A DNA stretch of 43,822 nt from a virus, in the IMG/VR virus record IMGVR_UViG_3300045125_000070, positions 1 through 43,822 of that record, one strand, 5' to 3'. Shown here piece after piece: positions 1 through 43,822 of the stretch (within the stretch, counting starts at the first letter, position 1; the number at the start of each line of letters is the position of its first letter). The position numbers were made by a program, and so were the translations under genes. The notes beneath the pieces were generated by a model. That model was given only the letters and a program-made list of their open reading frames with translations, was not told the DNA's origin and made no database searches.

Positions 1-48
1 GTTGCTTTCTTCGTTCAATTTCATTTGGGTGTTTAACCGTTTTCGCAT
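1..48 (-). CDS. possible start of a further gene, cut by the left edge
   Basis: Directly after the stop codon of the large protein at 49-3573 an ATG follows (48-46), and a second in-frame ATG lies at 24-22. The frame stays open to the window edge and would encode MRKRLNTQMKLNEESN. No clear ribosome binding site precedes either ATG. The fragment is too short to identify. It is listed only because genes here usually abut like this. Confidence 0.25.
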   Translation of the reverse strand, partial: MRKRLNTQMKLNEESN

Positions 49-3000
49 TTATCGTGAAACGCTTTCGCGTTTTTCGTGCGCCGCTTCAGGCGTTATTTCT
101 GTCTGATACAGGGTCGTAGACCCACGCTGCACCTTGGAAACCTTTGTATCCGGCCGAAGCTGCCGCTCTGCCTGCAGGGTAAAGATTCGGTCATAGACCC
201 GGCGTGCTTCCGGTGTGATATCTATATCAATCGCCGAGCCGTCCAGCGTCTTGTATACACCGCGCATCCACTCAGCTATACGCGCAAACAGTTTCTTTAA
301 AGACCTAAGCGGGGCCACGCCGGTGCGCAGGTATTTCTCAAACCCTGAGCCGCCTTTTCGTCAGCCTCAACTGACCATACCCCGTCTTTCGCCCCTGCCC
401 AATCTTCAAATGCCTTTATTTCCGCCGCCGTAAACCCGTTCTCTTCGTTCAACAAGAACCGGCGGTAGAAGTGGAACATCCTCATGGATAGGCGTAGACA
501 CGTTTGCGGCCGAAAACTCCACGTATGACGGCCAGCACGCCGTTTGTCATACGCTTGTCCTCGCGCTCCATGAAATGTAATAAGTCCCTGAGGGGTTTCT
601 TCAGGTGGTGCGTACCAAGAGTCTGCGCCGTTTTCCGTCTCTATTGAAACGATAGACCCCAGCGGGGAAGGAGTCTTGCCGATTTCACCTAAAGTCTTTT
701 CGTTGGCCTTTAGCAAAGCCACCCGGTCTAGCGCATCTTGATTCCAGATAACGTATGGCCGCTTTTCGCCATGCGCTGACACCTGTAAACCCGGGATACC
801 GGCCCTGTCCAATAATTCAGAGGTCAGCTTGGCGTAGCCTCGCTATCAGGGAACGCCGCATCCTGAATCTGCTCAATCGCCTCACCTAAAGAAATGCTGG
901 TCATCAATCTCGAGGTCAACACCTTGCGCCTTAAGCTCTCTATTTACCGCTACCCGCAGCTTAATCGGAATCGGTTTACCGAAATCCAGAAGTTTGCCAA
1001 CTATATCGTCTGGAACATCCAATTCGTACAAGACCGCTGTCGGGACTCCGCTTTCAAGCGTCGTAGTAACTGCTAGCCCCGGGTCGCTCAGGGGCTAAGT
1101 AGATACCCCAGCCATACGCCTGCCCGCGCAGTCCCGTCCCAATCTTGTCCAAACGGAAACGGCCATTAGGAAATCCTGGCTCCGGTTCAAACAAGCCACG
1201 GGCGGCGCGGATAGCTCCGGTCTCGGGCTAGCTCCATAGCCTCCATCATTACAGCATGCGTCGGAGACTCGCCTGCTGTGCGTCCCATATCCAGTGGTGC
1301 ATCACATGAGCGCCTTCTACAGGATCAGAGTTGTCCTTAGCCAGCTTCTTTGTGATTTTATTGGAAATACGGTCTCACTACTATTTGACGGGCAAGTCCT
1401 TGAGCTGACTTTGCTTGTCTTGCTAGCTCTGCTTGCTTGCCTTTTTAACTGAGCAACATTGGCTTGTCCCAGTTATCCAGTAGTTGATTTCTCTTGCATC
1501 GATTTAGTCGGAGTCTCACCGAACCCTCATTCAAGTGCTTTACAATGGCCGGTTTTAAACACAAAGCATTCGGCGTATGCCGCATAGCTGCCGCACAACG
1601 GCATCTAACTACAGAGGTCTCTCGCTTGGTTGCGTTAATCATGTCCGTCATATTCTTGCGCAGACGGTACAAGTTAAGGTCTTGCAGGATTATCGTTAAA
1701 CGCCCAATTTCGCAGCGAATTAGCGCCGTACGCAGTCACGAAGCTTAATTAAAGGTTCCCATGGCGGTAACTCTATCTCTCCGGTCTGTTCTAAGAGAGT
1801 CTAAAGCAGCGCTTGCCGTCAGACGTTGACAGCCAGTCGCCGGGGACACCGCGTCTTCCGGTCTAACCTGTGGCTTGCCTTTTAATGACGCCTGTAGCGT
1901 ATAGCGGCACTTTAAGTCCGGTATTCGCTTCAAACGTAGACACCTGTATAGCACGGGCGTTGATACTTGAAAGAGTAATAATGTACGCCTTTGCTATATC
2001 GCGAACCGTCATCGTCCTTCTAAAAACTTCTTGCGTGACGGAAAATAAAATCCCAACCTCTTTTAAATATTCAGGAGCTTGGTCAGTAAGCATTCGTTTG
2101 GCTAACTCCGCAGGAATCAGACTTGGTTTACGAAACTGCTTAATAAATTCTTCGCTACTTACCTTTTCAGGCTTTTCAACTTTTGAGGGCGTTGTCTTTT
2201 CGCCCATCTGATATCGTATGTCTGGTGTTTCAGCCTTAAAGCGCTGTGACGGGGGAATGATATTGCCCTTAGTCATAGGTAACGGGGGCTGCGGATTTAA
2301 TTTGATTCGGCTCAAAAACGACCTTAATATCATCAAGAGGCCACCATCATAAGTGTTCTTAATGATTACGCTATCATCCCTCTTCTTTAGCCTTTAGAAT
2401 GATGTCAAAGTACGTCCGTTCACGGTACGTGCGGCCTTTTGATCGTAAACGAAAGGGTTCTGCATCCGCAAAACAGCATTCACTACAGCACCGGTTTTGA
2501 CTACCGAGAAATCTGGAACTTGAGACAGTGTTGCCTCAAGCTGTTTTTGCGCTTGCTTTGTTGCTTCACTTATTTGCCGCCTTTGAACATCAGTAATCGC
2601 GGCCTCTTCGTCGTCTACTATATAAAATTCAGCGTCACGTTATATAGCGGAAACTTCCACCTGAACGCTGCCTACGTAGGACTCAGGTTCAGTACTCATC
2701 CTTGGACGTAGTTGAAAAAGTGTCTCCAGATTGTCGCGAGCATAATCCAGCTCTCTCGGGATGGTCCCTTCGGAATACTTTGCAGGAGTGGGCTGAGTAT
2801 ACGACGCGCTTGCTGCGCGACATCATTGACGGCTTCTTCGTCTAGGCTTATGTTGCTATACGCCCTTGCCGTGTCTGGAGAAGCAAAAGAAAAAACCAAG
2901 CTTGGCGCTGGCGACTACGGTGTTGCGGCCAAGCCTAGCCATATCAAAGCGTAGCTCTCCAGCTTGCCCTCCGCAGAGCCCGTGCCGAACCTGTCTCGTT

Positions 3001-3573
3001 ATACCCCGCCGCTTTTGCCGCCTCATCCACCATCTTCTGGGCCTTAGCGGTGTCACCGGCTTTAACGGCCGCCATGTACTCAGCGTCCTTGTCAGGGCGT
3101 GACACCTCACCTGCTGGCCTGCCCGGCAACCGGCTTTACTTCCACCACGGGCAAGCCTGATTTGATCCAGGTCCAGTGCCCATGGCCTTAGCAAAGCTGC
3201 GCGATCCCGGTGGCCTGCTCCTTTGGAGTACGTTGAAAATCTTCGCGCAAAGCTGTGTTTGTGACTTTGAAAAACCCTTTTTGCTTCTTCCGTCTTCCCT
3301 GTCTCTTTGGTCTTCTTAGTAGACGGAGCTTCGGCCTTTGCGGGAGCAGCTTCGGCCCTTGCGGGGCAGCTTCGGCCCTCGCAGGGCGCAGCTTCGGCCG
3401 CTTGCAGCCTGCGAAGCCCAGCCTTCTTGCCACTGCTTCGTAAACAAGTCAGGGGCAGAAGCCGCGCCAGACCGGCCTCTTCCATCAAGATAAGCCCGAA
3501 AGCCGTCAAAGTCCATTTCGATCTGACGGCCATTCACGTCTGCTGTAAACGGTACAATCTTCGTTATTGCCAT
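49..3573 (-). CDS. large polyvalent virion protein with ADP-ribosyltransferase-like and HExxH zincin domains (frameshifted)
   Basis: The ATG at 3573 follows an AGGA-type ribosome binding site. The N-terminus carries DFDGFRAYL, a motif shared with the start of the next upstream gene. An Ala/Lys/Glu-rich repeated linker follows, then a segment reading DAEYMAAVKAGDTAKAQKMV ... AAKAAGYN. Next is an ART-like region: ARLGRNTVVASAKLGFFF, ASPDTARAYSNISLDEEAV, YFDIILKAKEEG, DDIKVVFEPNQIKSA and finally IPPSQRFKAETPDIRYQ, a typical end of phage ADP-ribosyltransferase-like polyvalent domains. After about 500 residues comes a block with PDDIVGKLLDFGKPIP and RAGIPGL...YVIWN. The C-terminal part has a zincin motif, STPIHEMFHFYRRFL, and ends with a helical segment (LKKLFARIAEWMRGVYKTLD). 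Pieces lie in all three frames in the order expected for one protein of roughly 1170 residues, so I read the stops as indel errors. Role inferred: an ejected or virion-borne effector. Catalytic activity is not shown. Confidence 0.7.
3328..3410 (-). repeat. tandem repeat encoding an Ala/Lys/Glu linker
   Basis: The plus-strand word AGCTTCGGCC recurs at 3328, 3348, 3368 and 3390, with GC-rich spacers. On the coding strand this gives repeated (K/R)AEAAPA-type heptads inside the large protein at 49-3573. Spacings of 20, 20 and 22 are not multiples of three. This suggests an original 21-bp (7-residue) unit disturbed by indels. It probably forms a flexible linker between the N-terminal motif and the ART-like domain. 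Confidence 0.6.
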
Positions 3574-3603
3574 TCCTGCTCCGTTTAATACGCCCTGTCG
3601 GGG

Positions 3604-5014
3604 CTAACCTTCTGCGCTGCAGCGGGCCTTACCATCTGCCCCTTGTATCAGCTTAATCAAAATCTCAGCGGTATCATTCACCGGGTCGGGCTGGTAAGTA
3701 AGCTGTACCTGGGGGTCAAGCCGCTTCTTAATTAAGTCGCACTCAGCCTGAGCAATCACGAACATATTACGCGGTCCGCTTCATATGCGTCCAGTTCTCG
3801 CCCGTCGTATTTAACTGTCGTATCTTTCAGCTTAAAAATTGCCGCTCTCATCACCGAACCCTCCCGAAGAATGTCGTATATGAAGCCAAACATGTCCGGG
3901 TCTGCCCGTGCAAACTCCAGCGGATTTTCGTACATATGCTGAACTCCCATCGACTCGACCTCTGACGCGTATGCGTTGCCATCCCAGTCTATCAGGCTTG
4001 TCACGCTTATGTGTAGTACTTTAAGCCAATGTAAGGGAGTTCGAAACTGGTCCTCAATCGCGACCTCTCCTTTACGAAAACCGCTTATTTCCTGTCAGCG
4101 TCGCTGGTTCACCTGGATTTCCTGGCCCGCTCGTCGCTTTAAAACGTGGCCACGCGCTTCTTAATTGCAGGTGACACAGACTCCAGCCACTGTCCAAGCT
4201 CGTGAACGATAATAGACCGTTTCACATATTATCAGACTTTGACAGTTCTACGTAAGTCCGGCTTTTTCACCGTGGCGGTGAAAAAACTGCCGCTGGTCAG
4301 GCTGTTTCTCGAAGTACCGAATAACGATATTCTGGCCCGCTTTAAGGTTGGATGAGCACCAGCAATTCGCTCGAAAATAGTCAACGCCAAACCTGAATGG
4401 CTTTTGTCACGTTTGGCTCAAAATCCTCTTCGGTTTCAGTCTCAATAGTAGACTCATACTTCCCAGTTTTGATTAGTTCCCGTTGCACCTTGGGCGGACT
4501 CCACGTGATGTCAGCAAGCCCTCCAGGCGCGATAAGGTATAGCAAGTTCAGCCGATGCTGAGTCATTGCGTCTGCGTACGCATCTTTGGGCTGTCAGGAA
4601 CTTTATCCCCTCAAGTTCCTTTTCCTGCTCCTTGGTTCGTTTTCCGGCTGACTGCGCCAGCAGCGGTTCGCGAGCCGCATTCATTTCAGCGTAAAGCCGT
4701 TTGCGCTTTTCGGCCAAACTTGCACCGGCTGCGTCTAACGCCGCTCGAGCTTCTGGCCCGGTCTTGTATTTAGATTTAGAGGGCCATGGGCCTCTCTGCT
4801 GGATTGGCATTTTTGACCGGCAACCTCACCATAACAACTCATCAACAGGAAGAGTGCTGGCTGGCATACACTTTCAGCCCGTAAAGCGGACGCCAGCAAA
4901 GACAGGGGCAATCTCGGCCAAATTGCCTTGCTGCATCAGAAAATACCGAAAGCCGTCATAATCATAGGCAAGCGTTTTACCGTCTACTTTTACTGTGAAT
5001 ATGCAGTCCTTCAT
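3604..5014 (-). CDS. virion protein with zincin metallopeptidase-like (MuF-associated type) domain (frameshifted)
   Basis: The ATG at 5014 sits two bases after the stop of the preceding gene, with AAAGG upstream. The N-terminus reads MKDCIFTVKVDGKTLAYDYD followed by GFRYFL, matching the DFDGFRAYL start of the next gene. A basic helical segment follows (SLAEKRKRLYAEMNAAREPL). The C-terminal half contains SIIVHELGQWLESVSPAIKK, then GFRKGEVAIEDQF, YASEVESMGVQHMYENPLEF and ARADPDMFGFIYDIL. From general knowledge this is the layout of the zincin-like domain found in phage minor-head/MuF-type proteins (HELGHWLE ... GY.kDE ... ATEilSMGle ... FA..DPeyFdFi). The second histidine of HExxH is glutamine here. 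At least four indels break the frame. Total about 468 residues. Probably packaged in the capsid and acting during assembly or ejection (inference). Confidence 0.65.
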
Positions 5015-8000
5015 TTAGCCTTTCAGCTCTGCATCAAAGGCTCAGCAACGCCGCCTCGTTCGTTCCCGCACCGCTCCAGACCGCGCCGGTAAATCACGCA
5101 CCGTACTTTCACCTACCGCTTTGCGCTGAGTGTTCTACGTATTTGTGAATAAACACCTTTACCGTTGCATCATCCGTAGCCTCGTAAAAGTCTTCCGTAG
5201 AACTCACCAGCTCTAACTCCATCTTGTATGCCTCTTCAAGGACAGTCTTCAAGCAGGGACGGCTTAGGGATATATCGCCGGAGAGTCTTTGGGCTTTCGG
5301 GAACCATATCGCCCCGGTCGTCCACTAAGCTCTTCCCAGTCCTTGTATGTCTCCATCTCATCCCCTGACTCCTTGTCAAAAAACGTGGATGCCCCGAAAT
5401 AGCCAGCCCTCTGCATTGAAGCAGAGAACTGGCGGTAGGTCAGAGTGAGCTTTCAGCTCGTTCTCAAGGAGCTTGCTGCGCCCTCTTCTTATCATCGGCG
5501 GTCAGCCAGCTTTGATTTTACAGAACTGTCCTTTGTCACCTTTCCATTGGCTTCCGCCTCGGCAATAATCTGCTCAATATTGTCATTGATGAAGATGGCT
5601 TTAGGGCTAATTTCAGGGTACGTGCCTTTTTATCATTTTCCGTACCCTAGCCTTACTACCCTGAGGAGAGTCAAGCGTCGCAAATACCTGCTTCACATCG
5701 TCAGGGGCCGTCACCGATACTTTGCCAGCTTTATCCGGCTTGGCCTCCGTTTCAGTAGCAGCGGAAGGTTTGTATACGTACCGGTCGCCTTCTAATACAT
5801 ACCCCTTAGGCAGTGTTATAACTGGACGGTATTCGGTAGCTTTAATTCCCGAGCGGGAATTGGAACTGCCGCGCTAATAATCTAGCCAAGCCAGCGTTAG
5901 CTCGAATGTTAAATTCCGCATCCTCAAATTGCTTGCTTAACTCTCTGAGACGCTGTTGAGCCTTATTCGGAAGCCGAGGCTTCTTGACGCGGCTTCTTTT
6001 GCTGTCTTCCTTCTGTTGTCACCAATTGAGCAGTTCGTCTAACACCAGCGACGAGGGCCCGGTCAATGAATCTCGATAGCCCTCAAGGGTTGTAAACAAG
6101 GCTGGAGTTTAGGCGTTTAAACTCAAGCACAATAACGGCAAACCTCTTGGAGGCATTCAGGTTTCGGCTTGGTAAGCCTTGGGCCTGCCGGGGTAGTTCA
6201 GCACTCCCTGTAGCTGCCGTTTCTGTTGGAGTAGGCTTCCCCGCCTTTTGCCCAGCAGTGCTTCCGGGGCCTTACCCTTGTAGAGGGTTAGCGCATTCGG
6301 AGCAAAATCCTCGTCAAACGTCACCCCCGTCCAGTATTTCTTGGACAATGGATCGAATACCGAAATAGACGGAGAAGGAGCATCTTCCCGATGGACAAGG
6401 GGTTGTAAACCTTAAAGGCTGAGTTGCACTCAATCTTAGAATTGCGGCATCAAAGAGGCTTGCGTCGGAAATTCGTTTTTGAAAAACTCCCGCAATTTAC
6501 TGATAGGTACAAACGTGTCAAAAGACAAGTTTGGCTCTATCTGCCTCATACCGTAAACAATCAGCTCCATAAGGTCGTTGTCATCTAAGGCCGATGCTCC
6601 AACGCGCTCGCTCTCAGGTAATACGGGCGGCACGTAACCAAAAGGCGGTCGCTTCCGTGGTGTAAATGTCTCCGCTATCTCCGTCTCGCCGGATTCGAAC
6701 CGCTCCAAGGCGTTGTTGATATGGACAATCGCTCGCTGGTAGTTCTTAGAAGCTGGCTGCATATTAAACGCAGCAGCTAGCTCATCCAGTAAACGCTTAA
6801 ACGTTGCTGTTTGAGCGCTTAGTGACCGTCCGGTTAACACCTGAATGGCTTTCTGCCTTATTCTTCCGGCATCTCGGTCACCAAATACATCAATACTGGT
6901 GAAGTCTTTATACTTGTAAGTAGGACTTCGCAGTACTTTAAGGACAGCTCGTATGCGGGATGTTGCAGGCGACTCAACCGAAATCGCCGCTTTCTCTGCC
7001 TGCTCGGGTCGGGGAACGTCAGGCGTAACAGCCTCACCAGCCGGAGCCGGGGGAGCCCGGAGGAGTCCGGTTTAGGCGTGACAGGTTCCGGGGCCACGGG
7101 CGGCTCGGACGGCTTGGGGCTTCTTTCCGAGGTTTAGCCTTCGGCGGCGGAGCCGATCTCCACAGGCTGAGGAACTGCCGTAGGCTGCTGAATGGCGATC
7201 TCTAAGCGCCTCACTTAAGGTATTGTATCCGGTACGGTTGCCAGCTGTATCGGTGTATACCCGCAGCTTATTTGCCCGGTCAACGCGCTTAATCGTAGTA
7301 TTGTTAGAGGCCGCTCCAGTCGCCGCCTCGTTGCTGTGACCACCCCGCCTCTTGCGCGTCTTTTTGCGTTATCTTGCGCTGAGTGACTGACAGGTTGTCG
7401 GGGCTTGCGCTGGAGGCGTTTTGTTCCAGGGCGTACCGGCTGGGGGCGCGTCGGTGCAGCCCCGGCCGGAGATGGCGGCGTTGGGCCGCTGGCGGTGTTA
7501 CCGTCGGGGGAGATACCAGTCGTTGGCGTAGCCGCAGGTCTTCCTCCTCTCCTGGTTGGCGGCTTGCCGTAGACGGCGAAGGCGTAACCGAGCTACCCCA
7601 ACACCACCAGTAGGAGGCGTCGGCGGGGCGGGTGGCGGCGTTGGCCCGGTTGGCGGCGGCGGTGTCTCACCCGTCGGCCCTCGGTTGCCGTTCGCCCCGT
7701 GTCATTGTCTTAAGACGGGGGCCGCGCTCAACCGCTCCATAGCTCCCGATAGGCTTCAGGCGCGATTACGTCCAACTTGCGCACCAAAGCCCAATTTCGC
7801 CACGCATTAGGTGGTACGGTCGTCAATGAAAGAGATGGGTAGTCTTCAGCTGGCAGGCCCATCAATCGAGCCATATCCTGCCGTATGACTTCCATAACCC
7901 GCTTGTTTGCGTAAGGCTCACCTACGTCGCCCAGCAGGATAGCTTGCACATCAGGTCTGAAGGTGAAACCGTAGTTACCCGCCGCCAGATTTTGCAGGTC

Positions 8001-10488
8001 GGTATACTCACGGTCTGATAGCCCCATTTTCTTGCCGTACTGCTCGTTCCAGCGACTCCACAGGGTAGAGCGTTCATCTCCTGCCAGCTTCGCCGCCTTA
8101 CCGGTCTGCAGGCGTACCGCTCCGCGAATGTCAGCAACCGTATACTCGCGGTTGTCCATTTCGCTCATCTCACGGGCAATATTGGTCAGCACGTCTCCGG
8201 CGGCTTCGTCAATGTTTGCCGTTTCTATTCCGTACGCCGGGGCAACCTTCTTTAATACCCGCGTAGACGTTTTATTGATGGCTTCCGCAATGTAAGCCGG
8301 TTCCGTCTTGGGTCGCCTGACGTCCCGCGCCGTGATTTGTTCGCCTTGCGCTCGACGCGCCTCTAGTTCCGGCTGAACCTCGGCCATAACCTCAGGGCCA
8401 CGCATAGTCCGCAATGCCAGTTGTTCTGGAACGCGATCCAAGGCCTCAACCGGCCTGGCTCCTGCCCCCAACCGTACTTGAACGATATTTCCGGAGGGTA
8501 GTGGCGCAGCTGTCTCCGTAGTTGGAGGGTCAGCGGGCGGCTCAACAGGCGGCGTAGGACGGTTAAGCAGGTCGCCAGCTCTGGTCCGCTAGGTTTACCG
8601 TGCAACCGGTCACTGAATTTGCCGATCCAGGTCGGCTTGTGTACTTGCGCGACTGCGGCTGATAACGCCTCCGGCGCACGTGGCCCGGTCCGCTGTGCGT
8701 CGCTAGTCTCTGCTATGTTCCGACGCGTTCAGTTGGCCATTGCGGTGTCGCAGAAGTAATAATACCTTCCAGTCTGTAGCGCGTCAGGAACCTTACTGGT
8801 TCTCCCGTCAGGACGGCCTATCGCTGCAATACCGGCAAAGGGCGCGGTAGCCAGCAGGGTAGCACCTACTGTCTGTCCTACGCTCTGCATCGCCGGTAAA
8901 CCGGCCTGTATGTTGCTCGCAACCAACGGGCCTAATTCCTCACCCAACTCGGCTCACGGGTTCCATTGCAGCGCGTTGCAGGCGTCCTCAATGCCTAGCG
9001 CGGCTCCACCAAAGGCCGTAGCTTCAGCCCCAGTCATTGCTCCGGCAGTTCCAAGAACCGCCCTGATGCCAAAGGACAGTAGCGACTTACGAAACGCTTC
9101 CTGGTCAGCATCCTTTTCAGGAATACCTCTGACCCATTAAAGCCTGCTTAATATGCTCGTACGCCGCAGTCTGAGCCGTCGCCAGCGGTCATAGCCCCGC
9201 CTAAGACACCGTGCGGTCGCTGCCCCAAGCCCAGCCGCTTGTTCGGCCGTAGCCAAACGGCTTAACACGCCGCTGTTTGCATCAGCTTTGCCCGGCCGCC
9301 AAGCCGGGAGCCATCATAGGCAGGTTTGTCAGGATGTGCTTTTCCGCCAGCGCCGGGTCTTCGTATACACTGCAAGCGCGAATCTGGCGACTTGCTCAAG
9401 GGCATATATCCTGCGACCGTGAACCAGCTCTGCTTCCGGCTTGCTGCTCACGTCCTTTGAATCAGCCGTGGCTACGTTGCCTTAAAATGTCTCTGAGATG
9501 CCGTGCTGCAACCTCCCGCGACCGTGTAGCCAAACACCGCGTGCTACGAGTGTCACCGTGGTCGGGGAAGCGCTATAGCGTAGCACCCCGGCTGACCAAC
9601 CGGCGCACCGGCGGCAAGCGCTCGCTGTCCCAGCACGTCCGATGAAGTTCAAAGCGGTAGCGCCCGCCTGCAGGGCAATTGCCCGCCTGTGCTAGCCGCC
9701 ATCACTGGTTCACGCAGTGTGGTTCACCGGGTGCGTTCTCTGGCATCTGCCACCAGTGGCAAGGCCTGCACGGCTCCTTCGCTTGCCTTATAAACGCCTT
9801 CTTTGCGCAAGGTGGCTAGCCATCGAGGCTGCTTGACTAAATGGAGCCATACCGGCTTCCTGCAAGTACTGACTCAGCCTCCTTGGTACCGGCCGATTCC
9901 TGCAGCATCGCTGACGCTCCGCTTCATGCTAACGTAAACCGCTGACGGTCAGCTGTCGGCATTGGAGGTTGCACGGGTAGGGAAGGCAGCTCGCGCCCCG
10001 GTCGGGCTTGGAAGCCCTGCATCGGAGCGGTAGGCATAGTAGGCGTGAAACCTTTAGGCCCAACTGGTACGCCACTTACTGTACGCTGCACTCCCGGCTG
10101 TAACACTGGTTGCGAAGGCGCAGACGGAGCAGATGTCTTAGGTAGGGGCGGGTTCAATCGCGAATAGGTCGGGGTTTCCTTACCCCATTCAGGGGTTGGA
10201 GGTGCCCCGGGAACCTTTGCCGCCCCACTGTACCAAGCTCTTAAAGCCGTCAAATTAGCAGGAGGCGTTTGCCAGCCTTCGACGGGTGCAGGAACGGGCG
10301 CTCGAGGGGCCGCTATCCCGGGAGTTAATGGCGGTACAGGCAACGGCTCAGATACATGGGAACTCAATCCCTAAATCTGGAACGATTCCAGAAGACGGGT
10401 CTTCTTCTGGCGTTAAAGGGAGCCGTTTCCGGCGCGGGTCATTCGGGTCAATAGCCCCCGGTCGTTGCGGTCTAAATCCATATGCCAT
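5015..10488 (-). CDS. giant virion/ejection protein, Pro-rich N-terminus, possibly more than one gene (heavily frameshifted)
   Basis: The ATG at 10488 begins MAYGFRPQRPGAIDPNDP. The first 180 residues are Pro/Ala-rich. A hydrophobic Gly/Ala-rich region follows around 8730-9140 (FRKSLLSFGIRAVLGTAGAM; QSVGQTVGATLLATAPFAGI), which could cross or penetrate a membrane. A well-preserved helical block covers 7728-8471 (about 245 residues, with AIRGAVRLQTGKAA-like and PNAWRNWALVRKLDVIAPEA segments). Pro/Gly-rich linkers lie at about 7400-7720, then another helical block at 6436-7020 (FKRLLDELAAAFNMQP; PFGYVPPVLPESERVGAS). The C-terminal kilobase reads YKMELELVSSTEDFYEATDD and ends FDAELKG at 5015. 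The open frame breaks on average every 100-300 bases, so gene boundaries inside are uncertain; one could lie near 6100-6400. The size, position and low-complexity linkers suit an internal virion (ejection) protein. I recognise no catalytic motif. Confidence 0.5.
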
Positions 10489-10497
10489 AGTTATCGC

Positions 10498-11588
10498 TTA
10501 CGCTCTTTGGATATAGTACCAACCGCCTTGCCCTCGTCCTACCTCAAATATCTGCGAGATAGGCCCGACCCAGCTGTTCAGCCAAGGAGGTTATAGGCTT
10601 CGTAAGGCAACCTCAGCTGTTGTTCTGTCCTGCGGGTCGCCGCCATCGTTAGCTTCTAAGCGCACTTCCTCAGCCTCCTGTTTGGCCTGTACTACCTTGC
10701 TCAGTACATTGTATGTTAACGCAGCCGGGGTCGGCTGCTCTGCCCCGCTCCTCCACCGCCACTACTAGGTGGGCGTTGCGCTCTCTTAGTTTGTGCGCCA
10801 ATCAGCCCTAGCCGGGCCGTGTGCATCTCCGCCGCCCGCTTCTCTTCTTCCGGGTGTGCGTCGTGGTTCAGTAGGTCGCTGAAGCCTTTCCGTTTGCGCT
10901 TTCTCACGTCCTATTCTGGCCCGGGCGGCTTCACGGGTTAACTCTTCACGTCCTGGTATAGCCTCGGTTTCAGCTCTTGTCTTTTCCGTTTGAGCCATTG
11001 TCTGCTCAAGTTCGGCCTGTCCTCGCATTTGCTCACGCCCAAACTTGTCATAGGCCATCTGACGGGCAATGTCCGCCTCCATCCTTGGCCGCTGCATTAC
11101 ATCAAAGCGATAGGCCCGTCCGGTTGCCGGGTCAATCGCCGAGGTTATACCGCCTGCTAAAGCTCCGCCAATAGCCCCGCCAAGCCCTCCACCCGTGGCC
11201 ATTCCCTGCAAAGCACCGACACCGGCTGTCTTCACGATATCCCAAAAGCCACGCTTAGGCTTCATACCAATCTGCTCTTGCAGTTCACCGCCGTAAATCG
11301 CCTCATTCCGCGCCCGCTGAATAGGATCACGGGATTGTGGACGCGCCGGGGCCGGTGGAGCCATAGCCGATATATTACTTGGAGGTAATGGCTGCTGCGG
11401 CAAGGACATCATTTGAGGACGGTTCGCCGGTGTGTACGGATTTAACCCGAGCTGTTCAGCTGACTGTACAGGCAACGCAGCAGGAGGCGGCGTCGCAGGT
11501 GCAACGGGAGAAGCAGGGGGCGTGCCGGAGCAGCCCCGCCCTCTCTCTGTAGTCGCAGGCGTTCTTGCAGGCTAAGATTTCTGTTCAT
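10498..11588 (-). CDS. putative internal virion protein with Gly-rich hydrophobic segment and coiled coil (frameshifted)
   Basis: The ATG at 11588 has GAGGTAACGGG upstream. The protein starts MNRNLSLQERLRLQREGGAA and continues with a Pro/Ala-rich stretch. Then comes MKPKRGFWDIVKTAGVGALQ, followed by a glycine-rich hydrophobic segment (GMATGGGLGGAIGGALAGGI), which looks like a membrane-interacting glycine-zipper. A long charged helix follows (EADIARQMAYDKFGREQMRG ... TMAQTEKTRAETEAIPGREE). The C-terminal part reads GFSDLLNHDAHPEEEKRAAE and AEVALRSL and ends GWYYIQRA at 10498. At least three indels break the frame; full length is about 362 residues. The stop lies ten bases before the start of the giant protein. 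Glycine zipper plus coiled coil is common among ejected podovirus proteins, so a role in the DNA ejection channel is plausible. I do not recognise a named family. Confidence 0.55.
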
Positions 11589-11609
11589 CCCGTTACCTCT
11601 AAAGAATTA

Positions 11610-11968
11610 TTAAGCAAGCAGCCCGTTAATTTTCACGGTTACAGACCCGCCCCCAGCCACGTTCGTACCGACACGCGCCCGTAGAAACCCTGAAGCTGCA
11701 CCTACCGTATTGTTAACGTAGGACTTGCCCCAGTCAGGTCAGCCGCGTTCTTGGTATCCAGCTGATGCCACGTCCCTGAGTAATCGTACGTGTCCGCTGT
11801 CTCAATAATCACCGTGCCACCGCTGATAGTGCCAGTTCCCTCAATTGTCCAAAAGGTCTGACGGCAATCCTGCATCGGAATTGGCCTACCCGTGCCCGTA
11901 GTAACTGCCGTCAAACTCTGCGCTTCCGCATCGTTAGGATTAAATTTATAACCTATCATTCCTGCCAT
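11610..11968 (-). CDS. small structural protein of unknown function (frameshift near C-terminus)
   Basis: The ATG at 11968 follows a strong site (CTAGGAGGCTTATATG). The protein begins MAGMIGYKFNPNDAEAQSLT and is beta-rich: TFWTIEGTGTISGGTVIIET, then YDYSGTWHQLDTKNAADLT. The uninterrupted frame stops at 11702, but the neighbouring frame continues naturally (NNTVGAASGFLRARVGTNVA) and ends VTVKINGLLA at 11610. That implies one indel and about 119 residues. The all-beta character and position directly after the tail spike suggest a small virion-surface or receptor-binding accessory protein. This is inference only. Confidence 0.6.
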
Positions 11969-11977
11969 ATAAGCCTC

Positions 11978-14900
11978 CTAGTTAGCAGACCCATAACGCT
12001 GTTTAAGCGCTTGGCAATACGCTCCAGTCCCGCCCGCTTGCACACGGATTCCGCGATCGCTTACAATCCGTAGCAATAAATTAACGTCTCCGTTAGCCGG
12101 TGTGCCCGAAGTTGCTAAAAGTCACCGCACTAAAGTGTGGTGAAGTAATAGTCGGAGAAGTGGCGAGTACCGCATCACCCGTTCCCGTGACATTAGTCCA
12201 CGCCATCACCCCTGCCGTTGAACTCTTCAGCAGGTAGTCATTACCTGCCGGTGCAGCCGTGGGCAAGGTAAAGGTTGTCGTTGCTGAAGTCGTACCCGCT
12301 TGCAGGTATAGGCGATTACCGTTAGTGGCGTTCATAAACAACGCCTTGCCCGTTACCGCGCTTTCCTGACCCAATTTCAGATTTTGCGCCCCTACGCCGG
12401 GAATGCGTAGCAACATTTTCTGCTCAGTACTATCCCTGAAGACGCCAAGGCTGGAAGGTCAACGGCAAACCCAAAGCTGGTTTCGTAGTACTGTTTTGGC
12501 TGTTCCCCAGCCACCAGAAACGGTACAGCCTGAGAGTGAATTGGCTGGCTATTTGCCCACGTACCGCCACCCAGCATCAAAGTATTAGACGCATCCCAGA
12601 ATCCTGCCGGTGTCGTCCCCCGCCAGCATTATCAAAACCTGCTCCAGCAAAGTCGTACTTAAGAGCAATATGACTGATAGCAGCAGGGGATGATAGAAAG
12701 CTATTGCCGGAAATAGAACCAAACCGCGAATTCTCTTTCAGACGTATGCCGTAGGTACCAAAATCCTCGATATTATTATTGAGCAGCGGTCCACGGTAAT
12801 ACGAAGTACCGTCTATGGCCACGATGGTTGGCCCGTTATTTGTAGGTGCCGCCGCTAAGGTAATTGTATTAGCATTGACGTTGATAGAAGAGACTGTAGT
12901 AAACAGATTGACGCCACTAGATGTTCCGTTGGTAATGTAAACCCCGTTACCCACTTCAAAATCAGCAGCATTAGTTACATTAGCCAAAGTGGCGTTGCCC
13001 GATGTCATTACCGCGCCTGATGATGCGCCGTCCGATCGTTCCGAGTACGGTAGTACCGGTATTAGTTGAGGCGTTAAGCAGTGTCACTGTATTACCCGCA
13101 ACGTTTACCGCCGTCACAACCGTTCGCAGGTGTACACCGCTGGACACGCCATTCGTCAGGATAACCTCATCGCCGGGATTAAACCCGCCTCCTGACGCCA
13201 CACTTGTCCAGTTGGGTATTGCCGGACGCCATCGTTGCCGTAGCGGTAACGTATTTTTGCCCAAACAACCCCCAAAACGCGCTACTTGCACTATCAGGGG
13301 CCATTCCGTTATTGGACATCAACATCGCACCGGCAGCACGAATACGGAATCCTACGCGCCACGCCTCTACCGTCTTTACGTAGTTGTTCAGGAGCGTAAC
13401 CGTGTTTGACCCGCCTAGTGCGCCAATATCAATATGGTCTTCTCCTACCTCGTCAGTCGTGACGCGCTCAATAATACCGCTAAAGATGTATGGGATATTT
13501 AACGCATCCTGACGGCTAGTCAATTAGGGACAAGTTTTCAAACTTGAACTCTGACAAGTAGGAGTTGGTATCCTTGATGTAAATGCAGTGACCGCTTGTT
13601 CCGACTGCCTTACCAGCACCGCGAACCCTAAATCCCGAAGATTCAATCCGTATCCGTAAGCAGGCGTGGTTACGTTAATGACGTTGTAGTTGGAACCACG
13701 AGCCTTGATAATACTGCGATATGGCCCGTACGCCCTCAATAATTAGCCCATTCACGTTAGCGGTAATTGCGTCGGTATTATACGTGCCAGTAGGAAGGTA
13801 AAGCGTCTTCCCGCCTGACGCCTGAGCCGCTGCAATAGCCGCCACAAGGCAAGCTGTATCGTTTGTCCCGTTATCAGCAAGGTCGCAGCCGTAGTCAGCC
13901 GCATTCACCGCCTGACGCACACCGTAAGAGTTGGGCTGATACAGTGAAACAATACGCCAATCGCCGGTAGAGTCCGCCCTCAGAACCAAGGCCTCTTTGT
14001 TCCGGCTCATCACATACGAGGATACCCCGTTAATCGTGCCACCTCCTGCCGTATTGATGGTCACATTATTGGTCACTGCACTGCCAATATCCTTGATAGT
14101 GATTACATCGGACACCTGATAGTTTCCGGCCCAAGGAATAGTGATAGTGCAAGCTGAACCGCAATTAGCCTCGATGCAGCGCACCCCCGGCCCCGTTAAA
14201 GCAGTAGTAGCCGTTACCGTTATCTTTTCGGCTAAACTGTCAGCCCGCGCTAAGTACCCCACGGCAGAGGCGGTTGAGTTGTAGAAAGTGCTGATTCGGT
14301 CGGGACTACCCGCTGTCACGATTTCAGGCCCCCTGCCAAGCGTCTGCAACGGAGGAATGCCGTTAGAGTGAATTGCCTGACTGTTCGCATACGAAGACGC
14401 CTTGTTTTGTGAACTGTACGCTGTCTTCGACGTACCCCCGCATAATCAGCTCAGAAAAGTAATCAACCCCGTTGTTGGCCAAATCAAACTGAATAGCCTT
14501 ACCCGTACTAATACCGGAGTTGTCCATCTGCACCGTGGTCTGGCCACGCAGACTGACAGTAGAGCCGTAGTACGACACCACGCCATATGCCACCCAGCTC
14601 TCAAGGTTGCAATCAATGCAGGTAAACTTGGCAACCCCGTTTGACCCGTCTACCGCCGCTTTCTTACCAACAACGGCCCAGGCTGACCCGCCAATCACGT
14701 TGTTGACGCCGTTACAGCCACGGCAGGTAAACTCACCCGCCTTGATACGAAAACCCGTCGTCTCCCCACTGCGGGGCCGTAGACGGTGAAGCCCCGGTCT
14801 GGGATGTCCGGAGCAGGCCAACGTAAATCTTGTCAAATACGTTCTGCGGCATAGTGGCCGCGTCGTACAATACCGGAAAGCCCTGATTATTGGATATGTA

Positions 14901-16200
14901 CAGGTCACTAAACATCGAGCTGTACGTCCTGCCCACGAACAAGCCGTCACCACCCGTATCAAGGATGTCTACGCTATCAACGCGCACGTTAAAGATGGAC
15001 GCGTCGTCAGTTACGTACAAACCAGTCTGTGACGTTCCAGATGTCACTGTTCCTGTAATACCGACCTGCTTTAGCGTTGGGCCGGTAAAAATGTACGCGC
15101 CAGCACCTTCAACTAGGGAGACTATTGCGGCGTTTGTAGCCGACTTGATGATGCTTCGATTGCGGCCATCACCTATAACCGTCACCCCGCCAGGAATAGA
15201 CAAGCCAGAGACGTTGTACACTCCGGTGGGGACATATACCGTCTTGCCCCCTGCCGCCGCAGCCGCGTTAATGGCGGACTGAAAGCAGGTCTGGTCAACC
15301 GAACCGCCATCGTCATCGGGATCACAATTGTAATCTGTAACAATATTGATGGCCTGCGGGGTTCCCCGGTCGTCAAAATAGAAGCGTTGCTAATAGTCAG
15401 CCCGGTTCCAACCGTCAAACACGCAGGCTGATTGCCTGTTACAGCGTAATAAATCATCTGCCCGGTAGAGCAGGGCTAGTAACCGGGCGTCTATCTGGGC
15501 CTTCGTGTACGCCTCGTTGGCAGGCGGCACTATTGCCGGGGGCTATTGAACTGACACAACGCCGTCCAGCTTGTTGGTGTTACCGGCGGAACCCGAAACT
15601 GGTCAGCGCAGGCATATATCTGTATCAAGGCTATTATCAGGCCGGTAGAAGGCCGCCGTGTATCGAGCCTGATTTGTTGGCCCTACGGCGTCCGTTGTGG
15701 CGTCGATAACCAGCTCAGGAATGTACAGCGTGCGAACACCGCTAACCGTGATAACCGAGGGCTCCATATCGCTTATACCAAGCTCCCGTACCCGGTGTAC
15801 CGGGCTGCACGATATAGGTCTTCCCAAGGGGTTGAAAAGCCCGGTCAGCATATATGCGGTATTCAACATACGGATGCCACACCACGGTCGCCGGGGAAGT
15901 CTCGGGACAGCCCCCGGTAAGAGTAGCCTGCGACGTGCTATCCACGTTTTTAACGTAGTAGTTCTGGACTCCAACCGTGATATAAAAGCCCCCCATACCT
16001 ACCCATTGCGGCCGAAAGCAAGCCGCACAGGTCAGTAGGGCATTAGTTCCGTTTGTGACCGTCACTCCGGTAAGGGTGACAGCCGACTGCAAGCCCGTTG
16101 GATTAAAATTGGGCTGCGTAGTTGCGCCAATCGTTACATCCGTAGCTTTTGCGGAAACAGTTAAGCATAAGGCTATAAAAGCAATCTTAATAAATCGCAT
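11978..16200 (-). CDS. tail spike with signal-peptide-like N-terminus and two pectate-lyase-type beta-helix modules (frameshifted)
   Basis: The ATG at 16200 has CGGAGAA upstream. The first residues, MRFIKIAFIALCLTVSAKA, look exactly like a Sec signal peptide. A repeated head domain follows (VTLTGVTVTNGTNALLTC; VYIPEL-like strands), then AYTKAQIDARL, typical of phage fibre linkers. Module 1 reads DYNCDPDDDGGSVDQTCF, AINAAAAAGGKTVYVPTGVY, then GVTVIGDGRNRSIIKS. Module 2, about 400 residues later, reads ADYGCDLADNGTNDTACLVA and AQASGGKTLYLPTGTYNTDA. Both match the start of pectate-lyase superfamily beta-helices used by phage depolymerase spikes. Further on are two copies of a beta repeat (GDEVILTNGVSSGVHLRTVV and GNGVYITNGTSSGVNLFTTV), then a fibre-like tail ending CQALKQRYGSAN. 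About 1405 residues across at least eight indels. Likely binds or degrades a host surface polysaccharide. Confidence 0.7.
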
Positions 16201-16240
16201 GTATTCTCCGTTAACTATTCTTCCAAATACATCAGCTGTA

Positions 16241-16778
16241 CTACCCGTAATAGTACGACCCGCTACTGCTAGGGGCACGCCCGCCAGACGAACCCAAACC
16301 TGACCCCGGTTTGCTTCCCATTCCTTGCAATAACCCGCTCCCAACACTGCCAGCACCCTGAATGATGCTTCTCCAGATGCTTTCAGTTGGGGCACTGAGT
16401 ATACCCTGTCGTCTGACTAGTAAGAGGTCTGCCGATGGTCATCTGCGCCAAGGCCAACCGTCGCATGAAATTGTTCTGCAACGCATTGTTGGCTGCTTCA
16501 GAGAGCTGCGCTCCGTATTGTTGCGTCCCCATCATGTTTTCCATTCCAGACATAATTCGACGCGACACGTTTGGCATTCTTTGACCGTAAGCCGTACTTG
16601 CCTGCTGTTGCGCCATTTGTTGCTGCCGGTCAGAGACGGCCTGCATTCCAGGAGACATCGATTCAGGCATCTCCGGCATACCGCGCAATGCCTGCGTATC
16701 CTGAGTTTCGCTTGGTCGCCATTCCTGATACCGAGTGGTCTGCTCTGCTGGCAACTTCATCGGTTTAGCTTTTCCCAT
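16241..16778 (-). CDS. small Gln/Met-rich structural protein, paralogue 2 (frameshifted)
   Basis: The protein starts MGKAKPMKLPAEQTTRYQEW. It shares its first ten residues exactly with the gene at 17258-17722 (MGKAKPMKLP), and also the downstream pattern NNFMRRLALAQMTIGRPL versus ANFARRMQLAEMTLGRPL. The continuous frame stops early (16383). The next frame gives SAPTESIWRSIIQGAGSVGS, matching SAPTTSVWGDIIRTGAQIAG of the paralogue, so one indel is inferred and the real end is at 16241 (about 178 residues). The C-terminus is Gly/Ser-rich. The AAAGGATA site precedes the ATG. The protein resembles small virion proteins with a hydrophobic glycine-rich tail; its function is unknown. Confidence 0.65.
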
Positions 16779-16793
16779 AACGGTATCCTTTGT

Positions 16794-17258
16794 TTATAAG
16801 TCTGCTAGTAAAAAGTCTTCTATTTCTGCCCTAATTACTAAAAACAACAGGTACAGGAAAAACACCGTACCACTAACAGCGTTGTCTCCAATAAGGGCAA
16901 AACCTAAATAACGAATGGAAAACCCCAGATATCCGGGATGGTCACAGTACTTATATAAACCCGTTGTAACCCTGTACGGCGGAGCAACCAAATCACCTCG
17001 AAAAAAGGGGTTATCGTGCAACGACTTAAGGGCAACGCACGTCCCCAAAACAATTAGACCAACGCCTCCCGTGACCCGCCATAGAGTTAAGGGACTGCTC
17101 CAAAACGCCCCAATACACGTAGCAACCATCAGCACCCACGGCACGTATTTAGCCTTACCTTCATCTCGCTTGTACGTTGCCAGAACATGTTGAGGGGCCA
17201 TAAACACGTTTACTGCTAATACTGCCAGCCACAAGCCGCCCGTTAAAAGTACTACCAT
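16794..17258 (-). CDS. isoprenylcysteine carboxyl methyltransferase/PEMT-like membrane methyltransferase
   Basis: The start ATG at 17258 overlaps the TAA of the upstream gene (TAATG), giving 154 residues in one intact frame. There are about five hydrophobic segments: LLTGGLWLAVLAVNVFMA, YVPWVLMVATCIGAFWSS, GGVGLIVLGTCVALKSL, YLGFSIRYLGFALIGD and VSGTVFFLYLLFLVIRAEIE. The signature is YRVTTGLYKYCDHPGYLGFS followed by RAEIEDFLL. This corresponds to G.Y....HP.Y.G and R...E..L of the ICMT/PEMT (isoprenylcysteine carboxyl methyltransferase and phospholipid methyltransferase) superfamily, which uses S-adenosylmethionine at the membrane. The arginine usually before HP is aspartate here. It lies inside a phage structural operon, between two paralogous small genes, so it looks like an acquired accessory gene. 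The substrate (lipid, protein or small thiol) cannot be predicted. Confidence 0.65.
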   Translation of the reverse strand: MVVLLTGGLWLAVLAVNVFMAPQHVLATYKRDEGKAKYVPWVLMVATCIGAFWSSPLTLWRVTGGVGLIVLGTCVALKSLHDNPFFRGDLVAPPYRVTTGLYKYCDHPGYLGFSIRYLGFALIGDNAVSGTVFFLYLLFLVIRAEIEDFLLADL

Positions 17259-17722
17259 TACACCCCCGACGCCGCAGCGGCTCCAGCTATTTGCGCCCCG
17301 GTACGTATGATATCGCCCCAAACGCTTGTAGTTGGCGCAGAATCGTAACCTGATACGCGAGCGCTAAGTGGTCGGCCCAAGGTCATCTCAGCCAATTGCA
17401 TTCTACGGGCAAAATTGGCTTGATTAGCATCGTACGCAGCTTGCCCTGTCAAAGCACCGTAGTCCTGCTGCAACCCACGCTGTTCACGCGCCTGTAGTGC
17501 CTGCCGAGTCTCCTCAGGAACACCGGTGCCATACGCATTTCCCCATCGCTGCCGTGACAACTCCTGTGCCCGTCCGTACTGTGCCCCAAGAGCGGGTGCA
17601 AGAGATTGTGGCATTACTGGCATATCCCTTACGGCTTGAATATCAGGCGTATTAGTAGGTGCCCATTCCTGATATTCGTAGTTCCGCTCGCTTGGCAGCT
17701 TCATTGGCTTCGCTTTACCCAT
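17258..17722 (-). CDS. small structural protein, paralogue 1
   Basis: An intact frame of 154 residues beginning MGKAKPMKLPSERNYEYQEW, Gln/Arg-rich in the middle (LSRQRWGNAYGTGVPEETRQ), then ANFARRMQLAEMTLGRPLSA. It ends in a hydrophobic Ala/Gly tail (IIRTGAQIAGAAAASGV). It is paralogous to the gene at 16241-16778. Its ATG overlaps the last codons of the GNAT-like gene upstream, and its stop overlaps the start of the membrane methyltransferase gene downstream, so the three are translationally coupled. The glycine/alanine tail could interact with a membrane. Function unknown. Confidence 0.7.
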   Translation of the reverse strand: MGKAKPMKLPSERNYEYQEWAPTNTPDIQAVRDMPVMPQSLAPALGAQYGRAQELSRQRWGNAYGTGVPEETRQALQAREQRGLQQDYGALTGQAAYDANQANFARRMQLAEMTLGRPLSARVSGYDSAPTTSVWGDIIRTGAQIAGAAAASGV

Positions 17723-18181
17723 TTGGCAACCTCGTCAATACAACCCATTCATCATTCCGAGTCTGCTCGACAAACCCGGCAGCTTTTGCCACCCTGATAG
17801 CGGCGCGATTCTTGACCTCAATTTCCGCCTTTAGCCCTACAGCTCCCAACTCAAGCAGGCGGTCAGCAAACTGACGCGCATACAAATACGTCACCGTCGG
17901 GTGTATCGTATGACGTGGGACGTTGGCGTGAACCGCTAACCAACCATCACCGTCATCCTGAGCCTGAAACAGGGCTACAATCTTATCGTTCCACGTTACC
18001 CCCAGTTAATCTCATACACTGGCTGGCCAAACTCTATAACCTCGCTAGGCACAAGGACTCGCGTCGAAAACGTCTGAGACAATAAAGGTAGATAATATTT
18101 TCGGGCTATTTCACTGCCCGTTCCAACACCAAAAGCATTGCGACTTACCGCTAAAGACAGTTCTACGTCAGGTCTAGCCAT
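17715..18181 (-). CDS. GNAT-like N-acetyltransferase domain protein (one frameshift)
   Basis: The ATG at 18181 has a GGAGG site (TTGGAGGTATCTATG). The first frame gives MARPDVELSLAVSRNAFGVG and then SEIARKYYLPLLSQTFSTRV, and ends at INWG near 17997. The neighbouring frame continues without a gap as VTWNDKIVALFQAQDDGDGW, RQFADRLLELGAVGLKAEIE and VKNRAAIRVAKAAGFVEQTR, and stops at 17715. Joined, this is about 155 residues, the normal length for a GNAT. The N.aai...ak.aGF pattern near the end is typical of the GNAT fold's last helix-strand; the R/QxxGxG/A acetyl-CoA loop is not clear. The single indel lies near 17999-18000. The identification is tentative; the substrate is unknown. Confidence 0.5.
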
Positions 18182-18765
18182 AGATACCTCCAATCGTTAG
18201 AGCCGTCATTGACGGCGCTAGTGGTCAGATTTGCGAGGAACACCTTAACGGTGTCCGTAGCCGATACTTCGCAGCCGCCAAAAACCAACCCAGCGTCTAG
18301 GGCGTTAGGAGGCTGCAAAATCACAATATCACCTGTCGCTACCCCGGTAAGCGTTACATCTACAGAGCCGCGACTACTCGCGGATATACTACCGGGGTCT
18401 ATACTTAAAGTTCCGGTGGCCGTGTTTTTGATAATCGGCCCTCCCCCAATCTTCAGGTCGCCGAACGTGCCCTGATTAGTAATGTTCAGGCTGCTAAACG
18501 TTGGCGACCCGGAAGACTGGAGGTTTTGCGGCAGGGTCGCGGTCAGCGTGTCACCACTGAACGCTAAACCCGCGCCATTTGCATCACCGGCAACATTCTT
18601 GGGAGAAGGGTTGCCCCCAGCGTCAAATCCTACAATTTGCGCCGTTGTGCCCGTAGCACCGATAGTCCCGACATTCGCCGCTGCCTGCTGCGCGGTCTGC
18701 TCTGCCGCTTGCGCCCCGCCTTGCAGGTAATCGTAATCATAAATGTCGATACCGTAATAACTCAT
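18163..18765 (-). CDS. short fibre-like/virion protein
   Basis: An intact frame of 200 residues. Its ATG overlaps the stop of the propeller gene (ATGA). The N-terminus MSYYGIDIYDYDYLQGGAQA is aromatic, followed by an Ala/Gln helix (AEQTAQQAAANVGT). The rest resembles phage fibre shafts: GDTLTATLPQNLQSSGSPTF, SLNITNQGTFGDLKIGGGPI, TGTLSIDPGSISASSRGSVD. The C-terminal 70 residues look globular and beta-rich (GDIVILQPPNALDAGLVFGG). The 'LQSSGSPTF..L' repeat style is typical of tail-fibre and chaperone-bearing proteins. It probably attaches to the tail near the propeller-like protein. No enzymatic motif is seen. Confidence 0.65.
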   Translation of the reverse strand: MSYYGIDIYDYDYLQGGAQAAEQTAQQAAANVGTIGATGTTAQIVGFDAGGNPSPKNVAGDANGAGLAFSGDTLTATLPQNLQSSGSPTFSSLNITNQGTFGDLKIGGGPIIKNTATGTLSIDPGSISASSRGSVDVTLTGVATGDIVILQPPNALDAGLVFGGCEVSATDTVKVFLANLTTSAVNDGSNDWRYLWLDLT

Positions 18766-20728
18766 CTCTGAATACCGTTCACGATCCCGTTGACAACGAC
18801 CTCTGTTACGACGGCCGAATTACCGGCAGAATCTACCCGGACGCTAAATGACTGAGCATTCGGAATATTCGTGAACACTACGTTTTGATGCTGTACATCG
18901 CAACCGGCCAAGGGTAAGCTCACCACGGCTTTAGATATGTCGGTTACATCGGGAATAGCCAGTCCGGGTTCCCCTTTGAAAATGTACAAGTTGTCAGCTG
19001 CACCGGTAAACTTGATGGCTTTAATTGTCTGCCGAGGCCCGTCTTTATCGAGGAAGGGAAACGCGACAAACGAAACGGTTCCTGCTCCGGTTCCGCCTTC
19101 CCACTGGTACACCTTAAACTCGGCCCCTGATTTGATAATCAGTTCACAGGTGTTATTGACCGTGGCTGCGCTTACCACCTGTCCCGTGACCTGTATAGGT
19201 AATCCCCAGACACCCTGTTGCAACATATACGGGATGATAGTGGTATAAGTACTGCCGTCGTAGTGCATAGCCAGCACTGCGCCGTTAGACGGGTCAAGCC
19301 CCATTACAACTCGGGATACATCCCAAGTCGCCATGTCTGATTCGACTGGCGCGGCAAACTCAAGGTCTGGAGAATCGTCAACTCTTGTACGCACAATCTT
19401 CACGCCGGTGGACGTACCTACGGCGGCAAACAAGGTTCCTTCCGCGACTACGGCCTGAGCAGGCCCGGAGAATCCAAATGACCACGCCTGACGTATCAGG
19501 AACGGGTCAGCCGGATTCTGCGTAAAGGTTACTACCTCTAGGCCGTTAGTCGTAAGAAGGAATATCCTCGCATCTCCCGCCAGCGCGTGAACAATATTGG
19601 CCCCGCTCTGTGTTGAACGGGCCAAAATGCGTGGAAAACTCTCGGGGTTTCCGATTTTGGAAGGATACAACACGTTGTCCCGCCATCCAAACGGGACGTT
19701 GTTAAAAAGCATCAAGCCGTCTAAAATTGGCGGCTCATCGTTATCAAACTCAAATAGGTCCGTTAGCTCACCATTCTCGCCATTCCAGAACAATCTCTTT
19801 GACGGTGGCCGTTTTAGGTGCAGCTTGGTCTGCTCCAGACACTACCGTAGCCGAGGTGTCCGAGGTGATAGTGGCAATCGTATAATCAGTACCACTGACA
19901 GTAATGACGTCGCCTACCCGCAGGTCACGGGTAAACCGTGTTCCAGTCCCCGTCAACGACTTGCGTGGCGATGCCCGATTGTTCCCTCGATCGTTAACAC
20001 TGACTTCACGTATCAAGTCTCCAAGGGCCAAAATTACCCTGCCCCCAATACGTTCCGCCATACATCCACGCATCCTGCCCGCTGATAGCCGCAGGTAATA
20101 CCACCCGTGATTCGATTGTTACCACTGGAGGATAGAGTTTGCGTTTGTCCTCCACCGTTAGTAGCCACCGTAGACTGGGTTCGAGATAGTTTCTGTTGCA
20201 ATACGCTTGGCAGCACGCAATCAACGAAACAATGCCGTCCATCCCCTTAGTACCGCCCGGTTCTATGGAAACGGTGCCAATAGAAGCTGGGGCTGGTAGT
20301 CCGGCATCGTGGGCCGCATACGTCGTACCGCTGAGGAGTGCCACCCGTAAACGCCCCGCCGTGGCAGAGGTTGTAACCCCTGTCAATGTAAACGGCGTAG
20401 TCGTAGACTCGTTGATGTAGACTTGCTGTCCGGTTTCCTGGCTTAGATAGAAAAGTGCCTGATTGTATCTGACAAGAGAAGACTTTGCGTTTACGGCCGA
20501 CCCGCCAATGACCCCTCGATTTGTATTGAGCGGAAAAATACGTGGCCCAGTCGTACTCAATCCGGTTTGACGCAAGTTCACGCCCCGCACTGGGACAAGT
20601 CGGCCAAACGGACGCAACCAATAATTCAAGCCCCGGAACAGTACGTTCGGGGCAGCATCCGGCCCCCCATAGCTCTGAGAAGGCCGATAACCACCAGATA
20701 CACTGTAAACCACTAAGGGTTGATACAT
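18762..20728 (-). CDS. tail nozzle/packaged-DNA stabilisation-like beta-propeller protein (frameshifted)
   Basis: The ATG at 20728 has GGCGGAGTAAGC upstream. Three consecutive frames read as one protein of about 654 residues. Part 1 is VVYSVSGGYRPSQSYGGPDA ... FRGLNYWLRPFGRLVPVRGV. Part 2 is RIGGRVILALGDLIREVSVN and VGDVITVSGTDYTIATITSD. Part 3 has a repeated beta pattern: MFWNGENGELTDLFEFDN, GWRDNVLYPSKIGNPESFPR, DARIFLLTTNGLEVVTFTQN. The W/F-rich repeats with 'nxVfysrigdp' and 'l.v.t..glyv' resemble propeller tail-hub proteins of short-tailed phages (stabilisation or tail-tube-B class); this is by pattern only. It lies directly downstream of two connector-like genes, which fits. Confidence 0.55.
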
Positions 20729-20730
20729 GC

Positions 20731-21306
20731 TTACTCCGCCTTATCGGCTTGCACTTTGGTTACAGCCATCTTGACCAGCAGGTCTACGGCGTCATTCTCG
20801 AGGGTTGATGGCAGGGTAGCCGTCGTCGGAACGAAATTGGCCGTAACCGTCAGCGGCCCCTGTACGTCATACTTGTCACTATTAAAGTAGTCTCCTGACG
20901 TGGCTGACCGAGTATAGATACGCTGATTTGCCAAGGTGTAGTACCATAGTCCCGGCGTCAGATACCCTTCAAACTGCTCCCGGTTCGGAATATACACCAG
21001 CTTCAAATTAGTCAGGCTGTCTCGCACTACCCCGTAAGGAATCGACCAATACAGGATATCCGCCAAAGAGGTAATCGACCCCACGTCGGTTAGAGGTTCC
21101 CCTACTCCACTTACCAAATCTACGGAATACTCCTGCATTAGCAAGGGAGCGCGATTATGGTCTTTGGCTACCTCGTCCGCCAAGGTTTGCATCACCGAGG
21201 GAATCATCGAAGACAATTCCGCTTCTTGATCCAAAACGGGAACCGGCGACGGTGTTCCCGACGCCAGCACCATAATCGCTCTGCGTGTCAGCTCAAGGTC
21301 GGTCAT
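20731..21306 (-). CDS. head-tail connector/stopper-like protein
   Basis: An intact 191-residue frame, ATG overlapping the stop of the gene before (ATGA). The sequence starts MTDLELTRRAIMVLASGTPS and contains SMIPSVMQTLADEVAKDHNR, DILYWSIPYGVVRDSLTNLK and GYLTPGLWYYTLANQRIYTR. It ends in an amphipathic helix (AVDLLVKMAVTKVQADKAE). Helix, mixed beta core and terminal helix, small size and place between capsid and propeller genes suggest a neck protein. No family is recognised with certainty. Confidence 0.6.
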   Translation of the reverse strand: MTDLELTRRAIMVLASGTPSPVPVLDQEAELSSMIPSVMQTLADEVAKDHNRAPLLMQEYSVDLVSGVGEPLTDVGSITSLADILYWSIPYGVVRDSLTNLKLVYIPNREQFEGYLTPGLWYYTLANQRIYTRSATSGDYFNSDKYDVQGPLTVTANFVPTTATLPSTLENDAVDLLVKMAVTKVQADKAE

Positions 21307-22001
21307 TGAACCCCCGGCATCGGCACGCCCGTCTGACGCCCGACGCTACGAATTGCCCCCAAGTATGCAGCATACAACTCGGCGTGCATCTGAAACGCCT
21401 GCGCCCATACGCCTTCTTTAGTAAGCAGGTACGCCATAGCCCCGTGTACTATTGCCGGTGCGTGACTGTCACGGCAACGGATATTCCCTGCCCACGTGGC
21501 CCGTGCTACCGCTGGCCCTGTTATCTTGGCTTGATTAGGTGCTGCGAAATACAGCTTGCTTCCCATTATCGCGTACACATTTAGACCGGCCGGATACATT
21601 GACTGCTCGTTCTCAGTCACCATCCTTACGACTGCCAGCGGACGTTCAATTAAAGGCTTCAGCGTGGTACCGTCTATGATACCGCTGTATTTACCAATAA
21701 ACGGCTTACTATTCGCGCTGTTTATCGGTAGCGTTGCCCCGTTGGATAACGCTACCGAAAGCTCCTCGAAATCAGCCCGTTCAGGATGAAACTCATTAAG
21801 CCCTACCTCGTAGCAGATACGGTACTCGGAATCTATAACGGCCTCCTGAATCAGACCTTCCGGCCAATCCGTAGACACCGAGGCTACCGTACCCGACGAA
21901 GCGTTTGTAAAGTTCTGCTGGGCTATTGCCGGAGTGGTTGCCGGAAGAGCGTTCAGCAAAGACATTACCTCAGCTTTGATACTGTTAAAGCTAACGGCCA
22001 T
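21303..22001 (-). CDS. head-tail connector-like structural protein
   Basis: An intact 232-residue frame with ATG overlapping the previous stop (TAATGG). It begins MAVSFNSIKAEVMSLLNALP, then DWPEGLIQEAVIDSEYRICY. The centre is beta-rich (LIERPLAVVRMVTENEQSMY; NVYAIMGSKLYFAAPNQAKI). The C-terminus is a long helix, PAIVHGAMAYLLTKEGVWAQ ... YAAYLGAIRSVGRQ. The helical ends around a beta core resemble tail-terminator/adaptor proteins of podoviruses. It is coupled to the next gene by a 4-base overlap. Function is inferred from position. Confidence 0.6.
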   Translation of the reverse strand: MAVSFNSIKAEVMSLLNALPATTPAIAQQNFTNASSGTVASVSTDWPEGLIQEAVIDSEYRICYEVGLNEFHPERADFEELSVALSNGATLPINSANSKPFIGKYSGIIDGTTLKPLIERPLAVVRMVTENEQSMYPAGLNVYAIMGSKLYFAAPNQAKITGPAVARATWAGNIRCRDSHAPAIVHGAMAYLLTKEGVWAQAFQMHAELYAAYLGAIRSVGRQTGVPMPGVQ

Positions 22002-23679
22002 TAGAATCCATACCCGTTGACCATTACCCCTACCGGATAAGGTCGATACTCGTAGTCATTAGCGTATCCCAGCTTACCGTTGACACCTTCACGGCTGGTT
22101 TGAGCCTTGTAGTTATCAAAGACACGCTGGAACTTAACCTCGTCGTGAAGCAGGCTATCCCGTATGGCCCCCATCTGAATTTGCCACGCCTTTGGGTCTT
22201 CCTGTGGACTTAATCCTCGCCAGTGACAGAAAGGAAGGGCCGCAATAGCCGCCTGAGTGCGTACAAGATGATGGAACCCGCTTGCCCCAGGGGTGTCCCC
22301 CAAGGTGCCATACTCATACATCGTCTCATACCAGATTTCGTACGCCGATGAATCACCCGGGATAGGCACGGGCCTGACAAACCAGCCCTGCCCCTCCTTG
22401 CGGTAGAAAATCATCTGAACCGCGCTATGCTTGCTAACGGCAAAGTTCATTTGCGGCCCGGCGTACCGCTTATCGGCATCCTGAATCAAGCTGAACGGTA
22501 TCTCCCGCCGAACGTGATACGGGTCAGACAAGTCAATCGTGTAACAGACCACCGGACGGCCAAAGTTGGTCGCGGTAATCAGGTAGTCTTCTAACCCTGA
22601 CTGCATATTGATTTGCCACTTGTCTACCAGACCAGTGGTTACGTGTATTGACCAGCTGGGCACTGTGATGTGCCAGCTGGTCAGTCAAAAGCCGTAGGAG
22701 TATCTGATCATCGGGCGCACTAGGCAGGGGATTGCCTAGTCGCGCCCGAATCAGAGCTACATTCTGCTCATTTGTCGGCACTGTCAGCCTTCTTTCGGGA
22801 TGCCGGGAAGGTGCAGGCGGGTCCGCCTGTCTCTGCGCCAACGCTTCCATCATCAGCCGATTCTGCTCAATCAATGCCTTTACGGCATCGGCAAGGCCAT
22901 TTGCCTCTTCACCCGCTTTCTCGCTGACCACCTTTAAGGTGTTAGCAATATTCACCTCGGTTGAGTGAATTTCGGGTACGCCTGTCCTGCGCAACATCTC
23001 ACGGTCAACAATGTCGTATTCCCGCTTGAACCCTTCATCATTTGGAGCCAGCTTCATGCAGGAATGCGTGAACTGCAATCGCGACCTTTGTATCGAATCC
23101 GCCAGCTCTGCCGCGCCAATCAGTTCCTGCAACGTGTCCAAAATGACCGGCCTGTACTGCTGAGGAATATTTCCCATCTCATTTTGTAAATCCATCCATC
23201 GCTGCCGCAAATACGCAATAAGGCTGGAATTGCTTTCTGGTACATTGTGCAGCCCTTCAGGAAAAACAGGGCATTCAAGTCTGACCTGAGCGTACACCTG
23301 CAGGAGCTTCCCGCAATGCCCTGACCTCAACCAGTCCGCTCTTGTAGGTGGCATTATTCTCGTTATCGATAAGACGTTCGGCTTCGTGCTTGGCTCGACG
23401 CCAATACTTACCGTACACCACCATTACCCCGGTAGGATCTCGCTCTTCGGTTCCGGGAATCAGGTCGCCTTCACGTATATTGTATACGTTCTCCTTCGCC
23501 ATATAGCTCCGCAATGGCGTGATCTCGCCCCGCAGGAAATAGCGATTAGGCACAGCGGACGTGTCCGTGTTTAGTACCGCCCATCCCATCTGAACAAAGA
23601 ATCGCGGGTCATCAAGACGAAGCGATTCATCAACAATCGGCGTCTGCTCATTCCGCAGTGTTTCCCGTGCTGTTTGCAT
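22001..23679 (-). CDS. structural protein of unknown function, about 559 residues (two frameshifts)
   Basis: The ATG at 23679 follows AAGGAGCAAG. The first frame reads MQTARETLRNEQTPIVDESL, then NREGDLIPGTEERDPTG-like residues and KYWRRAKHEAERLIDNENNA. After an indel near 23290 the second frame gives CPVFPEGLHNVPESNSSLIA, QELIGAAELADSIQRSRLQF and a coiled coil (ADAVKALIEQNRLMMEALAQ). After another indel near 22635 the third gives TGLVDKWQINMQSGLEDYLI, FGRPVVCYTIDLSDPYHVRR and YEIWYETMYEYGTLGDTPGA, ending at 22001. The last two frames overlap over 130 bases, and the protein sense switches cleanly once. I therefore favour one gene; two genes, the second starting with GTG at 22663, is the alternative. 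It lies between head and neck genes. No enzyme motif is seen. Confidence 0.5.
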
Positions 23680-23687
23680 CTTGCTCC

Positions 23688-24466
23688 TTAGTTTGTGGCG
23701 TACCCGACTTGGAATGACCTGAAGTCCAATGATACTTGCCGTGTTGTATCACCGACGGGTCATAGCGTAGTCCAAGTATGAGCGTGCGTCTTTGTCCAGT
23801 CTTCCAGACGCTCTCGCAGCTCTCGCCCTCGCCGTTCATCACGCGCCTCAAGCATATCCTGACGCTGCTTTCAAGCTGCTCAGGCGTAGGCGCAACCTCC
23901 GAATTAGACGCCTGCTCCCGACGCCTTAGTGCTTTCTGAATGCGCTCAATATCGGACTCCGTAGGTTGCCGATACCCGCCCAAACAGGGTTCTCCGTCCT
24001 TTACCTCCGCCCCTGAGCAACACTTATCATCGTGATAAGCAATCATAAAGGCGGTTTGATACCATCCATCTTCCGGGCACGGGCCGAGGACATCCATTCG
24101 TTCCAGTGTCTCACTGTTCCACTGGTATCGAGCATTGTCCCATCGGTCATTGCTCATCAGCTCTGCCCGTGGTATGTGTTCTTCCACGTAAAAACGCGGA
24201 ATCCCAATATCTACGATTCGTTCACCGTCCTGAAGGCGGTAGAACGGGTACTTGGAACGCCACTCACCACAAACAATCATTCTTGTGGTTTCAACGTCCT
24301 GTCCCCAAACAATCCGCAACCGGGACTGACCAGTGGCCGTTTTACCCGCCGCCTGGTCAATCCGTGATTGCCAATACTTCAAATTCACAGCAGCAGGGCA
24401 GCGTGTATTGCCTGCCCGGATGATTTCAGTCTCATTGTCGTAGACTGGATGTGATTGGAATATCAT
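23688..24466 (-). CDS. unknown virion-module protein (frameshift near C-terminus)
   Basis: The ATG at 24466 begins MIFQSHPVYDNETEIIRAGN. The body is rich in aromatic and charged residues: KTATGQSRLRIVWGQDVETT, WRSKYPFYRLQDGERIVDIG, FYVEEHIPRAELMSNDRWDN. There is a cysteine cluster, PCPEDG...DDKCCSGAE...PCLGGY. A charged helix follows (DIERIQKALRRREQ). An indel near 23860 shifts the natural reading to MLEARDERRGRELRERLEDW; the gene then most likely ends at the TAA at 23688-23690 just before the next ribosome binding site, giving about 258 residues. The exact C-terminus is uncertain. Cysteine spacing might bind a metal. Function unknown. Confidence 0.55.
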
Positions 24467-24498
24467 AGTCTCTCAAGCACCCTCAACGAGGGCGCGGT

Positions 24499-24807
24499 TT
24501 AGGGCGTCAGCCACCTCGGCGGTAAATCATAGGTCACTCCTGAATCAGCACAAGCACGTTGTGTCGTACCCGCCGTCGTAACATCGTACGTCAGGGTTAC
24601 GCTTGTATTAGTACCCGCCGATGAAAGGTTATTGGAAAACGCGCCGCCGATTACGCTTGCCACGAAACGCCCCCGAAAGGGCGTAATCGTGGAAGTGTCA
24701 GCCGCCGTACCTGCCGGGAGTCGCCACAGTTCAGCGTGATACCCGGCTACCGGAAACGGCTGGTCAACATAGGCGGACACGACTCTTGTAGCAGTCTGTA
24801 CAGCCAT
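24499..24807 (-). CDS. small head-associated protein of unknown function
   Basis: An intact 102-residue frame with an excellent ribosome binding site (ATAGGAGGACTAGATG). It begins MAVQTATRVVSAYVDQPFPV and is beta-rich and polar (GRFVASVIGGAFSNNLSSAG; TSVTLTYDVTTAGTTQRACA). It follows a gene of similar size immediately downstream of the major capsid gene, the usual place for decoration or capsid-stabilising proteins. That role is inferred from position only. Confidence 0.6.
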   Translation of the reverse strand: MAVQTATRVVSAYVDQPFPVAGYHAELWRLPAGTAADTSTITPFRGRFVASVIGGAFSNNLSSAGTNTSVTLTYDVTTAGTTQRACADSGVTYDLPPRWLTP

Positions 24808-24816
24808 CTAGTCCTC

Positions 24817-25122
24817 CTATCGGCGACCAATCAGAATCAGGCGATACTTCTCCGTCGTAAGCGTCGCGATTTTATTCTTCACGTCCACCGTGCTATTAAC
24901 GTTGGCTAGATTGAGAGTATCCGTCACTGGCAACGTACTAATGACATGCCGGATATCTTTGATGTAACGCGGCGTAAGGGTCGTAGTATCCGCCCCAGAC
25001 GCCGTGCCACCGGTATCAACAATCTCAAAGACTTCCTGAATCAAACCGGAGTCGGCGAACATAATCGGCGTCTCTCCGTTGACAGCAATCTTCTCGGTTA
25101 CGTTTGTATACGCGAGAGCCAT
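24817..25122 (-). CDS. small head-associated protein of unknown function
   Basis: An intact 101-residue frame with a clear site (TAGGAGGGTAATAGAGTATG). The sequence MALAYTNVTEKIAVNGETPI, then VFEIVDTGGTASGADTTTLT and YRLILIGRR at the end suggest a beta-sandwich. It lies 17 bases downstream of the major capsid gene. A decoration or head-completion role is plausible from position; no family is recognised. Confidence 0.6.
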   Translation of the reverse strand: MALAYTNVTEKIAVNGETPIMFADSGLIQEVFEIVDTGGTASGADTTTLTPRYIKDIRHVISTLPVTDTLNLANVNSTVDVKNKIATLTTEKYRLILIGRR

Positions 25123-25139
25123 ACTCTATTACCCTCCTA

Positions 25140-26402
25140 TTAGGCGTTAGCGGCAACCTGAGTCGCCAATCCGGTGACAGACGCTCGCTTGATGAGAGCG
25201 TGGCAGCGCGGGTCGCTGGTTCCAAAGTTGTAGTGCGCACCAATCGCGCCGGTATAGGCATCTGAGCCATATCCCGACACGCCTGAACGCATACGAATGG
25301 AGTTACCGTCCATATTGTAGATACCAAACGGACGCTCCGTGTACTTCTTGATCTCGCCCTTGCAGACCAGATAAATACGGTCTTCGTCGCAGTCCGGGTC
25401 AATGAAGGCAACCGTGTCACCTGACTGGAACTTATCAAACGAACCATCAAACGTCTTAGCGTCACCATCCCAACGCTTGTAGTTCATTCCGAGGCGTCGA
25501 AGCGCATCATCCTGAGCCAGCGACATAATAGCCGTAACCGTCTTGGCCTTACCTACACCAGCACGGGCGATAAGCAGGTTCTTGATCTTGATAAAATCAG
25601 CCACCGAAATAGCCGAACCAGCCAAATCAGTCACCGGGGACTTAAGCTGCGGATAGGTAGCACGGCTCAACAGCTGGAACGTACCCGTATCGTTGTTGAT
25701 AAGATACGACAAACCTCGAGGAGCCTTGTACAGCGACCCTGACAGCACCATTACGTCAGTGTCCACAATGCTTGGCGTCGGACTGACAGTCGCCGTAGTA
25801 TTTGTCAGCGCAGTCACAGTCACCGTAGCCTTATAGGTAGCAAACGTCGCGTCGTAGATGTCGTACGTTTCGCCCACCCGCAGGTGAACGCCGCCCTTAG
25901 TGGAACCATACGTAGACAGCGGCGTATGCGCTGACGGATTGTAAAGGGTTAGCGTAGCACCGGAAATGGACTTAATAATCGCCCGAGCCGCCGTCCCGTC
26001 GTCGTAAGCCTGATAGTTGGCTTCCTTCATCAGGGCCGTGGTTCGCATTTCGAGCAGGCCGTTCATACCCTTAACAAGGGAAGAGGCGTCTTTTACGTTA
26101 GCCAGAGCGCGTCCAGTAAACTCAAAAGCCATTGTCAGGCTCATCGGGCTAACGTACATATCGTCGTTAGTCTCAGCTCCGGGCTGTTTAAACGAGCCAC
26201 CCTCGGCAATCGACCCCACGCCCGTCGGTGGACGGAGGTAGGACGGGATACGGAAGCCCTTACCGTTAACAAACTGCGAATCCGCAGCCTGGTCAAGCAG
26301 GTTGTAAGTAGCCTTTTCCTGCTCAAACTGCGGACGCAGAACATTGTCCGAAATCTGATTCAGGGCAGGCAGGATTGTGGATATATTAACCGCAACTCCC
26401 AT
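25140..26402 (-). CDS. major capsid protein (HK97-fold type)
   Basis: An intact 420-residue frame, AAGGAGACGAATCTAAATG at its start. It begins MGVAVNISTILPALNQISDN and continues QFEQEKATYNLLDQAADSQF and GKGFRIPSYLRPPTGVGSIA, the usual start of phage capsid proteins of this length, with an N-arm helix and an E-loop-like segment. Residues about 165-250 form a beta-rich insert (ISGATLTLYNPSAHTPL ... VHLRVGETYDIYDATF ... SIVDTDVMVLSG), comparable to inserted domains in P22-like capsids. The C-terminal half has TVTAIMSLAQDDALRRLGMN and GDTVAFIDPDCDEDRIYLVC, and ends in TSDPRCHALIKRASVTGL. It follows directly after the scaffold gene, as is usual. Assignment is by position, size and pattern. Confidence 0.8.
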   Translation of the reverse strand: MGVAVNISTILPALNQISDNVLRPQFEQEKATYNLLDQAADSQFVNGKGFRIPSYLRPPTGVGSIAEGGSFKQPGAETNDDMYVSPMSLTMAFEFTGRALANVKDASSLVKGMNGLLEMRTTALMKEANYQAYDDGTAARAIIKSISGATLTLYNPSAHTPLSTYGSTKGGVHLRVGETYDIYDATFATYKATVTVTALTNTTATVSPTPSIVDTDVMVLSGSLYKAPRGLSYLINNDTGTFQLLSRATYPQLKSPVTDLAGSAISVADFIKIKNLLIARAGVGKAKTVTAIMSLAQDDALRRLGMNYKRWDGDAKTFDGSFDKFQSGDTVAFIDPDCDEDRIYLVCKGEIKKYTERPFGIYNMDGNSIRMRSGVSGYGSDAYTGAIGAHYNFGTSDPRCHALIKRASVTGLATQVAANA

Positions 26403-26416
26403 TTAGATTCGTCTCC

Positions 26417-27736
26417 TTACGAGGGGAAGTTTATCTGCGCGGCCAACGATTCCAGAAACTCCGAGGACGCCTTACCGTCCGGCCCCAAAGCTCCCTAGTC
26501 GCTCCCGCACCGACCGTACTTCCCGGGATTTCCCTTCGATTCGGCATCTGTCCGCTCATCTGCTGATAAGCGCGATAGCCCTTAAACACTTCATCAAGAC
26601 TCTTTCACCTGCTCGCGGAGAACCTGACCCAACCGGGCATTAAACTGCGCGGCCAATGCTCTGCCCCTACGCTCATCCTGACTTGCCGCAAGGCGTTCGC
26701 CCTGCAGTGTCCTCAGCGGAGCATTCTGGAGCAATTGAGCGGCATCGGCATACATCTGAGCAAACTTCTGGTCGCCCAAGACCTTTGCCATTGCCCCTTC
26801 AAGCACCATCCCGTATATTGCCTGATTCTGGTCTTTCGTCTCATCGCCGGGGCCAAATGGTTGCCACTTGGCGAGCTGGCTGTAGTGCGCCTTTTCGTAC
26901 TGCTGAGTCAGGTCTATTGCCTGTTGCTGGCCGGTTTGATAGGCCTGCTGATACGCTGCCTGATATTGCGCTTCGGCTTGCTGCCGTTGAGCGTTATCAA
27001 GCTGCTGCATCCGCATTTCCCGTTCCAAGTGATAATTCCTTACTTCGTCTGTTTGAAGAAGTAAATCATCCATCACCGAGGACGGAAGTGCCTGCGCCGT
27101 AGCCCTGAGATGTTCAGGAATACCGGCCAACGTCTCAGCGTCCAAAGATCCAGACGCTTGTGGCACTCCACCCAAGTCCGCTGGTAATCGCCCCATTTGC
27201 TGAAGTTGAGCAATCGCGTAATCAGGATTGAACTCGATTGCCTTTGTCACCAAATCCGCATAAGCGGGTTGAGCGTTATCGTAAAGAGAAGTAAGGAACT
27301 CTGTCGTTCCTTCCGGCGTACCTGAAAACAAGGTATTAACCAGTTGAAGTGATTGCAAAGCCCCTTCGGCTCCCAAATGCTTCAAACTGGCTTTCCATCT
27401 GTCTTAAAGCCTTAGTCCGTTCTCTTTCAGCGGTTCTTGCGCTTCGAAGTGCCTGAACGAGGCCTGGAACCTTGGCTGGTCAAGACTGGGGTCTTGGGCC
27501 AAGGCATCAATGTCCTCGTCCGTCTGCTCATCAGAGGTAGGTGCAGCATCGTCGTCTTCCCACGACCAACCGGCGTCAATTGACTCTTCGGTGGTTGAGG
27601 CGGCAGTCACCGTCTCAGGGGTTTGACCTGAAGTGTCCGTACCTGCAACGTCGTCACTCGCGGAAGTGACAGGGCTTTCATAGCCCGAATCAGCCGTTGC
27701 AACCGAATCCATACTCGCGGAGGTAAAATCTTCCAT
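26417..27736 (-). CDS. scaffolding protein (frameshifted)
   Basis: I choose the ATG at 27736 (GGAG just upstream) rather than the earlier TTG. The N-terminus is acidic and low-complexity (MEDFTSASMDSVATADSGYE ... SWEDDDAAPTSDEQTDEDID). After an indel near 27470 the reading becomes GLVQALRSARTAERERTKAL, then KHLGAEGALQSLQLVNTLFS. A long Gln/Ala-rich coiled coil follows (AQRQQAEAQYQAAYQQAYQT). Around 26610 another shift gives SLDEVFKGYRAYQQMSGQMP and then ASSEFLESLAAQINFPS, ending at 26417, about 438 residues in all. An acidic N-terminus, central coiled coil, and location between portal and capsid genes are typical of phage scaffolds. I see no protease motif. Confidence 0.65.
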
Positions 27737-27752
27737 AAGCTCCAATGGAAAA

Positions 27753-27884
27753 CCCGCTGTCAAACACGAACCCGTCAGGGCAGGGTACTTACCCGTAAAC
27801 CTTACGACTCGTCTCTGACAGCGGGCTGTTGTTGGTTTGGTACAGGGAGAAAAGTGCCCGTACCGCTAACAGGCGGCTGTAAAC
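27753..27884 (-). other. intergenic stem-loop region before the scaffold gene
   Basis: The arms CCCGCTGTCA (27753-27762) and TGACAGCGGG (27816-27825) are perfect inverted repeats 53 bases apart. A short inner palindrome, GGGTACTTACCC, lies at 27783-27794. Apart from the first few bases, the stretch holds no convincing gene. A folded mRNA leader, attenuator or processing site for the scaffold/capsid transcript is possible. There is no T-run on the minus strand, so a classical intrinsic terminator is unlikely. Confidence 0.45.
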
Positions 27885-27989
27885 CTAATCCTGCTCGTCA
27901 GGTGTGGCAAACACCTTTTCGTAATACCGGATAATCATCAGTATTGCCCGTCGCCACACCATAAACTCTTCCTTGTTGGAAAACATCAT
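27885..27989 (-). CDS. small ORF, 34 residues
   Basis: The start overlaps the stop of the upstream gene (TAATGATG). It encodes MMFSNKEEFMVWRRAILMII then RYYEKVFATPDEQD, ending TAG at 27885. The middle is an amphipathic/hydrophobic helix. Translation is likely coupled to the 62-residue gene before it. Too short to identify; supported by the overlap and sensible composition only. Confidence 0.4.
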   Translation of the reverse strand: MMFSNKEEFMVWRRAILMIIRYYEKVFATPDEQD

Positions 27990-28177
27990 TAGTAGCGTCT
28001 TCCTTTCCTCATCTGACGCTTGCGCTGCATATCTTTACCAGCGCGTTCCGGTAGATTCTTAGTAGAATGACCGGAAACGTATTCCTGCGCTTCCGCCTTT
28101 GACAATCCCGGCGATTTCACATCCCCGGCGGCAGCGGCTCTCATAAACCGTGCCTGCGCTTTTGATACTGGCGGCAT
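27989..28177 (-). CDS. small basic phage protein
   Basis: An intact 62-residue frame with a strong site (AAGGAGGTCTGATATG). The sequence MPPVSKAQARFMRAAAAGDV, then SPGLSKAEAQEYVSGHST and a very basic tail (DMQRKRQMRKGRRY) resembles a common short phage protein type starting MPPVSKAQ.R.M. It may bind nucleic acid. It lies between portal and scaffold. No defined function. Confidence 0.65.
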   Translation of the reverse strand: MPPVSKAQARFMRAAAAGDVKSPGLSKAEAQEYVSGHSTKNLPERAGKDMQRKRQMRKGRRY

Positions 28178-28235
28178 ATCAGACCTCCTTCATTCTTTGT
28201 TACCACTTCGAATAATTTTTATGCCTCTTGTTTGC

Positions 28236-30717
28236 CTACCCCATTTGGCTGAGGACGGGGTGTTCCTTCTTTGGTTGCCTGCTCCCTGTCTTCCCTAGGG
28301 GGCGGGCATTTCCGCTTTCCGGCTTCTGTTCGTCTTGCGGCCCCATCAGGGCAGGCTCTCCAGCCATTCCAAGCGCTCCGCCTATCTGGGCTTCCATCAT
28401 CATTCCCTGCAAGTGTGCCGCAATCATCGCCTTAACTCCCGACCGTAACATGGGGTCAGCGGCAATCCCGGCATCGGTTGTTAACCAGTCCCTCAAATAG
28501 TTGATGCTGGCCTGATGGCCAAGCTCCTCCACCTCAATCGGCGGGGTAAAGACCTGTAAAAGCATCTGACCCATTTCCGCCATCGGGTCTACCGGAGTTT
28601 CTATCATTTCACCCGTCATCGGGTCAGCGGTCATCTGCGTAGGTGGTAGCGATGTTGCCATCTGTGCCAGCATTGGCAGCGCCTCCTTCCATCTGACGGA
28701 TACGTAGCTGAGCCACCTCAACGACGTTACTGAAATCGTCACTACCGAGGTCTACGTCGTACAGCTCGGAAAGCTGTTCAATCAGGGAGGGCATCTGGTC
28801 TATCGCCATTTTCAGGCCCGGCAAACCACCAACGTCCATTAGCAATGCTCGCCATCTTTGCCGACGCTCGAGGTTAGTCTGAGGTAAGTATGACTCGGGA
28901 ACAACCTCAGCAAACAAGTCACCATCTATATCCGCCTCACTAAACCACTGCCCTTTTACCTCGCCTCGTTTGCCAGCCAGATGCACAAAGGTTTCCTGAT
29001 AGGTGTGATCCCTAAACAGTCGCAGAAGGATTTCCGCTCCCCGCCTGTCCACGTCCGCTTTAAGGGCCAACTGCGGCCCGAACAAGCTCTGGCTGGTAGC
29101 CTGCGCAATTTCAGCCCCCGTCGCTGTCTCATTATTGACTCCCGGCAACCCGCCTGAAAAATCCGTAACCCGACTAGCTTTCTGCATAAAGTAGTCAAGT
29201 TGTTGGGCAAAGCTAAAGTGCTGCCCCGTCGGAGGCTGCGGTTGCAGCTGATGCACAGCGTTTTGCAATGTTGCCCCGTCTAGTGCTGACAGGTTAACGG
29301 GTATGTTTTGGAGTGAGCCAAGATAACTGGACACACCGTTAGGTAGTAAGCGTTCATCGAAGAGCGTTGCGGGCATAGCGGATGTTCGCAGTTGTGTGTA
29401 TATAATCGACATAATGAGGTTGTATTGGCGTTGTCCCTCAACCATGTCTTCAATGCCCGTTCCGAGGCTTGAAATTGCTCGCATCCGGTACACCTGACCC
29501 ACGAAAAAGTCCTTGTGATGCTCATTTCGTAGCTCTACACACCCTTCTACGCCCTGAATCCATGCACTGTACATACCTTTTGGAAACAGTTCTATAAGAG
29601 GCGTTCCGGCCGGTATATCCATCCCCGTGACCGTGCGGAACGGCTGACTCAGGGACAAGTTGGCGTACATAGCAGGGTCTAGCCATACCTGAATATAATC
29701 AATAACCGGCTCATTCAGGCCTGTATCGGTTTTTACGTAAGCAGACGGAGCGCCAAAAGTGCTATTGCGTAGAGCTTCCTCAGCGTCCAGACCAGAATCG
29801 TCACTCTTGCTTGCCCTCAATTTCAGTTCGGGATATTGAGCCTCCAACAAGCTTAATCTGACCCGTCGTTTGCGTATCAGGAAAGGACTTTCCTGCGGCG
29901 ACTTACCGAGATCGTGTTTAAGTTCAAACGCGGGGATAGATTCAACAACAATATCGCCTATATTCTTTTCTTCATACCCCGTAACGGTTTCAACCTCCAA
30001 CGGCTCTGCTGGCTCGATTTCAATAAAAGGCGAACCGCACGCCGGGCAGGCCGGATTGCCATCCGGAGCTGTCTGCAGCTCTGATTCCGTCCCGCCGTCT
30101 CCGCATTCCGCGCACATCCACGCAGATTCACCAAACTGTATCTGCTGCGTATCAGTAATTGGAAACCGGCCCGTCCGCTCCGCCTCTTCGCTGTAATAAT
30201 AGTACCGGCAATACTTGCCACATTGGGCCATCATAGCCTCGGTCTGCAGAAAGGTCGGCGTATACAGCTTTCGCTTGTAATAATCGTGAACCATTGTGGC
30301 GACCTTTGCCGCCCCGGTGGACTGGTCGGAATCGTTAGAAGCTCTCCATATTACGTCTGTTTGAGACTGCGCCCACTTGGCCTTAATGCTGTCAGAGTAA
30401 AACCCTAGAACGTTGTAGGCGTATACAGGCTCATCGGTCTGACGGGGCAGGGGCACGGCTCGCCAACCTCGGCCGTAGTTGGATTGACGGAGCAGCTGTT
30501 TGCCCTCAATCATCAAGAATATCATCTGCCACAAGAGCCGCTGATTGCGCCAAATGTCGGCGTTTTCGTCTTCTAATTGCTGCTTGATTTCCTTAAACCA
30601 GTCAGGCTTTACCTGCACCGTGCGATCACGGGCCTTGTCGGCGATATTTTGCTGCAATGGATTAGCAGGAGACAGGTTGTCCCCGCTAGCATTGCTTTCT
30701 AATGTAAAAGGTTTCAT
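28236..30717 (-). CDS. portal protein with an internal zinc ribbon (one frameshift near C-terminus)
   Basis: The ATG at 30717 overlaps the preceding stop (ATATGA), with TAGGAG five bases before. The 697-residue open frame contains DIWRNQRLLWQMIFLMIEGK, VYAYNVLGFYSDSIKAKWAQ, IWRASNDSDQSTGAAKVATM, HHKDFFVGQVYRMRAISSLG, GQRQYNLIMSIIYTQLRTSA and NNETATGAEIAQATSQSLFG, a pattern usual for large podovirus-like portals. Cysteines at residues about 202, 205, 224 and 227 (MCAEC and PACPACG) form a CxxC...CxxC zinc ribbon. After an indel near 28680 the next frame gives MLAQMATSLPPTQMTADPMT and ends at 28236, so the true protein is about 826 residues with a Met/Gln-rich C-terminal tail. It forms the dodecameric DNA channel at one capsid vertex. 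Confidence 0.75.
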
Positions 30718-31301
30718 ATCGCTCCTAGGTCGTACTGCTTGTTATCGCCGTCAAAGAAAGTAACCGTACCCATTGCTAACGTATGTATGCCGCTGGTCGT
30801 AGTTCTGACCTGTATATCATAGAAATATGTAGCCCCTCCGGTTGCCGCTGCACTATTCGTACTACTAATATTAAAAAACATCGCAATCTGCCCGTCACTG
30901 CTTGAGGCGTCCGTTATTTGCCCGGAAGAAGTAGCTGAAGTCGTAATTTCAATCTGAAATAAACCGGGGTCACCTGCGGCTAATGACGGTTTCACGGTCA
31001 GCCACGCCTTATCAATCGTATGGCCGGATGGTAGTCCCGTAAAAGTTCGCTCTACGCAACGAAAATCTCCCCTTACAATAGGTTTAAGATTATTATTAAA
31101 AGCGGTCATGTGAAGCCTCGCTAAATATACCGTTCGTATATCCGCCCAATCTGTGCAACCTACCGCCAGTGTGTCGTTCCAAATGGGGGCTATTACGTGA
31201 ATATCTACCCATTGCGGGTCGATAGTTTCCACGTCCGTTGCAAGGAGATTTATTGGCCCCGGCTCTGGCCCGTCTTCCCCCACCATAGCGAGGTGTTCCA
31301 T
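30714..31301 (-). CDS. BppU-like N-terminal-domain structural protein
   Basis: I choose the ATG at 31301 (MEHLAMVGEDGPEPG), because GGGGAG lies eight bases before it; an in-frame ATG at 31316 is possible. The 195-residue product contains KPIVRGDFRCVERTFTGLPS, AWLTVKPSLAAGDPGLFQIE, GQIAMFFNISSTNSAAATGG, TYFYDIQVRTTTSGIHTLAM and GTVTFFDGDN. This order ('RGD...F...... AWltvK..... YfYDIQv....G...t...G.v.f') is that of BppU-type N-terminal domains attached to phage tail tips and fibres. It lies between fibre and portal genes and is coupled to the portal gene. Confidence 0.65.
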   Translation of the reverse strand: MEHLAMVGEDGPEPGPINLLATDVETIDPQWVDIHVIAPIWNDTLAVGCTDWADIRTVYLARLHMTAFNNNLKPIVRGDFRCVERTFTGLPSGHTIDKAWLTVKPSLAAGDPGLFQIEITTSATSSGQITDASSSDGQIAMFFNISSTNSAAATGGATYFYDIQVRTTTSGIHTLAMGTVTFFDGDNKQYDLGAI

Positions 31302-31335
31302 AATTGTACTCCCCATATTGTCGCCATGCGTTTTG

Positions 31336-31565
31336 CTAATTTACCGCTAATTTAGCCTGTTTTATAGTCCGTTCAGTTAATGGGTCATCTAGTACCAGCT
31401 CAGTTGGTTTGCGTGGCAGCTTGTAAATCTTATCCGCTTGTTCACGTGTCAGCCAGTTGGTTTTAACAAACAGCTCAATTTGACGGATGGTCAGCGATCC
31501 ATTCTGCCAATTGGTTGATATGAGGGGATATCGGAGCGATCCCGTTGGCGTCCCCAGAATAGCAT
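31336..31565 (-). CDS. small unknown protein, about 75 residues (frameshift at start)
   Basis: Reading from the TAG at 31336-31338 backwards, one frame stays open: ILGTPTGSLRYPLISTNWQN, GSLTIRQIELFVKTNWLTRE and QADKIYKLPRKPTELVLDD, ending KQAKLAVN. The nearest ATG (31565) is one base out of frame and follows AAGAGAG, so a single missing base just after the start is likely. The product looks helical and charged. It lies between the fibre and the BppU-like gene. No family is recognised. Confidence 0.5.
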
Positions 31566-31605
31566 TTAGTCAAGCTCTCTTATAGTTCTATCTCAGCTCG
31601 TACTA

Positions 31606-34600
31606 CTACGTTTTGGCCTCCCTGGCATAGATATACACGGATTGACCTGCTGTTGGTGTAGGAGACTGACCAGCAAAATTGGCGTCAAATTGAACTGCTA
31701 TACTGGCTTGTGAAATATTAAGACCAGCATTGATATATTGCTGAACAAGCGTAAAGTTAGCAGCAATAGCTCCATTGTTTGCGGTTATACCAGTAGCGTT
31801 GGTAACAAAGATGTAATAAGGAGAACTAGCCGAAGGCGAACCTAAGGATATTCGGGGTTCTACCGGGTTTGGTAAAAACATGAATCCACTAAAGGTAGAA
31901 GCAGTAACACCATTTATTACACCTGAACAAATAAATTCGTTACTGCTACCCGCCTGCCTGTATATGTACAAGTATCTTTGTGCCAGAGACAGCCTCTAAT
32001 GGATAAGCACGGCGATCAAAATCAGTTTTGATGCCCCTGGTTCGAGCTGTACATTTGTGAGCTGCAATGTGTTGTTTTGGGCAGCAGCGTTTTCAGTCCA
32101 AATAAAAACAATGAGATTGGTAAAAGAACTGCCCAGAGTTACAGTTAACGGTGTAGCAGCTGTCCAAGTATTCGCACTTGGCGTCATGTTGGCAGTGCCG
32201 GAAAGGGTGGTCGTAGTTGAGATAAAGGAAATTGCCAGTAGTGAAATTGGTACTTGTCCAATTTGAGACGACATCACTAGTGACAGAATCCTCAGTACCT
32301 GTCCATTCCAAAATCGCATATCGTACAGGGTCTGCAAGACTGTAACGATAATCAAAGCTTAAGGTGACCTGCTGGCCGCGCAGATGAGTGCAGTTTTTGC
32401 CTTCAATAATTTGCGCGAAGCCGAAGCGACCTGCGGCAGACTGATTCTGCGTCAACAGAACATTATGGGGTCTTCCGTTTGACTGAAAGGTTTGTTGCGC
32501 GACAGCGCATCCAGTGTTTTGGGTCAATACGTACCATCGATCAAAGCTATAAACATCATCATTGACTGTTCGCGATGTAGCCATTTTCTCTGCGATCAAG
32601 CGACATTCCGCCATTGATTAGCAGGTTCTTGTAACCAAGTCCAGACCCTCCACCAGCAGCCCACGACAACACGCCGGAGCCATTTGTGGTAAGGACTTGC
32701 CCGTTTGTGCCAGTACTAGTTGGCAGTGTTAAAGTGTAAGACGACGACGGCACGCTGGATGTAAGCGTAATAGTATTACTATTAGTGTTGTTGTATAAAG
32801 TAATAGACGGCCTTAGATGTAATCCCTCCATGGAAAAGTGCTATTTCCTAATGCTCCTGAAGATATTGGATATAGATTAACAGCCTGTGAACTCGCCGTA
32901 CGGCATTCTAAGGCAATGGCCCCCATTTCGGTGCCAGAAGCGCGATTGGCGGGTTTGACAGCCAAATACATGATACCCTTCCCGCCGTTTGAGGTATTAA
33001 AAGTAGTACCAGGCTGTACTCGTATAGTCGCGGCTTGTTCGTAGGTGCTTCCGTTATACGCCAGAAAGTCTAGGCGACCTACTTGACCAGCCGTTAAAGC
33101 ACTACCTTGCACGGCTGTAGGAGACGTAGAAGTGCCTTCGGCTCTCTGCGCTATAAATGACGATATACCCGCAAAACTGCTTACCGTAACATCACGATTA
33201 GCTGTACTGGTATTGTAAACTAGTCCTTCGTTGCCCCCGAACGCCCCACTGTTATTAAATTGTATCTGGGTATTGCTACCACCCGGCGATGCGCCAACGG
33301 TTGCCCATTCAACGTCAGTCTCACCAGAATTAAGACGCAAAACGCGCAGAGCGTTTCCAGTATAACTGGGAAGTAAATTTATACGAGCCTGAGATACCGT
33401 GCTGGCATTCGTGCCGCCATTTGCAATTGGCAGTACTCCTGTAACCCCGGAAGCTAGGTTGATTGCAGGCAAATCGGCTGCGGCAATAGACCGAAAAGAG
33501 GGCGTTCCGGCAGAGCCGTTAGGAGCAGCTAAAAACGTATTTTGTGTTTTTGACGCATACGGGTTTAACGTATCCCCGTAGCCAGACGATAAACTAATAG
33601 CCGGAGTTGCACCACCTGACGATGTTACCGGTGCCGTACCAGTTACCGACGTGACTACTGTAGACCATGCAGTCACGCCTGCCCCGTTAGTAGTCAATGC
33701 TTGCCCGTTAGACCCCGTACCTGCCGGTAAGGCTAAGCTTACCAAGCCGCCCGTTGACGGCGGAGTTAACGTAATTCCGTTCAGACCACCGCTATATACA
33801 AGGGTTAGCACTCCTGTCCCGACATTGCCAATTGTTACCCCGTTCAAGAAGCTATCCCATAGCAGCTCACCGGTAGCGGTCAGGTTGCCTGACATTACTG
33901 GTATTTCATCGCCGATTGTCGCAGGAATCGTAGCTACATTTTCCGTAGCCCCACCGCGCCTAGTTCTAAGCTGGTTTATTCCTGACGCCGAGTTGTACCA
34001 CCAAGTCGCCATTAACCGGAGTGGAAGGGTCTAGAAGTATGCGCACCGACGTTAATACCGGCACTTGTGCCGTTAGGATTAAACGTCTGTCTTACACCGT
34101 CAGGGAACGAGAAAGCGCCAGCATCGGAAAGCGTAACAGTACTGGTATTTTTAAGAAGTTTACCTGTAGTGCCATCAAATCGAGCTACGGCATTGTTGGT
34201 AGAACTGGCCGGGCCAACTACATCTCCTGACCCGCTAGCCGTTGAATTAATGGTAATACTCTTATCGGCGTTGGTAATAGTAATATTACTACCAGCAGTA
34301 AGAGTAGCGTTTTCCCAAATACCGGTTGTTGCGTTCCGTATCAGCAAGGAACCAGCAGCCGGGGTTCCAGTGATTTTAACATCGTGCAATTCGGCGACTT
34401 CCCATGAAGTCTGAAGGGCTACAAATATTTTGCCATTGTTTTGATGAGCGTAAACAACGTAACCCGCAATAATCAGATGGTTAGGTGCTTGCGGCTCAGT
34501 CTTAGTAAGCCCCCGGCCGTGGTTGGTGAAAGGTACAAAATATCACCGTCAGCCCAGGTCTCCCCTTGTAGCGATCCTGTCGTATTGATACCTGTAACCA

Positions 34601-35411
34601 GACCCCGGGTAACAACAAACCCTTCCTGATTGACGGAAATATTCTCCGAAACCAAACCTAAAACGTCGGTTGAATTGGGTTCGCTATTACCCTGTGCAAG
34701 GCTAACCCCTAGTCTTTGGCCTTGCGCCTGACTTACTCTGACAACCTGATAATTACTTGCTAGCAGGTTGGAGCCGGTTTGTTTCACCACCCTAGCCGTG
34801 TCGCGCTGGCCTATCGGGAGCAATACGTTGCCCCCTTTTAATGTAACAGCTAAAGTCCCGTCTGTGTCATCCCAAATAAGCCGCGCAGCGGCGTTTGCGC
34901 CGGAAGGGGTAGTGTCAAAATCGATTCCGCCAACATTTCCTACTACCGCATTAGCGGAATCGTGAGTGATTGGTGATACCGCAATATCTCCCGCGCCGTC
35001 ACTAACAATCACCCGATTTGTACTAAGCGAAGCCATTCGTGACCACGCGATATCCGTTCCTGTACCTAGCTTAGTCTCAAGGGCAATGATTGCTGCGGAT
35101 TGCACATTATGGGATGCAGCCGTAATGACCTGACGGACAGCCGTCATATCAGTATGAGAAGCTGCCGTTGTTCCCTCAATTCCGCGAACTGCACCGGTTA
35201 ACGAGTTGCCAACCTCACCGGTATAGCTTAAAAGCTCCGCGTCTATAGCGACTATCCCTGAAGCCGCAAATTCGGTTGCGTCCATTACCGGTATGGTAGT
35301 AACGGACGCATCAATATTACCGCTTAGCTGGTCTGCGGCATTGTTAGCGGCTTCAACAAGCTCAACGGGTGTATCAAGACTGGTAGGGTAATTACTAGAT
35401 CCTACTGCCAT
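31606..35411 (-). CDS. tail fibre protein, about 1268 residues (frameshifted)
   Basis: The ATG at 35411 overlaps the stop of the gene before (TAATGG). The N-terminus reads MAVGSSNYPTSLDTPVELVE, then NNAADQLSGNIDASVTTIPV, AIDAELLSYTGEVGNSLTGA and AIIALETKLGTGT, a typical fibre attachment region. The shaft follows: DGDILYLSPTTAGG, VKITGTPAAGSLLIRNATTG, STPVNGDLWYNSASG, TYEQAATIRVQPGTTF and STFPWRD. The C-terminal domain reads NLLINGGMSLDRRENGYIAN, DDVYSFDRWYVLTQNTGCAV, EWTGTEDSVTSDVVSNWTST and LQLTNVQLEPGAS, a carbohydrate-binding-like fibre tip found in many phages. It ends QSVYIYAREAKT. Each switch between frames joins two halves of a known motif, so at least five indels are inferred and one gene is likely. 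Role: host receptor binding. Confidence 0.75.
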
Positions 35412-35858
35412 TAAGACCTCATAGGAATGTGAGCATTCCGGTATCGCTTTTCAGCTTCACTCCACAAACCGGGATACAGTTGTCTTACGTAATCCGCGCC
35501 CCGTCCCTTGCATATCCGGGTTCATGACTTCAACTTCTTCCATAATCGCATCTTCCCGGAAGGCTAATTCAATGAAATCGGGCTGTCTTATTTCAGGGTC
35601 GGGTATTTTGACTACCTGTTCACGCTCAATTAACGGGGAATAGCCCGCCTTGGTGAGCAATTTATCGATTAGTTGCTGCTCGCGAAGTCGGGTTTCTTTA
35701 ATTATGTCGTCTTGCCGCTGAAGTTGGGTGAAAAGCACCCTGATTAGCAAGCCAAGGACTAGCAAATGGCCAGCAATCAGGGTGAAAGTCAGCGAAATTC
35801 CCATCATCGGAGGTAACTCGTTATTACTGGGGAAGGAAACCAGCAAAAGTGGACTCAT
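35411..35858 (-). CDS. membrane-anchored coiled-coil protein, second copy (frameshifted C-terminus)
   Basis: A near copy of the gene at 36121-36567 (same MSPLLLVSFPSNNELPPMMG start), created by the tandem duplication. It keeps the transmembrane segment and coiled coil. One extra T near 35510 shifts the frame after NPDMQG, replacing the last 30 residues. If the extra base is a sequencing error, this copy is intact and ends at the TAATGG overlap with the fibre gene. Differences from the first copy include K/T and P/Q-type changes. Function unknown. Confidence 0.6.
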
Positions 35859-36121
35859 AGCCCGGTATCTGAGCCGCAATCCCTGTTGCCATTCCTGAGA
35901 TAGTCGTGTATCCGTGAGTTGAGGACAGCACACCGGCCAAAAAGCTCCGCGTCTATAGCGACTATCCCTGAAGCCGCAAATTCGGTTGCGTCCATTACCG
36001 GTATGGTAGTAACGGACGCATCAATATTACCGCTTAGCTGGTCTGCGGCATTGTTAGCGGCTTCAACAAGCTCAACGGGTGTATCAAGACTGGTAGGGTA
36101 ATTACTAGATTCTACTGCCAT
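35855..36121 (-). pseudogene. truncated fibre N-terminus fused to out-of-frame sequence
   Basis: This starts with TAATGG coupling like the real fibre gene and encodes the same first 60 residues (with MAVESS instead of MAVGSS). At the duplication junction (35941) it runs out of frame into the 3' end of the small gene copy (LFGRCAVLNSRIHDYLRN) and stops. The 88-residue hybrid has only the fibre attachment region. It could compete for attachment sites if translated, but is most simply a by-product of the duplication. Confidence 0.65.
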
Positions 36122-36567
36122 TAAGACCTCATAGGGGTGTGAGCATTGCGGTATCGCTTTTCAGCTTCACTCCACAAACCGGGATACAGTTGTCTTACGT
36201 AATCCGCGCCCCGTCCCTGCATATCCGGGTTCATGACTTCAACTTCTTCCATAATCGCGTCTTCCTGGAAGGCTAATTCAATGAAATCGGGCTGTCTTAT
36301 TTCAGGGTCGGGTATTGTGACTACCTGTTCACGCTCAATTAACGGAGAATAGCCCGACTTGGTGAGCAATTTATCGATTAGTTGCTGCTCGCGAAGTCGG
36401 GTTTCTTTAATTATGTCGTCTTGCCGCTGAAGTTGGGTGAAAAGCACCCTGATTAGCAAGCCAAAGACTAGCAAATGGCCAGCAATCAGGGTGAAAGTCA
36501 GCGAAATTCCCATCATCGGAGGTAACTCGTTATTACTGGGGAAGGAAACCAGCAAAAGTGGACTCAT
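36121..36567 (-). CDS. membrane-anchored coiled-coil protein, first copy
   Basis: The start at 36567 (MSPLLLVSFPSNNELPPMMG) overlaps the end of the upstream gene; a start at MMGISL is also possible. No clear ribosome binding site is seen, so coupling is likely. One transmembrane segment (LTFTLIAGHLLVFGLLIRVL) is followed by a charged coiled coil (QLQRQDDIIKETRLREQQLI) and an acidic tail (LAFQEDAIMEEVEVMNPDMQ). About 148 residues. The positive charges after the membrane segment suggest the C-terminus faces the cytoplasm, arguing against an Rz-type spanin. A holin-like or virion role is possible; I do not recognise a family. Confidence 0.6.
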   Translation of the reverse strand: MSPLLLVSFPSNNELPPMMGISLTFTLIAGHLLVFGLLIRVLFTQLQRQDDIIKETRLREQQLIDKLLTKSGYSPLIEREQVVTIPDPEIRQPDFIELAFQEDAIMEEVEVMNPDMQGRGADYVRQLYPGLWSEAEKRYRNAHTPMRS

Positions 36568-36855
36568 AGCCCGGTATCTGAGCCGCAATCCCTGTTGCCA
36601 TTCCTGAGATAGTCGTGTATCCGTGAGTTGAGGACAGCACACCGGCCAAAACGCCATGCTCAATCCCCTGCGCTACCTTTTCAATCAGGTCGGGTGATGT
36701 CCCTGCCTGCACTGGAAGGGCGCGAATGGCCGCTACAAGGGCCGTAACGGTCGCATTACCGCTTACTGTACTATTAGTCCCACCAGACGCGCAATACAAT
36801 TGGTCGCGCTCAGGGCGTGGATTGCGCCAACCTCAAAATCCTGCTTAACTGGCAT
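36533..36855 (-). CDS. small unknown protein, about 107 residues (one frameshift)
   Basis: The ATG at 36855 has AAGGAGATGAGTT before it and gives MPVKQDFEVGAIHALSA. One missing base later, the reading continues DQLYCASGGTNSTVSGNATV, TALVAAIRALPVQAGTSPDL and LSSTHGYTTISGMATGIAAQ, ending FAGFLPQ at 36533. The product is mildly hydrophobic and Ala/Gly/Thr-rich. It is the first gene after the terminase, about 80 bases downstream. Its 3' third is included in the tandem duplication. No function can be assigned. Confidence 0.5.
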
Positions 36856-36934
36856 AACTCATCTCCTTGAAAGCCTATAGGCCGTTAAAGTTCCAGAACC
36901 TGGTAGTGACTACCACGGATGATGATTAAATTTT

Positions 36935-38436
36935 TTAGAAACCGGCCCATCCTTGGATGTTTGATAAACCGCCAGTTGGATTCCAAGGGTCATCCTGTCC
37001 TGCATTTGCCTTCTTCATTGCCTCTTCAATCTCTGTTTTACGGGCTTCACGGGCCATTTCCCAGCCATCACGCATCCACGATCCTACCTCGGCCGGGGCA
37101 TTGACGGCTTGCCATCCAACCGGCAGTGCCGCCTCTATCTTTTCATCGCCTGTCTGAGGGTAAGGGGTGCGTGACTTGGCCTTATGCCACGCCAGTCCCC
37201 GGGCAATCACGGTATCATCCCACCCGCCTTCCGGCGCTCCATACCGGGTATATCCTGACGCTAACACCTCAGCTTCGTAGCTTATCAGTTCGTGCCGCCC
37301 GATAGGGTGCGGCTGTAACCGTATCTTTTCCTGCTCAATAGCCAAAGCTAACGCCTGTATCATTGGGCCTTTTGATTTCGATGTCGTCTCAAAACCCACG
37401 GCGTACATACCGTCAGGCATTCTTTTTCGCAACGCTTCTAGGTTAGGGCCACCTATAGAGTTCGTTTCTACGCATACTTCTCTAACCTGCCACTTCTCAA
37501 ACAGCGCAAGCAGCCGCCCCCGTTGGAATTCCCAACCAACCTGGTTAAAACGGTCTAGGGCTACCTCATATCCGCAATGGCAACAAAAGAGACAAGCAGC
37601 AGTAAAGTCGTGAGTACGCCCCCAGTCAACGCCAGCCACAATAAAGTGGCCCTTATGGTCAGCCGGAACAGAATCAGGAGCGGTAAGAACTGCGTCCACA
37701 TTCCTGAACACCGCCCCGTCGGATGATATAAACTCCGCCAAGTACTCCTGCCGGAATGTCATTTCCGGCAGGGACTTGCGGGCTCCTCAATCTCCTTCGG
37801 TGGCAGGAACGGGTTTACGGCGGACGGCAAGAGCCATGATATCCAGTTTGGGTAGTTCTCTGTATCTTGGCCGCGCAGCCACAAGTCGTGAAAGAAGTTC
37901 AAGCCCTTCGGCGTTGACAAAAACCATGCAGTTCCCTGAAAGTCCGTCAGCGTCGGACTTATCGCCTCGTTCCATGACTGTAGAAGATTCCCCACCATCG
38001 CTGCTTCGTCTACGATAGCGAGATGGTATCGCCGTCCACGTCCCGCATCCGAGTTTTCCAGTGTCCATGCTTCTATCATTCCTCCGTTTGGAAATTCAAT
38101 TCGCCGCTCAGTTGCGTTGATACGATTGGCTATGCCCCGCGAAGGTCGCTCCAAATCACGCCAAACGTCCAACAAGTACTTATAGGTCGGACTAAACCAA
38201 CCCACCAGCTCACCATTAGCTGCCGCTTCCAGTGCCAAATGTACACCGAGGTAGGTTTTACCCGCCCGGCGTCCGATATCAAGCACGTTGTACCGCTTGG
38301 CGGATGCTTTTATCTCTTCCTGCTTTGGATACAACGAAGGCAAGGGGACTGGTAGCCGTTTAGCTCGCCGTCTCCGTCGCCGGTTTAATTCCAGTTTGAT
38401 TTTGACCCGTTTCCGGGCTTTTTCCTTATCACTCAT
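36935..38436 (-). CDS. terL: terminase large subunit (one frameshift)
   Basis: I choose the ATG at 38436 (MSDKEKARKRVKIKLELNRR). The ATPase domain has Walker A GRRAGKT at residues 55-61 and Walker B HLAIVDEAAM with the DE pair at about 143-144. The frame breaks near 37765 (PPKEIEE / LPEMTFRQEYLAEF), one indel. The nuclease domain has HFIVAGVDWGRTHDFTAA (first catalytic aspartate), VREVCVETNSIGGPN and GWDDTVIARGLAWH (last acidic pair), an RNase H-like fold. Total about 499 residues, normal for TerL. It pumps DNA into the prohead through the portal and cuts it. The small subunit is not obvious next to it; the HTH protein at 42327-42698 is one candidate. Confidence 0.9.
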
Positions 38437-38459
38437 GCAAGTACTACCACAGCGTGCCT

Positions 38460-40150
<1,691 letters not shown>

Positions 40151-40161
<11 letters not shown>

Positions 40162-40966
40162 TGCTATCACCCTCCGTATCCCATTCCTCCATTAGTTCAT
40201 CCCATAATGCACGATACTGAGGCTTCAAACGCTTCTCGACTTCGTGAGCAATCTTAATCAACCGGTACATATTGGGGCATTCCCATTCAACGAACTGGAA
40301 AATCAGCTTAGCGTACTCCTGAAACTCGGGCTGGGCGTCCGGAGCCAGCCTTAACCTCAGCAAATTCATCAGGCTTCGCATATTGAACTGAGCGAAGATG
40401 GTGGTATCAAACCGCCTGCGGCAGCACAATCCGGGCCTGCTCCCGTGCCACCCCGACCTCCAGCATATCTAGGTACGTCTTCACCGCCAGCTTGACGCTT
40501 GCCTGATGGTTCTCCTCAATCAGGCTGGAAGTAAGGGCATCAAAGCCGTCACCTGACATCTGACGGTTCCCCCTGCCCTGCCGTCTCCACCCGGTTGGCC
40601 CAGGGCTAAAGCACTGAACCTCAAACGCCACGTACCGGCCTGATTTCTGACTGTAACTGGCCATTCGATGCCGAAGAAGCTGCGCTACAAGAAATAGCGG
40701 CATCTTCAATCTTGAACCGAATCAGCCCCATCTCCACCGGCGAGCCGTGGTCTTCCCGCATCAGAGTGGCAAGCAGCTTCCGGTCAGCCCGTAGCCCCTT
40801 ATTCTCTGAACCGGTAGAGGCTCGGGCAATCCGGGCTACGTCCTTATCAAAATCGGTGCAATCATCCAGCTCTACGTACCCAATCCCGTCAGGGAGAGTA
40901 GAGCTTGTCGTCACTACAGTGATCTATAACAACGATATTAAATCTGTTCTCGCGGGTTTCTGTCAT
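40151..40966 (-). CDS. thyX: flavin-dependent thymidylate synthase (two frameshifts)
   Basis: The ATG at 40966 (MTETRENRFNIVVIDHCS) has AAGGAG nine bases before. After an indel the reading continues DGIGYVELDDCTDFDKDVAR, IARASTGSENKGLRADRKLL and LMREDHGSPVEMGLIRFKIE. A second shift leads to MPLFLVAQLLRHRMASYSQK then SGRYV, which contains the ThyX signature RHRx7S. The end reads SLMNLLRLRLAPDAQPEFQE and ECPNMYRLIKIAHEVEKRLK. About 272 residues. ThyX makes dTMP from dUMP using FAD and methylene-tetrahydrofolate, supplying thymidine for phage DNA. It is coupled to the methyltransferase gene downstream. Confidence 0.9.
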
Positions 40967-40996
40967 AGAAAGCAGCTCCTTGTCGCTCACCAATGA

Positions 40997-41423
40997 TTAC
41001 TTATACTCGTTGTCGCTCAAAACTGATTCAATCTGTTCCACAGCCGCACCCAAAGCGTAGCAGAACCGCTCTTCAGTCTCAGGAGCCACCAACGACGTCA
41101 CGTCTTCCGAAATATCAACACCGGTATACCGTGCCCATCGAATAGCGCTTATGCGTGGCCTCATGCGCTACAATCTCAGCAGACAAGTCCTGTCGATTAA
41201 AGTGCATCTCTCCAATGCACCCGTTTCGAGTCTTACTACCACCATCCGGCCACGTTACGCAGGCCAAAACCTTGTTCAGCCCCTTACCGGGATACCCACC
41301 CTTCAGGTACGCCCTCATATCCCGCCTATTGTTCCACACATACACTTCAAAATGAAGCCTTTTATATTCCGGGTAGACCTTGAAATGCAGTACCTCAACC
41401 GTTCTTTCCTGTTTTTCGCTCAT
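40997..41423 (-). CDS. HEATH-motif putative metallopeptidase (one frameshift)
   Basis: The ATG at 41423 (MSEKQERTVEVLHFKVYPEY) overlaps the end of the metallophosphatase gene. The body reads KRLHFEVYVWNNRRDMRAYL, ACVTWPDGG and GEMHFNRQDLSAEIVAHEATH, a HExxH zincin motif. One indel after HEATH shifts to SAIRWARYTGVDISEDVTSL, then PETEERFCYALGAAVEQIES, whose EER may supply the third metal ligand. About 141 residues, ending DNEYK at 40997. Small HEATHA proteins like this occur in many phages; their substrate is unknown. It lies 30 bases upstream of thyX. Confidence 0.6.
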
Positions 41424-42311
41424 TCCCCATCCACATCCCGACGATAGCTTGATCGCCTGTCGCGGCCGAATACACCTCATCCTTTGCCGCAACGTGTATG
41501 GGGGCAGTTATGGTCACTCCATACGGGTCGCATCCGTCACCCAAAACGCCTGCCGGGGCGGCTCATACCCAAAATTGTTCAAAAAAGCGTACTCATCCAG
41601 TCCCGAAACCGAGCCATTGACGATGATATTTCCGAAAAACTTCAGTTGATGCCAATGCCCCATAATCATATGGTCATATGGCCGCCTGCACTGCATTCTC
41701 ACGTGCCCTTTTACGGGCATCTCCCAACATCAAGGGCGACCACAACCCCGCAATCCCGCTTCCGCCCTTAAACTGGTCCCCGTGAGTCAGCAGATACTCG
41801 GTGTCATAGACCCGAAAAGGCTGGTCTGCCGCTTCTGAGAATAACAAATTCTATGCCACTCTTCACCCGATAGAAGCCTTTTTAGCAGGTGGTAGAACAA
41901 ATACTCGAAATTGTCCTGCGCCCGGTTCTTGGCGTGCGGCTTTCTCTGCCTCCGACCGTGATTTCCGACTACACACGGCAGAAATACCCTTCCAAACGCA
42001 TCCCGAACCAGCTTTATTCCCGCACACATCGGGTCAGCCCAATACAACATCGACTCAAATATTGTCCCCTCATTCGACTCTACCAGCTCCTCATGGATAA
42101 TCCCCGCAAAGATATCCCCTCCCAATGGCAACACCAGCCCCTCATACCGGAATCCAGATAAATAATCCCGTGCCAACTCAATCGTATTCTCGAAAAACAA
42201 CCTAAGACGCTTACCCGCTATTACCCGATTGTACGCATTAACCCAGTTCACCTGCTCCGGCTGTATCACCTCATCCAAATGCACATCTGATAAGAAAGCC
42301 GTCGCAATTAT
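41395..42311 (-). CDS. calcineurin-like metallophosphatase (frameshifted, start codon unclear)
   Basis: Metal-binding motifs appear in order: LSDVHLDEV, LPLGGDIFAGIIHEEL, LPCVVGNHGRRQRKP, then (other frame) YLLTHGDQFKGGSG and (third frame) YDHMIMGHWHQLKFFGNIIV followed by NGSVSGLDEYAF. This is the dinuclear metal phosphoesterase fold, a family seen in many phages. Two or more indels break it; about 305 residues. The only in-frame conventional start (GTG at 42284) would remove the first aspartate of the DVH motif, so it is unlikely. In the same frame just upstream is a tandem TAG TAA, then GKRGIIATAF; an ATA or ATT start near 42311-42308 after AAGGGGAAAGAGG, a missed base, or fusion to the HTH protein are the options. 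Substrate unknown. Confidence 0.75.
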
Positions 42312-42326
42312 CCCTCTTTCCCCTTA

Positions 42327-42698
42327 CTAGGCTTCCGTACCGTCCACTCCGGCACTTTCGCTTTCTGCCGCCCCTACCAACGTCACCATTGACGCTACCC
42401 GCCGTAATTCCTCTACCTCCTTCAGCAGGGCATCCCTCTCACTCCGCACCGCCGCATAATCATCCCGCAGCTTCTTTACCGTCGGCGCATCCCTAACCTC
42501 ATGCGCTAATCCAAACGACCTTGGCTCCGGCAACCCCTCAATCTTTAATCCACCAGCCTGCCATAGCTTCACATACCGGTTAACTGTCGAATACCCCGTT
42601 CCAATCGCATCCTGCACATGCACCTTGTTGCCTTCATACCTGATATACGCCTCAATGATGTTCCGTATATCCCCATCACTAAGCTCGCGTCCTTTCAC
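42327..42698 (-). CDS. HTH DNA-binding protein with C-terminal coiled coil
   Basis: Intact 123-residue frame, GTG start at 42698 with GGGGGTA eight bases before. Residues about 5-50 form a helix-turn-helix of the Homeodomain/resolvase-like type: LSDGDIRNIIEAYIRYEGNK, VQDAIGTGYSTVNRYVKLWQ. Residues 75-102 are a coiled coil (KKLRDDYAAVRSERDALLKE). It is the first gene to the left of the repeat-rich region at 42.8-43.25 kb, so it may bind those repeats. Alternatives are a terminase small subunit or, since it shares its frame with the metallophosphatase across two stop codons, an N-terminal domain of that enzyme. Confidence 0.65.
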   Translation of the reverse strand: MKGRELSDGDIRNIIEAYIRYEGNKVHVQDAIGTGYSTVNRYVKLWQAGGLKIEGLPEPRSFGLAHEVRDAPTVKKLRDDYAAVRSERDALLKEVEELRRVASMVTLVGAAESESAGVDGTEA

Positions 42699-42807
42699 TC
42701 GGTACCCCCAATTCCTAAAATTAGACTACCCAAAAAACTCTGACTCCCTAGAATCTTACCTACTACCCCCTATAATGTTTGAACACCTACCCCTTTACCC
42801 CTTACCT

Positions 42808-43245
42808 AACTTGTAAACCGCCCTTACAAGTTCAACGCTACCACACAAACAAAGCCAACCAGCCGCTCCGCCTTTAACCGTCAAGAAGTCCTTGATAGTT
42901 CAAAATGGCGTAATCGGCCTAATCCGGCTAATAATGGCGTAATAAGGCCAGCACTTGCAGATTAAAACCAGCACTTGCAGATTAACTTGCAGAATAAACA
43001 GCCAACTTGTAAGTAATCCTTACCAGTTCACCCCGTAACCAAAATATCGACGAAAGACCCCAAAATCGCTCCTTAACCGGAGAAAATCGCCAAAAAGCCC
43101 AAAAAGTTCCTCCTTAACACCTCAAAATCGCCCCTTAAGCAGGAGAAATGGTCAAACCGGGAATTAGACCGAACTCGAAATCAGACAATGGAAGTAATAC
43201 TGGAATTAGACACAAATCCAAAATTAGACAATGGAAGGAATACTG
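42808..43245. promoter_or_regulatory. repeat-rich non-coding control or origin region
   Basis: No convincing gene lies in 42699-43523. Inverted repeats: AACTTGTAA-7 bases-TTACAAGTT (42808-42832, perfect), TCAAG-AAGTC-CTTGA (42881-42895), and AACTTGTAAG-5 bases-CTTACCAGTT (43004-43028). Direct repeats: CCAGCACTTGCAGATTAA at 42948 and 42968, with a shortened third unit at 42985; CAAAATCGCTCCTTAA at 43061 and, with one mismatch, 43123; a 25-bp unit at 43178-43202 and 43221-43245 (two mismatches). These look like protein-binding sites upstream of the leftward operon. Nothing shows whether they serve transcription or replication. Confidence 0.6.
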
Positions 43246-43282
43246 ACTCCCCGTTGCACAGCCACCCCCCGGCCCGCGGCCC

Positions 43283-43490
43283 CCACCCCGGGGTGGTGAC
43301 GGCTGGCAGGTGCAGGCGGCTGGCAGGTGCTACGGCGCCTTGTGATGGCCCGGTGACAGCCCGTGACAGCCCGTGATAGTGGCAGCGGCAGGGAGCGGGG
43401 CTTGTCGGGGCGGGCGGGGCAGGGGTGGGTCAGGGTCGGGCCATTGCCGGGCGGGGCGGGGCGCGGGCCTATTCCCCGCTATCCCCGCTC
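43283..43490. other. G-rich non-coding block with palindrome and short tandem repeats
   Basis: Composition changes sharply to very GC-rich. CCACCCCGGGGTGG (43283-43296) is a perfect palindrome. CGGCTGGCAGGTGC occurs at 43300 and 43317. GTGACAGCCC repeats in tandem at 43353-43378. From about 43397 to 43470 the plus strand carries more than eight runs of three or four G (potential G-quadruplex). Frames here are short or low-complexity and I see no gene. Confidence 0.55.
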
Positions 43491-43523
43491 TCTACATCAA
43501 TCACAGGGCCGGGCTGGGTATGA

Positions 43524-43652
43524 CTAGCACTCAGCAAGCGCGCGGTACAGCTCCGGGTCATCATCCCTCAGGCATTGCATAGCATCATCGGCCCCAAACC
43601 CCTCAGCCTGGTACAGCCGCAACGCCTGCCGGGCCTCTATCAGCGAGGTCAA
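43524..43652 (-). CDS. small unknown protein, 42 residues
   Basis: Starts with TTG at 43652, overlapping the stop of the gene before (TTGA). It encodes (M)TSLIEARQALRLYQAEGF then GADDAMQCLRDDDPELYRAL and AEC. The sequence is helical and acidic, with natural composition. The coupled start supports a real gene. No family is recognised. Confidence 0.5.
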   Translation of the reverse strand: MTSLIEARQALRLYQAEGFGADDAMQCLRDDDPELYRALAEC

Positions 43653-43822
43653 TTGACCCACTTACCCGGCTCTCTGTGATGGTAGAGGGTTGGCCCGTCA
43701 GGCGCCAGCCACTTGTCCGTTACTATCCCCAAAACAGTCCCCGCCTTGTTGTCGTAACTTGCTGATTCTACATCATTTAACGAGCTTGTCCGCGATGGAA
43801 CCGGCAGGGCTTCCATCTTGGC
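43649..43822 (-). CDS. small unknown protein at the right edge (possibly partial)
   Basis: The frame is open to the window edge. It contains an ATG at the third codon (MEALPVPSRTSSLNDVESAS), followed by YDNKAGTVLGIVTDKWLAPD and LYHHREPGKWVN. It may start at that ATG (55 residues) or extend beyond the window. It is coupled to the next small gene by a 3-base overlap. Function unknown. Confidence 0.45.
   Translation of the reverse strand, partial: AKMEALPVPSRTSSLNDVESASYDNKAGTVLGIVTDKWLAPDGPTLYHHREPGKWVN

Follow-up and report, generated by a model that had tools for sequence, protein, structure and literature searches.

The virus record analyzed here, all 43.8 kb of which is referred to as the window, carries a gene for an integral membrane protein of the ICMT/PEMT superfamily, which includes enzymes that methylate lipids or proteins bound to membranes (isoprenylcysteine carboxyl methyltransferase and phospholipid methyltransferase). 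The protein belongs to a branch of the superfamily that is specific to phages, conserved, and under selection, and its gene occupies a fixed slot after the gene of a short putative virion protein, which its start overlaps, and before the fibre genes. Judged by its sequence, the protein is best regarded as a variant of the superfamily that is new and specific to phages, and it is filed neither as ICMT nor as PEMT, because a tblastn search of 50,697 phage records with five ICMT-family queries returned no ICMT-type protein and because the one earlier claim, ORF51 of Edwardsiella phage eiAU, concerns a nuclease. ICMT was among the top BLAST hits of ORF51 as published (PMC3025963), and a literature search returned no phage ICMT or PEMT beyond this claim; the ORF (KF772233, 21522-22781) was rejected as a precedent, since its product is a DUF2800/PD-(D/E)XK nuclease and does not match ICMT. 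Despite the null result in the phage records, an ICMT/PEMT-type fold has kept one fixed late-gene position in phages that diverged very deeply, and an uncultured phage group is thereby seen to have a slot for enzymes next to a putative ejection protein. An active protein would offer a phage a direct route to change the chemistry of the host membrane; an inactive one would be a case of a virus re-using an intramembrane enzyme fold.

The gene lies on the minus strand, where an open frame of 154 codons runs from an ATG at 17258 to a stop at 16794 and contains GLYKYCDHPGYLG and RAEIEDFLL; the plus-strand translation is riddled with stops. The extent, the intact 154 residues, and the motifs given in the sequence-only reading were all reproduced, with the gene now assigned to the minus strand. 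The motif layout is G100-x-Y102, D106-H107-P108-G109-Y110-x-G112, and R143-x3-E147-D148, with L154 as the last residue. An alternative start, TTG at 17321 (175 aa), was set aside in favor of the ATG because the stretch before the ATG belongs, in a different frame, to the overlapping end of the upstream gene. The ATG shares 1 nt with the stop of that gene (TAA/ATG as TAATG, within GGGGGTGTAATGG), which agrees with the tight coupling to the preceding gene proposed earlier and suggests expression together with the structural operon. Placement inside that operon is likewise upheld by the PHROGs assignments of the major head protein and portal, by the pectate-lyase-like fibre downstream, and by retention of the slot in four phages (Table 1).

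Table 1. Features of the window around the membrane-protein gene and in the structural module.
Feature	Position	Strand	Basis
ICMT/PEMT-superfamily integral membrane protein, 154 aa	16794..17258	-	Pfam, AlphaFold2 model, alignment
Putative virion/ejection protein, short and Q/A-rich (154 aa, MGKAKPMKLP...); immediately upstream of the membrane protein	17258..17722	-	
Paralogue of the short protein, MGKAKPMKLPAEQ... (131 aa open); immediately downstream of the membrane protein	16383..16778	-	
GNAT-like acetyltransferase gene, frame-broken, upstream of the short protein; intact in L002:7152-7544	17718..18002	-	
Fibre gene, frame-broken, pectate-lyase-like; intact in L002:9020-12784 (1254 aa)	12060..16200	-	
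200-aa protein of the same module, no assigned function; 82% to L002:6580-7182	18166..18765	-	
Major head protein phrog_14242; bait for finding phage relatives	25140..26402	-	PHROGs
Portal	28624-30717		PHROGs

The gene is real and conserved. A chance frame is unlikely because the product exceeds the Pfam PEMT and ICMT cut-offs, because a syntenic homologue 66% identical to it is found in a related phage with a dN/dS of 0.16, and because two further syntenic homologues are found at 23-27% identity. The dN/dS value (Nei-Gojobori, window versus L002) is a rough figure, since dS is high; set against values of 0.03-0.13 for neighbor genes in the same comparison, it indicates purifying selection, although with faster evolution than in the head and tail proteins. 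Truncation of the protein through a sequencing error was ruled out, the stop position being identical in L002 and within one residue in two distant phages. Many genes between 12060 and 24466 are frame-broken relative to L002, including those for the tail-tube protein, the GNAT-like protein, and the fibre, which is spread over several frames, and this suggests that the window assembly is error-rich. The earlier argument that an intact frame amid frameshifted neighbors marks a real gene reached the right conclusion about the gene and its neighbors, but intactness is weak evidence alone because the genes for the 232-aa, 191-aa, 200-aa, and short virion proteins are intact too.

The closest relative, and the one found in the IMG/VR scan, is IMGVR_UViG_3300044635_001334 (L002), whose membrane protein is 66% identical over all 154 residues and whose gene has the same two neighbors and likewise a TAATG coupling. 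Ten distant matches were found among 297 sampled genomes of the phylum Acidobacteriota; one of them, contig 58 of G281 (30.5 kb; L050), additionally matches the L002 fibre-end protein. The L050 genes that were read are phage genes, comprising a head protein 31% identical to that of the window, tail genes, and a GNAT-like gene, which is followed by a 139-aa short protein, the 154-aa ICMT/PEMT protein (L050:18950-19414, ATGA overlap), and then fibres. A head-protein profile search yielded five further phage contigs, among them IMGVR_UViG_3300005937_000009 (L070), in which a membrane protein of 161 aa (L070:6887-7372) follows the short protein with a TGATG overlap. At 23-27% identity, the L050 and L070 proteins are far more diverged than that of L002, and all four carriers have a coupled start (TAATG in the window and L002, ATGA in L050, TGATG in L070).

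In the relatives inspected, the gene order is a tail-tube-like protein, one or more small beta proteins, a GNAT-like protein, a short Q/A/G-rich protein, the slot, and fibre or other tail genes. BLAST recognizes the short protein preceding the slot in L002, L069, and L071-L073, and its counterparts in L050 and L070 were identified from their place in the gene order. The membrane protein fills the slot in four of the eight related phage contigs inspected, some of which are partial: the window, L002, L050, and L070. In L071 (10067-10726), the occupant is a PP-loop, PAPS-reductase-like protein (23.2 bits against a cut-off of 22.5), similar proteins fill the slot of L072 (8411-9064) and L073 (12842-13459), and the slot of L069 is empty. 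Pairwise BLAST indicates that these phages are mosaic: the L070 head is window-like (62%) and its tail is G281-like, with a tail-tube protein 47% identical to that of G281 and 27% to that of L002, and the slot membrane protein has been retained across this head/tail recombination. Since the slot holds a different enzyme in some sister phages and is empty in another, the patchy presence fits an accessory gene tied to its site rather than an essential virion part. Patchiness at a fixed site and replacement by unrelated genes are marks of a moron, and the gene shows both; a further mark of morons is an own promoter with expression outside the lytic programme, and here the overlapping start points instead to expression with the structural operon.

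In the window and L002, the membrane-protein gene is flanked by two paralogous short proteins. The second (L002:8478-9014) is approximately 46% identical to the upstream copy type, its C-terminal part runs on in another frame at 16319-16423 of the window, and it was not seen at the corresponding place in the two distant phages, L050 and L070. The L002 copy matches the Thoeris inhibitor Tad4 below threshold (17.7 bits against a cut-off of 25), and no such match was seen among the other short proteins. Furthermore, the GNAT-like gene is matched close to the cut-off by the GNAT Pfam model in the equivalent L069 gene (8628-9083).

Several approaches assign the protein to the ICMT/PEMT-superfamily fold, and the superfamily named in the sequence-only reading is thereby confirmed at the level of sequence profiles and predicted structure. 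Its best Pfam match is PEMT (PF04191; 36.3 bits against a cut-off of 25, E=8e-9, profile positions 1-97 of 105), followed by ICMT (PF04140; 31.7 bits against 24, E=2e-7), and the L002, L050, and L070 proteins likewise exceed the PEMT/ICMT cut-off. A profile consisting mostly of bacterial proteins matched the ICMT structures 4a2n (E=3e-28) and 5v7p (E=9e-20) in the PDB. An AlphaFold2 model built with 27 homologues (pLDDT 83.5, pTM 0.78; a model from two sequences, with pLDDT 53, was left unused) predicts five helices at residues 2-29, 35-52, 59-82, 108-124, and 127-152, and H107-P108 falls at the N-terminal start of helix 108-124, at the membrane-helix end where the HP motif is expected. Foldseek gave a TMq of 0.71 to 5v7p, with steroid reductases, the Ycf2-FtsHi subunit G, and a sterol reductase leading by E-value; because no row in the PDB or viral library reached E<0.001, the fold call rests on the family match and the TM-score. 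The leading rows, 3-oxo-5-alpha-steroid 4-dehydrogenase and delta14-sterol reductase (7bw1, 7c83, 4quv), share the fold class, but the window protein falls below the cut-off of the corresponding Pfam model (20.5 bits against 22.6). Reductases of this type use NADPH.

A family match to PEMT does not in itself specify a substrate. No NCBIfam equivalog model came near its cut-off, and the choice among phospholipid, isoprenylcysteine, and other substrates therefore lies beyond sequence: the model for protein-S-isoprenylcysteine O-methyltransferase (NF040696) gave 15.1 bits against an equivalog cut-off of 160, and that for MddA (NF045656), the best NCBIfam match of the L002 homologue, gave 11.8 bits against 270 (E=0.11) and was not among the NCBIfam matches of the window protein. 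Neither bacteria nor phages are known to use prenylated CaaX proteins. Among phage families, PHROG 26245, which has no assigned function, matches the L070 protein (E=1.7e-5) and, weakly, the window protein (E=0.002), and further members of the phage branch may lie within it.

The active site was compared by aligning the four phage proteins with 51 bacterial homologues. Residues G100, Y102, H107, P108, Y110, G112, E147, and L151 are retained in all phage members. The Arg of the RHP motif (position 106) is present in 51 of 51 bacterial proteins, a set found partly with a motif requiring R or D at this position and, for Acidobacteriota, without such a motif; the phages have D (window), D (L002), R (L070), and N (L050). 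The window protein thus departs from RHP-x-Y in having D for R and retains H, P, and Y. Position 148 is D or E in 50 of 51 bacterial proteins, and D in the window protein and N, T, or S in the other three phages. R143 is kept in three of four phage proteins and replaced by Q in L070, and the window protein has the complete R-x3-E-[DE] pattern on the last helix (R143, E147, D148). We take R163 and E167 of 4a2n, which would correspond to R143 and E147, to contribute to catalysis or cofactor binding. Finally, the C-terminal YxxY...P segment that follows E-x3-L in 50 of 51 bacterial homologues is missing in all four phage proteins, which have 2-3 residues past L151 compared with 16-24 in the bacterial homologues. 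The exception, L017, is the sole bacterial homologue without the segment and retains RHP and EE; because it stops at the same place, a short C-terminus alone does not imply lost function.

Compared with known systems, the protein resembles ICMT (PF04140; 4a2n from Methanosarcina acetivorans and the eukaryotic 5v7p/5vg9) in its helical membrane fold, in HP-x-Y-x-G, and in R-x3-E at the last helix, and differs in having DHP and in stopping right after E-D-F-L-L-A-D-L; the same motif departures separate it from PEMT. The bacterial "isoprenylcysteine carboxylmethyltransferase family proteins" (e.g., L007, L016, L025) are approximately 19-38% identical to it, best over the C-terminal two thirds, and they have RHP throughout and E[ED] with the C-terminal segment in nearly all cases. 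The earlier designation as a methyltransferase is therefore only partly supported: the superfamily, H107/P108, and R143-E147-D148 speak for it, whereas the RHP Arg and C-terminal segment are changed, and the second acidic residue is lost in the other three phages. Methyl transfer by the protein is possible on this evidence.

The four phage proteins group together in a 55-sequence tree, separate from their 51 bacterial relatives (support 95/98, with bootstrap not fully settled), and their clade has a long stem and a long branch. A search with the window protein and a two-row alignment found no close relative in genome contigs or viral contigs except L002, and plasmid matches reached just 36% identity over 38% of the length. 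Comparison with bacterial homologues, suggested earlier as a way to find the donor, thus identified none, and recent acquisition was rejected. Because the L050 relative lies in a genome of the Acidobacteriota sample, and because the fibre-end protein is matched in 11 of 297 genomes of that sample versus 0 of 289 in a Pseudomonadota sample, the host is probably a member of Acidobacteriota. The phages are uncultured viruses, probably of soil Acidobacteria, and the L050 contig could be a binned virus instead of a prophage.

The reading that we tentatively place first, while granting it somewhat less than an even chance, is an accessory, late, inner-membrane enzyme that modifies a lipid or lipid-linked substrate. 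Briefly, the protein would be made late in infection through translational re-initiation and would insert into the host inner membrane as a five-helix protein, where it may use S-adenosylmethionine to methylate a substrate embedded in the membrane, such as a phospholipid head group, an isoprenoid, or a lipid-linked envelope precursor. The producing phage would benefit from the changed envelope, most plausibly because superinfection is hindered or the envelope is tuned before lysis.

A rather unlikely but serious competitor is that the fold has been repurposed as a non-catalytic inner-membrane partner that acts by binding, for example as a superinfection-exclusion factor or as an anchor or docking site for the co-translated short virion (ejection-type) protein. 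The erosion at the RHP Arg, the second acidic residue, and the C-terminal segment affects exactly the columns nearly invariant in the bacterial enzymes, the phage clade sits on its long stem and branch, in all four phages the start overlaps the gene of that putative virion protein, and a related fold is found in 8xku_G, one subunit of the large Ycf2-FtsHi motor complex. Against this, a pure scaffold would not need H107, P108, Y110, E147, and, in three of four proteins, R143; sister phages place an enzyme in the slot; and the equally short L017 has RHP and EE. A little less likely still is its specific form, in which phages of one lineage, with probable Acidobacteriota hosts, converted a methyltransferase of the ICMT fold so that it serves their ejection or superinfection machinery as a dedicated membrane partner without catalysis, coupled in translation to a virion protein.

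It is improbable that an active enzyme acts on a virion component, be it the short protein, some other virion protein that is exported or lipid-linked, or a lipid associated with the virion. The adjoining, overlapping short-protein gene and the GNAT-like gene of the same module in the relatives inspected would suit such an activity, but the short protein has no obvious lipid attachment site on inspection, and L069 and L071-L073 have this protein without the membrane protein. The chances are similarly slim for a thiol- or quinol-type small-molecule methyltransferase that aids host metabolism during infection, as in MddA-like methanethiol methylation: the weak MddA match of the L002 homologue and the sulfur-type enzyme in the sister-phage slot point toward it, but the MddA score is far below its cut-off and no linked sulfur genes were seen. 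The motif erosion and patchy distribution might suggest a host gene that is decaying, or selectively neutral, and was trapped at a recombinogenic site, but this is very improbable given the open frame in four carriers, the dN/dS, and the same kind of start overlap and C-terminal end in all four.

Several further observations concern the fibres and other enzymes of these phages. The window fibre opens with a Sec-type signal peptide, MRFIKIAFIALCLTVSAKA followed by TDVT, and a crude detector found textbook Sec signal peptides, unusual for tail fibres, at the start of fibre-type proteins at L002:9020, L050:11315 and 17412, L070:12938 and 13971, L071:16705, L072:16024, and window 16200 (minus strand), an example being MRYLLFILLFFVLTGPALA followed by TDIT. 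The same detector found none in the fibre homologue at L069:5762, in a phage without the membrane protein. Adjoining that fibre is a 410-aa hydrophobic multi-pass protein (L069:4461-5693) that is GT-C glycosyltransferase-like by eye and has no convincing match in Pfam or NCBIfam. Downstream of the PP-loop slot protein, sister phages encode a hexapeptide acyltransferase and a protein that looks glycosyltransferase-like by eye. A direct duplication of approximately 580 nt at window 35230-36514 (98-99% identical, spacing approximately 710) repeats parts of a gene pair and is possibly an assembly artefact. Finally, window 39508-39900 and L070:17380-18012 are DNA methyltransferase-like by eye (DPPY / DPFMGSGT-type motifs), and the latter gene is placed inside the structural module of that relative.
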